Of a DNA stretch of 64,000 nucleotides, positions 1 through 64,000 are shown one piece after another. How positions within the stretch are numbered: position 1 is the first letter of the stretch; every line of letters starts with the position of its first letter. The notes under the pieces are model-generated. The model saw only the letters and a list, made by a program, of their open reading frames with translations, searched no databases and had not been told where the DNA came from. The DNA comes from Radicibacter daui (GTDB lineage Bacteria; Pseudomonadota; Alphaproteobacteria; Radicibacterales; Radicibacteraceae), in NCBI GenBank assembly GCA_030657355.1, contig CP131056.1, positions 2,748,501-2,812,500 of the forward strand, in the 5' to 3' direction. Both the position numbers and the translations under genes were made by a program.

Positions 1-945
1 GGCCAGAGCGGCAAGATAGCCGGCTATCTCATTCGCCGTTTTGCCCGCCTGTGGGCCGTGGTGATCCCGGCGCTGCTCCTGGCCGCCGCGCTCGACAGCA
101 TCGGCAGCCAGTGGCTGGGCGGGTTGGAGAGCGGCTTCTATCCGCGCCACATGATCCTGAACCGGGAGGGCATCGGCACGCTCGCCTGCAATGCCGTTTT
201 TCTTCAGACCCTCGCCTGCCGCCAATTCGGCACCAACCTGGCCCTGTGGTCGCTTGCCAACGAAGCGATCTATTACCTTCTGTTTCCGCTCGTCATCCTT
301 GGCTGGCAAAAGCGCGGCAGCCTGTCAGGTGCTTTGGCTCTTGTGACTGTTATCGGCGCCCTGCTGCTGGCAAGCATCATCCAGACCGAAGGCTCGTCGA
401 TCGGCATTTACATGGCGGTGTGGCTCTCGGGGGTAGTGGCGGGCCGTCTCGGAAAGAAAAGTCCACTGGGCATCGGGCTTTCGGCAGGGCTTTTTCTGAT
501 CTGGCTGCTGGGATGGCGCCTCTCTGGCCTTTACAACTCCTTCCGCATCGACAGCTGGCAATTGATCGCCAACGATCTGTGCCTGGCGGCCCTGCTGGCA
601 AATCTGCTCTGGGCCATGCGCAGCAGGCACATGGCCCATGCCCCGCCCTTCCCCGCTTTCAGCCGCTTCATGGCAGGCTTCAGCTTCTCGCTTTATGCCA
701 TCCATGTGCCCCTCTACATGCTGCTGGGGGCGCTCTACAACCGGCTGGGCCTCACGGTGCCGTTCACCGGAGACGGTTTGCAGCAGCTTTGCCTGCTGCT
801 CCTGAGCCTGCTGCTCATTCTGGCCATCAGCGCCCTGTTTGCCCGGCTCACGGAACGCCAGACAGGGCGCTGGCAGCACGCGCTTTGTTTCCTTGCCACC
901 AGCGCCGGGCTTATGGGCAAGCAGCGCTCCCGCGAGACCGGGTAA
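1..945 (+). CDS. Acyltransferase 3 family membrane protein (5' end cut by window)
   Basis: The reading frame is open from base 1, so the start lies outside the window; at least 314 residues are visible. Several hydrophobic segments and the motif LWSLANEAIYYLLFPL match the acyltransferase 3 (OafA/NodX-like) family, where a WS-x5-E/YY-type helix is typical. Such integral membrane enzymes transfer acyl groups, often acetyl, to surface sugars or other carbohydrates. The substrate cannot be told. The N-terminal catalytic His region is missing because of the window edge. It converges on the HxlR gene that follows. Confidence 0.75.
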   Translation, partial: GQSGKIAGYLIRRFARLWAVVIPALLLAAALDSIGSQWLGGLESGFYPRHMILNREGIGTLACNAVFLQTLACRQFGTNLALWSLANEAIYYLLFPLVILGWQKRGSLSGALALVTVIGALLLASIIQTEGSSIGIYMAVWLSGVVAGRLGKKSPLGIGLSAGLFLIWLLGWRLSGLYNSFRIDSWQLIANDLCLAALLANLLWAMRSRHMAHAPPFPAFSRFMAGFSFSLYAIHVPLYMLLGALYNRLGLTVPFTGDGLQQLCLLLLSLLLILAISALFARLTERQTGRWQHALCFLATSAGLMGKQRSRETG

Positions 946-978
946 CGCGCGACCTGTCGATCCGGCAGGAGCACGGCA

Positions 979-1422
979 TCACACATCGCCCTCACGGGCC
1001 TGAAAGGCGGCGCGCGCCTGCCGGATGCGGTCATGATAGGTGGCCGCCCATAACCACACGCCGCAAAAAGCCGCCCCCAGTTCCAGCCCCATATCCGTCA
1101 GGCTGTAATCGACATGCGGCGGAATGACCGGATGCACCGTCCGGGTCAGCAGCCCGTCACACTCCATCTGGCGCAGGGTCTTGGTCAGCATCTTCTGGCT
1201 GATACCCTCCACCCTGCGGCCGATTTCGCTGAAACGCAGCGAAGGCACGTCTTCCAGCGCTTCCAGAATCAGAAGAGTCCACTTGTCGGCGACATGGCCG
1301 ATGGTTTCACGCACCAGCGCGGCAAGCGCCGGGTCTTCCATCGCCGCCTCGATGCGTGCCTCAACCTCGGCAGCGGGAAGGCCGGTCATCGCCTGGCCAA
1401 AACGTACGGCAGAGGACGTCAT
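979..1422 (-). CDS. HxlR-family transcriptional regulator
   Basis: A 147-residue protein with a winged-helix HxlR domain at about residues 40-130: the signature 'HVADKWTLLILEAL' is followed by 'RFSEIGRRVEGISQKMLTKTLRQME' in shorter pieces, then a wing. HxlR proteins are small dimeric DNA-binding regulators, often sensing electrophiles or redox stress. It is divergent from the SDR at 1556, with a 133-bp shared intergenic region holding CTTAC/GTAAG inverted repeats, so it probably controls the SDR and itself. The N-terminal 35 residues are longer than in many HxlR members. Confidence 0.9.
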   Translation of the reverse strand: MTSSAVRFGQAMTGLPAAEVEARIEAAMEDPALAALVRETIGHVADKWTLLILEALEDVPSLRFSEIGRRVEGISQKMLTKTLRQMECDGLLTRTVHPVIPPHVDYSLTDMGLELGAAFCGVWLWAATYHDRIRQARAAFQAREGDV

Positions 1423-1424
1423 TG

Positions 1425-1468
1425 CTTACACTCTCTTTTGGGTAAGTATGGAACTTCATGGTGCTTAC
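1425..1468. promoter_or_regulatory. Candidate HxlR operator region (CTTAC / GTAAG / CTTAC)
   Basis: Between the divergent HxlR and SDR genes the 5-mer CTTAC occurs at 1425-1429, its reverse complement GTAAG at 1442-1446, and CTTAC again at 1464-1468. The short inverted repeats could be half sites for the HxlR dimer. Five-base arms are weak evidence, so this is a suggestion from position and symmetry only. Confidence 0.3.
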
Positions 1469-1555
1469 TTTCCAAAATATAGCACCAACCCTATCTTCCG
1501 GTCACGCAAGCGCTTGCCCCTCCCTTTCCCCCGGAATCCACAAAAGGGTTTCAAG

Positions 1556-2305
1556 ATGCAGATGACAGGCAACACCATTCTCATCACCGGTGGTGGCAGC
1601 GGCATTGGCAAAGGCCTTGCCGAGGCCCTGCACGCACGCGGCAACCAGGTGATCATCGCCGGGCGCCACCAGGCAGTGCTTGAGGCCGTGACGGCCGCCA
1701 ATCCCGGCATGGCGGCGCTGGAGCTGGATATTGCCGATCCCGCCTCCATTACCCGCTTTGCCAGCTCGGTCACCGAAGCCTATCCGGACCTCAATATCGT
1801 CATCCAGAATGCCGGCATCATGCGCCTTGAAAAGGCGGAAGATGCCGCGGCGAGCCTTGCCGTTGCCGAGGAGTCAATCACAACCAACCTGCTCGGCCCC
1901 ATCCGGCTGACCGCCGCGCTGCTGCCGCATCTGTGCACCCGGCCGGCAGCGACCCTGATGACCGTGTCCTCCGGCCTTGCCTTTGTGCCGCTGGCCGGCA
2001 CGCCGAGCTACGGTGCCACCAAAGCCGCGATCCATAGCTGGACCATGTCGATGCGCCACCAGCTGCGAAACACCCCGGTCGAGGTGATCGAACTGGTGCC
2101 GCCTTATGTGCAGACCCGGTTGCTGACACCGGGACAGGAAAACGACCCCGCTGCCATGCCGCTGGCCGACTTTATCGCCGAGACCATGGGCATTCTCGAA
2201 AGCGGCCCGGTGGAAGAAGTGGTGGTCGGGCGGTGCCGCCCGCTGCGCTTTGCCGCCGAGAATGGAATGACGGCCACGATGTTCGCCGCGCTGGCAAACC
2301 ACTGA
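1556..2305 (+). CDS. Short-chain dehydrogenase/reductase (SDR, DltE-like)
   Basis: A 249-residue classical SDR. The N-terminal cofactor motif TGGGSGIG (residues 9-16), the NAG motif in 'VIQNAG', the catalytic Ser in 'TVSSGLAF' and the Y-x3-K pair in 'SYGATKAA' are all visible, so it should be an active NAD(P)-dependent oxidoreductase. The ATG at 1556 is chosen because the Rossmann fold begins right after it, although the frame is open upstream. Divergent from the HxlR gene, which suggests induction by the same chemical signal. Substrate unknown. Confidence 0.9.
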   Translation: MQMTGNTILITGGGSGIGKGLAEALHARGNQVIIAGRHQAVLEAVTAANPGMAALELDIADPASITRFASSVTEAYPDLNIVIQNAGIMRLEKAEDAAASLAVAEESITTNLLGPIRLTAALLPHLCTRPAATLMTVSSGLAFVPLAGTPSYGATKAAIHSWTMSMRHQLRNTPVEVIELVPPYVQTRLLTPGQENDPAAMPLADFIAETMGILESGPVEEVVVGRCRPLRFAAENGMTATMFAALANH

Positions 2306-2322
2306 GCACAGCGCCGGCCATT

Positions 2323-2363
2323 TCCTGCCGGAGCGCAGACTCCCCTTCAAAGCTCCGGCAGGA
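2323..2363. terminator. Convergent hairpin between SDR and nucleosidase genes
   Basis: A perfect 12-bp inverted repeat, TCCTGCCGGAGC (2323-2334) and GCTCCGGCAGGA (2352-2363), flanks a 17-nt loop. The right arm lies inside the last codons of the minus-strand nucleosidase gene and its stop codon is in the loop. Its place between two convergent genes suggests a bidirectional terminator, though there is no strong T-run. Confidence 0.5.
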
Positions 2364-3108
2364 GCGCCCGCAGCACGATGGCGGCATTTTCAGCGGCATG
2401 CGGAAGGAAAGCGCCGATATCGGTGTGGCTTTCCTCCCCGGCCAGATCGCTGAGAGAACGGATGACAAGGCTCGGCAGGCCAAACCGTTCGCCAACCTGT
2501 GCGATGGCCGCCCCCTCCATCTCGATCGCCTGCGCGTCATAGGTGGAGAAGAAGCGCTTTCGCGTCACTTCGCAGTTCAGAAAACTGTCGCCGGTGATGA
2601 CGGTGCCCATGAGGAGGCGCGGCGTGCGGGGCGCAAGGCCAGGCAGTTCCAGCACCGGCAGGGTGATGCCCTTGATGGCAGCGGCAAGGCGCGCCTCAAG
2701 CGCGGCTTCCAGATAATAACCGTGGGTGGCATCCACCTCCGGCAGCGGAAAGGCCCCCGGCTGGTAGGTGCGGATTTCCCCGCCCACCAGCGCGCCATAA
2801 TCATGCTGCACCAGCTTGCGCGCCACCACCACGTCGCCCACTTCCAGCGCCGGGTCAAGGCCGCCGGCAACACCGGTAAAGGCAAGCGCCGAGACGCCGA
2901 AATGCTGGGCCAGCAGCGTGGCGGCAATCGCGGCATTTACCTTGCCAACCCCGCATTCCACGAACACCGTCGGCACATCGCCCAGATGGCCGACGAAAAA
3001 GCGCATGCCGGCAAGTTCAACCACCTTGCCTGCCGTCTCCGAAGCGACGGCCATGAGTTCCTGCGACAGGGCGGAGATGATGCCAACGGGGGGATGGTTT
3101 CTGCCCAT
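2347..3108 (-). CDS. 5'-methylthioadenosine/S-adenosylhomocysteine nucleosidase-like protein
   Basis: A 253-residue PNP/UDP phosphorylase superfamily protein. It begins with 'VGIISALSQEL' (the MTAN start GIIGAMxxE), contains 'VECGVGKVNAAI', 'FTGVAGGLDP' and 'QAIEMEGAAIAQV', where the Met-Glu pair binds the ribose, and ends with 'SLSDLAG', whose Asp acts on the base. MTAN enzymes cleave the glycosidic bond of MTA or SAH and release adenine in methyl-donor recycling. No mtnN-linked genes are adjacent. An AAGGAGG lies about 12 bases upstream of the ATG, slightly far. A hopanoid-type or purine nucleosidase role is possible. Confidence 0.82.
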   Translation of the reverse strand: MGRNHPPVGIISALSQELMAVASETAGKVVELAGMRFFVGHLGDVPTVFVECGVGKVNAAIAATLLAQHFGVSALAFTGVAGGLDPALEVGDVVVARKLVQHDYGALVGGEIRTYQPGAFPLPEVDATHGYYLEAALEARLAAAIKGITLPVLELPGLAPRTPRLLMGTVITGDSFLNCEVTRKRFFSTYDAQAIEMEGAAIAQVGERFGLPSLVIRSLSDLAGEESHTDIGAFLPHAAENAAIVLRALLPEL

Positions 3109-3238
3109 GAGGTAAGCCGGCCTCCTTATAAGCCAAATTGTCTAAAAATAGTGTCGCCGATGAATTAAATTCCCATCCCGCAAACCGGCCGCAACTAACG
3201 GATTACATAGAGAAATCCGCCTCTGCAGTCCTTTTCGC

Positions 3239-3258
3239 TCCGGCGGGGCTCCGCCGGA
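3239..3258 (+). other. GC-rich stem-loop upstream of the ROK gene
   Basis: TCCGGCGG (3239-3246) pairs with CCGCCGGA (3251-3258) around the loop GGCT. It lies between the nucleosidase promoter side and the ROK regulator start. No T-run follows, so it may be an RNA structure in the ROK leader rather than a terminator. Confidence 0.35.
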
Positions 3259-3347
3259 ACTTCGCTTAATTTTCCATGTTTTTGCGGCTAATTCGAATTT
3301 AAACTGTCGCCCAGCAGAAGAATTCGAGAAGTGCGAACGCGCCCCAG

Positions 3348-4553
3348 ATGTCGATCATGAAACCGGAGGCGGAAAGCAGCCGCCTCGCCAACCGCTACCG
3401 GCTGACGCAGATGCTGCGCACCGCCGGCCCTACCGCGCGAATTGATCTTGGGGCGGCCACCGGCCTCAGCCCGGCAACCGTCTCGGCCATCACCGCCGAA
3501 ATGATGCGCGACGGGCAACTGGTGGAGCTGAAGGGCGGCGTTGGAGAGAACGGATCGACCGGGCGCGGCCGGCCCAAAATCCTTGTCGACCTTGATCCGG
3601 AAGCCGGCTTCGTGGTGGCGGTAAAGCTCTCCATCAATGATGTGCAGCTGATGGTGGGGGATTATCGCGGCCAGATAGCCCGCCTGACGCATGTAGCGCT
3701 CAACACCCTCGCCCTTACCGGCCAGCAGCTTATCGATACCCTCATCGGCCACATCGAAAAGCTGCGGCAGGAGGAAGAGGGCAAGTACCGGCGGCTGCTC
3801 GGCATCGGCCTTGCCGCCCAGGGGCTGGTGGCGGAGGGGCGCCTCGTCTGGAGCCCCGCCCTTTCCGCCCGCAATGTGGACCTTGCCGGCGCGCTTGCCG
3901 AACGGTTCCACTGCGCGGTTTCGGTGGAGAATGATGCCAACTGCATCGCCCTTGCCCTCAAAAGCCAGGCTGCCTACCGCGCCTATGACGATATCGCCGT
4001 CATCATGCTGGGTTACGGCATCGGCATGGGGCTCATCCTCGGCGGGGCGCTTTACAAGGGCCGTTCCGGCGCGGCCGCCGAATTCGGCCATACCAAGTTC
4101 CAGCCCGACGGGCCGATGTGCCAGTGCGGCAAACGCGGCTGCGTGGAGACCTATATCAGCGACTATGCGCTCTACCGCGACGCACGGCTGACGCTCGACC
4201 TGCCGGATGGCGATGCCGCCCATCCGTCTGAAGAGCAGATGGCCTGGCTCAGCGAGGCGGCGGCCAGCGGTAACCCGGTGGCGCTTGGCCTCTTTGAGCA
4301 GGCGGGGCGTGTGCTGGGCCACGGCATTGCCAATGTGATTGCCATGCTCGCCCCGCAGAAGGTGCTGATCTCCGGCGCCGGCGTTCGTGCCTTCTCCTTC
4401 ATGGAGCCGGCGATGCGCAACAGCCTGGAGCATTCGCTGGTGGATGAGCTGGTGAAGGGCAGCGAGGTGGAAGCGGTCGCCTGGGACAAGGACATGACCG
4501 GCCTTGGCATCATCGCACAGCTGCTGGATCTGGCAGAGCGCCCGGGCGCCTGA
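3348..4553 (+). CDS. xylR: ROK-family transcriptional repressor, probably the xylose repressor
   Basis: A 401-residue protein with an N-terminal winged helix-turn-helix (residues about 12-60, 'TGLSPATVSAITAEM') and a ROK sugar-kinase-like domain. Visible ROK features are 'ENDANC' (194-199), 'EFGHTK' (245-250) and the zinc motif C-x-C-x4-C (C258, C260, C265). The ATP-binding DxGxT loop is degenerate, as expected for a repressor rather than a kinase. It lies tail to tail with xylA, and an inverted repeat resembling ROK XylR operators is found upstream of xylA, hence the assignment. The start may instead be the ATG three codons later (3357). The sugar sensed is inferred, not shown. Confidence 0.8.
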   Translation: MSIMKPEAESSRLANRYRLTQMLRTAGPTARIDLGAATGLSPATVSAITAEMMRDGQLVELKGGVGENGSTGRGRPKILVDLDPEAGFVVAVKLSINDVQLMVGDYRGQIARLTHVALNTLALTGQQLIDTLIGHIEKLRQEEEGKYRRLLGIGLAAQGLVAEGRLVWSPALSARNVDLAGALAERFHCAVSVENDANCIALALKSQAAYRAYDDIAVIMLGYGIGMGLILGGALYKGRSGAAAEFGHTKFQPDGPMCQCGKRGCVETYISDYALYRDARLTLDLPDGDAAHPSEEQMAWLSEAAASGNPVALGLFEQAGRVLGHGIANVIAMLAPQKVLISGAGVRAFSFMEPAMRNSLEHSLVDELVKGSEVEAVAWDKDMTGLGIIAQLLDLAERPGA

Positions 4554-4597
4554 GCGTTTCCCCGTTCGTACATAAAAAGAAGGGAGAGAACCCGCGG

Positions 4598-4631
4598 GGG
4601 CGGGATCCCTCCCCTTCATCCCGCCCTTTTT
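4598..4631 (+). terminator. Rho-independent terminator after the ROK gene
   Basis: GGGCGGGAT (4598-4606) pairs perfectly with ATCCCGCCC (4618-4626), followed by TTTTT (4627-4631). A second GGGCGGG at 4635-4641 can pair with the same CCCGCCC, so an alternative hairpin is possible. It ends the ROK transcript before the convergent xylA gene. Confidence 0.85.
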
Positions 4632-4782
4632 GTGGGGCGGGCAAGGCGCCTTTCCTTCAAACGGGGGAAGAAGGAAAGATCACCTGGGAGCCAGATGCCT
4701 CCCGCCTAGCGCTGTGCCGGGCGAAAGCCAGGGAAAACCGGGGTCAGGCAGCCAAGAACCCGCACGGCCCCGGGACACGTGA

Positions 4783-6108
4783 TCAGCCGACCGAATAGAT
4801 GGCCCGGTTGACGATGTTTTCGAGATGCTCCTGCCGGCCGCTGACCGGCTTTACCGTTGCCGAAGCCTCACGGCCATGGGCGGCTGCTTCCGCCAGCGTC
4901 AGCTTGCCGGAAAGCGCCTTCTGGCCGAAAGCGCCGTTCCAGCCGGCATAACGCGCTTCCACGATGCCCGGCAGCTCGCCGCTTTCGATGAGCGCGGCCG
5001 CCTTGATGAGGGAAAGCGCCATTACATCCATCGCCCCGATATGGGCGTGGAAAAGATCGGCCGCATCGATGCTCTGGCGGCGCACCTTGGTATCGAAATT
5101 GAAGCCGCCGGTGCCAAGGCCACCCGCCCGCAGGATTTCGTAACAGGCGAGCGTCATTTCCTCGACGCTGTTGGGGAACTGGTCGGTATCCCAGCCATTC
5201 TGATAATCGCCGCGGTTAGCATCGACGCTGCCCAGAATGCCGAGCGAGGCCGCCACCGCCAGCTCATGCTGGAAGCTGTGACCGGCAAGCGTGGCGTGGT
5301 TGACCTCGATATTCGCCTTCACTTCCTTTTCCAGCCCGAAGCGCTGCAGGAAGCCGTAAACGGTGGCGACATCGTAGTCATACTGGTGCTTGGTCGGCTC
5401 CATCGGCTTGGGCTCGATAAGGATGGTGCCCTTGAAGCCGATCTTGTGCTTGTGCTCCACCACCATGGTGAGGAAGCGGCCAAACTGTTCGGCCTCGCGC
5501 TTCATGTCGGTGTTGAGCAGCGTGTCGTAGCCTTCACGCCCGCCCCACAGCACATAATTCTCGCCGCCCAGCTTCTGGGTCGCGGCCATGGCGCCTTCCA
5601 CCTGCGCGGCGGCGCAGGCAAACACTTCCGGATCGGGATTGGTGGAGGCGCCCGCCATATAACGCGGGTGGGAGAAGACGTTGGCCGTGCCCCAGAGCAG
5701 GCGAATGCCGGTCTCTTCCATCTTCCGTCCGGCATAATCGACCATCGCCTCGAGATTTCGGGCAAGGGCTTTCAGGTCGTTGATGCCGGGCGAGATGTCG
5801 ACGTCATGGAAGGTCCAGAACGGTGCGCCGAGCCGGCTCATGAAGGCAAAGGCGCTGTCCATCTTCTCGCGGGCACGGGCCATGTCGTCGCCGGGCTGCT
5901 GCCAGCTGCGCCCCAGCGTGCCGGGGCCGAACATGTCGCTGCCATCCCAGCAGAAGCTGTGCCAGTAACAAACGGCAAAGCGCAGATGCTCTTCCAGCGT
6001 CTTGCCCATCACCTTGCGGTTCTTGTCATAGAAGCGGAAGGCGTGCGGATTCTTGCTCGCCGGGCCTTCGAAAGGCACGGGCGCGAAAGCGTCAAACAGG
6101 GTGGTCAT
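4783..6108 (-). CDS. xylA: Xylose isomerase
   Basis: A 441-residue protein of the usual length for class II xylose isomerases, which convert D-xylose to D-xylulose in the cytoplasm with two divalent metals. Recognisable pieces are '[10 protein letters not shown]' (catalytic His/Asp region), '[17 protein letters not shown]', '[13 protein letters not shown]' and '[15 protein letters not shown]', which contain the metal ligands. The frame is open 41 codons further upstream, but [11 protein letters not shown] at 6108 is the normal family start. xylB and a xylose transporter are not in the window. It is probably repressed by the ROK protein through the palindrome at 6183-6203. Confidence 0.97.
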
Positions 6109-6182
6109 CTCTGGTGTGCTTCCTCGGGCAAAAGCGCCTTCAGCTCCGCCCCGCCGGTGCTCCAGCTTTGAACGGCAGCGCT

Positions 6183-6203
6183 TTATTTTATGTGTAAAAA
6201 TAA
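6183..6203. promoter_or_regulatory. Candidate ROK (XylR) operator upstream of xylA
   Basis: A perfect inverted repeat, TTATTTT (6183-6189) and AAAATAA (6197-6203), with a 7-base spacer ATGTGTA. It lies 75 bases upstream of the xylA start and is AT-rich in a GC-rich genome. Operators of ROK repressors such as XylR and NagC commonly have TTA-TTT...AAA-TAA-like arms of this spacing, so binding by the neighbouring ROK protein is likely. Confidence 0.65.
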
Positions 6204-6306
6204 TACTGGCGAACGCCACGAGGGGAGTCAAACGGATTTGGCGTCAGTGAGACGCGATATTCGGCTAAATAGTGGCCCTGCAGGCAGAAATGGGAGAAAG
6301 AGAAAA

Positions 6307-6921
6307 ATGGGGAGTTGGTTCACGGAATGCTTACGCTTGGCGACGAGAGCCCCCGAACCCCAGACCAAACGCTTCTTTCTCGGGCTTGCGACGCTGCTTC
6401 CTCTGCAGGTCGGGCCGGCTTTTGCCAGCGGCGCCGTTACCGTCGAAAGCAACAACTACCATACAGCCAGCACCGCGGCCGAAGCCGCGCTCGACAATAT
6501 CCTGAAACAGGACAATGCCGACGGAACATTAAACTTGTTTATTCTTAAGCGCCCGGATCGGGACTTATCGGCGGATATCCTGTTCTCCGGCCTTTTCACC
6601 CCGGCTCTGGAAGCCGCGTGGGCCGAGGCGGAGACAGAGGCTGTAGCAAAGCAGTGTAGTGGACAATATGACGAGGACTACATCTGCGGACTAGATTATA
6701 GCCCATTACTCTGCGCCCAGGATATCTCTGAAGATGGTTACCTCTATCAGACTGGGCACAGCGACGGAAACACTGCCCTTATATCAGTGCGCTGGCCCTG
6801 GCTCGACCAGCCAGTCGCGACCTACCGGATCGTCTTGCAAAATGGCAAGTGGCTGCTTGATGGCGTTACATGCCTGCCCGATGGGACTGACTTCAATCCC
6901 AGCAACGGGCCCCGGGGCTAA
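6307..6921 (+). CDS. Exported protein of unknown function, DUF3828-like
   Basis: A 204-residue protein with an N-terminal signal peptide: basic residues 'TKR', then 'FFLGLATLLPLQVGPAFASG' with an AxA-type cleavage site. The start at 6307 is preceded by GGGAGAAAG; a longer open frame upstream has no sign of being coding. The mature part has 'DYSPLLCAQD' and 'TYRIVLQNGKWLLDGVTC', reminiscent of small secreted DUF3828-type domains with two conserved Cys. Function unknown. Base composition is more AT-rich than its neighbours. Divergent from xylA with a 198-bp gap. Confidence 0.7.
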   Translation: MGSWFTECLRLATRAPEPQTKRFFLGLATLLPLQVGPAFASGAVTVESNNYHTASTAAEAALDNILKQDNADGTLNLFILKRPDRDLSADILFSGLFTPALEAAWAEAETEAVAKQCSGQYDEDYICGLDYSPLLCAQDISEDGYLYQTGHSDGNTALISVRWPWLDQPVATYRIVLQNGKWLLDGVTCLPDGTDFNPSNGPRG

Positions 6922-6951
6922 CCAGAAAGTCCGGTTAGATAGCGCTGAAAG

Positions 6952-6975
6952 AAAAAAGCCGCACCGAAGCGCAGC
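6952..6975 (-). terminator. Rho-independent terminator of tRNA-Phe
   Basis: On the minus strand GCTGCGC pairs (two G-U wobbles) with GTGCGGC around a TTCG tetraloop, and six T residues follow. It sits 30 bases downstream of the tRNA-Phe 3' end, so it should end that transcript. Confidence 0.8.
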
Positions 6976-7004
6976 CTTATTAAAATTCAGAGCCGAAGAA
7001 AAGA

Positions 7005-7080
7005 TGGTGCCCGGGGACAGAATTGAACTGCCGACACTGCGATTTTCAGTCGCATGCTCTACCAACTGAGCTACCCGGGC
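7005..7080 (-). tRNA. tRNA-Phe (anticodon GAA)
   Basis: The minus strand folds into a 76-nt cloverleaf. The acceptor arms GCCCGGG and CCCGGGC pair perfectly, the D-arm contains AGCTCAGTTGGTAGAGC, the anticodon loop is CTGAAAA with GAA, the T-loop is TTCAATT, and the CCA end is encoded (7005-7007). It lies next to yacG, as in many alphaproteobacteria. Confidence 0.97.
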
Positions 7081-7179
7081 ACTGCCGCCTTGGTGCGGGC
7101 GATGGAGCCGGAGAACCGGGGCCATCGCGCGGCGTGAGCGGGTTTTTAGAGAAGCCGGACGGGGCTGTAAAGCCTAAAT

Positions 7180-7425
7180 TTAATCTTCATGACGATCTTC
7201 TTCTCCGGGACGCGCAAGGCCGCCATCTTCCGGAAATTCATCTTCATCCTCAGGCTTTTGCGGGATGGTATAGCTCTCGGTAAACCAGTTGCCGAGATCG
7301 ACGTCGCGGCAGCGCGGCGAACAGAAGGGCCGCGTACGCTTGCGCGTCGGCGCCCCGCAGATGGGGCAGGTGCGGCCGGGCAGGACTTCATCGATATAGG
7401 GCTGCTGGCGGCTGGTATCACTCAT
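7180..7425 (-). CDS. yacG: DNA gyrase inhibitor YacG (zinc-binding)
   Basis: An 81-residue protein with the YacG zinc-finger C-P-I-C...F-C-S-P-R-C (residues about 20-40) followed by 'RDVDLGNWFTESYTIP', the family hallmark. YacG binds the GyrB C-terminal region and inhibits supercoiling. The start at 7425 (MSDTSRQ) is taken because the frame upstream shows no conserved sequence. It is the last gene of the infA-maf-rng-yacG series, 125 bases after the RNase gene. Confidence 0.95.
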   Translation of the reverse strand: MSDTSRQQPYIDEVLPGRTCPICGAPTRKRTRPFCSPRCRDVDLGNWFTESYTIPQKPEDEDEFPEDGGLARPGEEDRHED

Positions 7426-7550
7426 GGTCTTCTCCCGGGCCGGCAACCACCGCTCCAGAACGGGAGGATGCCGGAAACAATCTGCTTGCGACACCCGATA
7501 GACGCTGCAGGCCACCTTCGCAACCCCATGGGCGCTTGGGCGATGGCGGT

Positions 7551-8666
7551 TTATTCAGCCTTGCTACCGGCCGCCAGCAAACGGCCCAGCGGCTCGCCCC
7601 GGCGGGTGCGCACCATCTCGACAAGGCCGAGGCGGGTAATGCCGAGCACCTGCAGGCCGGCCGGGTCCTTCGCCGCCTCATGCCGCAAGAGGGCAAGCAG
7701 CGGCTCGCGCGCGGCGGCGGGCACATCGATAAAATCGGCAATGATGATGCCGCCGAGATTGCGCAGGCGCAGCTCGGTCAGCAGGCGGCGCGCAGCGCGC
7801 TGGTTGGCCTCCACCGGCGACAAGCTACCGCCATTGACGTCAATCGCAACCAGCGCCTCCGTCTCCTCGATCACCAGGCTTGCCCCCTGCCCCAGATCGA
7901 CCCGGGTGGAAAGGAGCGTGGCAATGGCGCCTTCCAGATCTGTCAACTCAAAGAGAGCGGGCGTGCCCTTGTAGTCCTCGACCTGCATTTGGGCCGGCAG
8001 TGCAGCGCGGCGCGCCGGCGGCAACAGGCCATAGCTGGAATCGATACGCAGGCGATATACGGCCTCGCCATAAGCCGTCAGCGCCCTTTCCAGCGCGTCA
8101 GGCGCCGGGCGCAACAGGCGCGGGCTGTTGCCGGCGCCAAAATCGGCCATCAGCCGGTCGGCTTCAGCGGCAAGACGCCCTGCCTCCGCCCGCACCTCTT
8201 CGGGCGCAGCATCGCTGGCGGCAGTGCGCACCACCCAGCCATGCGGCAGGTCGGACAGCAACTGGCGCCACGGGCCTGCCGGTCCCTTGATTTTTTCAGA
8301 GACGCGCACCTTGCGCCCTCCGGCAAGACACAGGCACCAACGGCCAGTGAAGACGGCCTCGGGCTCCACCTGGGCAGCCTTGCTGCCGGTGGCATCGCGG
8401 CTCACCGTTGCCAGAAACAGCCGGTCATCATCCGGCGCGCGGGGAGCCCAGCCCTCAAGGCCGTCGGCAAGACGCAGAAAGGCCCCGCCCGCGCCGCTGA
8501 TCCGGCGGCCGGCGCGGGCGGCATAAATGGCGCCGACAAGGCTCGGCCGGGCGGCATGATCGACAAACAGATCGGCAAGGTTGCCGTCCGCAAGCACGGC
8601 AACCCGGGTGAGCGGGCCTTGCCGGTCCACCCACAGTTCGATCTCGCCTGTTTGTGCTGAAACCAT
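7551..8666 (-). CDS. rng: Ribonuclease E/G family protein, short form
   Basis: A 371-residue Rne/Rng-family endoribonuclease. The catalytic metal-binding segments are visible: 'ALVAIDVNGGSL' (Asp and Asn) and 'GGIIIADFIDVP' (second Asp). It is shorter than E. coli RNase G (489) and lacks the C-P-x-C zinc-link, so the tetramer contact found in RNase E is absent. Family members process 5' ends of rRNA and degrade mRNA. It lies 35 bases downstream of maf, with yacG next. Some alphaproteobacteria carry this short paralogue beside a full-length RNase E. Confidence 0.88.
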   Translation of the reverse strand: MVSAQTGEIELWVDRQGPLTRVAVLADGNLADLFVDHAARPSLVGAIYAARAGRRISGAGGAFLRLADGLEGWAPRAPDDDRLFLATVSRDATGSKAAQVEPEAVFTGRWCLCLAGGRKVRVSEKIKGPAGPWRQLLSDLPHGWVVRTAASDAAPEEVRAEAGRLAAEADRLMADFGAGNSPRLLRPAPDALERALTAYGEAVYRLRIDSSYGLLPPARRAALPAQMQVEDYKGTPALFELTDLEGAIATLLSTRVDLGQGASLVIEETEALVAIDVNGGSLSPVEANQRAARRLLTELRLRNLGGIIIADFIDVPAAAREPLLALLRHEAAKDPAGLQVLGITRLGLVEMVRTRRGEPLGRLLAAGSKAE

Positions 8667-8701
8667 AGTGCGGCCCGCCTCAATAGCGCCCGGCCAGAAC
8701 T

Positions 8702-9307
8702 TCAGGCCGGGAAACCTGCCCCGCGCAGCATCATGGCCACCTCGTGCAAGCCGAGACCCACAATGTTGGAATAGGAGCCGGAAATGAAGCTGACATATTT
8801 GGCAGCAAGGCCCTGGATACCGTAGCCGCCTGCCTTGCCGTGCCAGTCCCCGCTGGCGACATATTCCGCCATCTCCTCAGCCGTCAGCCGCTTGAAGGCC
8901 ACGGTGCTGTCCACGACACGGGAGGAGACAGGCCCGCCGGGGGCAATCAGGCAGATGCCGCCATAGACATGATGGCGCCGGCCGGAGAGCAGCCTGAGGC
9001 AGGCTTTCGCCTCGGCCTCTTCTTCCGCCTTGGGCAGGATACGCGCGCCGACGCCGACAACGGTGTCGGCCGCCAGCACGAAGGCTTCCGGATGGCGCGT
9101 GGCCACCGCGGCGGCCTTGGCACCGGCAAGGCGCAAGGCAAGGCGCCGCGGGCTTTCATCAGCCAGCGGCGTCTCGTCAATATCGGCCGGATCGATGGCT
9201 GCCGGAACGATCCCGATCTGCGCCAAGAGGTCCACGCGGCGGGGCGAGGCCGAGGCCAGCACGAGCGGTGCGCCAGCCGTGGCCTTCGCCGCGCTCATAC
9301 CGCTCAC
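8702..9307 (-). CDS. maf: Maf-like nucleoside triphosphate pyrophosphatase
   Basis: A 201-residue Maf/HAM1-like protein that hydrolyses non-canonical or excess NTPs such as dTTP/UTP to monophosphates. Seen: '[10 protein letters not shown]' (substrate loop), '[10 protein letters not shown]' (metal-binding Asp) and '[14 protein letters not shown]'. The start at 9307 overlaps the infA stop by four bases (ATGA), which indicates translational coupling; an ATG three codons later is an alternative. Confidence 0.94.
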
Positions 9308-9522
9308 TTGAAGCGGAAGGTGATGCGACCCTTGGTGAGGTCGTACGGGGTCATTTCGACATTCACGCGGTCGCCCGCCAGCACGCGGATGCGGTTCTTG
9401 CGCATCTTGCCGGAGGTGTGGGCGAGCACTTCGTGATCATTGTCCAGCTTCACGCGGAACATCGCGTTGGGCAGCAGCTCAACAACCGTGCCCTGAAACT
9501 CGATAAGGTCTTCCTTCGCCAT
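9304..9522 (-). CDS. infA: Translation initiation factor IF-1
   Basis: A 72-residue S1/OB-fold protein, starting [13 protein letters not shown] and ending [11 protein letters not shown]; length and sequence are those of bacterial IF-1. It binds the 30S A site and assists start-codon selection. The 200-base gap upstream to the phosphatase gene probably holds its promoter; no clear element was recognised. Followed by maf with a 4-base overlap. Confidence 0.99.
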
Positions 9523-9722
9523 GCAGTGTTTCTGCCACTCTTGAAGTTAAGGGGCCGCCTGCCGCTACGTCCGGCGGCAGCTATGCCCTGGTTCATGTGT
9601 CTCAGGTTCAAACGCCGTTCAAGGCGCAGGAAATGGGCCCCGCGCCCGGAGCGGCGTTCGAAATCTCGTCAGTCCCGGAGCCCGAAAGGGGCAGGACGGG
9701 CGCCTTTATACAAGCGGATGCG

Positions 9723-10214
9723 CTAAAGGGGAAATCTTTCCTTTATACGGGCAAGAAGCCCGTCCCTCAGATGCCGGAAAGCATCAAGCCGCTGCTCGCG
9801 TTTGCCCTCCGTGGCGGAGGGGTCCGCCATCGGCCAGTGCTCGACCGCGCTGTGATGGGTGCGTGCCCAATCCTGCGCCATCTGGCGGGCCGGTTCGGTC
9901 ATGCTGATCACAAGGTCGAAATTGCCGTCATAAAGTTCGGAAAAGCGCTTGGGGGCGTGGCGGGTCAAATCCACGCCGATTTCGCGCAGCACCTCCACCA
10001 CCATCGGGTCCACCTCCCCCGCTTCAACACCGGCGGACTGCACATAGATGCTGCGGCCGACCCAGTGCTTCATCAGCCCCTCGGCCATGGGCGAGCGGAT
10101 GGCGTTGTAGGTGCAGGCAAAAAGCACGGCATGCGGGCGCGGGCCGGCAGCGCTGCCGGCTTCGGCCGATTTACCCCCGGCAGCGCCGGAGACCGGAACG
10201 TCGGGATCTTCCAT
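9723..10214 (-). CDS. Low-molecular-weight protein-tyrosine phosphatase / ArsC-like
   Basis: A 163-residue protein with the LMW-PTP P-loop C-x5-R ('FACTYNAIRSPMAEG', about residues 33-47). In place of the usual DP acid motif it has 'WPMADPSA', where D-P is retained. The first 25 residues are a Gly/Ala/Pro-rich extension with no known role. Members act as tyrosine phosphatases or arsenate reductases. Its conserved place between UPF0262 and infA is alphaproteobacterial and suggests a housekeeping role rather than arsenic resistance. Confidence 0.88.
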   Translation of the reverse strand: MEDPDVPVSGAAGGKSAEAGSAAGPRPHAVLFACTYNAIRSPMAEGLMKHWVGRSIYVQSAGVEAGEVDPMVVEVLREIGVDLTRHAPKRFSELYDGNFDLVISMTEPARQMAQDWARTHHSAVEHWPMADPSATEGKREQRLDAFRHLRDGLLARIKERFPL

Positions 10215-10226
10215 GGCCGCGGCGCC

Positions 10227-10697
10227 TCAGCCGTTAAGCTTCATGACGCACAGCAGCGTGAAGAGCCGGCGCGCGGTTTCCAGGTCCATGTCGACCTGGG
10301 CCGCCAGCTTCTCGCGCAGCAGTTCGGATGCCTCGTTATGCACGGCGCGCCGCCCCATATCGATCGCCTCGATCTGCGCCGGGCGGTTTTTTACCGCGTC
10401 ATAGTAGCTGTCGCAGATCATGAAGTAGTCGCGCATGATGGCGCGCAGCGGGGCCAGCGGCAAGGCCATCTCGCCAAGCGGCGCCCCCGCTTCGCTCTGC
10501 ACATCCAGCAGCAGGCGCGCCCCGTCGAGCTTCATCTCCAGCCGGTAGGGCCCCGCCGGAAGGCTGACGGGGGAAAAGCTGTTCTGCTCCAGAAGGTCCT
10601 GAATCGCCACGCGGCGGTCGCTCTCCACCTCCGGGCGGCGCGAGGCCGGACCGCCGGGGGCAACCACGATCTCCACGATACGCTGGCGCTCATTCAT
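10227..10697 (-). CDS. UPF0262 family protein
   Basis: A 156-residue protein matching UPF0262: 'RRVAIQDLLEQNSF', 'LPLAPLRAIMRDYFMICDSYYDAV' in part, and 'IDMGRRAVHNEASELLREKL'. The family is alphaproteobacterial, found next to hisD, and has no known function. The start MNERQRI at 10697 is chosen over the longer open frame because family members begin near here. The phosphatase gene begins 12 bases downstream, so the two are probably co-transcribed. Confidence 0.9.
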   Translation of the reverse strand: MNERQRIVEIVVAPGGPASRRPEVESDRRVAIQDLLEQNSFSPVSLPAGPYRLEMKLDGARLLLDVQSEAGAPLGEMALPLAPLRAIMRDYFMICDSYYDAVKNRPAQIEAIDMGRRAVHNEASELLREKLAAQVDMDLETARRLFTLLCVMKLNG

Positions 10698-10915
10698 GCT
10701 TTGCGTCACTCCCCCCGTCATTGCTGGCGCCGGAGCGGCCCAAACTTCGCCCACCATCCTGCCTCCCGTTTTGCGGCATTGCCTTGTCCGGCTTTTCCCT
10801 GGAACCGGAGGAATCGCCCCCTGGTTCAATCGGGGCTCCGGTAGCAGGCACAGCCATAGGCGCGCATTTGAACGAATGTTGCGCCGCAAAACAGAAAGGA
10901 TCAAGAAGATTACTG

Positions 10916-10948
10916 CGCGCCCTAACCTTCCGGAGAGGTCAGGGCGCG
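10916..10948 (-). terminator. Hairpin downstream of hisD (possible terminator or attenuator)
   Basis: CGCGCCCT (10916-10923) pairs with AGGGCGCG (10941-10948), and inside this ACCT (10925-10928) pairs with AGGT (10936-10939). It starts 6 bases after the hisD stop on the minus strand. The following bases are T-rich but not a clean T-run. It sits in the 257-bp hisD-UPF0262 gap, where nothing else was recognised. Confidence 0.5.
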
Positions 10949-10954
10949 GGGAAA

Positions 10955-12247
10955 TCAGCTCTCCAGCCGCAGCGATATAGAGCGGGCGTGGGCTTCAAGC
11001 CCTTCGGCATGGGCGAGCGTCACCGCTGCCGGGCCGATGCGGGAAAGCGAAGCGGCATTGCAGCCGACAAAGGTGGTGCGTTTCATGAAATCGAGCAGGT
11101 TGAGGCCCGAGGAGAAACGCGCGCTGCGGGCGGTCGGCAGCACATGATTGGGGCCGGCCACATAGTCGCCGATGGCTTCGGGCGTATAGCGGCCAAGGAA
11201 GATGGCGCCGGCATGATGAATGCGGGCCATCATGGCTTCCGGCTCGGCAACGGCGAGCTCCAGATGCTCCGGCGCCACGCGGTTGACGATGGCGGGCACC
11301 TCTTCCATCGAGCGCACCAGGATGATGGCGCCATGATCGCGCCAGCTCGCGCGGGCGATATCGGCGCGTGGCGCCCTGGTCAGCTCATCCTCGACGGCGG
11401 CAGCCACCTTCTGGGCGAAGGCGGCATCGTCGGTCACGAGAATGGCCTGCGCCACCTCGTCATGTTCCGCCTGGGAAAGCAGGTCGACGGCAATCCAGAC
11501 CGGATCGTTATCGCGGTCGGCCACAACGAGAATTTCGGACGGCCCGGCCACCATGTCGATACCGACGGTGCCGAAGACCTGACGCTTGGCGGCAGCAACA
11601 TAGGCATTGCCGGGGCCGACGATCTTGTCGACAGGGCGAATGGTGGCGGTGCCATGGGCAAGGGCGGCGACAGCCTGCGCGCCGCCCACCTTGTAGACCT
11701 CGTCCACACCGGCGGCGCGGGCGGCCACCAGCACCAGCGGGTTCAACACGCCATCGGGCGCCGGCACCGTCATCACCACGCGGCCGACACCGGCAACACG
11801 CGCGGGAACGGTGTTCATGAGCACGGAGGACGGATAGGCCGCCAGCCCGCCGGGTACATAGACGCCGACGGAGGATAGCGGCGTCCAGCGCGCGCCCAGC
11901 AGCACGCCCTCGCCATCCACATACCGGTCTTCCTTCGGCATCTGGCGGCTGTGGAAGGCCTTGATGCGGGCAGCCGCCATATGCAGCGCCGCCACCGTAT
12001 CTTCCGCCACGCGGCCATGGGCGTCGGAGATTTCGGCTTCCGTGACCTTGAGGGTCGCGGCCGTCAGGCTCTGGCGATCAAAGCGATTGGTATAGTCCAC
12101 CACCGCATCGTCGCCGCGCTTCCTCACATCGGCGATGATGGCAGCAACGGCATCCTGCACATCGGCAGCGCTTTCGCGCTTGCCCGCGAGAAAGTCGACA
12201 AAGGCGGCTTCAAAGCCGGCAGCGGCGGTATCAAGCCTGAGCGGCAT
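10955..12247 (-). CDS. hisD: Histidinol dehydrogenase
   Basis: A 430-residue enzyme that performs the last two steps of histidine synthesis, L-histidinol to L-histidine, NAD- and zinc-dependent. Recognisable parts: '[17 protein letters not shown]', '[15 protein letters not shown]', '[14 protein letters not shown]' and 'VAPEHLEL', all core HisD motifs. The start [11 protein letters not shown] at 12247 is preferred over upstream ATGs. It overlaps the end of hisG by 17 bases, so the two his genes form an operon. Confidence 0.97.
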
Positions 12248-12914
12248 CGACAACATCCCGGAAACGATCGATCCATTGCACGACATCGCGCGTGCGGGTC
12301 TTGAAGGCGGCGCGGTTGACCACGAGACGCGAGCTCACATCGGCGATGTGCTCGATCTCCATGAGGCCGTTGGCCTTGAGCGTGGAGCCGGTGGAGACCA
12401 AGTCGACGATGCGGCGGCACAGGCCCAGCGTCGGCGCCAATTCCATAGCGCCGGAGAGCTTGATGCATTCCGCCTGCACGCCGCGCGCGGCGAAATGGCG
12501 TTTGGTCACTTCCGGATATTTGGTGGCGATACGCACATGGCTCCAGCGGCTGGGATCGTCGCTGGCAATGCTGTCGACCGTCGCCGCCACAGCAAGGCGG
12601 CACTTGCCGATGCCGAGATCGAGCGGGGCGTAGAGTTCGGGATAATCGAACTCCATCAGCACGTCGGAGCCGGCAATGCCCATATGCGCCGCGCCGAAGG
12701 CCACGAAGGTCGCCACATCGAACGAGCGCACGCGGATCAGCTCCAGCCCGGGCACGTTGGTGGCAAAACGCAGCGCGCGGCTGCGCGGATCGTCAAAGGC
12801 AGCTTCCGGCTCGATGCCGACGCTGGAAAGCATCGGGCGCAAATCGTCCAGAATGCGCCCCTTCGGCACCGCCAGCACAAGGCTGTCCGTATCGCTGTCG
12901 CGGTCGTAAGGCAT
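12231..12914 (-). CDS. hisG: ATP phosphoribosyltransferase, short form
   Basis: A 227-residue catalytic subunit for the first step of histidine synthesis (ATP + PRPP to PR-ATP). Seen: '[10 protein letters not shown]', '[10 protein letters not shown]' and the PRPP-binding '[17 protein letters not shown]'. The length matches HisG-S, which lacks the C-terminal regulatory ACT-like domain and needs the HisRS-like partner HisZ for activity; no hisZ is in this window. Placed between DUF2948 and hisD. Confidence 0.96.
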
Positions 12915-12929
12915 AAAAGACTTCTTCCC

Positions 12930-13421
12930 TCAGGCCCCGGCCGTGCCGTCCGCCCCGGAAGAGGCATCATGGCTGGGCTCGCGCGTTGTCGGCCACGTCT
13001 CGCCCAGATCCTCCGCCAGCAGCGCCCACTGCTCCGTATCGAGCGTCAGCGCCACGGCGGGCCCGCCGGAAAACTCCAGCCGCAGTTCGGCGCCGTCGAG
13101 GGTGACTGTCAGGATATTGAGCAGCCGCCCGCGCTCGCCGGGATCAAGGCCACGCAGCCGTGCAGCCCTTACCCCTTCCACCCGCACGGCGCAATGGGTG
13201 CGTTGGAAAAGGGCCTCGCCTTCTTCCGTCGCCGTCTGCTGCCCGCGCTCTTCCGAGCCCGGCCAGCAGAAGCGGTTGACGATCATCACGAAGCGCTGCT
13301 CCCCGGGGATCCAGGCCATGTCGCCGGCCGGCAGGATGGCATCCTGCAGCAGGGCGGCGATGACGGCGATATCCTCGCCGTCACGCGCGATCAGCTTTAC
13401 GGGTCCAACCATCGGCGGCAT
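12930..13421 (-). CDS. DUF2948 family protein
   Basis: A 163-residue protein recognised as DUF2948 from 'KLIARDGEDIAVIAALLQDAI' in part, 'IPGEQRFVMIVNRFCWP' and 'RVEGVRAARLRGLD', and from its place directly downstream of murA. It is an alphaproteobacterial protein of unknown function. The start at 13421 (MPPMVGPVK) leaves 31 bases after the murA stop; a longer frame upstream would overlap murA. The C-terminal 25 residues are low-complexity. Confidence 0.88.
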   Translation of the reverse strand: MPPMVGPVKLIARDGEDIAVIAALLQDAILPAGDMAWIPGEQRFVMIVNRFCWPGSEERGQQTATEEGEALFQRTHCAVRVEGVRAARLRGLDPGERGRLLNILTVTLDGAELRLEFSGGPAVALTLDTEQWALLAEDLGETWPTTREPSHDASSGADGTAGA

Positions 13422-13452
13422 CTCCGGGGCGAAGGGCGCGGAAAAAGGCGGC

Positions 13453-14742
13453 TTATTCAGCCGCCATGCTTTCCTTGAGGCGCTCGATATCGGCGCCGCA
13501 GGCACTCAGCTTGGCTTCAAGGCGCTCGTAACCGCGATCAAGATGATAGACGCGGTTGACGATGGTTTCGCCCTGGGCGGCAAGGCCCGCCAGCACCAGC
13601 GACACCGAGGCGCGCAGGTCCGTTGCCATCACCGGAGCGCCGGTAAGGCGCGGCACGCCGCGCACAAGGGCGCTGGAGCCGTGGACGGTGATGTTGGCGC
13701 CCATGCGGCCAAGCTCCGGCACATGCATGAAGCGGTTCTCGAAGATCGTCTCGGTGACCATCGAGGCGCCGTTGCACACCGTCATCATGGCCATGAACTG
13801 GGCCTGAAGATCCGTCGGGAAGCCGGGGAACGGCTCGGTCACCACGTCGACGCCCTTGAGCCCGCCCTTCGGCGCGGTCACTTCCACACCGCCATCACGC
13901 TCGGTGAAGGCAATGCCGGCCTCGCGCATGGACTTGACGGCCGCCTTCAGCAGATCGATGCGGGCGCGCGGCAGGAACACCCGGCCACCGGCAATGCCGA
14001 CTGCCATCATGTAGGTGCCGATTTCGATACGGTCCGGCACCACTTCATGGGTTGCCCCATGCAGCCGGTCCTTGCCGACGATAACGATACGGTCGGTGCC
14101 CGCGCCGGTGATCTCCGCGCCCATGGCATTGAGGCAGACGGCAAGGTCCACCACTTCCGGCTCGCGGGCCGCGTTGATGAGGGTGGTGGTGCCCTTGGCA
14201 AGGGCTGCCGCCATCATCAGATGCTCGGTCGCACCGACGGAAACCTTCGGGAAGACAACCTCGGCGCCCTTGAGGCCGCCCGGCGCACGGGCCACGACAT
14301 AACCATCCGTCAGCTCGATCTCGGCGCCCAGCGCCGCAAGCCCGTCCAGATGCAGATCGACCGGACGGCTGCCGATGGCACATCCGCCCGGCAGCGACAC
14401 GCGCGCTTCATGTTCGCGCGCCACCAGCGGGCCTAGCACGAGGATGGAAGCCCGCATCTTGCGCACGAGATCATAAGGTGCGGTGGTGCTGGTGATGTTC
14501 TTCGTGGTGATGGTCATGGCGCGGCCGGCGCCCTCGCCCTTTACCACAACCTCGCTGCCATGCTGGGTCAAGAGCTCGCCCAGCGTGCGGATATCCATCA
14601 GCGTGGAGGGGATGTTGGTGAGCGTCAGCGGCTCGTCCGTCAGCAGGCCGCACACCATCAGCGGCAGGGCCGCGTTCTTGGCGCCGCCGATCTCGATGGT
14701 CCCGTCCAGCGGCTTGCCGCCCCTGATCCTGATCTTGTCCAT
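13453..14742 (-). CDS. murA: UDP-N-acetylglucosamine 1-carboxyvinyltransferase
   Basis: A 429-residue enzyme of the first committed step of peptidoglycan synthesis (PEP + UDP-GlcNAc). The N-terminal '[27 protein letters not shown]' region (cited in part) and the loop '[14 protein letters not shown]' with the fosfomycin-reactive Cys are present, so the enzyme should be fosfomycin-sensitive. First gene of the murA-DUF2948-hisGD block. Confidence 0.98.
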
Positions 14743-14895
14743 GAAATGCCCCTGCCGCCCGCCTCATCTTGGCGGGCTCATCTCGAGAAATCCCGACCGG
14801 TCAAGACACCGCCCCTATCAGACGATGCCTGCCCCACCCGGCCGCAAGCACACCCAGTGATGTCGCCCGTGCCCTTGTTTGACACGGCGATTTTG

Positions 14896-15450
14896 TCACA
14901 TGCGCGGCAATGTAACCCCGCGCTGGCCCATATATTTGCCAGACCTGTCAGCATAGCTCACCTCGCAAGGCTGGTCGCCCTGCAGGAAGATGAACTGGCA
15001 CACACCTTCATTGGCATAAACACGCGCCGGCAGCGGCGTGGTGTTGGAGATTTCCAGCGTCACATGGCCTTCCCACTCCGGCTCAAGCGGGGTCACGTTG
15101 ACGATGAGGCCGCAGCGGGCATAGGTGGATTTGCCAAGGCAGATCACCAGCACGTCGCGCGGCACGCGGAAATATTCAACCGTGCGGGCGAGCGCAAAGC
15201 TGTTTGGCGGGATCACGCAGACATCCACCTCGCGCTCGACAAAGCTGTTCTGCTGGAACGCCTTGGGATCGACGATGGCGTTGTCGACATTGGTGAAGAT
15301 CTTGAACTCGCGCGAAAGGCGCGCGTCATAACCGTAACTGGAAAGACCGTAGGAAATGACGCCTTCACGGCTCAGTTTTTCCTGGAACGGTTCGATCATG
15401 CCATGCTTGACGGACATCTCGCGGATCCAGTTATCGGACATCACCGCCAT
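14896..15450 (-). CDS. dcd: dCTP deaminase
   Basis: A 184-residue enzyme that deaminates dCTP to dUTP in dTTP synthesis. Family motifs: '[13 protein letters not shown]', '[12 protein letters not shown]', '[23 protein letters not shown]' in part, '[14 protein letters not shown]', and the C-terminal '[12 protein letters not shown]' lid. Length is normal for Dcd. It is followed, after 153 bases with no recognised element, by murA on the same strand. Confidence 0.97.
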
Positions 15451-15576
15451 GCGGGAAGCGCCTTTCGTTTTCAGGTCAAAATCGTCTGTGAAAGCCGCCC
15501 GAAGAAACCTGAAGCGGCCGGACGGTGACAGGGGATAATCTTACCCCCCGCGTTTTATAGAGCTATCGGGCAGCGC

Positions 15577-15774
15577 TCAAGCCTTGCTGCTGTCCGGGCC
15601 CGTCTTCTCGCCCGCCTTGCCGGCAACGGTGCCATGCGCGGCAGCCTCGGCATCGGCCACATCCTCGCGCCGGCCGCGCAGCTGCGCCTTGCGCTTCTTG
15701 AGGTTTTCGCGCAGGGCCGCGGCAAGCCGCTCTTCATTGCTCTGCTCGTAAGTGGGGGTAAGGCGCTCGCCCAT
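15577..15774 (-). CDS. Small basic conserved protein of unknown function
   Basis: A 65-residue ORF with 'NEERLAAALRENLKKRKAQLRGR' in its middle (given in part), a charged helix with an R/K cluster that resembles small 'AALRxNLxxRKAQxR' proteins found in many alphaproteobacteria, often near dcd or murA. No domain with a known role. It lies 126 bases upstream of dcd on the same strand. The tail is Ala/Gly-rich and probably disordered. Confidence 0.7.
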   Translation of the reverse strand: MGERLTPTYEQSNEERLAAALRENLKKRKAQLRGRREDVADAEAAAHGTVAGKAGEKTGPDSSKA

Positions 15775-15846
15775 TTATAAATCCCGAAATATGCCGTTCA
15801 GCGGAAAGCGGCGGGATTATCCCTCAAGCCGGCATCAAGCGCAAAC

Positions 15847-17937
15847 CTAGCCGCCCGCCTCGACGAACACATCAACAGCCGCGGCCGCGCCGGTGGCGTC
15901 GATCGCCTCGATGCGCTGGAAGCCGCCACCCTCGGGCTGCCAGAGGATTTGCCGCCCGGCGCCGCTACCCGCAAGCGGGTGGCCATTGACCAGCCAGCGG
16001 ATGGGCAGCCGGCCACCGCTTGCTTCCAGCGGCAGGCGGCTGCGACCTGCCGGCAGGGCAAGCCGGCCGCCATCGGGCGGAAAGGCAATGCCAAGGGTAC
16101 GCACCGCCGAAGGAGCCGCCAGTTGGGGCCGGCGCACCGCGACACTCCCCGCCCCGACATCCGCATCACGGCCCGGCCGGCGGGGCAGCATGTCTACCAG
16201 ATCGAACAGCAGCGGCGCGGCGGCGCCATACCCGGTGCAGTAGGCACAGGGGCGCCCGTCCGGCCGGCCAACCCAGACGCCAACGACATATCCGTTCCAG
16301 AGGCCAACCGCCCAGGCATCGCGGTAACCGTAGGAGGTACCGGTCTTGTAGGCGACAGGCCGCCCGCCCGGCAGCGCCAGCGCATCCGCCCGGCCCAGCG
16401 GCGGCGGCAGGCTGTGCAGGATGGTGAGCACATCACTGGCAGCATCGGGCGCCATCAGCGGCAGGAACCGTGCCGGTGGGGCATCCTGCACTGCGCGCAG
16501 GGCAAGCGGTGCCTTGCCTTGATGGCCAAGCGACACATAAAGCCGCGTGAGATCGGCAAGACTGATGCCGGCGCCGCCGAGCGCGATGGGCAGGGAAGCC
16601 GCCTCCGCCCCCAGCGGAAAGGCCAGATCGACGCCGACGCGGGTAAGCGCGGCATCGAAGCGCCCCGGCCCCAGCCGGTCCAGCACCGCCACCGCCGGCA
16701 CATTAAGCGAGCGGCGCAGCGCCTCTGCCGCTGTTACCTGACCATGAAAGCCGCCATCAAAATTACGCGGGGCGTAACCACCAAAATCCAGGGCACGGTC
16801 ATCGATGACGCTGTCCGGTCGCAAGAAGGCATGATCGAAGGCAAGGCCATAGATAAAGGGCTTCAGCGCCGAGCCGGGCGAGCGCAAGGCGCCGGTCATA
16901 TCCACCATGCCAAGGCGCGCCCGGTTGAAATAATCGCCGCTGCCGATGGAGGCGAGGATATTCGCGCTGCCGGCATCCACCACCAGCGCGGCAAGCCCTG
17001 CGCCTTGCGGCAGCCTGTCCGTGGCGGCGGCGAGCACCGCTTCGGCACGGCGTTGAAGGGTTGCGTCAAGCGTGGTGGCGATGCGGGTCGTGCTGCTTCC
17101 AGCCTTCGCAACCAGCGCCTCGGCCAGATGGGGAGCCAGAAAAGGCTCCGGCGCCGGGGTCAGCCGCAGCGGCGCGGCCAGCGCCTCATTCCGGCTCTGC
17201 GCATCCAGAACACCGGCAGCAAAAGCCCGCTCGATCACGCGGTTGCGAGCCGCCCGGGCCGCCTCCGGAAAACGGTCAGGCCGCAGCCTTTCGGGCGATT
17301 GCGGCACGGCCACCAGCAACGCGGCTTCAGCAGCGGTAAGACGCCCCGGCTCCTTGCCGAACCAGGTGAGCGAGGCAGCCCGCACCCCTTCGAGATTACC
17401 GCCGAAAGGCGCGAGGCTCAGATAGAGGGAAAGTGTCTGTTCCCGGCCAAGGATTGCTTCCAGCTGGAGCGCCCGCGCCATTTCGATGAGCTTGGAAGGC
17501 AGCGTACGCGGCCGTGGCTCCAGCAGGCGCGCTGCCTGCATGGCAAGGGTGGAAGCGCCGGAGACAACATGGCCGTGGGCCGCAAGCTGGCCTGCCGCCC
17601 GCAAGGCGGCCAGCGCATCGACACCCGGGTGCTGCCAGAAGCGCTTGTCCTCAAACGCCAGCAAGGTTTGAAGGTAAAGCGGGTCCACATCGCCGGCCTT
17701 TGTCAGGTAGCGGCGCTTGTCGTCCCGGCTGAGGAAGTTGCGCAGCGGCTCCCCCTGCCGGTCCACTACCTCCACCGAGCGGTCCTGATAGCGCTGCAGA
17801 TCCGGCGGAAACGCACTGTCGGCAATGCGCCACAAGGCAAACACAGCCAGCAGCGCGCCACCGCCATAAGCCAGCCAGCGACCGGATTTACGGCCACTGG
17901 CTGCTATTGCTCTCTCAGGCTGAAGGTCGCCCGGCAT
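15847..17937 (-). CDS. pbpC: Penicillin-binding protein 1C
   Basis: A 696-residue class A PBP. A transmembrane helix (about 22-40) is followed by the GT51 glycosyltransferase domain with catalytic 'FEDKRFWQHPGVD' (Glu96), then the transpeptidase domain with S-x-x-K (S356-K359), SLN (410-412) and KTGTS (531-535), and a C-terminal PBP1C domain. It polymerises and may crosslink glycan strands, probably in repair. It starts 7 bases after the alpha-2-macroglobulin stop, the usual pairing that links cell-wall repair to protease inhibition. Confidence 0.95.
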   Translation of the reverse strand: MPGDLQPERAIAASGRKSGRWLAYGGGALLAVFALWRIADSAFPPDLQRYQDRSVEVVDRQGEPLRNFLSRDDKRRYLTKAGDVDPLYLQTLLAFEDKRFWQHPGVDALAALRAAGQLAAHGHVVSGASTLAMQAARLLEPRPRTLPSKLIEMARALQLEAILGREQTLSLYLSLAPFGGNLEGVRAASLTWFGKEPGRLTAAEAALLVAVPQSPERLRPDRFPEAARAARNRVIERAFAAGVLDAQSRNEALAAPLRLTPAPEPFLAPHLAEALVAKAGSSTTRIATTLDATLQRRAEAVLAAATDRLPQGAGLAALVVDAGSANILASIGSGDYFNRARLGMVDMTGALRSPGSALKPFIYGLAFDHAFLRPDSVIDDRALDFGGYAPRNFDGGFHGQVTAAEALRRSLNVPAVAVLDRLGPGRFDAALTRVGVDLAFPLGAEAASLPIALGGAGISLADLTRLYVSLGHQGKAPLALRAVQDAPPARFLPLMAPDAASDVLTILHSLPPPLGRADALALPGGRPVAYKTGTSYGYRDAWAVGLWNGYVVGVWVGRPDGRPCAYCTGYGAAAPLLFDLVDMLPRRPGRDADVGAGSVAVRRPQLAAPSAVRTLGIAFPPDGGRLALPAGRSRLPLEASGGRLPIRWLVNGHPLAGSGAGRQILWQPEGGGFQRIEAIDATGAAAAVDVFVEAGG

Positions 17938-17944
17938 CGCGCCC

Positions 17945-20900
17945 TCAGTCTTTCGGGGTGGCGGTCATGGTCGCGGGCGTGTCACGGCCGAACCGGGTCG
18001 GGGCGAACATGTCCTCCACATAACTGCCAGCCCAGCTGAAGCTGCCGGGCGTCACAACTCGGGCGACATAGGCGAGCTTGAAACGGGCGGCGTCATCGCT
18101 CCAGTGCGGGCGGCTGTCCAGTTCCAGCGCGGCGACATAGCGGTCATCGCGCAGTTCCAGATGGTCGGGGCTCGATAGCTCGCCAAGCCAGCCAAAGCGC
18201 CCTTCCCCCTCACCGTCGCTATCGCCCTGCACCAGCGCGGCATTCTCCAGCTCCAGCCCGGCCGGCAGGTAGTCGACGATCAGCGTCTGGGCGAGCCTGT
18301 CCGCGGCCTCCAGCGTACCTTCGATCACCACTACCACGGCGTCGCCCTGATGCAGCGCATCGGGCGAAAGCGCGTTGCCGTCACGGTCATAGACCGAGCG
18401 ATGGACGGAATAACCTTCCTGCCGCGCGGGCGCGATGCCGGCGGGCACGCCGGACAAGGAGATGAAGCCATCGGCCGTGCTGTCACCGGCATTGCGCAGC
18501 GCCGGCAGCTTTGCCGCCTCCTCAGCGCCCGAGGCGGAAGCGAGATAGACTTTCCCGGCCTCAAGGCTCTGCTGCTGGTCGCCCACGGCCAGCTTCAGCT
18601 GGCCGGCCGGCGCCTGCCGCAAGGCCCGGGCGGCGCGCAGCACCCAGGCTTCCTCCTGCGTGGAGAGCCAGCGTTCATGCTGCACATCGGCGGAAAGGCG
18701 CTTTGCCGTGCCGATCACCTGCGGCCACTCCACCACGCCGCTTTCAGCCATCAGCGTCAGGATGGCGGCCCTATCGCGCAAGGCGCTGGCGTAGTTGAAG
18801 GACTGCCAGTAGTTGCCCCCGAGATCCTGCTCTCCGGCAAGGACCGCTGACATCGCCTTCGCAGCTTCGGTGCGGTTGCCGGTCTGCGCCAGCGCGGCGC
18901 CGACCATGGCCTTTGACAGCGCATCGGGCAGTTTGTCGAAATTCGTCAGATAGAAACGACGCACCCGCGCGCCATCGGCAAGCCCGCTACGGGCGAGCAC
19001 ATACTGGGCATAGGCCGCCGTCGAGAGTGACTGGTCGTCCGTATCCTCATCCGCTGCCCGGCGCTTCAGGAAATTTGCCGTCCGATCCAGCATGCCCGGC
19101 GGCAGTTTGACGCCGTCCGGTTTCGCTGCGTTTACCTGATAGAGAAAATCGCTGACATAGACGGATATCCAGGGCGAACCGCTCCAGTCATTGCTCCATT
19201 GGCCAAATTCGCCATCGCCCAGCTGGTAAGTGGCAAGCCGGTCGAGCGCCTGCTGCAGGCCTGCCGGGTCCGGCCGGTGCAGGCCGTTGGTGAAATAGTC
19301 CTTGAAGCTCTCCGTCATCAGCAGAGGAAAACCGGTGCTGGTCGTCTGCTCCGAGCAGCCATAGGGGTACGCCGCAAGGCTCGCGAGGATGGCCGGCACA
19401 CCAAGGTCAGGCAGCGGATTGGCGCCAAGGCTGACCTTGAGCGTGGAGGGGTAAAAGCGCTTGAGGAGGGCCGGATCGAGCGCCAGCGTCTCGCCCGGCT
19501 TCAGCTCGGAGATATAACGCTCGCTTTCCACCCCGTTGCCGGAGCGCACATCGAGCGGCCAATGGCGGGTCTGGCTGAAGCCGCCGGGGCCGGTGACGGC
19601 CAGCGTCACCTCCCCCTCGCCCACCCCGGCGATGGCGGCAACGGTAAAGCCGGCCCTGGCGTGCTGGCCGGGGGCCAGCGTCAGATGTTGCTCGGCTGCT
19701 CCTTGCAGCAGAACGGCACCGCTGGTGGAAAGGGTCGCCACATAATCCCCCTCCGGGGCCTGCAGGTTGTTCATCGACAAGGTCAGGTCCGCCTTGTCGC
19801 CGGGCGCCAGGAACAGTGGCATTGCAAGGTCCGCCACCAGCGGGCGGCGCACCAGCAGCGTGCGGTCGGCATGGCCGAAATGCGCGCCCTTTTGCCAGGC
19901 CATGACCATCAGGCGCAGGCGGCCGTCAAATTCCGGCACCTCGAACGGCACCACGGCCTTGCCGCCCTTGACCTCAACCACACCGCTGACGAGCGAGACC
20001 ACAGGGCGGCCCTTGCGCGGCAGGTTGGAAAGCTGGCCGGAATCGGTGAATCCAGCACCGTCGCCGCCGGAGCGGAATTCCCCGGCCTCGGCACGCGAAG
20101 CATCGATAAAGTCGCTGTAATTATCGGACAGGCTGACGCCCAGCGCCCGCTGGCCGAGATACCACGCGAACGGATCCGGCGCCTTATAGCCGGTAAGCCC
20201 CAGCACCCCGTCATCGACTGCGGCGAGCGTGACCCAGGCCGGTCCGTCAGCGAGGTTGGAAAGAGAGATTTCCGTCTCAAGTCTGGTGCCCGGCTCCATG
20301 CTGTCCGGTGCCGCCAGCGCTACCTCCAGCCGGTTGGCCTGATCATCAAGCGGCACCCAGAGCACACCCACGGCACGCGCCGGCACATAACCCGGCCGCT
20401 GCGAGGGGGCGGCAAAAGCATTGGCAAGCACATAGAGGCCGCCCACCGCATCGGCCGGCATCGGCAGTTCGACATCCGTGCCATCCGGCGAGACGTCGAC
20501 GCTCAGATGCGAGCGCACGGAAGCACCGGCTACCACCAGATCGGCAACGCCGGTAAAAGGCGCCGTTACATGCAGCCGGGCCTTGCCGCCGGCGGAAACG
20601 CTGCCCGGGGCCAGCGTGAGGTCCACCTTGTCCGGGCGCTCATCCTCATCCGCCCCGGCAATCTCCCCCCAGCCGCCCCAGAAGCGGGTGCTGGAGACAA
20701 GGCCGGTTGCCGGATCAGTCACCTCAAGGCGAAAGCTGCCCCAGCCCTTGAACTCGGCATCAATGCGCGCGGGCTGCTGGCCATCATAATCAAGCGTGCC
20801 CTGCGCAACCGTCTCGCGGTCGTAATAGACGGTCTTGTAGCGCCAACGGTAACCCTGATCGTACCAGACATAATCCACATCCTCCCGCACCAGCCGCCAG

Positions 20901-23140
20901 TCGAGGCCGCTGCGGACGACGGGCGTACCGGCGGCATCCTTGACGACGACGTCAAACCGCGCCGGCGCGTCATCATCCAGATGGCTGGCCGAGGCGAGCG
21001 GACGGATGCCGATATCGAAAGCATTGTTGGCGATGGCGACGATGCGCCGGCGCTCCACCGGGCGCCCGCCCTCCTCCATCACACTGGCGGTAATGACGGC
21101 TTCCAGCGGGTAGGAAGTGTCGGGCATTTCAGAGAGAGAAAGATCAAGCGACGCCTTGCCATCGTCCCCGGTGGTGAAGGAGGTCACTTCCTGCCGCACG
21201 GATTCCGGCGCCGTTTCCTGCACCAGACCGTACTGGTAACCGTCATCCTCCTTCGCCGGACCGCGGTGGGCCGCGACGCGAATGTAACTGTCCACCTCGC
21301 CATCAAGACCGGCAGCGGGCGCACCATAGAGATAATCCGCCCCGATAGTGAGGCCGAGCGGCGCATCCGGCGTGGCGGCGGCGCTGGCCACATCAAGTTT
21401 GGTCTCGATCTGCGGCGGCTGGAAATCCTGCACCTGGAAATCGACACGGCCCGTGGAAACCTTGCCATCACCAACAAAAGCAAGTGCCGCCCAGGTGCCG
21501 GGGGAAGCGCTTGGCGGGATCGTTACCTCACCGGTGTAACTGCCGCCTCCCTCATCTTTCAGGGCAAGGCGCCAGACCTGCTGGTCATCCGGGCGGCGCA
21601 CGGAAAGGGCAACCGGCAGGCCGCCGGTATCGCCCGCCTTGCCGTCGCGCAGCAACAGGGTGAAATGCACCGTCTCACCCGGCCGGTAGATGCCGCGCTC
21701 GCTGGTCACGTAAGCATCGAGCGGACCTGGCGCCGGCCGGCCACTCACACCGCGGTCGGAAAGCTCGATCAGCCCGTCCGACAGGTCAAACAGGGTGAAA
21801 TCCCCTTCCGGCCCCCAGGCATAAAGCAGGCCCGGCGTATTCTCCTTCGTGCCGCGCAGGAAACCGGCGCCGATATGGGCAAGGCCGTCCTCCCCGCTTT
21901 CTACTTTGGTCAGCACATCGCCGCCGCGTGCCATGAGCTGGAACTTGATGCCGGAGAGCGGTCTGGTGCTGGCGGCGGAGCGGGAGATGACTGTCAGCCC
22001 GCCTTCTCCCTGATAGAGACTGAGGCCGATGTCGGAGATGGTGAACCAGTGAAAGACCGAGCCGGGCCGCCCTTCGAAACGGGCGTCCGCGCCATCGGTC
22101 GGCGTCGGCTCCAGCGCCAGCAGATAGGCCCCCGGCGGCAGATCGCCTGCCGCCTTGGCGAGCGGCAGCGCGGTCGTGACCGTCTGATCCTTGCGGGCTG
22201 CCGGCATCAACTCGCCCTTCCACAGCAGCTTGCCGGCCTGCGCGGCAAGCCGGCCGAAGCGGGCATAACTGCCATCCTCCTCCAGCGGGTGGGCACCGAG
22301 ATAGCGGATGAGATCCTCCGGCTTCAGTTGCAGCAGGGCGACGCTCACCTTGTCGATATTGACCGTCTCCACCGGGAAGGCGGCATCGCCGCTTCTGGGC
22401 AGCACATGGCCACTGCTGGCAACGCGCAGACGCTGCGGCCGGGCGCCGATGCTGACCTTTGCCTCATAGGGTGATTTGAGCACCGCCCCCACGCCCGGCA
22501 GGCCGGCGGCGAGGTGGAGTGTGTAGTCGGTGGAATGCTCGAAACCATCAAGGCACAGGCTGCTGCGCTCCACCCGCCACCCGAACTTGACCGCGGGCTC
22601 GGTGGTGACAAAGGCGCCGATCCCCGCCTTGTGGGCCTGATCGAGCGGGGCATCGAAGTCGAGGCAGACTTCAGCCACCGACTGGTCCGATTTCACCTGC
22701 GGGTCAGCAACCACGGACATGCCGGGAGTTGAAAAATCAGTCAGCGCGGCAAGGCGCTGCCGGTAGGCATCGGCAAGGCAGGTTTCGGCCTGATGCCGGC
22801 GGGTGAGATTACCAAGCTCACCTTCCGGCAGGGCGCAATCCTTGTTGCGGGCGCTCAGCCAGCGCTTCTGCGCCTCGGCAATCTGCGTCCAGCCTGCGGC
22901 GGGCTGGCTTTCCTTCAGCGAGCCATAAAGCCGGGCCAGCTCGTCATCCTGCCGGGCAAGATCCGTATCCTCACAGATCAGGGTTTCCAGCGGGTTCAGC
23001 CTGCCGGAACAGTCAAAGCTGGGTTTGATGGTCTGCCCCTCGCCGCTTTGCGGCTGGGTTGCTGCGGCGGCCGGGAGGCCCGTCAGGGCCCACATCGACA
23101 AGGCCAGGATCGCGAATGGACGTGATGCGGCGCGCAGCAT
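17945..23140 (-). CDS. Bacterial alpha-2-macroglobulin with N-terminal LprI-like domain
   Basis: A 1731-residue protein. A signal peptide (1-27, ending AAA) is followed by an LprI/DUF1311-like domain (about 43-133, with C44, C56, C102, C121) and then the MG and alpha-2-macroglobulin domains. The thioester motif C-S-E-Q (Cys1262-Gln1265, in 'YPYGCSEQTTS') is intact, so it should trap proteases covalently. The signal peptide has no lipobox Cys, unlike the E. coli lipoprotein form, so it is probably soluble in the periplasm. The start at 23140 gives a good signal peptide; the open frame extends further. Coupled to pbpC. Confidence 0.95.
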   Translation of the reverse strand: MLRAASRPFAILALSMWALTGLPAAAATQPQSGEGQTIKPSFDCSGRLNPLETLICEDTDLARQDDELARLYGSLKESQPAAGWTQIAEAQKRWLSARNKDCALPEGELGNLTRRHQAETCLADAYRQRLAALTDFSTPGMSVVADPQVKSDQSVAEVCLDFDAPLDQAHKAGIGAFVTTEPAVKFGWRVERSSLCLDGFEHSTDYTLHLAAGLPGVGAVLKSPYEAKVSIGARPQRLRVASSGHVLPRSGDAAFPVETVNIDKVSVALLQLKPEDLIRYLGAHPLEEDGSYARFGRLAAQAGKLLWKGELMPAARKDQTVTTALPLAKAAGDLPPGAYLLALEPTPTDGADARFEGRPGSVFHWFTISDIGLSLYQGEGGLTVISRSAASTRPLSGIKFQLMARGGDVLTKVESGEDGLAHIGAGFLRGTKENTPGLLYAWGPEGDFTLFDLSDGLIELSDRGVSGRPAPGPLDAYVTSERGIYRPGETVHFTLLLRDGKAGDTGGLPVALSVRRPDDQQVWRLALKDEGGGSYTGEVTIPPSASPGTWAALAFVGDGKVSTGRVDFQVQDFQPPQIETKLDVASAAATPDAPLGLTIGADYLYGAPAAGLDGEVDSYIRVAAHRGPAKEDDGYQYGLVQETAPESVRQEVTSFTTGDDGKASLDLSLSEMPDTSYPLEAVITASVMEEGGRPVERRRIVAIANNAFDIGIRPLASASHLDDDAPARFDVVVKDAAGTPVVRSGLDWRLVREDVDYVWYDQGYRWRYKTVYYDRETVAQGTLDYDGQQPARIDAEFKGWGSFRLEVTDPATGLVSSTRFWGGWGEIAGADEDERPDKVDLTLAPGSVSAGGKARLHVTAPFTGVADLVVAGASVRSHLSVDVSPDGTDVELPMPADAVGGLYVLANAFAAPSQRPGYVPARAVGVLWVPLDDQANRLEVALAAPDSMEPGTRLETEISLSNLADGPAWVTLAAVDDGVLGLTGYKAPDPFAWYLGQRALGVSLSDNYSDFIDASRAEAGEFRSGGDGAGFTDSGQLSNLPRKGRPVVSLVSGVVEVKGGKAVVPFEVPEFDGRLRLMVMAWQKGAHFGHADRTLLVRRPLVADLAMPLFLAPGDKADLTLSMNNLQAPEGDYVATLSTSGAVLLQGAAEQHLTLAPGQHARAGFTVAAIAGVGEGEVTLAVTGPGGFSQTRHWPLDVRSGNGVESERYISELKPGETLALDPALLKRFYPSTLKVSLGANPLPDLGVPAILASLAAYPYGCSEQTTSTGFPLLMTESFKDYFTNGLHRPDPAGLQQALDRLATYQLGDGEFGQWSNDWSGSPWISVYVSDFLYQVNAAKPDGVKLPPGMLDRTANFLKRRAADEDTDDQSLSTAAYAQYVLARSGLADGARVRRFYLTNFDKLPDALSKAMVGAALAQTGNRTEAAKAMSAVLAGEQDLGGNYWQSFNYASALRDRAAILTLMAESGVVEWPQVIGTAKRLSADVQHERWLSTQEEAWVLRAARALRQAPAGQLKLAVGDQQQSLEAGKVYLASASGAEEAAKLPALRNAGDSTADGFISLSGVPAGIAPARQEGYSVHRSVYDRDGNALSPDALHQGDAVVVVIEGTLEAADRLAQTLIVDYLPAGLELENAALVQGDSDGEGEGRFGWLGELSSPDHLELRDDRYVAALELDSRPHWSDDAARFKLAYVARVVTPGSFSWAGSYVEDMFAPTRFGRDTPATMTATPKD

Positions 23141-23292
23141 GCTCTTTCCCCCCAAAGAAGCCGGAAAGGCAGGATGACCTGCCTTCCTCGTTCTTATGAT
23201 GACGGAATAGAGCCCGAATTCTAGCAACAACCCAAGCGGGAATCTGGTTTGGTTGCCAATCACATACGGATGGATGTTTCCGGCAATCGGCG

Positions 23293-24573
23293 TCACCAGG
23301 CCGGCAAAAGCTCGCGCTGCGTAACACCGGCAACAAGGTCCCCCAGATCACCGGCGGCAGGGCTGAAGGTACGGCGCATGCGCTCCGGCGAGGGGTCCAG
23401 CTTCCATTTGCGATAGCCGCGCATCAGCGAGAGCAGCCGCTCTTCCAGAAACACACCATCAAGGCTGCGGGAAAGCGGCATGGAGTAGTCCGTCAGCAGC
23501 CAGGAAAGCGCACCCGCCATCGGCGGCGGTTGCCGGTCGGGCTGCTCCAGCATATCGCCCACGCTGGTCCAGGTGGCGTAAGTCGCGAGATGACTGTTGC
23601 CCAGAGCCAGCAGGGGGATGCCGTGCAGGGCCGCCTGCACCCCGACGGAGGAACTGACGCTGGCGATGATATCCACCAGCGGCACCAGCGACTGCCCGGT
23701 GAGGCCCATGAGCGCGGTGTCTGCAAAAATAACGTTCGGATAATATTTGCTGACCAGATGGCGGGTATGGGCATCGACAGCCTCCCCCACCAGTTTGGAG
23801 ATTTCATGCTCGGTGACGATCACCGCCCATTCCGGCGGAATGCGTTCGATGAAATCCCAGAAGAAGGCACCCTGATGGGCAAAGCCGCTATGCTGCGTCC
23901 AGCCGAAATGGCCGCTGAACTGCAAGGGCAGCAGGATGAGTTTCTGCCAGCGCTCGCGCAGCGCCGTGACCTTGCGGCCGGCACGGGAAGCCGGTGACAT
24001 CTGCCGCCGCCAGCCCAGCGTCATATCCTCAAGCCAGCCATCCTCCGCCCCGCCCGGCCACAGGCCAAGCCGTGCCGGGGCAGAGCTGCCATACATGCCC
24101 CAGGGATCGAGAAAGAAGAGGAAGGGGTAAGGCGCGCGCGTCACCGGCCCGCCTTCGGCATGCAGCACCACCGAGCCGGGATAGAGCCTGTGCCACAGCG
24201 CGGCACTGGGCGAATTGGTCAGCACAAGGTCAAAATGCCCGGGCGGCAGCAAGGCCCTGTAGACCTCGGCCATCGCATCGACCACCGCCGTATTGCCGTC
24301 TGCCAGTGCCTTCAGCGCCCCGGCCGGGCCCAAACCGGTGGCATCCGCCAGCAGGGCGCCGGGCATGACGGTTACCTGCGAGACCGGCAGGCGCTGGCGG
24401 GTGGAAGCCCGGTCCGCCATCGCCAGATTGGCAACAAGATGAAAGCTGGTGAATTGCGGCACACCGCGCGCCGTCACCTGGCCGGCGATGCGCAGCAGCA
24501 TGTCCTGCCAGAACCACAGATGGTGGGCATGGCCGCACAGCACCATCGGCTCGGAATGGACGAGGATGCGCAT
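23293..24573 (-). CDS. Capsule-type glycosyltransferase-like protein
   Basis: A 426-residue cytoplasmic protein with no signal peptide. Its C-terminal part holds 'VDIIASVSSSVGVQAALHGIP' (given in part) and 'LLALGNSH', which resembles the nucleotide-binding half of GT-B enzymes of the capsule-synthesis type (KpsC/KpsS-like 'SSVGxEALxxGxP'), which use CMP-activated ulosonic acids. The N-terminal half is not recognisable by eye. It starts 30 bases after the fusion gene, in one operon with it. The specific linkage and donor are unknown, and the family assignment is tentative. Confidence 0.55.
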   Translation of the reverse strand: MRILVHSEPMVLCGHAHHLWFWQDMLLRIAGQVTARGVPQFTSFHLVANLAMADRASTRQRLPVSQVTVMPGALLADATGLGPAGALKALADGNTAVVDAMAEVYRALLPPGHFDLVLTNSPSAALWHRLYPGSVVLHAEGGPVTRAPYPFLFFLDPWGMYGSSAPARLGLWPGGAEDGWLEDMTLGWRRQMSPASRAGRKVTALRERWQKLILLPLQFSGHFGWTQHSGFAHQGAFFWDFIERIPPEWAVIVTEHEISKLVGEAVDAHTRHLVSKYYPNVIFADTALMGLTGQSLVPLVDIIASVSSSVGVQAALHGIPLLALGNSHLATYATWTSVGDMLEQPDRQPPPMAGALSWLLTDYSMPLSRSLDGVFLEERLLSLMRGYRKWKLDPSPERMRRTFSPAAGDLGDLVAGVTQRELLPAW

Positions 24574-24603
24574 GGCGCCGCTCCGCCCTCCCCGGCCCCG
24601 GGC

Positions 24604-25917
24604 CTAGAACTCGCCCTGGCGCGAGAGGATGCTATCCGTCTCGATGCCAAGGGCGATATCGCAGGCAATGGCGCGCTCGCGCCGGGCGTTTTCCAGCGCC
24701 ATGTCGAGCACGCGCTCTTCCAGATAACGCGGGATGACGACAACACCGTCACCATCGGCGAATATAAGATCGCCGGGGCGCACCATCACGCCGCCGATGA
24801 GGATGCGGCGGTTGAAATGCTCCACGGTCGCCCGGCGGCGCACATCGGCGCAGTTATTGCCGCGGGCAAAGACGGGCAGCTCCAGCCGGGCGACATCGGC
24901 GCTGTCGCGCGTCATGCCGTCAATGATCGCACCCACGGCGCCGCAGCGGCGGGCAAGGCGGGCATTCAGCTCGCCGAAATAGGCAAATCCCGGCATGCCG
25001 TTTTCGACCACCACCACATCGCCGGGCACAATGCCGCGATAGGTCTCCAGCGCATCATAGATGCCGCGATAATCCTCCCCGGCTTCCAGCGCACGCAGTT
25101 TCAGCGTCTTGGCACGGCCAAAGAAGCGGGCGCCGGAAATATTGGGCCGGAGGCCATGCACCACCCCGTCATGCCCGAGATCGTCGAGAATGTCGGAGAG
25201 CATGGGGCTGGAAAGCACCTCCCTGATGGTGGCAAGGCGCAGCTGTTCCTTCTCGCGCTGACCGGCGGCCACCAGCTCGGCAAGGGCAAAATCCTCCGGC
25301 TGGTTGATGTCGATATTCTCCATCGGCCCGGCTTCCAGCAGCACCGGATTGCGGCCATAACGCTTACCGGTATCGAGCGCCGCATCCCGCCGCATGGCGT
25401 AGAAGGACATGGCCTCGATGACAGTTGCCGGCAGATCGACACTGTTGGGCACGCGGCCTTCGCCATAGGCCGGCCGGCCATTTTCCCAGCGGTATTGTTT
25501 TTCGCGCCGGGTCAGCAGCACGGAATCCACCTCCGGCCGCTCGGTCAGGATATCGATGGCCTTGCGGATGGTGGCGGGCGCCACGAAGGGGGCGGTGCAG
25601 AGCACCTGCAGGCAGATGTCGGCATCGATATGCTTTACCTCATTGAGGAAAAGCTCGTGCCCGTCGGTGGCGTTGGTGGCGAGCGCCGGGTCGCGGCGCA
25701 GGCGCTGCACCGGCAATTCGGCCGCCAGTTGCCAGAGTTCCTCACTCTCCGTATCGAGCACCACCAGATCGATGGCGTCTATGGCGCACAGCTTTTCCAG
25801 CGTGTGCAGGATGAGCGGCTTGCCATCGAGCAGGCTGACATTCTTGTTCCAGATCCGCTCGCTGGTGCCCTTGGCGGGGACGAAGGCGACAACTCTCATA
25901 CCTTGAGACCTCTTCAC
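24604..25917 (-). CDS. Cytidylyltransferase-RraA-like aldolase fusion protein
   Basis: A 437-residue two-domain protein. Residues about 1-235 are an acylneuraminate/KDO cytidylyltransferase: 'VVAFVPAKGTSERIWNKNV' matches the CTP-binding loop, with later 'LQVLCTAPFV' and 'IDINQPEDF'. Residues about 245-437 are RraA-like: 'GAVGAIIDGMTRD' carries the Arg-Asp of the HMG/CHA class II aldolases, and 'PGDLIFADGDGVVVIP' is a family hallmark. An aldolase making an alpha-keto acid sugar joined to the enzyme that activates such acids is a plausible logic, but unproven. The frame overlaps the HAD gene by four bases (coupling). Confidence 0.8.
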   Translation of the reverse strand: MKRSQGMRVVAFVPAKGTSERIWNKNVSLLDGKPLILHTLEKLCAIDAIDLVVLDTESEELWQLAAELPVQRLRRDPALATNATDGHELFLNEVKHIDADICLQVLCTAPFVAPATIRKAIDILTERPEVDSVLLTRREKQYRWENGRPAYGEGRVPNSVDLPATVIEAMSFYAMRRDAALDTGKRYGRNPVLLEAGPMENIDINQPEDFALAELVAAGQREKEQLRLATIREVLSSPMLSDILDDLGHDGVVHGLRPNISGARFFGRAKTLKLRALEAGEDYRGIYDALETYRGIVPGDVVVVENGMPGFAYFGELNARLARRCGAVGAIIDGMTRDSADVARLELPVFARGNNCADVRRRATVEHFNRRILIGGVMVRPGDLIFADGDGVVVIPRYLEERVLDMALENARRERAIACDIALGIETDSILSRQGEF

Positions 25918-28337
25918 GCGTAGGCGTCCTTGCCTTTCCTGGCAGGTTCGCTCGCCGCTGCCTCACGCGGAGGCAGGCAGGCAAAAGTAAGGGTGAGCAC
26001 GGCGGTATCTTCCCCCGCCGGCACGGGCAGCAGCAGATGCGCCTCCGGCCCGAGGCAGCGGAAAACGCCGCCGGCGATGTCGAGGCCGAGGCCGCGCATC
26101 AGCGAAAGATCGATAAGGCGCGGCGGTGCCTTCATGGCGGCCCCGGCGCCGGGGCCGCTCTGGAAAGCCAGCGAGCGCACAAACCCGCCGCTGGCGATAT
26201 CGCCGAGCAGCAGCGCCGCCACATCGCCGCGATAACGCGCCGAAACCGGCAGGCGGGCGCGATAGTCCCCGCTGGCAAGGCGCACGAGCGGCACGGAGAT
26301 CTGCGCCCCCTCCTGTCCGCGAAAGAGCGTGGCCATCATGTCGCCCACCACCTCTTCGCCTACCGCCATTTCGCCGCCGGCGCCATGGCTCCAGAGCAGG
26401 TAGGGATAAGCCAGCTGCGGATCGGCAACGGCGAGGCTTGCAGCCAGCCACATCGGCGGTTCCGTGGCGGTGAAGAGTGCGGATTGCTGATGCACGGCGC
26501 CTAGGGCGGCAATCGCCGCCCCGTCTACCAGCGACACGTGCCCGACGGTGCCAAGATTGATGTCATGGTCGAGCCGGGAGAAGGCCTCCACCTCCTGCGG
26601 CAGCGGCCAGAGCAGGAAACGGGCAAGCGTGACAGCCGCGGCGCGGGTTGCGGTGTCGAGATTGGCAAAGGGGTCAAGGCCCGCCGCCCGCTGCGCCGCC
26701 GCCAGCTGGCTGAAGGAAAGTGCGCCTTCATGGGCACGCAGCATCAGGCGCAGCTGGTGGGAGGATCGTACCTCCACCTCTCGCACCGGCTCGCCGCCGC
26801 GATATTCGCGCACGGAGCCGACCGGTTCGCTCATCAGCTGTTCCAGCACCGCCACGTTGCGCAGCAGGCAACGCTTGAGCGATGGCAGGACGACACGATC
26901 ATCAATCAGACCGCCCGCAGTATCACCCGGCGCCAGTTCCTGCAAATCCTCGTCCGAGGGCAGCAGGTAGACGCCATGCAGCCGGGTGGAGATGCCTTCC
27001 AGATCCAGCACTTCCCGCAGGCTTTTCTGCACCGTGCCGGTATAGCCGATATCGACCAGCATCAGGTCGCCGCAGTCGGCAAAATCCGCAATGCGGTTTT
27101 CCAGATGCAGCACAATCTGCCGGCGCACGAGGGCGGCGGAAGCGGAAAGGTCGCGGTTTCCGAGCAGGCTCGGCAGGGCTTCGGCCAGCTCCGCGGCATC
27201 GGCAACGCCGTCCGGGCAGGCCGAAAAATACGCCTCCAGCGCCGGGCTGCGCAGGCCGAGAAAACTCTCCAACCCTGGCAGCATCACCCGGTCAAGCCGG
27301 CTGAGGAAACTGGCGATCCGGCCGACATCGGCCGAAGCGCCAATCAGCGTCACCCGGCGGTTGAGATCGACATAGGCCGCCTCCGGCATCCCCTCCGCGC
27401 GCCACAGGCGGTAGGGCAAAAATCCGTCCCGCGCCAGAAAGGCGATGCGGGCCTTGGGATTGCGTGCCCGGAGCGCGGCAAACCGGCGGGAGACGTCGTA
27501 GATGAAGGTGGTGAGCACGGGGCCCAGCACACTCGCGCCCACGGCATGGAACGGATCGTCAAAGGCCTCATCATGGCTGGCGATACGGCGCAGAATCTCC
27601 ATGCCGCCATCCACCAGCGCGGCATCCCCGCCATTCGGGGCAAGGCGCGTCATCCGCACCTCGCGCTCGCGCAGGCTCTGGTGCAGCGGCGCCCCTTGCG
27701 GAAAATGCACCGCACGGATGCCCAGCTTTTCCGCCGCTGCCACATCGGCACCGGGATTGTCGCCCCAATGCATCCAGCTGCCGGCATCGGCAATCGCCAT
27801 GTCAGCCTTAACCCGGCGAAACAGACCGCCGGCCTTGGAGGCGCGGTGATCGCTGGAGGCATAAATGAAATCGAAGGTGAGGCCGGGACATTTGGCAACC
27901 AGCAGCCGCGCCAGCAGCCCGTTGCCCCAATAGGTATCCGACAGCACGCCGATGCTGGCGCCCGCCGCCTTGCAGCTTCCGGCAATCGCCAGCATGTCCG
28001 TGTTGGCAAAACAGAGCGCCATCTCGGCTGCAAACTCCGCCTCGACCAGTTCGCCGCGTTTTTCCTCTCCCCAGCCGAAACGGCCGACGGGAAAAGCGGC
28101 ATAGATTTCATGAATGGTGGCTTCAAGGCCCGGCACCGCCTTGCGGGCGGTGAATTCGGCAATGCGGCGATACTGGCAGAAAAGCCGGGGGTCGACGCCG
28201 AGGATGCCGGCCGTGGCGGCATAAACCCCGTCGGGGCTCGACACCTTGCGGTAAAGCAGCGTGTCGAACACATCGAAGGACACGATCCCCACGTGCCCCT
28301 GGCCGATAGCGCCTTCCAGACCAGACAAGTCGCTCAT
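25914..28337 (-). CDS. COG5610-type HAD superfamily protein, large
   Basis: An 807-residue protein. The first ~200 residues are HAD-like with the nucleophile motif D-V-F-D-T ('VSFDVFDTLLYR', D22 and D25); 'GVLSDTYWGN' (motif II Ser/Thr) and 'HWGDNPGADV' (motif IV) are also visible. The remaining ~600 residues are not recognisable, with 'FLARDGFLPYRLW' and 'LVDIGYTGTVQKSLRE' suggesting a further COG5610-like region. COG5610 proteins are common in surface-polysaccharide clusters. Translationally coupled to the fusion gene. Confidence 0.75.
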   Translation of the reverse strand: MSDLSGLEGAIGQGHVGIVSFDVFDTLLYRKVSSPDGVYAATAGILGVDPRLFCQYRRIAEFTARKAVPGLEATIHEIYAAFPVGRFGWGEEKRGELVEAEFAAEMALCFANTDMLAIAGSCKAAGASIGVLSDTYWGNGLLARLLVAKCPGLTFDFIYASSDHRASKAGGLFRRVKADMAIADAGSWMHWGDNPGADVAAAEKLGIRAVHFPQGAPLHQSLREREVRMTRLAPNGGDAALVDGGMEILRRIASHDEAFDDPFHAVGASVLGPVLTTFIYDVSRRFAALRARNPKARIAFLARDGFLPYRLWRAEGMPEAAYVDLNRRVTLIGASADVGRIASFLSRLDRVMLPGLESFLGLRSPALEAYFSACPDGVADAAELAEALPSLLGNRDLSASAALVRRQIVLHLENRIADFADCGDLMLVDIGYTGTVQKSLREVLDLEGISTRLHGVYLLPSDEDLQELAPGDTAGGLIDDRVVLPSLKRCLLRNVAVLEQLMSEPVGSVREYRGGEPVREVEVRSSHQLRLMLRAHEGALSFSQLAAAQRAAGLDPFANLDTATRAAAVTLARFLLWPLPQEVEAFSRLDHDINLGTVGHVSLVDGAAIAALGAVHQQSALFTATEPPMWLAASLAVADPQLAYPYLLWSHGAGGEMAVGEEVVGDMMATLFRGQEGAQISVPLVRLASGDYRARLPVSARYRGDVAALLLGDIASGGFVRSLAFQSGPGAGAAMKAPPRLIDLSLMRGLGLDIAGGVFRCLGPEAHLLLPVPAGEDTAVLTLTFACLPPREAAASEPARKGKDAYA

Positions 28338-28451
28338 TAGTCTCCCCTTCCAGCCTTATACGGGTGGGGCGGGAGAAAACTGGCGCAGCGGATGCTGAAA
28401 AACCGCCGTGGGTAGTGCAGGTAGATAAAAGGCCGTTCCCGGCCCCCTTAG

Positions 28452-29117
28452 TCACACCCGGAGGAAGGTCGGCACGACATAATGCGGGAGTTTTGAAATG
28501 CCCTTGCTCAGCCGGGCACAGAGTTCGTCGGCCGCCCGGGTCGCGCCCTCGACAAGGCCATAATCATCAAAAGCGATCAGCCCGCCCGGCGCCATCCGCG
28601 GCAAAAGCTGCTCGATGGCAAAAGCGGTCGGCTCATAAACATCAAGGTCGAGATGCAGCAGCGCGATCCGTTCCGCCGGATGCTCGACAAGGAAACGGGG
28701 CAGGCTCTCGAAGATATTGCCTTCCACAAGGCTGATATTGGCGAAACCCTTCTCCGCCAGAATGGTCGCCAGCCCGGCCCGGGAAATCCCCTCCCCTCCG
28801 GCCGCCTCGAAGCGCTCGATAAAGGCCCGGTCGGCGCAGCCGGCCACCTCCCCGCGCGGAAATGCCCCGAAAGCATCGAAGCCATAAATCGGGCGGGAGA
28901 AGTTGTTTTCCAGCAGATGGCGGAAGGTCGCGAAACGCACAAGCGAGGCGCCCTTGTAGACGCCCATCTCCACCACCGCTCCCGGCAGCCCTTCGATCAT
29001 CCGGTACAGCTCGTAATGCGCCAGCAGCTTGCCGAGGCGCGAGGGGGCTCCCCGCAAATAAAAGGTGTTTTCCGCCTCGTAGATCGCACTCGTCTCGGCG
29101 GGAGTATAATTCGCCAC
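28452..29117 (-). CDS. TylF/MycF-family O-methyltransferase-like protein
   Basis: A TylF/macrocin O-methyltransferase-type protein of about 221 residues from the GTG at 29117; a longer ATG/other start at 29201 would sit inside a terminator and is not favoured. 'AVVEMGVYKGASLVRF' is the SAM-binding motif, 'LLHLDLDVYEPT' and 'IAFDDYG' hold the metal ligands, as in sugar O-methyltransferases. It begins a same-strand series with the HAD, fusion and glycosyltransferase genes, 114 bases upstream of the HAD gene, so it may methylate the same surface sugar. Confidence 0.75.
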   Translation of the reverse strand: MANYTPAETSAIYEAENTFYLRGAPSRLGKLLAHYELYRMIEGLPGAVVEMGVYKGASLVRFATFRHLLENNFSRPIYGFDAFGAFPRGEVAGCADRAFIERFEAAGGEGISRAGLATILAEKGFANISLVEGNIFESLPRFLVEHPAERIALLHLDLDVYEPTAFAIEQLLPRMAPGGLIAFDDYGLVEGATRAADELCARLSKGISKLPHYVVPTFLRV

Positions 29118-29200
29118 GTGCCCTGCCCTTTTCCATTCACCCGGGCTTGATACGCAGGAGACGGTAAAGGCAGGCAAAAAGGCGGCATGGCATAGCAACA

Positions 29201-29232
29201 AAAAGCCCCGACCATCGCTGGCCGGGGCTTTT
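29201..29232 (-). terminator. Rho-independent terminator downstream of the SDR
   Basis: AAAAGCCCCG (29201-29210) pairs with CGGGGCTTTT (29223-29232) in a strong stem with a 12-nt loop. Read on the minus strand the stem ends in GGGGCTTTTT, a good terminator for the SDR gene that stops at 29254. The plus-strand reading also ends in TTTT, so it may act both ways. Confidence 0.85.
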
Positions 29233-29253
29233 GGCGGCTAGAAGCCGGCGCCC

Positions 29254-30099
29254 TCAGGCGGCCGCATCCTCCGCGGCAAAGTCCGTCGATACCGCCAGAT
29301 CGCGCCAAGTCGCCAGCTCGTCGGCGACATAGGCGTTCTTGGCTTCAATCGCCGCGACGGTGTCGCTGCCAAGCGGCAGGCGCAGGGGCGGGTTGTCGTT
29401 GGCCACCAGAACCATAAGCGCACTTGCCAGTTTGGCCGGATTGCCCGGCTGGGCATGGTTGTGGCTGGCGGCAAACTCACGCATGGCGCCGGTGCTTTCG
29501 GCATAATCCGCGATGATACGCGGGCTGACACTCAGCGAGCTTTCATCGAGGAAATCGGTGCGGAAGAAACCGGGCTCCACCACGGTGACCTTGATGCCGA
29601 GGTGCTTTACCTCCATCGCCAGCGCTTCGCTGATGCCCTCCACCGCAAACTTGGTGGAGCCATAGATGCCCCAGCCCATATAGGCGCGATAACCGCCGAC
29701 GGAGGAGATGTTGAGGATGTGGCCGGAGCGCTGGCGGCGCAGATGCGGCAGCACAGCCCGGGTCACCCCGACAAGGCCGAAGACGTTGGTGCGGTAGACC
29801 GCTTCCACCTCGGCGGTGGTGGACTCCTCAACGGCGCCCAGCAGGCCGAAGCCGGCATTGTTGACCAGTACATCGATGCGGCCGAAACGCTCGACCGCGG
29901 CTTTGGCAGCGGCGTGGGCCTCTTCCTCGTTTGTGACGTCCAGACGCACCGGCAGCAGGTTGGCATGCTCGCCAAGCCGCTCGGTCACCGTTTTCGGATT
30001 GCGGGCTGCGGCCACGACGGCGTCGCCCTGGGCAAGGGCTTCCCGGGCGATAAGGGCACCGAAACCGCGGGATGCTCCCGTGATGAACCAGACGCGCAT
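29254..30099 (-). CDS. Short-chain dehydrogenase/reductase
   Basis: A 281-residue SDR. The cofactor loop 'TGASRGFG', 'NNAGFG', the catalytic Ser in 'ISSVGGYRAYM' and the Y-x3-K in 'IYGSTKFA' are present, so it is probably an active NADP-dependent oxidoreductase. Its end is a terminator. It is divergent from the LysR gene with a 171-bp gap containing a 19-bp palindrome, so it is probably the regulator's target. Substrate unknown. Confidence 0.92.
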   Translation of the reverse strand: MRVWFITGASRGFGALIAREALAQGDAVVAAARNPKTVTERLGEHANLLPVRLDVTNEEEAHAAAKAAVERFGRIDVLVNNAGFGLLGAVEESTTAEVEAVYRTNVFGLVGVTRAVLPHLRRQRSGHILNISSVGGYRAYMGWGIYGSTKFAVEGISEALAMEVKHLGIKVTVVEPGFFRTDFLDESSLSVSPRIIADYAESTGAMREFAASHNHAQPGNPAKLASALMVLVANDNPPLRLPLGSDTVAAIEAKNAYVADELATWRDLAVSTDFAAEDAAA

Positions 30100-30193
30100 G
30101 ATGATCTCCCTTCACTGATGCAAGAGCCCAAAACCGGGCGGGTCAGAACCGGCCACAGCGGCCTTGGGGAGACGTTAGCCTTGCGCCTTAGGT

Positions 30194-30212
30194 GAAATAA
30201 TCGTCTTATTTC
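30194..30212. promoter_or_regulatory. Candidate LysR binding palindrome
   Basis: GAAATAA (30194-30200) and TTATTTC (30206-30212) form a perfect 7-bp inverted repeat with spacer TCGTC. It lies between the divergent SDR and LysR genes, where LysR-type regulators usually bind T-N11-A-like palindromes. Confidence 0.55.
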
Positions 30213-30270
30213 TCCAGTCCTTGCTGAATGCTGCTCATCAATTAAAATATCCTCCCACGCTGAACTTGCG

Positions 30271-31134
30271 ATGTTTCTCGCCATCGCCCGGCATTTGAGT
30301 TTCCGCCAGGCCGCTGTCGAGCTGGGGGTGACGCCCTCTGCGCTCAGCCATGCCCTGCGCGCGCTGGAGGAGCGGCTGGATGTACGGCTCTTCAACCGCA
30401 CCACCCGCAGCGTGGCACTGACGGAAGCCGGCGAGCGGCTCTACAAGCGCCTGCGCCCGGCCTTTCTCGATATTGACGACGCGCTGGATGATCTCAACCG
30501 CTATCGCGGCAGCCCGAGCGGCCTGCTGCGCCTCAACGTGCCGCGCTCGGCGGCCCGCATCGGGCTGCTGCCAATGCTCGGGCGTTTCCGCACCGCCTAT
30601 CCGGAGATCGAGCTGGATATCGTGGTGGAGGACCGGCTGGTGGATATCGTGGCCGGCGGCTTCGATGCCGGCATCCGCTTCGGCGAAATGCTGCAACAGG
30701 ACATGATCGCCCTGCCCTTTGGCCCCCGCCAGCGCTTCAGCGTCGTGGCCACGCCCGACCTGATCGCGCGCGTCGGCCGGCCGCTGGTACCGCATGATCT
30801 GCAAAAGCTGCCCTGCATCCGCTTTCGCTACGCCAGCGGCACGCTTTACCGCTGGGAATTCGGGCGTGGCGGCGAAGCGGTGGAGGTGGAGGTAAACGGC
30901 CCGGTCACCCTCAGCGACATGGACATGATGCCCCTTGCCGCCACGCAAGGCGCCGGCTTCGCCTTCACCTTCCACAGCCAGACCGAAACCCTGGTCGCCG
31001 AAGGGCGGCTGATACGGGTGCTGGAAGACTGGTGCCCGTTCTATCCGGGCTTTTTCTTCTACTACCCCAGCCGCCGGCAGTTACCGGCGGCGCTCAGGGC
31101 GTTTGTGGATTTTGTGAAGCAGGCGAGCGGCTAG
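30271..31134 (+). CDS. LysR-family transcriptional regulator
   Basis: A 287-residue LTTR. The helix-turn-helix is at the very N-terminus ('FRQAAVELGVTPSALSHALRALEERLDVRLFNRTTRSV' region, quoted in short parts), and the substrate-binding domain follows. The family usually has about 6-8 residues before this; here the frame upstream has no ATG or GTG, so the start is at 30271 or at a non-standard codon. It is divergent from the SDR gene and probably activates or represses it. The effector is unknown. Confidence 0.9.
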   Translation: MFLAIARHLSFRQAAVELGVTPSALSHALRALEERLDVRLFNRTTRSVALTEAGERLYKRLRPAFLDIDDALDDLNRYRGSPSGLLRLNVPRSAARIGLLPMLGRFRTAYPEIELDIVVEDRLVDIVAGGFDAGIRFGEMLQQDMIALPFGPRQRFSVVATPDLIARVGRPLVPHDLQKLPCIRFRYASGTLYRWEFGRGGEAVEVEVNGPVTLSDMDMMPLAATQGAGFAFTFHSQTETLVAEGRLIRVLEDWCPFYPGFFFYYPSRRQLPAALRAFVDFVKQASG

Positions 31135-31143
31135 AAACTCTCT

Positions 31144-31153
<10 letters not shown>
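31126..31153. terminator. Convergent hairpin between LysR and ABC ATPase genes
   Basis: AGCGGCT (31126-31132) pairs with AGCCGCT (31147-31153), overlapping both stop regions of the convergent genes. No strong T-run follows, so it may only slow transcription. Confidence 0.35.
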
Positions 31154-32241
<1,088 letters not shown>

Positions 32242-32340
32242 CAAATCCTTCCTCCCGAAAGGTCTTTTCCTCTGGCGGGGCCGCGGCGGCTTCTATGGCT
32301 TTGCCTGCGGCCCCTTTTCTCTTGCTGTCTAAGGCCCGGT

Positions 32341-33429
32341 TTATTCGGCCGCGCTGGCCGCAGCCGGGCGCCAGCCATGATATTTGGGATGATCGGCACT
32401 GAGCGGCAGCCCCACATCACGCCCCGTCTCCGAGGAATGATAGAAGGCCGTCACCATCTCCAGCGAGCGCCGGGCATCCGCCGCCGTAACCGGCAGCGGC
32501 CCGCCGGCTGTCAGCGCGGCATGGAAAGCCGGCATCTGCCCGCCATAGCGCCGGCCCGACGGTTTCCAGTTCCTGAGCAGCGCGTCGATGCGGGCGGCAA
32601 TCGCCTCATTAGCCGGGATGATCTGCCAGGGATCGTCCCCTGGGGAATAGGCCTCGTGATTGCTCTCGAAGGTCACGTTCTCAAAACAAAGGCGCAGGCG
32701 GCTGATTTCTTCCTGTGAGCCGAGCGTAGCGCTGGCGGTCACCAGCGCGCCGCTTTCCATCAGCCAGGAGGCACTGACGCAATCCTCCACCTCGATGGCG
32801 TTGACGCGGGTGGTCACGCGGGCAAAGAGCGAGGTCACCGGCCCCATCAGATAAACCATCAGGTCATGGGCGTGGATGGCATGGGTCATCAGCACACCGC
32901 CCAGCTCCGTCGCCCACTTGCCGCGCCAGGGCACGGCGTAATAGTCGGCAGTGCGTTTCCACAGCGTCTCCACCGTGCCGAGATAAGGCTTGCCGGCAAT
33001 GCCGGCCTCGATGATGGCGCGCGCCTTCTGCACCCCGTCGCCGTAACGGTACTGGAAGACGGGCATCAGCTTGCCCTTCGATTTCTTCTCCGCCGCAATC
33101 AGCTCGTCCACATCGGCAATCGAGCCGGCAAGCGGCTTTTCGCAGATGACATGCTTGCCGGCGGCAAGCGCGGCCAGAACCATCGGCTTGTGCAGGCCGG
33201 GCGGGGTACAGACATCGATGATGTCGATGTCCGGCATGGCCAGCACTTCTTCAAAGCTTTTGGTCAGGCGCGGAATGCTGAATTCCTTGCCAAGGCTCTC
33301 CAGCCGGGCGTCGTCGAGATCGCACAGCACGGTGACTTCGAAAAGCTCCGGGAAGGGCTGATACCCCTCCACGATGTGGAAGCGGCCGATACCGCCGCCG
33401 ACAACAGCGACTTTCAGGATTTTTGACAT
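32341..33429 (-). CDS. Gfo/Idh/MocA family oxidoreductase
   Basis: A 362-residue NAD(P)-dependent sugar/cyclitol dehydrogenase-like protein. The Rossmann start 'KVAVVGGGIGRFH' and the EKP motif in 'GKHVICEKPLAG' are visible. Members oxidise or reduce sugars and inositols, often at C-3. The ATG at 33429 follows the stop of the next upstream gene by one base, so the two are coupled. The exact substrate is unknown, but it is part of a locus with four oxidoreductases of this family. Confidence 0.9.
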   Translation of the reverse strand: MSKILKVAVVGGGIGRFHIVEGYQPFPELFEVTVLCDLDDARLESLGKEFSIPRLTKSFEEVLAMPDIDIIDVCTPPGLHKPMVLAALAAGKHVICEKPLAGSIADVDELIAAEKKSKGKLMPVFQYRYGDGVQKARAIIEAGIAGKPYLGTVETLWKRTADYYAVPWRGKWATELGGVLMTHAIHAHDLMVYLMGPVTSLFARVTTRVNAIEVEDCVSASWLMESGALVTASATLGSQEEISRLRLCFENVTFESNHEAYSPGDDPWQIIPANEAIAARIDALLRNWKPSGRRYGGQMPAFHAALTAGGPLPVTAADARRSLEMVTAFYHSSETGRDVGLPLSADHPKYHGWRPAAASAAE

Positions 33430-33430
33430 C

Positions 33431-34474
33431 TCAGGCGACCTTTCGGGCGGTGGCTGCGGCAGCTTCGGCATGGGCCTGCGCCTTCAGCGAAATTTCCATG
33501 GCCTTGAAGCAGCGCCACTGCGGCATCGCGGTTTCGGTGCGGTCGCGGATGTCGGCCAGCAGCTGCGGGCCATAGGGCAGAGGCGTCTTGCTGGCATCGA
33601 TGTGCTGCAGGCCTTTGGCATCGGCAAGGAACAGATGGTCCGTGCCCGGCTTGCCGGCGATGTCGATATATTTGCGCAGCTCGATATAGCCCTCCGTACC
33701 GATGATGGTAAGGCGCCCGTCGCCCCACACCGGCAGGCCCTGCGGCGTCATCCAGTCCACGCGGATATAACCGCTGGCGCCGGGCTTGCCGCCCTTGAGC
33801 GCGCGCAGATGCATGTCGCCGACATCCTGCAGCTCGGGCTTGTCCGGATTGGCAATGTTGGCAACGCTGGCCGAGAGAATGTCGGCATCCTCCGCCCCGG
33901 TGAAGAACAGGAACTGCTCCACCTGATGCGAGGCGATATCGCAAAGGATGCCGCCATATTCGGCGCGATTGAAGAACCAGCCCGGCCGCTCCGCCTTGCG
34001 CAGGCGATGGGGGCCGAGGCCGACGATATTGACCACCTCCCCAATCGCCCCGGCGGCGATCAGCTCCCCGGCCTTGACCGTGGCGCCAACCTCGAAATGC
34101 TCGGAATACATGATGGAGAGGATGCGGCCCGTCTCCTGCTGCGCGGCCTTGACGGCGGCCAACTGTTCGAGGCTGGTCATGCCCGGCTTATCCAGCATCA
34201 CGTCCTTGCCGGCGCGCATCGCATCGATGGCGATGCCGGCGCGGCGGGCAGAAATACCTGCGCTGATGACGAGGCCGACGGACTTGTCGTCATAGGCCCG
34301 GCGCGGATCGTCAAGGCGCGGCACGCCGGCATAACGGCCCATGAAGGCGGCGGCGAGATCATCCTCTTCGGCATAAAAGCCTGCCAGTTCGGCGCCGGCA
34401 TTGGTCAGCGCCTTGATCTGGCCGTTGATGTGATCGTGGTTGATACCGACAGCCACGAAACGCACGGAACTCAT
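33431..34474 (-). CDS. Gfo/Idh/MocA family oxidoreductase
   Basis: A 347-residue dehydrogenase-like protein. It begins with 'VRFVAVGINHDHI' and has DKPGM in place of the usual EKP, which keeps the Lys. 'ILCDIASHQVEQFLF' is the typical C-terminal helix around the active-site His. It lies 85 bases after the permease gene, with the second oxidoreductase one base after it. Probably a partner enzyme in the same catabolic route as its downstream neighbour; substrate unknown. Confidence 0.88.
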   Translation of the reverse strand: MSSVRFVAVGINHDHINGQIKALTNAGAELAGFYAEEDDLAAAFMGRYAGVPRLDDPRRAYDDKSVGLVISAGISARRAGIAIDAMRAGKDVMLDKPGMTSLEQLAAVKAAQQETGRILSIMYSEHFEVGATVKAGELIAAGAIGEVVNIVGLGPHRLRKAERPGWFFNRAEYGGILCDIASHQVEQFLFFTGAEDADILSASVANIANPDKPELQDVGDMHLRALKGGKPGASGYIRVDWMTPQGLPVWGDGRLTIIGTEGYIELRKYIDIAGKPGTDHLFLADAKGLQHIDASKTPLPYGPQLLADIRDRTETAMPQWRCFKAMEISLKAQAHAEAAAATARKVA

Positions 34475-34559
34475 GATGGCGTTTCCCTTTATCTGGGTAA
34501 GTTCTGGGGCAGGAAACCGCAGGAAACCTCGGGGGTCGGGCGCCCTCGCCCGCCCGGCA

Positions 34560-35432
34560 TCAGCGTTTCATGCCGGTGGTGGCGATGCCTTCGATGAGGG
34601 CTCGCTGGAAGAACAGGAACAAGAGGAAGATCGGGATCAGCGACAGGATCGACATCGCAAACAGCGAGCTCCAGTCAGAGCTGCCGGTTGAGTCCACAAA
34701 GGTGCGCAAGCCGATCTGCACCGTGTAGCTTTTCATGTCGTTGAGGTAGATGAGCGGGCCGAAGAAATCCTCCCAGGTCCACAGGAAGGAGAAGATGGCG
34801 GCCGTGGCCATCACCGGCAGCGACAGCGGCAGCATGATCTTGCGGTAGATGCGCCAGGCGCTGCAGCCATCCATCATCGCCGCCTCGTCCAGCTCGCGCG
34901 GGATGCCGCGGAAGAACTGCACCATCAGGAAGATGAAGAAGGCATCGACTGCCAGATATTTCGGCACCACCAGCGGCAGGATGGTGTTCACCCACCCCAT
35001 GTCGAGAAAGAGGATGTACTGGGGGATAAGCGTGACGTGATAGGGCAGCATCAGCGTGCCCAGCATGAGCGCGAACCAGAAATTACGGCCGCGGAACTTG
35101 AGCCGGGCGAAGGCATAGGCCGTGAGCGAACAGGCAAACACATTGCCGATGGTCGCCAGCACCGAGATGACGAGCGAATTCCAGAAGAAGGTGCCGAAGC
35201 TGATCTGCAGGCCGTTCCACCCGCGCACGAAGGCATCGAGGCTGATATGCGAGGGAATGAGCGAGCTGCCGCCGAAAATCTCGTTCTCCGGCCGCAGCGA
35301 GCCCGACAGCATCCACAAGAGCGGATAGAGCATGACGAAGGAGGCCACGATCAGCCCGGCATGGATGAAGGCCGAGCGGCGGATGGAATGACGGGCGGCA
35401 CCGGGCCCGCGCGGGATCGGCGGCCTATTCAT
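34560..35432 (-). CDS. CUT1 sugar ABC permease (MalG/UgpE-like)
   Basis: A 290-residue inner-membrane permease with several hydrophobic helices; the EAA loop 'ELDEAAMMDGCSAWRIYRKI' (in part) contacts the ATPase. It forms the channel with the second permease, which it overlaps by 8 bases. Downstream in the CUT1 operon order. Confidence 0.93.
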   Translation of the reverse strand: MNRPPIPRGPGAARHSIRRSAFIHAGLIVASFVMLYPLLWMLSGSLRPENEIFGGSSLIPSHISLDAFVRGWNGLQISFGTFFWNSLVISVLATIGNVFACSLTAYAFARLKFRGRNFWFALMLGTLMLPYHVTLIPQYILFLDMGWVNTILPLVVPKYLAVDAFFIFLMVQFFRGIPRELDEAAMMDGCSAWRIYRKIMLPLSLPVMATAAIFSFLWTWEDFFGPLIYLNDMKSYTVQIGLRTFVDSTGSSDWSSLFAMSILSLIPIFLLFLFFQRALIEGIATTGMKR

Positions 35433-36375
35433 CGTAATGCACCCAGTATCTGGAGCTGAGGAAGGCGAAGGCGGTGAAGAGCGAGATGATGATCACCAGG
35501 ATCCAGGCCAGCGCCGAGGCGTAGCCCATGCGGAAGAAGCCGAACGCCTCCTGATAGAGATAGAGCGTGTAGAAAAGCGTGGAATTGATCGGCCCGCCGG
35601 TGCCTTCGGAGATGATGAAGGCCGGGGTGAAAGCCTTGAAGGCATCAATCGTCTGCACAACGAAATTGAAGAAGATGACCGGGGTCAGCAGCGGCAGGGT
35701 AATGCGCCAGAACTTGCGCCAGTTCGATGCACCATCGATCTCCGCCGCCTCGTAAAGGTCGCCCGGGATCTGCCGCAGGCCGGCAAGGAAGATGATCATC
35801 GGCGAGCCGAACTGCCAGACCGACAGCACCACCAGCGTATAGAGCGAATAATGCGGATTGGAGATCCAGCTCGGGCCCTGGAAACCGAACCAGGCGAGCA
35901 TGCCGTTGACGAGCCCGTCGGCAGCAAACAGCTGGCGCCACAGCACGGCGATGGCGACGCTCGAGCCCAGCAGGGAGGGGAGATAGAAGATGGCGCGATA
36001 GAGCGGCAGGCCGGCGATACCGCGGTTGAACGCCATGGCGACGGCAAGCGCGAACATCAGCTTCAGCGGCACCGACAGCGCCACATAAAGGAAGGTTACA
36101 TGCATCGCCGCGTTGAACTTGGGATCGGCGGTGGCGATGCGGACATAATTGGCAAGGCCAACCCAGTTGGGCGCCTGAATCAGGTCATAGTCGGTGAAGG
36201 AAAGGTAAAGCGACGACAGCGCCGGGCCCAGCGTGAGACCGAAGAAACCAATGAGCCAGGGCAGCAGAAACAGATAGCCCGGCCCGTTGCGGGAGAGGAT
36301 ACGGCCCAGCCGTCCGGGAGGAGCATAGCCCCTCCCGCTGGCCGGCGCCGTCACGGGGGACGACGCAGAACTCAT
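35425..36375 (-). CDS. CUT1 sugar ABC permease (MalF/UgpA-like)
   Basis: A 316-residue permease: N-terminal 'GYLFLLPWLIGFFGLTLGP' is the usual first helix, and the EAA loop is 'LYEAAEIDGASNWRKFWRI'. It follows the binding-protein gene after 5 bases and overlaps the next permease gene, so the order binding protein - MalF-like - MalG-like is standard. Confidence 0.93.
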   Translation of the reverse strand: MSSASSPVTAPASGRGYAPPGRLGRILSRNGPGYLFLLPWLIGFFGLTLGPALSSLYLSFTDYDLIQAPNWVGLANYVRIATADPKFNAAMHVTFLYVALSVPLKLMFALAVAMAFNRGIAGLPLYRAIFYLPSLLGSSVAIAVLWRQLFAADGLVNGMLAWFGFQGPSWISNPHYSLYTLVVLSVWQFGSPMIIFLAGLRQIPGDLYEAAEIDGASNWRKFWRITLPLLTPVIFFNFVVQTIDAFKAFTPAFIISEGTGGPINSTLFYTLYLYQEAFGFFRMGYASALAWILVIIISLFTAFAFLSSRYWVHYDE

Positions 36376-36380
36376 TGCTC

Positions 36381-37667
36381 TTACGCTCTTTCGAGGATCG
36401 AGTTGGCTTCGGTAACCAGCTGCTTGCCGCCCTCGGCCGGCGAGGAGCTTTCAAACGCCACTTCCTGGCTGATGCGCTGCAGGGAGAAGGCGATTTCGCC
36501 CGCGCCCTTGGGCGGTGCCGGCGGCAGCGGGCCCGCGAGATCGGAGAGCTTGCCGATATAGTCGACGACCATCTGGCCCGGCTCATCCAGCATCGGCGTG
36601 ACCACGTCGCGCATGCCGGCCGAGGCCGGCACACCGCGCTCCACGCCCAGCTCCTGCGCCGCATCCGTGCTCTCGACCATGAAGTTGACGAAAGCCACCG
36701 CGGCATCCGGCGAGGCGGTGGCGGCGGAGATCGACATCATCATCGAGGGCTTCATGTAGTGGCCCGGCTTGCCATCGGGCTTGACCGGATAGGGGGCAAT
36801 ACCGAGCTTGGCCTTGCTGAGCTTCTGGAAGCCGACAAACTGGTTGGAGTGGGCAAAGCCCGTCGCCGCATAACCGGTGGTCAGCGGGCTGGTTTCGATG
36901 CTGAGCTTGTCGAGCGCCTGGATATCGGCGGTGACGCAGCCACCGGCCTTGCGCAGATCGGTCCAGTACTGGAACCAGGCGGCCGCATCCTCCGCGGTGT
37001 AGCCCAGCTTGCCCTGATCGTTGTAAAGCGACTTGCCGAGCTGGCGCAGCCAGAGCTCGAAGCTCGGCTCAATGCCGCTGGCATCGACGCTGGCATAGAA
37101 GTTCTTGCGCTTGTTGGCCTTGGCGAAGGCAACGCAATTGTCGAAATATTGCTGCCAGCTCATGCCATGGCTGGGCGCGGGCACGCCGGCATCGAACCAG
37201 GCACCGATATCGAAGAAGGCGGCGCTGGAATTGACGCCGAGATTGACGCCGTAGAGCTTGCCGTCCACGCGGCAGCTATCGATGTTGTCCTTGCCGAAAT
37301 CGTCGATCTTCAGGCTTTTGCCGAGATAATCGTCGAGCGCCAGCAGCGAGCCGCGGCGGGCATATTCGAAGACATAACGATAGTCCATCTGGATCAGGTC
37401 GGGCGCGTTGCGACCGGCAACCTGCGTGGCAAGGCGGGTCCAGTAATCGTTCCAGCCCAGGAACTCGCCATCGATGCTGACGTCGGGCGCGGCCTTCTTG
37501 TAGGCCTCGACGGTCTTGTTGGTGCGGTCGGCGCGCTCCTGCGAGCCCCACCACAGCAGGCGAAGCCGCGTGGCGGCAAGGGCCGGCATGCCGCCGAGGG
37601 CACTGGCGGCGGCAAAAAGGGCGCTGGTGCCAAGAACAGTGCGCCTGCTGAGTTTGAAGTCAGTCAT
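36381..37667 (-). CDS. CUT1 extracellular sugar-binding protein, Tat signal
   Basis: A 428-residue solute-binding protein. The N-terminus has a twin-arginine signal ('LSRRTVLGTSALF...MPALA'), so it is probably exported folded. The body has the family 1 binding-protein features 'LRLLWWGSQERAD' and 'PDLIQMDYRYVFEYARRG'. It captures the sugar in the periplasm for the adjacent permeases. First gene of the left arm; the TetR operator candidate lies 65 bases upstream of its start. Confidence 0.92.
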   Translation of the reverse strand: MTDFKLSRRTVLGTSALFAAASALGGMPALAATRLRLLWWGSQERADRTNKTVEAYKKAAPDVSIDGEFLGWNDYWTRLATQVAGRNAPDLIQMDYRYVFEYARRGSLLALDDYLGKSLKIDDFGKDNIDSCRVDGKLYGVNLGVNSSAAFFDIGAWFDAGVPAPSHGMSWQQYFDNCVAFAKANKRKNFYASVDASGIEPSFELWLRQLGKSLYNDQGKLGYTAEDAAAWFQYWTDLRKAGGCVTADIQALDKLSIETSPLTTGYAATGFAHSNQFVGFQKLSKAKLGIAPYPVKPDGKPGHYMKPSMMMSISAATASPDAAVAFVNFMVESTDAAQELGVERGVPASAGMRDVVTPMLDEPGQMVVDYIGKLSDLAGPLPPAPPKGAGEIAFSLQRISQEVAFESSSPAEGGKQLVTEANSILERA

Positions 37668-37731
37668 CCGTTTCCTCCCACAAGGAAAATGCGGCCTCTA
37701 TCGGGTCCGCTATGGCCGACTTTATTGCCGG

Positions 37732-37753
37732 CTTATAACTATTCGGTTACAAG
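37732..37753. promoter_or_regulatory. TetR operator candidate, copy 1
   Basis: CTTATAAC (37732-37739), six bases, then GTTACAAG (37746-37753): inverted repeat with one mismatch in the 8-bp arms. It lies between the divergent ABC operon and the TetR gene and is 19/22 identical to the copy at 38719. Two near-identical palindromes at the two promoters around a TetR gene are the basis for the call. Confidence 0.75.
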
Positions 37754-37816
37754 TAGCGCACCAACGAGAAGGCTTGTCAAGGACCGCCCCCTTGCCTTCC
37801 AGCCGGGATATGAGCC

Positions 37817-38545
37817 GTGACGACGAACGACGATGAAGACCAGAATACGGAAATGCCCCGCGATCCGGGGGCTGCGGCGGATTTGGAAGCCGGCGCGCAG
37901 GCGGCCCCTGCCCCCAAACGTCGCACCCGGGTAACGCGCAACCCGGAGCGGACGGCTGCGGCCATCATGGCCGCCGCAACGCAGGAGTTCGCCGAAAAGG
38001 GCATGGGCGGGGCGCGCATCGATGTGATTGCAAGGCGCGCCGGCACCAACAAGCGCATGCTCTACCACTATTTCGGCGACAAGGAGGCGCTCTATCTGGC
38101 GGTGCTGGAAGAAGCCTATTTTTCGATTCGTCATGCCGAACACCGGCTGGATCTGACACGCCGCGACCCGGAAGACGGCATCCGCGAGCTTGCCCTCTTC
38201 ACCTGGCATTATTTCCTCGATCATCCTGAATTTCTTGGTTTTCTTGCAGCTGAAAACCAGATGCGGGCGCGGTATCTCAAGCGCTCCACCAAAATCAGAT
38301 CCATGCATTCCAACCTCATCATCGAGCTGGAAAGCGTGCTGGCGCGCGGGGCGGCAAGCGGCGTCTTCAAGCCCGGACTCGATCCGGTCGGCGTCTATCT
38401 CACCATCGCGGCGCTGGGCTTCTTCTACCTCAACAACCGCTACACGCTCTCCACCATCTTCAACCGCGACCTGGAGGCACCGGACGCGCTGGAGCAGTGG
38501 GGCAACCACATCGCCGAGGTGACGCTGGCACACGTCAGGGCCTGA
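37817..38545 (+). CDS. TetR-family transcriptional regulator
   Basis: A 242-residue regulator with a TetR DNA-binding domain ('AIMAAATQEFAEKGMGGARI', given in part, and 'TNKRMLYHYFGDKEALY') after a ~38-residue acidic and Pro/Ala-rich tail. The GTG start gives the full tail; an ATG twelve codons later (37853) is possible. It lies between two arms of the sugar locus, with near-identical palindromes at both promoters, so it probably represses both until a ligand from the pathway appears. A terminator follows at 38605. Confidence 0.9.
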   Translation: MTTNDDEDQNTEMPRDPGAAADLEAGAQAAPAPKRRTRVTRNPERTAAAIMAAATQEFAEKGMGGARIDVIARRAGTNKRMLYHYFGDKEALYLAVLEEAYFSIRHAEHRLDLTRRDPEDGIRELALFTWHYFLDHPEFLGFLAAENQMRARYLKRSTKIRSMHSNLIIELESVLARGAASGVFKPGLDPVGVYLTIAALGFFYLNNRYTLSTIFNRDLEAPDALEQWGNHIAEVTLAHVRA

Positions 38546-38604
38546 TCCCTCTCCCCGTGCCTTCCCCTCTCGCCGCACCCGCGAAGAGCTTTTGTCGCAC
38601 CATG

Positions 38605-38633
38605 AGCGCCGCCCCAGCCGGGCGGCGCTTTTT
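38605..38633 (+). terminator. Rho-independent terminator of the TetR gene
   Basis: AGCGCCGCCC (38605-38614) pairs perfectly with GGGCGGCGCT (38620-38629), loop CAGCC, followed by TTTTT to 38633. It separates the TetR transcript from the right-arm operon. Confidence 0.92.
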
Positions 38634-38718
38634 ACATAGTCTCGCGCCCGCAGCATTGGCGCAGACAGGCATCTCGCCCCGGCGAGGGCCATTGACAAGC
38701 AGCGGAAACCGGCAGCAA

Positions 38719-38740
38719 CTTATAACCATACGGTTACAAA
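38719..38740. promoter_or_regulatory. TetR operator candidate, copy 2
   Basis: CTTATAAC (38719-38726), CATACG, GTTACAAA (38733-38740), differing from the first copy at three of 22 positions. It lies 66 bases upstream of the first gene of the right-arm operon. Shared control of both arms by TetR is the natural reading. Confidence 0.75.
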
Positions 38741-38805
38741 TGTACGCGGCCGGGCCCAAGCGCCCCTTGCCGCTGATAAAAATCGAAAAACGAGGGAGGA
38801 CTATG

Positions 38806-39951
38806 ATGGCCCGTCTGGGACTCATCATGCATGGCATCACCGGCCGCATGGGCCTTAACCAGCATCTCATCCGATCCATCGTCGCCATCCGCAACCAGGG
38901 CGGCGTGCTGTTGAAGAATGGCGACCGGCTGATGCCGGACCCGATCCTGATCGGCCGCAACAAGGAGAAGGTGGGCGCCATCGCCCGCGCCCATGGCATC
39001 GAGCGTTGGGGCGACGATCTGGACGCCGCGCTCGCCAATCCGGATGACATCCTCTTCTTCGATGCCGGCACCACCCAGATGCGCGCCGGGCTTTTGACCC
39101 GCGCCATCAAGGCCGGCAAACATGTCTATTGCGAAAAGCCGATTGCCGATGACCTCGCCACCGCGCTTGAGGTCGCCCGCCTTGCCGAGAAGAGCGGCAT
39201 CAAACATGGCGTGGTGCAGGACAAGCTCTTCCTGCCCGGGCTCAAGAAACTGGCCATGCTGCGTGACAGTGGCTTTTTTGGCCGCATCCTCTCCGTGCGC
39301 GGCGAGTTCGGTTACTGGGTGTTCGAGGGGGACTGGCAGCCCGCCCAGCGTCCGTCGTGGAATTACCGCAGCGCCGATGGCGGCGGCATCATCCTCGATA
39401 TGCTCTGCCACTGGCGTTACGTGCTGGATAATCTCTTCGGCAGCGTAAAGGCCGTCAGCTGCCTTGGCGCTACCCACATTCCCGAACGGGTGGACGAGGC
39501 CGGCAAGCGCTACAAGGCCGATGCCGACGATGCGGCTTACGCCACCTTCGAGCTGGAAGGCGGCGTGATTGCCCACATCAACTCTTCCTGGGCGGTGCGT
39601 GTGCGCCGCGACGATCTGGTGACCTTCCAGGTGGACGGCACCCATGGCTCCGCCGTTGCGGGCCTGACCAAATGCTGGACACAGCACCGGGTCAACACGC
39701 CCAAACCGGTCTGGAACCCGGACCAGCCGCAGACCATCGATTTCATGAACACCTGGGACGAGGTGCCGGACAACTGGCCGTCGGAAAACGGCTTCAAGGC
39801 CCAGTGGGAAATGTTCCTGCGCCATATCGCCGAGGATGGGCCGTGGCCCTACGGGTTGATGGAAGGCGCCAAGGGCGTGCAGCTGGCCGAACTCGGGCTC
39901 AAATCCTGGGCCGAGCGGCGCTGGCTCGACGTGCCGTCGCTGGAGGGCTGA
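38806..39951 (+). CDS. Gfo/Idh/MocA family oxidoreductase
   Basis: A 381-residue oxidoreductase-like protein. It begins 'RLGLIMHGITGRMG', a modified nucleotide-binding loop, and has the EKP motif in 'GKHVYCEKPIAD'. Two ATGs are adjacent (38803 and 38806); the GGGAGGA at 38794-38800 is better spaced for the second. First gene of the right-arm operon, and the TetR operator copy 2 lies in its promoter. Substrate unknown. Confidence 0.88.
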   Translation: MARLGLIMHGITGRMGLNQHLIRSIVAIRNQGGVLLKNGDRLMPDPILIGRNKEKVGAIARAHGIERWGDDLDAALANPDDILFFDAGTTQMRAGLLTRAIKAGKHVYCEKPIADDLATALEVARLAEKSGIKHGVVQDKLFLPGLKKLAMLRDSGFFGRILSVRGEFGYWVFEGDWQPAQRPSWNYRSADGGGIILDMLCHWRYVLDNLFGSVKAVSCLGATHIPERVDEAGKRYKADADDAAYATFELEGGVIAHINSSWAVRVRRDDLVTFQVDGTHGSAVAGLTKCWTQHRVNTPKPVWNPDQPQTIDFMNTWDEVPDNWPSENGFKAQWEMFLRHIAEDGPWPYGLMEGAKGVQLAELGLKSWAERRWLDVPSLEG

Positions 39952-39955
39952 CGGG

Positions 39956-41122
39956 ATGGCCGAGCTGCTGCTGCCCGCCGAAGACGGCACCATCGAGCGC
40001 TACAGGCTCTCGGGCAAACTGCCGGATATCGCGCGCCGCCGGGCGAGCGATTTTCCCCGTATCGCTTTTGCCGCCGCCCATGTGGTGGCGGATGCCTTTG
40101 CCGATAATGATCCCTGGATTGACCCGGCGATTGACTGGGAACGCACCCTCGCCTTCCGCCACAGCCTGTGGGATCTCGGCCTTGGGGTGGCCGAGGCGAT
40201 GGATACCGCCCAGCGCGGCATGGGCCTTGGCTGGCCGCAGGCACAGGAGCTTATCCGCCGCGCGCTGAAGGAAGCCGAAGGCCGCGACGATGCCCTGATT
40301 GCCTGCGGCGCCGGCACCGACCATCTGGTGCCGGCGGCGGGCCTGACGCTGGATGACATCATCCGCGCCTATGAAGGGCAGGTGGAGATGGTGGAGGGCG
40401 CGGGCGGGCGCATCATCCTGATGGCAAGCCGCGCGCTTGCCGCCATCGCCCAATCGCCGGCGGACTATGAAAAGGTCTATGGCCGCATCCTGTCCCAGGT
40501 GAAGGAGCCGGTCATCATCCACTGGCTGGGCGAGATGTTCGACCCGGCACTGGAAGGGTATTGGGGCCAGCCGAACCATGAAGCCGCGATGGATATCTGC
40601 CTCGACATTCTGGCGGCGCATGCGGACAAGGTGGATGGCATCAAGATCTCCCTGCTTTCCAAGGAAAAGGAGATCTCCATGCGCCGGCGCCTGCCCAAAG
40701 GCGTTCGCATGTATACGGGCGATGATTTCAACTATGCCGAACTCATCGCCGGTGACGAACAGGGGCACAGCGATGCGCTGCTCGGCATCTTCGATGCCAT
40801 TGCTCCGGCCGCTTCCGGCGCGCTGGCGGCGCTCGGGCGCGGCAGCGAGAATGAGTTCTTCGACATTCTGGAGCCGACGGTGGCGCTCTCGCGCCATATC
40901 TTCAAGGCGCCGACCCGCTTTTACAAAACCGGCGTCGTCTTCATGGCCTGGCTAAACGGGTTGCAGGAGCATTTCCGCATGGTGGGCGGGCAGGAAAGCG
41001 CCCGTTCGCTGAAGCACCTCGCCACGCTGTTCCGCCTTGCCGACAAGGCCAATGTGCTGCGCGATCCCGACCTTGCCGCCACCCGCATGGCCCGGCTGAT
41101 GGCCCTGCACGGGGTGATCTGA
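39956..41122 (+). CDS. DUF993 family protein (dihydrodipicolinate synthase-like)
   Basis: A 388-residue protein recognised as DUF993, often labelled dihydrodipicolinate-synthase family, from 'LWDLGLGVAEAMDTAQRGMGL' (part), 'ACGAGTDHL', 'VIIHWLGEMFDPALEGYWG' and 'KVDGIKISLLS', with a Lys near the position of the Schiff-base Lys of aldolases ('GIKIS'). The likely fold is a TIM barrel. If the Lys is active it would cleave or build a keto-acid. It follows the first oxidoreductase by 4 bases. Function unknown. Confidence 0.75.
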   Translation: MAELLLPAEDGTIERYRLSGKLPDIARRRASDFPRIAFAAAHVVADAFADNDPWIDPAIDWERTLAFRHSLWDLGLGVAEAMDTAQRGMGLGWPQAQELIRRALKEAEGRDDALIACGAGTDHLVPAAGLTLDDIIRAYEGQVEMVEGAGGRIILMASRALAAIAQSPADYEKVYGRILSQVKEPVIIHWLGEMFDPALEGYWGQPNHEAAMDICLDILAAHADKVDGIKISLLSKEKEISMRRRLPKGVRMYTGDDFNYAELIAGDEQGHSDALLGIFDAIAPAASGALAALGRGSENEFFDILEPTVALSRHIFKAPTRFYKTGVVFMAWLNGLQEHFRMVGGQESARSLKHLATLFRLADKANVLRDPDLAATRMARLMALHGVI

Positions 41123-41136
41123 AGGTTGATGGACGC

Positions 41137-42618
41137 ATGACGAGCAGCGCCCCGACCCTTCGCCTCATCACCGCCCGCTCCTTCGAGCGGGCGGTGATGC
41201 TGCGCCTGCCCTTCCGCTTCGGCGTCGCGACGTTGACCGAGGCGCGGCAGCTGTTCGTGGAGGCGGAGGTGGAGTTTGCCGGCGGTGCCCGTGCCACCGG
41301 GTATGCCGCCGAGCTGATGGTGCCGAAATGGTTCGACAAGAACCCCGCGCTCGACAATGCCGACAATGAAGCCCAGCTGCGCCAGTCGCTGGAACTTGCC
41401 ATCGCCGCGATGAGCACTGCCGGCAGCGGCGCTGCTTTTGCCCTGCATGCGCGGGTGGAAGCCGCCCATCACAAGGCCGCCGCCGCTGAGGGGCTTGGCG
41501 GGCTCATTGCCAGTTTCGGCCTCGCCCTCATCGACCGGGCGATGCTGGATGCCCTCTGCCGCCATCACGGCCTGCCGGTGGCGGAGGCCATGCGGCGCAA
41601 CATTGCCGGCATTGATGCCACCACGGCCCCGGACCTTGCCGGTTTCGACATCCGCGGTTTTCTCTCCCGCCTTTCCCCCGCTCCCGTCATCCGTGCCCGC
41701 CACACCGTGGGTTTTGCCGATGCGCTGACGGCGGCGGACGCGGCGAACCGCCCGCGGGTTGGTGACGGGCTGCCGGAATGTCTGGAAGACGAACTCGCCG
41801 CTTATGGCCTCACCCGCTTCAAACTCAAGCTCTCCGGCCAACCGGATGCTGACACCGCCCACCTCAAATCTATCGCCGGTGTGCTGGACCGGCTGCCGGA
41901 CTACCGCGCCACGCTGGATGGCAATGAACAATATGAGGATGAAGCGGCGCTGCTGGACCTTCTGGACCGCATCGACGCCGAACCAGCCCTCGCCGCGCTC
42001 AAAAGCCGCCTGCTCTTTATCGAGCAGCCGATCAACCGTGCCCGCGCCCTTAGCGCCAGCGTGCGCAAGGCCGGCGCCCGCGTAGCGCTGGAGATTGACG
42101 AAAGCGACGGCGATATCGGCGCTTTCCCGGCAGCAAAGGCCGCCGGTTACACCGGCATCTCCAGCAAATCCTGCAAGGGCTTCTACCGCGCCCTCCTCAA
42201 CGCCATGCGCGCGGCGAAGTGGAACGCCGAAGAGAAGACCGACCGGTATTTCCTCTCCGCCGAGGATCTGACGACGCAGGCCGGCATCGCCGTGCAGCAG
42301 GATCTGGCGCTCGCCGCCCTTATCGGCGCCGGCCATGTCGAGCGTAACGGCCACCATTATGTGGATGGCATGGCCGGGGCGAACGCACGCGAGAACGCCG
42401 CTTTTCTGGCCGCCCATGGCGACCTCTATCGCCCGACGGATGGCCGCGCCCGACTGGTGATTACGGGCGGGAACATCGCCCTCGGCAGCCTGCTGGCCGC
42501 ACCCGGCCTTGGCGTCGACGGCAAGGCGGCGCGCGCGGTGTTTGCCGCGCTTAAGGATGAAGACACCACAACGACAAAAATCATCGGGACAAAAATCATC
42601 GGGGAGAAAGTGCCATGA
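41137..42618 (+). CDS. Enolase-superfamily enzyme (mandelate racemase/dehydratase-like)
   Basis: A 493-residue protein with the enolase-superfamily active-site pattern: K229-x-K231 ('FKLKLSG'), metal ligands D261 and N263 ('LDGNEQY'), E296 ('FIEQP'), D321/E322 ('EIDES') and a C-terminal Lys (K344 or K347, 'ISSKSCKG'). Such enzymes abstract an alpha proton from a carboxylate to dehydrate or epimerise acid sugars. It is longer than the usual ~400 residues. Its frame overlaps the next gene by four bases. Substrate unknown. Confidence 0.75.
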   Translation: MTSSAPTLRLITARSFERAVMLRLPFRFGVATLTEARQLFVEAEVEFAGGARATGYAAELMVPKWFDKNPALDNADNEAQLRQSLELAIAAMSTAGSGAAFALHARVEAAHHKAAAAEGLGGLIASFGLALIDRAMLDALCRHHGLPVAEAMRRNIAGIDATTAPDLAGFDIRGFLSRLSPAPVIRARHTVGFADALTAADAANRPRVGDGLPECLEDELAAYGLTRFKLKLSGQPDADTAHLKSIAGVLDRLPDYRATLDGNEQYEDEAALLDLLDRIDAEPALAALKSRLLFIEQPINRARALSASVRKAGARVALEIDESDGDIGAFPAAKAAGYTGISSKSCKGFYRALLNAMRAAKWNAEEKTDRYFLSAEDLTTQAGIAVQQDLALAALIGAGHVERNGHHYVDGMAGANARENAAFLAAHGDLYRPTDGRARLVITGGNIALGSLLAAPGLGVDGKAARAVFAALKDEDTTTTKIIGTKIIGEKVP

Positions 42619-43463
42619 ACCATGTCGCCGCCGAGGCGCGCAGCCTTGAAGGGCTGTCGATCAATTTCGCCACCGTGCGCCAGTTCGGCAGCTTCGGCGC
42701 CATTGTCGATGCCTGCCTTGCCCATGGCGTCACCGCCATCTCGCCCTGGCGCGAGCATGTGGCGGCGGCTGGGGTGGAGGAAGCCGCGCGCATCGTCAAA
42801 TCCAACAATATGCGCCTTACCGGTTATTGCCGCGGCGGCTTTTTCCCCGCTGCCGACAAGGCCGGCCTTGAAAAGGCGCTGGACGATAACCGCCGCGCCA
42901 TCGACGAGGCGGCAGCGCTCGGCTCCCCCTGCCTCGTGCTGGTGGTGGGCGGTTTGCCCAAAGGCTCACGCGACATGCCGCTGGCACGCAGCCAGGTGGC
43001 CGATGGCCTTGCCGCCATCCTGCCGCACGCCCGCGCCTCAGGCATGCCACTCGCCATCGAGCCGCTGCACCCCGCTTATGCGGCCGACCGTGCCTGCGTC
43101 AACATGCTGGGCCAGGCCCTCGACCTGTGCGATGCGCTGGGCGACGGCGTGGGGGTTGCCATCGACAATTATCACGTCTGGTGGGACCCGGATCTGGAAG
43201 CCCAGATTGCCCGCGCCGGACGCAACGGGCAGATCCTTGCCCATCATATCTGCGACTGGCTGGTGCCGACCCAGCATATCCTGACCGACCGCGGCATGAT
43301 GGGCGACGGCATCATCGACCTGAAAGCCATCCGCGCCATGATCGAAAAAGCCGGTTTCAAGGGCCCGCAGGAGGTAGAGATCTTCTCCTCCCAGAACTGG
43401 GAGAAGCGCCCCGGCGAAGAAGTGCTGAAAACGGCAATCGAGCGTTACCTGACTGTTTGCTGA
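42615..43463 (+). CDS. Sugar phosphate isomerase/epimerase-like TIM-barrel protein
   Basis: A 282-residue AP-endonuclease-2/xylose-isomerase-like TIM barrel. Likely metal-binding and active-site residues: 'LAIEPLHP' (Glu), 'AIDNYHVWWDPDL' (Asp/His), 'AHHICDW' and 'EVEIFSS' (Glu). Such proteins isomerise or epimerise keto-sugars, including 3-keto-sugars and inosose. It starts in an ATGA overlap with the enolase-like gene. Its role fits the surrounding oxidoreductases. Confidence 0.85.
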   Translation: MNHVAAEARSLEGLSINFATVRQFGSFGAIVDACLAHGVTAISPWREHVAAAGVEEAARIVKSNNMRLTGYCRGGFFPAADKAGLEKALDDNRRAIDEAAALGSPCLVLVVGGLPKGSRDMPLARSQVADGLAAILPHARASGMPLAIEPLHPAYAADRACVNMLGQALDLCDALGDGVGVAIDNYHVWWDPDLEAQIARAGRNGQILAHHICDWLVPTQHILTDRGMMGDGIIDLKAIRAMIEKAGFKGPQEVEIFSSQNWEKRPGEEVLKTAIERYLTVC

Positions 43464-43537
43464 AGCCATAGAGATCGGGGCGTGCCCGCGACCGTAACAA
43501 GACGGGCCGCCCTTCCGGACGATGGGAGAAAGCCGCG

Positions 43538-44788
43538 ATGAGCGGGACACAGAAGAAACTGCGTTATGCGCTGGTTGGCACCGGCAACCGTGGCACCACC
43601 ATGTGGGGCCGCGAACTGCTGGCCGGCTGGGGCGATTATGTGGAGCTGGTGGCGATCTGCGATCTCAACCTGATGCGCGCCGAACGCGCGCGGCAGATGA
43701 TGGGCTCCGGTGCCCCGCTCTACCGGGACTTCGCCCAACTGCTGGTCGAGCAGAAGCCGGAACTCGTCATCGTCTGTACCCGCGACAGCAATCATGACGA
43801 AATCATCGTTGCCGCCATGGAAGCGGGCGCCGATGTCATCAGCGAAAAGCCGCTGACAACGACGACCGACAAGATCGCCCGCATCCGTGAGGCGGAGCGG
43901 CGCACCGGGCGGCGGGTGGATGTTTCCTTCAACTACCGTTTCGCGCCCACGGCGGCGAAGATGAAGGAACTGATTGATGCCGGCACCATCGGCGACGTCA
44001 CCTCGGTCGATTTCCACTGGTATCTCGATAACCGGCACGGGGCGGATTATTTCCGCCGCTGGCACGGCTTTACGGCGGAATCTGGCAGCCTCTTCGTCCA
44101 CAAGGCGACCCATCATTTTGACCTGCTCAACTGGTATCTCGACAGCGACCCGGTTGAGGTAAAGGCCTTTGGCGATCTGGTGCATTATGGCAAGAACGGC
44201 CCCTTCCGGGGCGAGCGTTGCCGCACCTGTCCGCACGCCGGCGAATGTCCGTATTTCTTCGACCTTGCCGCCGACCCGTTCCTCGATGCGCTTTATGAAG
44301 AACCGTCTGCCGTAGACGGGTATGTGCGCGACGCCTGCGTGTTCCGGGAGGAGATCGACATTCCCGACACCATGGTCGCCGCGATCAAATACAAAAGCGG
44401 CGTGAAGGTAAGCTACTCGCTCAACACCTATATGCCGATGGAAGGCCACCACATCGCCTTCAACGGCCATAAGGGGCGCATCGAGATGCGCCAGTATGAA
44501 AAGCAGACCTGGACCACTCCGCCGGCCGACGAGATCGTGGTGATGCGCAGCTTTGACGAGCACGAGCCCGAGCGCATCTGGATGCCGCACCAGCCCGGCG
44601 GCCATTTCGGCGGCGACAACCGCATGCGCGACATGATCTTCAAACCCGGCTCCAACGACCCGCTGCGCCAGCGCGCCGGCTCACGGGCAGGCGCCATGTC
44701 GGTGCTGACGGGGCTTGCGGCGCTCAAGAGCAGCCGCAGCGGCGGCTCGGTCAGGCTTCAGGAGCTGATGGATATCAAGGCGCTCTGA
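43538..44788 (+). CDS. Gfo/Idh/MocA family oxidoreductase with Cys-rich insert
   Basis: A 416-residue dehydrogenase-like protein: 'YALVGTGNRGTTMW' is the cofactor loop and 'SEKPLTT' the active-site EKP motif. At about residues 225-240 it has C-x2-C-x5-C ('RCRTCPHAGECPYF'), a likely metal-binding insert known from a subgroup of this family but of unclear role. Last gene of the right arm, 74 bases after the isomerase. The large size and Cys insert set it apart from the other three family members here. Confidence 0.88.
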   Translation: MSGTQKKLRYALVGTGNRGTTMWGRELLAGWGDYVELVAICDLNLMRAERARQMMGSGAPLYRDFAQLLVEQKPELVIVCTRDSNHDEIIVAAMEAGADVISEKPLTTTTDKIARIREAERRTGRRVDVSFNYRFAPTAAKMKELIDAGTIGDVTSVDFHWYLDNRHGADYFRRWHGFTAESGSLFVHKATHHFDLLNWYLDSDPVEVKAFGDLVHYGKNGPFRGERCRTCPHAGECPYFFDLAADPFLDALYEEPSAVDGYVRDACVFREEIDIPDTMVAAIKYKSGVKVSYSLNTYMPMEGHHIAFNGHKGRIEMRQYEKQTWTTPPADEIVVMRSFDEHEPERIWMPHQPGGHFGGDNRMRDMIFKPGSNDPLRQRAGSRAGAMSVLTGLAALKSSRSGGSVRLQELMDIKAL

Positions 44789-44814
44789 GAAGCCGGTCAC
44801 AGAGGGAAAAGGAG

Positions 44815-44840
44815 CGGGCGGAGGGTCAACCCTCCGCCCG
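44815..44840. terminator. Convergent hairpin, right-arm operon and HxlR gene
   Basis: CGGGCGGAGGG (44815-44825) pairs perfectly with CCCTCCGCCCG (44830-44840) around the loop TCAA, which is the HxlR stop codon on the minus strand. An 11-bp GC stem between convergent genes is a likely transcription roadblock, although the T-run is short. Confidence 0.6.
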
Positions 44841-45200
44841 TTCGTCATAAAGGCGCCGCGCTTCCTCAACCGCCTCATGGTTGGCGATGGACCAGCGATA
44901 GAGTGCCTGGAAGGGCTCCTTGAGCGATACGCCGAGGGGCGTTACCGAATATTCCACCGCCACCGGGGAGGTGGCGAGTACGCGGCGCTCGACGATGCCG
45001 TTACGCTCCAGCCGGCGCAGCGTCTGGGTCAGCGCCTTCTGGGTGATGCCCTCAAGGCTGCGCTTGATGGTGTTGAAGCGCTGCGGCCCGCCGCACAGCA
45101 CGCCGAGAATGAAGACCGACCATTTATCCGCGATCTGGTCGAGGATCAGGCGACTGGGGCAGCTGGCATAAAGCACCGGCGAAAGGGCGGTATCGGGCAT
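44826..45200 (-). CDS. HxlR-family transcriptional regulator
   Basis: A 124-residue winged-helix protein with 'QIADKWSVFILGVL', 'RFNTIKRSLEGITQKALTQTLRRLE' (quoted in short form) and an acidic C-terminal helix. Short HxlR members sense redox or aldehyde stress. The C-terminal codons are part of the convergent hairpin. It is divergent from the old-yellow-enzyme gene with two palindromes between, so it probably controls that gene. Confidence 0.93.
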   Translation of the reverse strand: MPDTALSPVLYASCPSRLILDQIADKWSVFILGVLCGGPQRFNTIKRSLEGITQKALTQTLRRLERNGIVERRVLATSPVAVEYSVTPLGVSLKEPFQALYRWSIANHEAVEEARRLYDERAEG

Positions 45201-45214
45201 GGCGGTATCCTTGA

Positions 45215-45267
45215 GGCTACCTGGTAGCCGTTAAGTGCCTGATTGATCCTAGGTATATGATGTATAC
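45215..45267. promoter_or_regulatory. Two palindromes in the HxlR/OYE divergent promoter
   Basis: GGCTACC-T-GGTAGCC (45215-45229) is a perfect inverted repeat, and GTATA-TGATG-TATAC (45253-45267) is a second with 5-bp arms. They lie between the HxlR start (45200) and the old-yellow-enzyme start (45308), a 107-bp region that must hold both promoters. Either could be the regulator's site. Confidence 0.55.
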
Positions 45268-45307
45268 TTATACGGTCGGTCTCATTCCAGCAAGGACACT
45301 GACTTTC

Positions 45308-46456
<1,149 letters not shown>

Positions 46457-46564
46457 AGTCAGGCCGGGATGCCGGCAGGCCCTTCGCGGCCTGCCGGCAA
46501 CGGACCAACGACAAAATCCCGCCGGTCAGGCAGGGCGATTTCACTTTTTTCGAATTCCGGAAGC

Positions 46565-46639
<75 letters not shown>

Positions 46640-46696
46640 GCTCTTATGTCGGCCCCCATTAGGAAACCACGCCGCAGGCCTGCAAATCCGGAACGC

Positions 46697-46771
<75 letters not shown>

Positions 46772-47046
46772 AGCCGGATGCGCCTTGCGGCGGGCCGACG
46801 GTCAAAGCACGTCGGCGGCGCGGTTTCTGCCATAGCCCCACGGGGGGTGCAAGAGTTTTGAGCCAAGAAATTTCAAGCCCCGCATCAATGCCCGCCTGTC
46901 GCCCTCTGAAATCATCGTTTCTGCCCCTGCCCCCGGTGCAAAAAGGGCTCGGCCATGGCGCCGATCCGTGAAGATGGTTAGGCTCCCAAAAGTTGTGCGG
47001 AGCACTGCACCGCCGGGATCGGGCCGAAGGCTTCGGGGAGACGGAA

Positions 47047-47772
47047 ATGGGGAAATCGCAGGAAAAAGAACGGGAAGAAAGAGCCGAAAAGGCGGAAACC
47101 GCGATCAGGAAAATCAAGGTCGTGCTCAAGCAGCACAAACGCCCGCCGCTCGACAAACGCAAGAAACTGGACCGCATCAAGGACATCCTGAAACGGGTGC
47201 CGGACAGGAAACAGAAAATCCTCGAGATCAAGGAAACCCGTAACGCGCTTGCCGAGCTGGACGAGTTGCTGGCCTTTGCCGCCGAATGCGACAAGGACGA
47301 GTGGGAGGATGTGCCGGAAGTACGCACCAAGCCGCCGAAGCTCGGCTCGAAGATGAGCCTGGGTCGCGACCGTATCTTCAACGGCAGCCGCAGCTCTGTC
47401 AGCTGGTACAAGGATACCCGCGCCAGGATCATCAAGAAGAATGCGCGCCAGCATAAAGGCAAGATCGTCTGCGAGGATTGCAATTCCGTACTGGAGCTCA
47501 AAGAAGCCCAGATTGACCACATCAAGGACTGGGCCCGCTATCAGAACAATGCCGACCTCATCTATTTCTGCTTCGACGGCTGGCATTTTTCCGGTCAGCT
47601 GCTGGACGACATCCGGGCCGTCTACAATGATGAAGATAACCTTCAGGTGCTGTGCGATTCCTGCAATCCCAGCAAGAGCGGCAAAAAGGGTGACGACCTG
47701 AACGGCCCTCAGCCCATGTACGCCTGCCCCTATGGCGGCAGCGATGAATGCGATTGGGACAAGGTTGAATAA
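47047..47772 (+). CDS. Solitary HNH endonuclease-like protein
   Basis: A 241-residue Lys/Glu-rich protein. The C-terminal half has an HNH fold: two Cys pairs C142-x2-C145 and C203-x2-C206 (zinc), the D-H of 'QIDHIKDW' (157-158) and 'EDNLQVLCDSCNPSKSG' with Asn198 and a catalytic-region Lys. The N-terminal half is a charged helical region without a recognised fold. The start at 47047 (GGGGAGACGGAA upstream) is preferred to a longer frame. No restriction, toxin or phage genes are adjacent, only tRNA-Thr and an SDR. Function unknown. Confidence 0.8.
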   Translation: MGKSQEKEREERAEKAETAIRKIKVVLKQHKRPPLDKRKKLDRIKDILKRVPDRKQKILEIKETRNALAELDELLAFAAECDKDEWEDVPEVRTKPPKLGSKMSLGRDRIFNGSRSSVSWYKDTRARIIKKNARQHKGKIVCEDCNSVLELKEAQIDHIKDWARYQNNADLIYFCFDGWHFSGQLLDDIRAVYNDEDNLQVLCDSCNPSKSGKKGDDLNGPQPMYACPYGGSDECDWDKVE

Positions 47773-47947
47773 CAAGAGGCTTTGGGACCTTTCGTCCACC
47801 CGGCACCTCGTGCCCGGGGCAGACAAAAGCGGCGGGAGCGCGTAAGGAGATAACAACCATTCTCAAATCCGCGCATGAAGGCGGTTTCCGGCCGGCAATT
47901 CCGCCTGGCCGTAACCTCGCCCGAGCCCGGCAGGACCTGATGAGACC

Positions 47948-48697
47948 ATGAACACGAGCACCGAAAACGAAGGCAAGACCCTGATCCTGACCGGTGCCAG
48001 CCGCGGCATCGGCCATGCGACGGCCAAGCGCTTCATGAGCGCGGGCTGGCGGGTGATCACCGTCTCGCGCATGGCCTTTTCCGAAAACTGCCCGTGGATC
48101 GGCGGGGAAGAGAATCACGTCCAGCTGGATCTGGCGGACCTTGCCTCGGTGGAAGCCGGCATTGCCGCGCTCAAAAGCCGCCTCAAGGACGGCAAGCTGC
48201 ATGCCCTCGTCAACAACGCCGGCATCTCGCCCAAGCTGCCGGGCGGCAAGCGCATGGGCTCGCTGGAAACACCGTTCGAAGACTGGCAGAAGGTTTTCAA
48301 CGTCAATTTCTTCGGCCCCATCCTGCTGGCGCGCGGGCTCAAGGACGAACTGACGGCTGCGGGCGGCGCCGTCGTCAATGTCACCTCCATTGCCGGCGGG
48401 CGGGTGCATCCCTTTGCCGGTGCGGCCTATGCCACCTCCAAGGCGGCGCTGGCGGCACTGACCCGTGAGATGGCCGCCGATTTCGGCCCGCTGGGCGTAC
48501 GCGTCAACGCCATCGCCCCCGGCGAAATCCAGACGGCCATCCTCTCGCCGGGCACGGAAAAGCTGGTGGATCAGATACCGCTGCGGCGCCTTGGCCGCAC
48601 CGAAGAGGTGGCTGCGACAATTTACTTTCTCTGTTCGCCACAAGCTTCCTATGTCACCGGCTCAGAGATCCATATCAATGGCGGGCAGCACGTCTGA
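47948..48697 (+). CDS. Short-chain dehydrogenase/reductase
   Basis: A 249-residue classical SDR: 'LTGASRGIGHAT', 'NNAGISP', the Ser of 'NVTSIAGG', Y-x3-K in 'AYATSKAA', and the C-terminal 'YVTGSEIHINGGQHV'. FabG-like in its end and so probably active. The start has a weak ribosome-binding site. It lies 74 bases upstream of cydD but has no evident link to it. Substrate unknown. Confidence 0.92.
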   Translation: MNTSTENEGKTLILTGASRGIGHATAKRFMSAGWRVITVSRMAFSENCPWIGGEENHVQLDLADLASVEAGIAALKSRLKDGKLHALVNNAGISPKLPGGKRMGSLETPFEDWQKVFNVNFFGPILLARGLKDELTAAGGAVVNVTSIAGGRVHPFAGAAYATSKAALAALTREMAADFGPLGVRVNAIAPGEIQTAILSPGTEKLVDQIPLRRLGRTEEVAATIYFLCSPQASYVTGSEIHINGGQHV

Positions 48698-48770
48698 TAC
48701 CAGTATGAGCGCCTCACGCCCCTGAGAAGGGGCCTGGGGCCGACCCCAGCAGGACAGATCAAGCCGACCG

Positions 48771-50501
48771 ATGAATAATCCGCAGGCCGCCACCGCCGCC
48801 ATGACCGCCGCCGAGCGGCGCCACGCCCGCAACTGGCTCAAGCAGACCGGCAAACCGGCCCAGGGCTGGAGCCGCCTTGCCATTCTGGCCGGCTTTACCC
48901 AGGGCCTGCTGGTGATCGCCCAGTGCTGGCTGATTGCCCATCTGCTGCACGCCATCGCCATCGATCATGCCGGCCTCCCTGCCCTCGCCCGCCCTTTTGC
49001 CCTGCTGCTGGTGATCTTTGCCGGGCGGGCGGTGATGGCCTGGGGGTATGAGGCAGCCGGCATGCGCGCGGCGCTGACGGTCAAAACCAGCCTGCGTGAC
49101 CGTCTCTATGGCCATCTGCAAGCGCTGGGGCCGGGGCTTGCCACCCGGCGCCATTCCGGTGCCCTCGCCACCGCGCTCATCGAGCAGGTGGAGGCGCTGG
49201 AAGGTTATTTTGCCCGTTACCAGCCGCAGGCCATGCTGGCCGGGCTCATTCCGCTGGCCTGCCTTGTCGCCGTCTTTCCGGTCGACTGGGTGGCCGGATC
49301 CATCCTGCTGTTCTGCGCCCCGCTGGTGCCGCTTTTCATGGCGCTGGTGGGTATGAAGGCCGCCGATGCCAGCCAAGACCAGTTCCGCGTGCTGGCGCGC
49401 ATGGGCGGCTATTTCCTCGACCGGCTGCAGGGCCTCACCACTCTGCGCCTCTTCGGCCGCGCCGAAGCCGAACTTGGCACCATCCGCGAGATTTCCGACG
49501 AGTTTCGCCGCCGCACTATGGCGGTGCTGCGCCTCGCCTTTCTCTCCTCCGCGGTGCTGGAGTTCTTCGCGTCCCTCTCTATCGCGCTGGTCGCGGTTTA
49601 TGTCGGATTCTCGCTGCTCGGCACCATCCAGCTCAATATCGGCCAGCCGCGCATGGTGCTGTCCGCCGGCCTTTTCGTGCTGCTGCTGGCGCCAGAGTTT
49701 TACCTGCCGCTGAGGCGGCTTGCCGCGCATTACCACGACCGCGCTGCCGCGCTTGCCGCCGCGCAGGAACTCTCCGCGCTGCTCGATATCCCGGCCCCCG
49801 CTCTCACCGGCATCGCCCCGCTCCCCGCACCGCAGAAGATCAGCATCGAGTTCAGTGCCGTGCGCGTGGCTTACAAAGGGGGCCGCCGGCCGGCGCTGGA
49901 AGGGCTGAGCTTTACCGTCAGCCCCGGCGAGACGCTGGCGCTGGTGGGGGCCAGCGGCGCCGGCAAATCCACGGCGCTCTCGCTGCTGATGGGTTTTGCC
50001 GAAGCTTCCAGCGGCACCGTTACCGTCAATAGCGTGCCGCTCGGCGAGCTTGATATTGCGGACCTGCGCCGCCACACCGCCTGGATCGGCCAGCGCGCCC
50101 ATCTTTTCCACGGCACCATTGCCGATAATATCCGCCTCGGCCGGCCGGATGCCGACGAGGCAGCGCTGCGCCGGGCGGCAGCGGATGCGCATGTGCTGGA
50201 TTTTGCCGCCGACCTGCCGCTGGGGCTCGACACGCCGGTGGGCGAACGCGGCACCGGCCTTTCCGGCGGGCAGATCCAGCGTGTGGCCCTTGCGCGCGCT
50301 TTCCTCAAAAACGCGCCGCTGCTGCTGATGGACGAACCGACCAGCGGGCTCGATGCCGATAGCGAGGCGCTGGTGCTGGCCGCCATCCGCCGCCTCAAGG
50401 CCGGGCGCACCGTCATCATCGCCACCCACAGCCCGGCGGTGATGGCCGTGTGCGACAGGGTGCTGGAGATTGCCGATGGCCGCGCACGGGAGGCGGCATG
50501 A
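48771..50501 (+). CDS. cydD: ABC exporter subunit CydD (cytochrome bd biogenesis)
   Basis: A 576-residue half-transporter: N-terminal six-helix domain, then an ATPase domain with Walker A GASGAGKST, signature LSGGQIQRVALARA and Walker B LLLMDEPTSGLD. CydDC exports cysteine and glutathione and is needed to assemble cytochrome bd oxidase. The stop overlaps the start of cydC in ATGA, showing coupling. cydAB are not in this window. Confidence 0.93.
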   Translation: MNNPQAATAAMTAAERRHARNWLKQTGKPAQGWSRLAILAGFTQGLLVIAQCWLIAHLLHAIAIDHAGLPALARPFALLLVIFAGRAVMAWGYEAAGMRAALTVKTSLRDRLYGHLQALGPGLATRRHSGALATALIEQVEALEGYFARYQPQAMLAGLIPLACLVAVFPVDWVAGSILLFCAPLVPLFMALVGMKAADASQDQFRVLARMGGYFLDRLQGLTTLRLFGRAEAELGTIREISDEFRRRTMAVLRLAFLSSAVLEFFASLSIALVAVYVGFSLLGTIQLNIGQPRMVLSAGLFVLLLAPEFYLPLRRLAAHYHDRAAALAAAQELSALLDIPAPALTGIAPLPAPQKISIEFSAVRVAYKGGRRPALEGLSFTVSPGETLALVGASGAGKSTALSLLMGFAEASSGTVTVNSVPLGELDIADLRRHTAWIGQRAHLFHGTIADNIRLGRPDADEAALRRAAADAHVLDFAADLPLGLDTPVGERGTGLSGGQIQRVALARAFLKNAPLLLMDEPTSGLDADSEALVLAAIRRLKAGRTVIIATHSPAVMAVCDRVLEIADGRAREAA

Positions 50502-52261
50502 TGTTGAAGCTTCTCGCCAAACCCGGCCTGCTGCGTGATCTCGGCCCGTTCCTGAAGCCGCTCGGTCGCTACAAGCTGTGGCTTGCCGCCGGCTTCCTGC
50601 TGTCGCTGGCCACGCTCGCCGGTTCGGTGGGGCTGCTGGCGCTTTCCGGCTGGTTTATCACCGCCACCGCCATTGCCGGCGCAGCTGCCGGCGCCGCTCT
50701 CACCTTCGATTTCTTTTCCCCCGGGGCCAGCATTCGCGGGTTCGCCATCCTGCGCACCGCCGCGCGGTATGGCGAGCGGGTGGTGACGCATGAGGCGACC
50801 TTCCGCCTGCTGGCCGATCTCCGGCTCTGGCTCTTCAGCAAGGCCATTCCCCTCGCCCCCGCCCGCCTTGGCGGCTTCCGGGCGGGTGACCTGCTGAGCC
50901 GCCTGACGGCAGACATCGACGCGCTCGACGGGCTTTATCTGCGCGTTCTCGCCCCCACCGGCATCTTTGCCGTCGCCACCCTTATCGGCTGCCTGCTGAT
51001 GGCACTGGTAAGCCCCGTCATCGCCCTTGTCGCGTTCATCGGCCTCATCGCCTGCGGCATCGTGCTGCCGCCGCTCTTCGCCATGGCAGGCCGCAAGCCG
51101 GGCGAGCGGATGACCCGCACCATGGCAAGCTTGCGCGAAAGCGCCGTTGAAGGGGTGCAGGGCGTGGCGGAGCTGGCGGCCTATGGCGCGGCAAACCGGC
51201 AGCGGGCGGAACTGGCCGCCGCCAGTGACACCCTCGCCCGCCAGCAACAGCGCATGGCGCACCTGACCGGCCTTGGCGCTGCCCTCACCGGCCTTGCCGG
51301 CAATCTGGCGCTGTGGGCAGCGCTGTTCATCGGCGCGGCAGCCGTGAGCGCCGGCACGCTTGCCCCGGCCATGCTGGCCCTGCTCGCCTTCGGGCTGATG
51401 GCGCTGTTTGAAGCAGCAGCGCCGATGCCGCTTGCCTTCCAGATGCTGGGCAAGATGCGCTCTGCCGCCCGCCGCCTCACCGCGCTCGCGAACCTCACCC
51501 CCGCCACCAGCGCGCCGGCAAAACCGCTGCCCCTGCCGGCCGGCAACCGGCTGGTTTTCAGCGGCGTCAGCTTCACCCATACCGGCGCGGCGCGCCCGGC
51601 GCTCGACAGCATCGATCTGGTGCTGGAACCGGGCCAGCGCCTCGCCCTCATTGGCCCCAGCGGCGCCGGCAAATCCACCCTCGGCGACCTCGCCCTGCGG
51701 TTTCGTGATCCCGATGCCGGCGCGGTCACCCTCGGCGGCACAGACCTGCGCCAGCTCGACCCGGATGCGGTGCTGACGCGTTTTGCCGTCGTTAGCCAGC
51801 GCACCCAGCTTTTCGCCGCCACCCTGCGGGAGAACCTGGCGCTCGCCAGACCGGACGCGAGCGACGACGAGCTCTGGCAAGCCCTTGCCGATGCCCAGCT
51901 GGAAGAGTGGGTGCGCGCCCTGCCGCAGGGGCTCGATACCGTGCTGGGTGAAGGGGAAAGCGGCCTTTCCGGCGGGCAGGCAAGGCGCCTCGCCGTCGCA
52001 CGCGCCCTGCTGAAAAACGCGCCGATCCTCATCCTTGACGAGCCCACCACCGGGCTCGATGCCGATACCGAAGCCCGCCTTTCCGCCGCGCTCGACCGGC
52101 TGATGGCCGGCCGCAGCGTGCTCCACATCACCCACCAGCTCGCCCGGCTGGAGACGATGGATGAGATCGTGGTGCTGAAAGACGGCCACATCGCCGAACG
52201 CGGCTGCCATGCCGAGCTGATGGCGGCGGGCGGCCACTATGCAAGGCTGAAAGCAGCATGA
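50498..52261 (+). CDS. cydC: ABC exporter subunit CydC
   Basis: A 587-residue half-transporter and the partner of CydD. Membrane helices such as 'LWLAAGFLLSLATLAGSVGLLA' precede the ATPase domain, which has Walker A GPSGAGKST, signature LSGGQARRLAVARA and Walker B ILILDEPTTGLD. The ATG at 50498 gives the usual 4-base overlap with cydD. A DUF454 gene follows with another 4-base overlap. Confidence 0.93.
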   Translation: MMLKLLAKPGLLRDLGPFLKPLGRYKLWLAAGFLLSLATLAGSVGLLALSGWFITATAIAGAAAGAALTFDFFSPGASIRGFAILRTAARYGERVVTHEATFRLLADLRLWLFSKAIPLAPARLGGFRAGDLLSRLTADIDALDGLYLRVLAPTGIFAVATLIGCLLMALVSPVIALVAFIGLIACGIVLPPLFAMAGRKPGERMTRTMASLRESAVEGVQGVAELAAYGAANRQRAELAAASDTLARQQQRMAHLTGLGAALTGLAGNLALWAALFIGAAAVSAGTLAPAMLALLAFGLMALFEAAAPMPLAFQMLGKMRSAARRLTALANLTPATSAPAKPLPLPAGNRLVFSGVSFTHTGAARPALDSIDLVLEPGQRLALIGPSGAGKSTLGDLALRFRDPDAGAVTLGGTDLRQLDPDAVLTRFAVVSQRTQLFAATLRENLALARPDASDDELWQALADAQLEEWVRALPQGLDTVLGEGESGLSGGQARRLAVARALLKNAPILILDEPTTGLDADTEARLSAALDRLMAGRSVLHITHQLARLETMDEIVVLKDGHIAERGCHAELMAAGGHYARLKAA

Positions 52262-52749
52262 GCGGCGATACCCCGGATAACCGCGACAGCGGGGAAGAAA
52301 CCACCGCGCCCGCTCCGGCGGCGGCGACAGAAGAGTCCAACCTATCGGAAGCGCCGGCCCTGCGCCTCGCCCGCGGCCGCTCCGCCCGCATCGCCTATGC
52401 CGCGCTGGGTGTCTTCTGCGTCGGGCTCGGCATTGTCGGTGTCATCGTGCCCGGCATGCCGACGACGGTCTTCCTGATCATTGCGCTATGGGCCTTCAGC
52501 CGCTCGTCGGAGCGCCTGCACCACTGGCTCTACGACCATCCGCGTTTCGGCAAGGCGCTGCGCAACTGGCAGCAACACCGCATCATCCCCCGCCGCGCCA
52601 AGATCGCCGCCACGGCGACAATGGCTCTCAGCCTCGTCATCCTCTGGCTGACAACCCGGAATGGGTGGCTGGAGCTGGGTGTGGGCGTCATCCTCGTTGC
52701 GGTGGCGCTGTGGCTGGTGACGCGGGCGGAGCGGCCGCCTGTGTCATAG
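52258..52749 (+). CDS. DUF454 (YbaN-like) inner-membrane protein
   Basis: A 163-residue membrane protein with the family core 'GVFCVGLGIVGVIVPGMPTT' (partly quoted), 'FLIIALWAFSRSSERLHHWL' and 'HPRFGKALRNWQ'. It has an N-terminal low-complexity tail of about 40 residues. Its start overlaps the cydC stop. YbaN proteins are often next to cydDC or heme genes, but the role is not known. Confidence 0.9.
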   Translation: MSGDTPDNRDSGEETTAPAPAAATEESNLSEAPALRLARGRSARIAYAALGVFCVGLGIVGVIVPGMPTTVFLIIALWAFSRSSERLHHWLYDHPRFGKALRNWQQHRIIPRRAKIAATATMALSLVILWLTTRNGWLELGVGVILVAVALWLVTRAERPPVS

Positions 52750-52855
52750 CAAGCGGGCCAACCCTTTTTGATTGACTATAGTGATGAACGATGCTCGCAA
52801 TAGACGAGCGTCATTCTCAAAAAGATCCCTCTCCCTGAACAGAGGCATCTTCATT

Positions 52856-54256
52856 ATGTCGATCAAGGCACTTGTCCTTGCAGTTCTGTGGGTCTGTCTG
52901 GTGCTGTCCGGCCCTGTTGCATGGACCTATTCGCAGTCCGGCCGCATTTTCCTCGCTCACGCTTACATGAACGGTTGGGTCGTTCCCCAGGATTACGAAA
53001 AGGCAGCCGACCTGTATCGCCGCCCGTCCAACGAGGGCGTCCCGGTGGCGCAGAACAATCTCGGGGTTCTTTATCAGACGGGACGCGGCGTTCGACAGAA
53101 TTTGTCGATGGCCGCCTACCTGTATCAGCAGGCCGCGAAGAAGGATTACCCGGAGGCAATCAACAATCTGGGTTTCCTGTACAGCGAGGGCCTGGGGATC
53201 AACAAGGACAGCGAAAAAGCCATCGAACTGTTCCGGAAAGCTGCAGACTTAGGGTATCCGCTCGCCCTCTCCAACCTTGGCAAAATGTATCAGGCCGGAG
53301 AAGGCGTTACGAAGGATCCGTCGCAGGCCGCTTCCCTTTACCGAACGGCAGCAAACCTCGGCATTGCTGCTGCCCAAAACAATCTCGGGACCCTCTATCA
53401 AACCGGCGATGGGCTTTCGAAGGACGAAAGAATTGCTCTCGACTGGTATCGGAAGGCGGCAGATCAAGGGTATGCGGAAGCCCAGTTCAATCTTGGCTTT
53501 ATGTATCAGCACGGGCTTGGCAGTCCGAAAAATGATGCGCTGGCGCTTGAATGGTTCGGCAAGGCCGCGGTTCAAGGGCTTGAGAAGGCACGCTACAATC
53601 TCGGACTGATTTATCAGACGGGCGCGGGAGTCGCGGTCAACAATCAGAAAGCCATCGACTGGTACCGACCTCTGGCCGAAAACGGGCATGCCGGAGCGCA
53701 AAACAATCTCGGAGTTTTATATCAATCGGGGTTGGGAGTTCCCAAAGACGAAAAAGAGGCTGCTGCTTGGTATCGCAGGGCAGCTGAGCAGGGATATGCC
53801 GCAGCACAAAACAACCTCGGCGCTCTGTATCAATTCGGCCTCGGAGTTCTCAAGGATGAAAAAGAGGCCACGGCTTGGTATCGCAAGGCAGCTGAGCAGG
53901 GATATGCCACCGCGCAAAGTAATCTGGGCGCTATGTATTACAATGGTACCGGTCTCGAGAAGGACAGCAGGCTCGCCCTCGATCTTTTTCGCAGAGCCGC
54001 AGAGCAGGACAATGGCAACGGACAGCTAAATCTGGCGGTTATGTATCTCAGAGGTGAGGGCGTCGAGCAGGACGTAATTGTCGCGCATTGCCTGCTAGAA
54101 CTGGCGTCTAGGAATGGCATTGCCAAAGCCGATGCGCCCCTTAAGCAACTTGAAAAGCAGCTCACGTCGGACGAAATCGAAAAAGCCAGATCAATATGTG
54201 CTCACTGGAAGCCGGGTTCTCCTCTGCCGCTAAGCAGTAAAACCAAAGCCTCCTGA
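52856..54256 (+). CDS. Exported Sel1-repeat protein, with recent internal duplication
   Basis: A 466-residue protein with an N-terminal signal peptide or membrane anchor ('SIKALVLAVLWVCLVLSGPV') and about ten Sel1-like repeats of 36 residues each (pattern A-x-NNLG-x-LYQ-x-G-x-GV-x-KD-x-x-x-A-x-x-WY-x-x-AA-x-x-G). Sel1 proteins are alpha-helical scaffolds for protein-protein contacts. Two neighbouring repeats (53747-53854, 53855-53962) are nearly identical at DNA level. Codon use is more AT-rich than in the neighbours. Convergent with the GH105 gene. Function unknown. Confidence 0.85.
   Translation: MSIKALVLAVLWVCLVLSGPVAWTYSQSGRIFLAHAYMNGWVVPQDYEKAADLYRRPSNEGVPVAQNNLGVLYQTGRGVRQNLSMAAYLYQQAAKKDYPEAINNLGFLYSEGLGINKDSEKAIELFRKAADLGYPLALSNLGKMYQAGEGVTKDPSQAASLYRTAANLGIAAAQNNLGTLYQTGDGLSKDERIALDWYRKAADQGYAEAQFNLGFMYQHGLGSPKNDALALEWFGKAAVQGLEKARYNLGLIYQTGAGVAVNNQKAIDWYRPLAENGHAGAQNNLGVLYQSGLGVPKDEKEAAAWYRRAAEQGYAAAQNNLGALYQFGLGVLKDEKEATAWYRKAAEQGYATAQSNLGAMYYNGTGLEKDSRLALDLFRRAAEQDNGNGQLNLAVMYLRGEGVEQDVIVAHCLLELASRNGIAKADAPLKQLEKQLTSDEIEKARSICAHWKPGSPLPLSSKTKAS
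53747..53962 (+). repeat. Tandem 108-bp repeat inside the Sel1 gene
   Basis: Two adjacent 108-base units starting GACGAAAAAGAGGC (53747) and GATGAAAAAGAGGC (53855) share long identical stretches such as GCAGCTGAGCAGGGATATGCC. Each unit equals one 36-residue Sel1 repeat. The similarity is higher than between other repeats, indicating recent duplication. Confidence 0.8.
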
Positions 54257-54275
54257 CTCTTGGGCTGGCTGATCT

Positions 54276-55406
54276 CTATCTCTGCGAAAGCAGCCCCTCA
54301 GCCCACGCCATCATCAATGGTCCGACGCCCTTTGCGTCATCCTCCACCACCGGCTCGGTGAGGTAATAACCGGGGGAGCCGTCGCGGTAGGGGCCGGAGA
54401 GCGCGCCGAGGCCGGCGACGAGGCATATGCCCGTGAAGTGGGTCTCGCCTTCTGTTGTGATCAGGCGGGCTGACGTCAGGGCATCAAGGGCGTGGCGGCC
54501 GGCCTTGGCGGCCTGATCGGCAAGGGCCGGCTCGACAAGGCCGAGACGGCCGGCGCGTTGCAGGGCGTAGGCGAACATGGCCGAGGCCGAGCTTTCTTCG
54601 TAATTGCCGGGCAGTTGCGGCACATCCATCACCTGCAGCCAGAGGCCGGAAGGCTGCTGGTGGGTGAGGATAGCGCCCAGCATGGTGGCAAGACGCGTAC
54701 GTAGCGTCTGGGTCGTCGTGTCTTCCGGCAGCAGCGCCAGCACATCGACCAGCGCCATGGCAAGCCAGCCCATGGCGCGGGCCCAGACGGCGGCGGAGCG
54801 GCCGGTTTCGGGGTCCGCCCAGCGCTGCTGGCAACTATCGTCATAACCATGGCGATAGAGGCCGCCGCCGGCCTCCGTCAGTGCCAGCGCACGGGAGAAT
54901 TGCCGGAGCGCATCGTCGACAAGGCCGGCATTGCCGCTGGCGAGCGCATATTCCACCTGAAAGGGCAGCGCCATATAAAGCCCGTCCAGCCAGACCTGAT
55001 GCGGATACCGCTTCTTGTGCCAGTAGTTGCCGGAAGTGATGCGGGGATGGCGGGTCAGCTGATCCAGCAACCGGTCCGCAGCCTTGCGATAGCGCGCCTC
55101 CCCGGTCAGCCGGGCGAGCGGCAGCAGCACCCGGCCGGCCAGAATATTGTCGATGTTGAACTCGTCCGGATCGTACCCCGCAAGCTCGCCTTCCGGCCCC
55201 ACCTGCGCCCCGGCAAGGCGCGTCAGATGGCCAAGCCAGCGCTGGTCCCCGCTCGCCTCGAACAGCAGCAGCAGGCCGCGATAGATGCAGCCATCCTCGT
55301 AGCACCAGGCTCCGCCCTTGTAAGGCCGGTAGGCTTGGCAGAAGGCGTCGAACCAGGCTTCCGGCCTCGCTGCTGCTGCCGATGCGGGGTTTACCGACAA
55401 AGTCAT
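54276..55406 (-). CDS. GH88/GH105-type unsaturated uronyl hydrolase
   Basis: A 376-residue protein of the GH105/GH88 family (YteR/YesR-like), which removes unsaturated uronic acid from pectic or rhamnogalacturonan oligosaccharides made by lyases. Seen: '[12 protein letters not shown]' with the probable catalytic Asp141, 'HGYDDS', '[16 protein letters not shown]', '[13 protein letters not shown]' and '[13 protein letters not shown]'. No signal peptide, so it acts in the cytoplasm on imported oligosaccharides. Its start overlaps the GH28 stop by four bases. Whether rhamnose or galacturonate is at the reducing side is not known. Confidence 0.9.
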
Positions 55407-56968
55407 CTTGTCTCTTCCGTCAGGGAAAGGCTGATCGCGCCCGGCGAAAGCAGGCTTTCATCATCGATGTCGATCTGGGCCTGCTCGGCCAACACACCTT
55501 CATGGCGCAGCGCGCGCACATGGTCGGCCATCACCGGCGTGGCGGGCGTGGCGGCAGGGTCCAGGGAAAACACCCGCAGGCGGCGGATGCGGATATTGCG
55601 CAGAGGCGCCTCGGCAAGGCCGAGAAATGCGCCGGCAGCGTGGGCAAGGCCGTGGAGGTCGACATCCTCGACCGTGATACCGTCAATCACCGGCGTGCCT
55701 TCGTCCACCGGCGCCGGCGCACGGGACTGCACCCATTCCGCATGGCCATCGGCATCGCAATGATAATGGGCATTGGCGGAAAGCGCCGTCAGCACGCCCT
55801 CCATGAGCACCCGGCGCATGGTGATGTTGGTGATGGCACCGCCCCGGCCACGCCGGGTCTTGAGACGAAGCCCCCGGTCGGTGCCCTGCATCTCGCAATC
55901 CTCAACGGTCACGTTATGCACGCCGCCGGACATCTCCGACCCGATGACGAGCCCGCCATGGCCGCGCTCCATCAGGCAGTGGCGCACGGCAACGGCCCGT
56001 GTCTCGCGCAGATGATCCGCCTCTCCCTTCGGTCCACGTTTGCCGGCCTTGATGGCGATGCAATCGTCCCCGACGGAAAAGCGGATGCCCTCCATCGTTA
56101 CATCCCGGCAGCCCTCGGGATCGAACCCGTCGGTATTGGGGCTGTCATGTGGGGCCTCGATGGCAAGGCCTGCCGCCACCAGCCGGTCGCAGCCTTGCGG
56201 GTGCAGCGTCCAGGACGGGGCGTTGCGCAACGTAAAGCCCAGCAGCGTGGTGTCGCGACAGCCGATCAGATGCAGGCCGCGCGGCCGGCGGGCGCCTTCC
56301 CGGGTTTCCTTGGGCCAGGACCACCAGTCCCCCTGACGGCCGGATCCGTCGATGGTCCCCCGCCCCTCAATCACCAGCCCTTCCGTGCCGATGGCATGCA
56401 GCGGCGCGGCAAAACAGGCAGCCGGCAGCCCTTCCCAGCTGCCGAGCATTTGCCCGGCGGCATCACGCGCCGGCAGGATGGGCCAGCCGGTGCGATTGGC
56501 GGGCGCACGCAGCAGCGCTCCCTCGGCCAGATGCAGTGTCATATGGCTGCGAAGGGCCAGCGGCATGGCCGTCCACACCCCGGCCCCGAGATAAAGCGTG
56601 CCGCCCTGCGGGACTGTGGCGAGCGCCCTTGCAAGAGCCTGCGCATTGGCGCGGGCACCTTCCGCATCCTCCAGTGCCACATCGGCGATGAGGCCAAAAT
56701 CCTCAGCCCGCACCAGACCGGCGCAGGGACGCGTCTTGAACCCAAAAGGCAAAAACCCGTCCACCTCCAGCCTGTAGGCGGTATCCGGCACCAGCCCCCC
56801 AAACAGGGTAACGGCCCGGGTCGCCGTGCCTTCGCAGCCGGTGCCCTGGCCTTCCAGCGGCGACAGGCGCCAGCCGACTGGCTTCGGCAGCGTGAAATAC
56901 GCACCGGGCACAGGCAGCCTCACGGCCGCGATCCGGGCGGAGATCGCAACGGGATGAAGAAAGGTCAT
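55403..56968 (-). CDS. GH28 polygalacturonase-like glycosidase, no signal peptide
   Basis: A 521-residue right-handed beta-helix hydrolase of family GH28. All four family motifs are visible: NTDG (278-281), GDD (300-302; catalytic Asp), GHG (336-338) and RLK (368-370). It should hydrolyse galacturonosyl linkages in pectin fragments, probably as an exo-enzyme. There is no signal peptide, so like the coupled GH105 it is cytoplasmic. An N-terminal domain of ~90 residues precedes the helix. Confidence 0.93.
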
Positions 56969-56985
56969 GTTCAGGTCTCAAAATT

Positions 56986-57023
56986 CCCCGGCGACCCTGC
57001 CTTTAGGGGCAAGGCCGCCGGGG
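56986..57023 (-). terminator. Intercistronic hairpin between binding-protein and GH28 genes
   Basis: CCCCGGCG (56986-56993) pairs with CGCCGGGG (57016-57023), with a further partly paired inner stem. It lies in the 63-bp gap between the solute-binding gene and GH28. Such hairpins after binding-protein genes often protect the upstream mRNA and lower expression of later genes; it is not a clean terminator because no T-run follows. Confidence 0.5.
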
Positions 57024-57031
57024 CAGTTACG

Positions 57032-58303
57032 TCAGTCGAACTTGGCAAGCACGTCATTCACGCTGTCGATGATCTGCCCGGCCGCGTCCTTCGCATCCAG
57101 CTGGCCATAGGCAAACTGCTCCAGCGTATCGAGGAAGGCACCGCGCGCTTCCGGGTTTTCATTGAAGGGCGAAACGGTCGGGCCGCTGGCCCCCATGACG
57201 ATGGCATTGGCAACGCCCACCTTGGAGGTGTCCTGCCCCAGCCGGGCCGTTGCCGCCTTGGAAGACGGGATACCGCGGGTGGTGCCGAGCGCATCGATAC
57301 CTTCCGGCTCGTTGAGCAGGCAGTTCAGCACCTGCGCGGCCGCTTCCGGATTCTGGGAATGTTTGGAGATCGAGAAGACCATCGAGGGCTTGCGGTAGAC
57401 GCCATCGGTCACCGCGCCGGGCACCCGCAGCATCTCGACGGGCTCCAGCACTTCGCCTTCCTTCAGCGGCTTGGCGTATTTGTCGTAGGTGCTGTCCCAC
57501 TCATAAGAACCGGCAATGTGGCCGTCGGCCCAATCCGGCTTTTCAAACAGGTTCACGTTGCCGGCGGCCGCATCTTCCTTCATCGAGTGGATGGCGCCGG
57601 CATCGACCAGCTTCTGATAAAAGCTGATGCCGTCGGCCAGCTCATCCACCGTCCAGGCCACGCGGTTGGTCTTGGGGTCGACCAGATCCTTGCCGGTCTT
57701 CTGCACCACCACGAGGGTGATGAGCAGCTGCGCCGTCTCCTTCACCGCGTTGAAGGTGTAGTAATCCTTGCCCAGCTTTTCCTTCAGCACCTTGGTGGCG
57801 GCAAAAAAACCGTCCCAGCTTTCCGGCACCGGAATGCCCGCCTTCTTGAAGGTGGTGGTGTTGAAGAAGAACACGCGGCCGCTGGTGGAGACGGGTATGC
57901 CCTGCAGCACACCATTCATCTCACCCGAGGCAAGCTCGGCCTGGGTCCAGTTGGAAAGATCAAGGCCCTTCAGCTTGCTGAGATCGGCAAACCCGTCGCC
58001 CTTGCGGGAGAAAAGCGGCAGCCAGGGCCAGTTGACCTGCATGATGTCCGCTTCGGTGCCGCCGGCCATCTGGGTGGTCAGCTTTTCAAGATAACCATCA
58101 AAGCCGGTAAACTCGGCCTTGATGGTGTGGCCATATTTATCGCCGCAGGCCTTGAGCGCCTTTTGCGTGGCGACATGGCGGCTGTCACCGCCCCACCAGG
58201 ACATGCGCAGGTCGGCCGCGTGAGCGCCGGAGGTCGCCAGAGCACCCACAAGGGCGCTGCCGGCAAGGAGTTTGGCGAAGAGGCCGGTGGTTGAAAGTTT
58301 CAT
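57032..58303 (-). CDS. CUT1 extracellular oligosaccharide-binding protein
   Basis: A 423-residue solute-binding protein with a Sec signal peptide ('LSTTGLFAKLLAGSALVGAL...AHA'). The mature part starts 'DLRMSWWGGDSRHVATQKAL' (quoted in part), a family 1 sugar-binding start. The ATG at 58303 (MKLSTTG) is chosen over a longer frame because it gives the signal peptide. It captures pectic oligosaccharide or uronate for the adjacent permeases, inferred from GH28 and GH105. Confidence 0.9.
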   Translation of the reverse strand: MKLSTTGLFAKLLAGSALVGALATSGAHAADLRMSWWGGDSRHVATQKALKACGDKYGHTIKAEFTGFDGYLEKLTTQMAGGTEADIMQVNWPWLPLFSRKGDGFADLSKLKGLDLSNWTQAELASGEMNGVLQGIPVSTSGRVFFFNTTTFKKAGIPVPESWDGFFAATKVLKEKLGKDYYTFNAVKETAQLLITLVVVQKTGKDLVDPKTNRVAWTVDELADGISFYQKLVDAGAIHSMKEDAAAGNVNLFEKPDWADGHIAGSYEWDSTYDKYAKPLKEGEVLEPVEMLRVPGAVTDGVYRKPSMVFSISKHSQNPEAAAQVLNCLLNEPEGIDALGTTRGIPSSKAATARLGQDTSKVGVANAIVMGASGPTVSPFNENPEARGAFLDTLEQFAYGQLDAKDAAGQIIDSVNDVLAKFD

Positions 58304-58370
58304 GGGTTCGTTTCTCCCTGTTTTCCCGGTTTTGGTGCGGGTTCTGGTTTTGTGATTTTCGGGGGAGGTC

Positions 58371-59486
<1,116 letters not shown>

Positions 59487-59502
59487 GTCAGTCCTTCTGG
59501 GG

Positions 59503-60420
59503 TCAGCCCTTTCGGCCACCCGCGGAAATCCCCTCGATGAAGTACCGTTGCGCCGCGAAGAACACGATGAGAGCGGGCAGGATGGTAAGGACCGACATCG
59601 CGAGAATGCGGTTCCAGTCGAAGGCTTCGGTGGTGTCGATGGAGAGTTTGAGCGCGAGGCTCACCGGATATTTGTCGACGGACGAGACATAGATCAGCGG
59701 CCCGAGGAAATCGTTCATCGTCCACATGAACTGGAACAGGCAGACCGAGATCAGCGCCGGCGCCAGCATTGGCACGACGATGAAGATGAGCGTCTGCAGG
59801 CTGTTGGCCCCGTCCACGCGCGCCGCCTCTTCCATATCCGCCGGCAGCGAACGCAGGAACTGCACCAGCATGAAGACGAAGAAGGCATCCCCCGCCAGCG
59901 CCGACGGCACCCACAGCGGCAGGAAACTGTCGAGCCAGCCCAGATCGCGAAACAGCAGATACTGCGGAATGCGGGTCACCACATTGGGCAGCAGCAGGAT
60001 GGCGATGACGGAGGTGAACAGCACCTTCTTGAGCGGAAAATCGAACCGCGCGAAGGCATAGGCCGCCATGGTGCAGGAGATGGCCGTGCCGATGACCTTG
60101 GGCAGGATGATGAGGAACGAGTTCCAGAAGAAGCGGCCGAAGGTATAGGGCGTGGAAGTCTGCCAGCCCTTGATATACCCCTCCGCAGTCGGTGCATGCG
60201 GCAAGAAGCCGGCGCCGGTGAAAATCTCCTGGTTGGTCTTGAAGCTCGCGCCGATCAGCCAGATGAGCGGATAGAGCATCACCAGCCCGACGATGGCCAG
60301 CAGGCCATAACGGACAAGCGTGGAGAGCATCTCCCGCCGGGCGCGGCGTAGGGCGGCGGCCTCGTTCAGCGCCTTGATATCGGGCCGGGCAGCCGGCCTT
60401 GTGACAGGAACATTCGTCAT
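59503..60420 (-). CDS. CUT1 sugar ABC permease (MalG-like)
   Basis: A 305-residue permease with the first helix 'LVRYGLLAIVGLVMLYPLIW' and the EAA loop 'DMEEAARVDGANSLQTLIFI' that contacts the ATPase. It starts 3 bases after the first permease stop. Forms the channel of the pectic-oligosaccharide importer. Confidence 0.93.
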   Translation of the reverse strand: MTNVPVTRPAARPDIKALNEAAALRRARREMLSTLVRYGLLAIVGLVMLYPLIWLIGASFKTNQEIFTGAGFLPHAPTAEGYIKGWQTSTPYTFGRFFWNSFLIILPKVIGTAISCTMAAYAFARFDFPLKKVLFTSVIAILLLPNVVTRIPQYLLFRDLGWLDSFLPLWVPSALAGDAFFVFMLVQFLRSLPADMEEAARVDGANSLQTLIFIVVPMLAPALISVCLFQFMWTMNDFLGPLIYVSSVDKYPVSLALKLSIDTTEAFDWNRILAMSVLTILPALIVFFAAQRYFIEGISAGGRKG

Positions 60421-60423
60421 GGC

Positions 60424-61305
60424 TCAGCTCCTCTTGTCGCCGGCGTAATAGACCCATTTCCTCGACGACCAGAAGGCCACGAGCGTGAGCACCATGATGA
60501 TGAGGAAGAGCACCCAGGCGATGGCCGAGGCATAGCCCATGTTGAACTTCTTGAAGGCCTCTTCGTAGATGTAGAGCGGCAGCAGGTAGGTGGATTTCAG
60601 CGGCCCGCCCTGGGTGATGATGTAGGGGCCGTTAAACTCCTGGAACGCCTGCACCATCTGCATGATGAGGTTGAAGAAGATGACCGGCGTCAGCAGTGGC
60701 AGGGTGATGAAGAAGAAGGTGCGCACCTTGCCGGCACCGTCGATCTCCGCCGCTTCGTAAAGCGAGCGGTCGATGGATTGCAGGGCGGCCAGAAAGATCA
60801 CCATGGCCGAGCCGAACTGCCAGCAGCGCAGCAGCGTGATGGTGAAGAGCGCGTTGGTGGGGTCGCCGAACCAGTCCACCGGGCCAAAGCCGACGGCGCC
60901 GAGCGCCATGTTGACCAGCCCTTCGGACGCAAAGAGATACCGCCACAGAACCGCAATCGCGATGGAGCCGCCAAGGATGGACGGCACATAGAAGGCGGTG
61001 CGGAAAACGTTGATGAATTTGAGCTTGTAATTGAGGATCGCCGCGATAAAGAGCGCGAAGGTCAGCTTCAGCGGCACCGTCAGGAACACATAGAGCAGCG
61101 TGACGTTCAGCGACCTGATGAAGGTCCGGTCGCGGGTAAAGAGCCGCACATAGTTGGCGATGCCTGACCAGCGCGGGCTGTTCATCAGGTCGTAGCTGGT
61201 AAAGCTCAGATAGAGCGAGGCCAGAAACGGCACTGCGGTGAAGACGAGCAGCCCCACGATATAGGGCGTGAGATAGCCCAGCCCCAGAAGGCGTTGTCCC
61301 TTCAT
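60424..61305 (-). CDS. CUT1 sugar ABC permease (MalF-like)
   Basis: A 293-residue permease. The ATG at 61305 is chosen because GGGGAGG lies ten bases upstream; the longer frame has no such site. 'LGYLTPYIVGLLVFTAVPFL' is the first helix and 'LYEAAEIDGAGKVRTFFFI' the EAA loop. First gene of the operon, divergent from the AraC gene. Confidence 0.93.
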   Translation of the reverse strand: MKGQRLLGLGYLTPYIVGLLVFTAVPFLASLYLSFTSYDLMNSPRWSGIANYVRLFTRDRTFIRSLNVTLLYVFLTVPLKLTFALFIAAILNYKLKFINVFRTAFYVPSILGGSIAIAVLWRYLFASEGLVNMALGAVGFGPVDWFGDPTNALFTITLLRCWQFGSAMVIFLAALQSIDRSLYEAAEIDGAGKVRTFFFITLPLLTPVIFFNLIMQMVQAFQEFNGPYIITQGGPLKSTYLLPLYIYEEAFKKFNMGYASAIAWVLFLIIMVLTLVAFWSSRKWVYYAGDKRS

Positions 61306-61346
61306 GCTGCGCCTCCCCGGCATTGCCGGGCCACGCCGCATTCACA

Positions 61347-61407
61347 TACGTTTTCGTACAAGTTAGGCTCCTGGGTCGTCGCGGGATACCGGACGTTTTA
61401 TCGTCCG
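61347..61407. promoter_or_regulatory. Two inverted repeats in the AraC/ABC divergent promoter
   Basis: TACG-TTTT-CGTA (61347-61358) and CGGACG-TTTTAT-CGTCCG (61390-61407) both have the core ACGTTTT...CGT. They lie between the permease start (61305) and the AraC start (61519), where the AraC-type protein probably binds. The core may be a half site; evidence is weak. Confidence 0.4.
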
Positions 61408-61518
61408 TGTTCCTGCGATGCGACCTCCTCCCGATATATTTTGGTTCGCTTGTGTGTCGCCTGTTGTGAGATAATCCCAATCGCGCCGCTAAATAAATAA
61501 ACAAAGGCGAGGAAAAAG

Positions 61519-62424
61519 ATGGACGAAATCGAAGGCGGCATCCTTTCCAGCATTCCGCCGGCAGCGCTGACCCTGACGCTGACACGCGCCACCATCCCCA
61601 TGCTGCATTCGCGCACCTGGAGCATCGACAAGATCAACCCGGTGGAAGATCTGGTGATCTGTCTTGAAGGACGCGGCCATTACCTGATTGATGGCCAGCC
61701 GCGGGTGCTGGAGCCGGGCGATGCCATGCTGCTGGCACGCGGCCAGCGTTTTCAGGGCTGGAACGAGGGGCCTTACGATTATATCGGCATGGCCCAGCAC
61801 TTCACGCTCGACATCTATGGCCAGCACAATCTCATTGCGCAGATGGACCTGCAGTCGAAGGTGAAGCTCAGCCGCTGGGGCCTGCTGGAGCCGCTGGTGC
61901 GCCAGTATCGCCGCAGCGCCCCGCCCTCCTCGGTAACGCTCGGCCAGCATCACCTCTTCATGTATTTCCTCATCGCCTATATCGAGGATGCGTTCCTCGC
62001 CTGGCGGGGTCAGCCCAGTTACCAGCCGCAGAATGCAGACATGATCGACCTTGCGGTGATGAAGGCCGTCACCACCATCTCGGCCAACCCGCTCGATCCG
62101 GAAAGTGCCGACAAGGCAGTGAAGGCGGCGGGTTACAATCAGGATTATTTCCTGCGCGAATTCAAGAAACGCGTCGGCCATACCCCGCGCAAATATCAGG
62201 AATTCCGCCGCATGGAGCGCGCCATGCATCTGCTGGAAGCCGGCCTTCCAGTGTCCGGCGCAGCGGCGGAAGTGGGCTATACCGACCCCTATTATTTCTC
62301 CCGCATGTTCAAGCGCATGATGGGCATCAGCCCGCGCGAACACGTCAACTGCATCCGCAAGAGCCGCCATGGCGGATTGCTGGGCATGGACGAGCCGGAT
62401 CAGGAACGGCAGTTAAGGGCGTAG
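61519..62424 (+). CDS. AraC-family transcriptional regulator
   Basis: A 301-residue regulator: an N-terminal cupin-like ligand-binding region ('RGHYLIDGQPRVLEPGDAML' in part) and a C-terminal AraC DNA-binding domain with 'SAAAEVGYTDPYYFSRMFKR'-like helix (residues about 245-275). GCGAGGAAAAAG is upstream of the ATG. It is divergent from the pectic transport operon and is the likely activator of that operon in response to the oligosaccharide. Confidence 0.92.
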   Translation: MDEIEGGILSSIPPAALTLTLTRATIPMLHSRTWSIDKINPVEDLVICLEGRGHYLIDGQPRVLEPGDAMLLARGQRFQGWNEGPYDYIGMAQHFTLDIYGQHNLIAQMDLQSKVKLSRWGLLEPLVRQYRRSAPPSSVTLGQHHLFMYFLIAYIEDAFLAWRGQPSYQPQNADMIDLAVMKAVTTISANPLDPESADKAVKAAGYNQDYFLREFKKRVGHTPRKYQEFRRMERAMHLLEAGLPVSGAAAEVGYTDPYYFSRMFKRMMGISPREHVNCIRKSRHGGLLGMDEPDQERQLRA

Positions 62425-62584
62425 CGGAGGTGAGAGGGGGCGGCCAAGTGAGATTTCATACCTCACCTAATTTATGATTGTGACTTTCATTCTCAAAATA
62501 TAAAACCGACAGCTGATCAGGCTGGCAAAAATGCGTACAGGTTGCGCTCGCCCGCCTCCTTCTTTCAGGAAAAATGGCGTGAGA

Positions 62585-63652
62585 ATGAAGCTGAAGTTGC
62601 GGACCTCCCTGCTCTGCGCAGGCTCGCTGATTTTCGCCTTGCAGGGATGCACAACCGACAAGGGCCAATCGCAGCCACCCCAGACGTCGAGCACAGCAGT
62701 TCCCGCCCCGCTTACAGGCGATCCCTTGAGCGATGCCCAGAATGGCGATGCCGCCGCCATGGTGACTGTGGGCCGCATGTACCTCAACGGCACCGGCGTA
62801 GCCAATGACGATCATCAGGCTTTTGTCTGGTTCAGCAAAGCGGCCGATCTGGGATCGACTGATGGACAATATTATCTCGGCAGACTGTACGCCGAAGGCT
62901 CGGGCGTGGAGCGCAGTTATGGCCGCGCTATCTACTGGTACAACCGGGCCGCGAACAGAGGCCATACTGTAGCCCAGTACGATCTGGCGATGATTTATTC
63001 CCATGGCTGGGGCGTTCCTAAGGATAGCAGCCTCGCGTACAGCCTTTTCCTGAAGGCCGCGAACCATGGAAATGCCGATGCCCAATATTGGCTGTCGTCA
63101 CCCAGCCGACAGGCTGGCGAACATGACGACCGGGCGCTTTACTGGCTGCAACAAGCGGCTACAAACGGCCACTCAACAGCACAGTCCAATCTGGGCATCA
63201 GGTATCTCATCGGCGATGGCGTCCCCAAAGACCTGAATCTGGCTGCCCGGTGGATGGAAAAATCAGCCAATCAGGGAGATGCAGCAGGTGAATACAATCT
63301 GGCTCACCTGTATTTCACGGGAGAGGGCGTGGAACGTAACCCTGAACGGGCCGCGGAGCTTTACAGACAGTCAGCCGAACAGGGTTGGGCAGCGTCACAG
63401 TTCATGCTGGGAACAATGTATGGCGATGGTAACGGCATCAGGAAGGATCTGGTTATCGCCAAGGCCCTACTGACCCTTGCGGAGCGAGGTCATGTCTTAA
63501 TTCCAACGCCGGGGCTGGATCAGCAGTTCGCCAAGATGAATGCCCAGCAGCTTTCGGAAGCGCAGGATCTGGCCGATCACTGGAAGCTAAGGGAGCCGCT
63601 CCCCACAATGAGCCAGACTTGGCATGACACGGAAGGGGCCGCACCGGGTTGA
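62585..63652 (+). CDS. Sel1-repeat lipoprotein
   Basis: A 355-residue protein with a lipoprotein signal: 'LCAGSLIFALQGCTT', where LQGC is the lipobox. It then has about seven Sel1 repeats (36-residue, 'A-x-YNLAHLYFTGEGVERN'). The start at 62585 gives this signal, and the open frame upstream is not coding-like. The mature protein is probably anchored in the outer membrane facing the periplasm. Sequence resembles the Sel1 protein at 52856 in repeat type but not in signal. Confidence 0.85.
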   Translation: MKLKLRTSLLCAGSLIFALQGCTTDKGQSQPPQTSSTAVPAPLTGDPLSDAQNGDAAAMVTVGRMYLNGTGVANDDHQAFVWFSKAADLGSTDGQYYLGRLYAEGSGVERSYGRAIYWYNRAANRGHTVAQYDLAMIYSHGWGVPKDSSLAYSLFLKAANHGNADAQYWLSSPSRQAGEHDDRALYWLQQAATNGHSTAQSNLGIRYLIGDGVPKDLNLAARWMEKSANQGDAAGEYNLAHLYFTGEGVERNPERAAELYRQSAEQGWAASQFMLGTMYGDGNGIRKDLVIAKALLTLAERGHVLIPTPGLDQQFAKMNAQQLSEAQDLADHWKLREPLPTMSQTWHDTEGAAPG

Positions 63653-63654
63653 GG

Positions 63655-63942
63655 TCATGGCCATTGCTGCGCACCGTGCAGAATGCGAACCAGATCGATA
63701 GCCTCCACCACCCGATAGACAACGATGAATGGCGTGCCGGCGACCACAAGCTCACGCGTTCCGGCTATCCGTCCGACGCGACCTGAAAGCGGGAACTCCC
63801 GCAGCCGCTCGGCTTGACGCTCGATCTGATCCCATATATCGAGCGCGGCCTTCGGATTGTCCGCCGCGATATGGTCAGCTATCTGTTCAAGGTCTCTGAC
63901 GTAGGACTCGCGCCTGACGAGGCGTCTGCGTTCAGTTGCCAT
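63655..63942 (-). CDS. ParE/RelE-family toxin
   Basis: A 95-residue protein with the ParE fold features: 'ESYVRDLEQIADHIAADNP', 'FPLSGRVGRIAGTRELVVAGTPFIVVYRV' (both quoted in part) and 'ILHGAQQWP' at the end. ParE toxins inhibit gyrase. Its start overlaps by 11 bases the stop of an upstream minus-strand ORF, the expected antitoxin. Whether it is active cannot be told. Confidence 0.88.
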   Translation of the reverse strand: MATERRRLVRRESYVRDLEQIADHIAADNPKAALDIWDQIERQAERLREFPLSGRVGRIAGTRELVVAGTPFIVVYRVVEAIDLVRILHGAQQWP

Positions 63943-64000
63943 TCAGGGCTGCACGGCGCACAAGTTCGGCCCGCTTTGCCCTCACACGAGCCTCCCACTC
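63932..64000 (-). CDS. Antitoxin gene, 3' end only (partial at window edge)
   Basis: The minus-strand frame is open from the window edge to a TGA at 63932-63934 and encodes the C-terminal 22 residues, rich in Arg and Ala and ending 'AALNGN'. It overlaps the ParE start by 11 bases. The position and overlap indicate the antitoxin of the pair; its family cannot be seen. Confidence 0.6.
   Translation of the reverse strand, partial: EWEARVRAKRAELVRRAALNGN

Follow-up and report, generated by a model that had tools for sequence, protein, structure and literature searches.

The window, a stretch of 64,000 nucleotides of the Radicibacter daui genome, carries on its minus strand a gene that joins a cytidylyltransferase to an RraA-like domain (Table 1). 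The first-pass annotation had placed such a fusion in the open reading frame at 24604-25917, and this was borne out by Pfam, which assigns residues 11-132 to CTP_transf_3 (E 3.7e-15) and residues 241-394 to the RraA-like family (E 1.4e-29) in one frame. ATG 25899 is the likely start, because the homologue alignments begin at Met7 and an AAGAGG stretch lies upstream of it. The fusion gene is closely packed with the genes on either side, and an alpha-2-macroglobulin gene and pbpC lie further downstream. The upstream HAD-like protein has a weak match to the capsule polymerase Bcs3 (query residues 40-211, E 3e-4), and no convincing relative of the 426-aa downstream protein was found in the PDB. 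As well, the alpha-2-macroglobulin gene (17945-23296, minus strand, 1783 aa), whose product carries an LprI lysozyme-inhibitor domain near the N-terminus (E 5.5e-8), sits between the capsule-like genes and pbpC.

Table 1. Features of the fusion gene, its surroundings and related viral and bacterial loci (window positions unless a locus is named)
Feature	Position	Strand	Remarks
Fusion gene	24604..25899	-	431 aa from the likely ATG; 437 aa if GTG 25917 is used
AAGAGG, Shine-Dalgarno-like	25909..25914	-	9 nt upstream of ATG 25899; inspection of sequence
NeuA-like cytidylyltransferase domain, residues 7-222	25252..25899	-	PF02348 E 3.7e-15; Foldseek 9t4z TMt 0.85
CTP-binding loop AFVPAKGTSERIWNKN	25840..25887	-	P14, K16, S19, R21, K25, N26 invariant in 58/58 non-redundant fusions
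Metal-site motif D203-x-N205	25303..25311	-	D203 58/58; N205 56/58, Asp in the remaining 2/58
RraA / HMG-CHA-aldolase-like domain, residues 228-437	24607..25236	-	PF03737 E 1.4e-29; Foldseek 3k4i TMt 0.83-0.87, 3noj TMt 0.71
Arg337-Asp338, equivalent to Arg123-Asp124 of HMG/CHA aldolase (3NOJ)	24904..24909	-	HMMER alignment; 58/58
Glu414, aligned with Glu199 of 3NOJ	24676..24678	-	HMMER alignment; invariant 58/58
HAD-like protein, 807 aa, upstream gene, same probable operon	25914..28337	-	TIGR02252 E 1.3e-4, below cut-off
Downstream gene, 426 aa, possibly capsule/Kdo-transferase-like, same probable operon	23293..24573	-	PF05159 Capsule_synth E 0.011, sub-threshold only
Split transferase/RraA/NeuB-like row	L133:10001-12169	+	Also in L136 and L137
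CTP_transf_3 + HMGL-like fusion	L083:2167-3939	-	Related transferase
CTP_transf_3 + HMGL-like fusion, domain order opposite to L083	L133:8277-9998	+	Related transferase

The window protein was modelled by AlphaFold2 with 58 sequences as two well-folded domains (mean pLDDT 94.7, pTM 0.88), and Foldseek returned separate sets of PDB matches for the N- and C-terminal halves, none of the best 50 covering both. The gene is present in a single copy in its genome, and its G+C and third-position G+C resemble those of the neighbouring genes. Chance or an assembly error is excluded, since the same fusion occurs in dozens of unrelated genomes, with both halves covered at 45-60% identity.

The N-terminal half belongs to the CMP-ulosonate synthetase superfamily, scoring 56.8 bits against PF02348 (curated cut-off 22.6), and falls short of the KdsB equivalog TIGR00466 (19.4 bits, cut-off 155.2) and the PseF equivalog TIGR03584 (57 bits, cut-off 205.7). 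Its structural matches were CMP-Kdn, CMP-Neu5Ac and CMP-Pse synthetases, followed by KdsB. The D203-x-N205 motif is a departure from classical NeuA, where its counterpart is Asp-x-Asp, the two metal-binding aspartates.

The C-terminal half exceeds the curated cut-off of the RraA-like superfamily PF03737 (103.8 against 24.5 bits), and its Foldseek matches were PSPTO_3204, HMG/CHA aldolase and RraAS2, so that the identities proposed beforehand for both halves agree with Pfam and with the fold matches. The Arg-Asp pair that the first-pass annotation had recognised is kept in all 58 non-redundant members, and the alignment of aldolase residues that it had suggested as a check found the equivalents of Arg123, Asp124 and Glu199, which belong to the pyruvate and metal site, all present. 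Invariant across the 58 fusions are D242, T271, F314, G315, N318, R337, D338, D358, D388, E414 and F437. D124, D102 and E199 of the HMG/CHA aldolase presumably have metal-binding roles, and the D102 position is E or D in 52 of the 58 fusions. This enzyme is a class II pyruvate aldolase and is crippled by substitution of R123 (PMC5065237). However, the phosphate (activation) site of 3NOJ is altered in the fusion, with G144-T145 replaced by D358-V359 and K147 by R362 (Arg in 40/58), while Asn71 of that site falls outside the aligned segment; the chemistry may therefore differ from that of HMG/CHA aldolase, whose equivalog TIGR02798 gave 72.9 bits against a cut-off of 304.5. The usual RraA role, named beforehand as the contrary case, was rejected, because the RNase-E-regulator models NF006875 (45 versus 136 bits) and TIGR02998 (15.5 versus 241.25 bits) both failed.

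Samples of 385 genomes of the class and 398 of the phylum each contained just one further full-length fusion, and a dedicated scan was thus needed. A profile scan of GTDB species genomes, in which loci were located by two short peptide patterns and the best 80 of 90 relatives were kept, gave 79 distinct loci with mechanical gene calls, and the frequencies derived from it are consequently not unbiased. Nearly all of the 79 listed loci span both domains, at 45-60% identity. The hosts include Acidobacteriota, Bacillota (Gracilibacillus, Cohnella, Lachnospiraceae), Bacteroidota, Alpha- and Gammaproteobacteria, Solidesulfovibrio, Gastranaerophilales, Helicobacter, Marinimicrobia and others, and plasmid and isolate-phage collections yielded no full-length fusion. 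In one locus (L032/L093) the gene stops at residue 386 without the conserved C-terminal end, and may be a pseudogene or a sequencing error. In quick trees the fused RraA domains formed one clade (SH-aLRT 100), as did the fused transferase domains (SH-aLRT 100), with similar inner groupings in both; the lone exception, L111, appears as a stand-alone transferase solely because its contig ends there. With supported clades for each domain, the trees are most simply explained by one ancient fusion event, and the fusion probably arose only once. We found no paper on the fusion in the open-access literature, where "undescribed" means not found there, and the earlier statement that no characterised example is known thus agrees with our search. 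The two-domain fusion is a real, old and previously unremarked family, present in many bacterial phyla and in uncultivated T4-like phages.

The viral members come from IMG/VR, in which 28 loci were found, 21 of them fused, on contigs of up to 256 kb. Several of the fused contigs are T4-like, with UvsX, UvsY, single-strand-binding protein and terminase genes. No match to the phage form was found among isolate phages, and PHROGs contained neither the phage fusion nor the split pair. T4-like contigs with the fusion include L131, L124 and L127. In many of the viral loci, genes for an HldE-like nucleotidyltransferase and other sugar functions lie close to those for UvsX and the ssDNA-binding protein. 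In three viral lineages (L133, L136 and L137) the two parts are separate proteins: first comes a transferase of 222-239 aa, next an RraA protein (PF03737 E 5e-13 and 1e-18 for the two examined), and after them a NeuB-like gene; the transferase-RraA pairing thus exists without fusion. Moreover, related transferases are fused to HMGL-like domains in two loci. A further class of pyruvate aldolases, exemplified by DmpG, has the HMGL fold. The RraA pairings and the HMGL-like fusions together suggest that CMP-ulosonate synthetases have been coupled more than once to enzymes acting on C-C bonds.

Genes of Kdo synthesis recur beside the fusion. By hmmsearch, the operon partners at the 79 listed genome-contig loci comprise KpsF/KdsD at 32, KdsA at 15 and KdsC at 9; at least two of the three are present at 14 loci and all three at 8, and the independent events are fewer than these counts, as some loci are close relatives (Photobacterium, Sphingomonadales). 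The Pfam tally of 122 neighbours (SIS+CBS 20, DAHP_synth_1 13, MptE-like 12) agrees. An MptE-like/DUF115 gene adjoins 15 of the 21 viral fusions and occurs in 20 of the bacterial operons, and is absent from the window. Profile comparison relates it to the sialyltransferases CstII/CstI (E 7e-6 to 2.5e-4), and all 16 Foldseek matches of its model (pLDDT 89) with E below 0.001 are GT42, which makes it GT42-like in sequence and predicted fold. GT42 enzymes use CMP-sialic acid, itself a CMP-ulosonic acid. The link to ulosonic acids suggested by the first-pass annotation is therefore upheld by the KdsA, KpsF/KdsD, KdsC and GT42-like neighbours. A pathway for sialic, legionaminic or pseudaminic acid is disfavoured for the fused form, as no recurring NeuB cluster stands beside it.

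Kdo-8-phosphate synthase (KdsA, TIGR01362) scored over its cut-off in 25 of 25 and 24 of 26 genomes with the fusion, 49 of 51 in all; of the two exceptions, one (G1067) has a partial match over 165 profile positions, which brings the count to 50 of 51, and the other (G1079), a genome of 1.3 Mb, gave no match. KdsA is expected in most Gram-negatives, so that the informative parts are the Bacillota and the operon adjacency. In Bacillota, KdsA is present in 9 of 9 genomes with the fusion versus 21 of 297 sampled without it (Fisher p 2e-10, with relatedness ignored). Standard KdsB exceeded its cut-off in 13 of 25 and 19 of 26 genomes (32/51); none was found over the cut-off in seven of the nine Bacillota genomes with the fusion (G745-G748, G755, G1068 and G1069), and it is also missing in several Sphingomonas with the fusion. 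The fusion is the obvious candidate for the CMP-Kdo-type synthetase of these KdsB-less Bacillota and Sphingomonas. Monoderms with Kdo genes have a precedent in Bacillus coahuilensis, for which a Kdo gene island including KdsB was reported (PMC4744853). In the genome of the window, KdsA lies far from the fusion and one KdsB is over the cut-off; a second KdsB-like gene (G000:C1:2289509-2290219, 121 bits) is below the family cut-off.

Since KdsA is found in 50 of 51 genomes with the fusion, and in the same operon at 15 loci, and would already make the ulosonic acid, we infer that the sugar activated is Kdo or closely related to it and that the RraA domain, more likely a modifier than a builder, acts on this 2-oxo-3-deoxy acid. 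The fusion is tentatively read as a Kdo-type CMP-ulosonate synthetase whose RraA domain may alter this 3-deoxy-2-oxo acid before its capture by CMP, a proposal that we put at somewhat less than an even chance. According to this proposal, KdsD/KpsF, KdsA and KdsC would supply the ulosonic acid from arabinose-5-phosphate and PEP, the metal-dependent RraA domain, with its HMG/CHA-aldolase fold, would bind the open-chain 2-oxo-3-deoxy acid and change it, the NeuA-fold domain would trap the changed acid as a CMP sugar, and the CMP sugar would then go to a transferase of its own, in many cases a GT42-type one.

As for the change itself, our guess is an isomerisation at C4, which might proceed through opening and re-forming of the C3-C4 bond or through loss and re-addition of the 4-hydroxyl. 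The RraA domain would then be a C4-epimerase, by which Kdo from the cell pool is epimerised and locked as a new CMP sugar; we regard this as possible, though on balance unlikely. It would explain why Gram-negatives keep the fusion beside ordinary KdsB, and why phages carry the fusion and a GT42-like transferase without a synthase of their own. C4 epimerisation is the most specific guess, and the evidence is equally compatible with other reactions; no paper on 4-epi-Kdo and nothing relevant on Kdo epimers was found in the open-access literature. A set of dedicated genes does not by itself imply a new sugar, because capsule loci duplicate Kdo genes for ordinary CMP-Kdo (KpsF/KpsU). It also counts against the proposal as a whole that the fusion has no adjoining kds gene at most loci, and none in the window.

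The RraA domain might instead be an anomerase or ring-opening helper, which would supply the usable form of Kdo with its configuration unchanged and leave ordinary CMP-Kdo as the product. A metal-bound site for a 2-oxo acid would fit, and the metalloprotein YhcH, which opens the ring of Neu5Ac (PMC8141875), offers a precedent; however, YhcH belongs to another family (DUF386), and the conserved class II aldolase residues would seem to exceed what ring opening needs, so that we consider this rather unlikely.

The first-pass annotation had proposed that the fusion could make and activate an unusual ulosonic acid; on this model the RraA domain would condense pyruvate (or oxaloacetate) with an aldehyde, and the first domain would activate the product. 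The conservation of the aldolase residues (58/58), the HMGL-like fusions of related cytidylyltransferases and the lack of an adjoining kds gene at most loci, the window included, speak for it. Nevertheless, the PEP-dependent Kdo-8-phosphate synthase would already make the acid in nearly all genomes with the fusion, including Bacillota, where it is rare, and the split viral version is followed by a NeuB synthase gene. The making of the acid by the aldolase half was thus not borne out, and we now think it distinctly unlikely, though less so for loci that lack kds neighbours.

A domain that is non-catalytic here, serving as an oligomerisation or regulatory module of a plain CMP-Kdo synthetase, was also considered. 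RraA proteins are ring-forming, and C-terminal domains of an accessory or structural kind occur in other CMP-sialate synthetases (animal CMAS, E. coli NeuA). The classical RraA acts as a regulator by binding to protein (PMC5065237). In contrast, R337, D338, E414, D358 and D388 are invariant among fusions of 42-60% overall identity, as strictly as the CTP-binding loop, and would be needless in a scaffold, which makes a structural role quite improbable. Finally, a degrading or proofreading domain, which would split excess or incorrect ulosonic acid into pyruvate and an aldose, matches the known retro-aldol reaction of HMG/CHA aldolase (PMC5065237), but a synthetase that drained its own supply would be wasteful unless the selectivity were strict, and we regard this role as highly improbable.

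With the fusion there seems to be a second way of making CMP-Kdo-type sugars, one that includes monoderm Bacillota without KdsB, in which Kdo would not be expected. If the RraA domain does edit the sugar before activation, as we tentatively prefer, this would be new surface-sugar chemistry, one branch of the poorly understood RraA superfamily would gain a biological role, and the gene could serve as a marker for a polysaccharide component that has gone unrecognised.

Compared with known systems, the N-terminal fold and CTP-binding loop of the fusion are like those of NeuA-type CMP-nonulosonate synthetases (TMt 0.75-0.85), such as the PpNeuA CMP-Kdn synthetase (9t4z), murine CMAS (1qwj) and the Aeromonas CMP-Pse synthetase (9ftb). 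It differs from them in its low identity (about 20-24%), in D-x-N for D-x-D, in the extra RraA domain and in having Kdo genes rather than NeuB as neighbours. With the CMP-Kdo synthetase KdsB (TIGR00466; 1h7e, 2y6p) it has in common the superfamily fold (TMt 0.64-0.68) and, likely, the reaction and the position in the pathway, whereas it co-occurs with true KdsB in 32 of the 51 genomes. The C-terminal half shares its fold, the Arg-Asp pair and the Glu199 equivalent with HMG/CHA aldolase/oxaloacetate decarboxylase (3noj, TIGR02798), from which it differs by the replaced phosphate-site residues and by its attachment to a CMP-sugar synthetase; its best match in sequence and fold, the uncharacterised RraA-like PSPTO_3204 (3k4i), is itself stand-alone. 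FlDet, a KDGR dehydratase/decarboxylase of the RraA family, acts on the 2-keto-3-deoxy sugar acid KDGR (PMC8563752) and is, at the level of the family, a precedent for what is proposed for the fusion; FlDet is catabolic and stand-alone. Similarly, a cytidylyltransferase in a Vibrio nonulosonate cluster is joined to an aldo-keto reductase domain (PMC7371886) and likewise couples a CMP-sugar synthetase to a second enzyme domain, although its transferase is SpsF-like and its second domain is unrelated.
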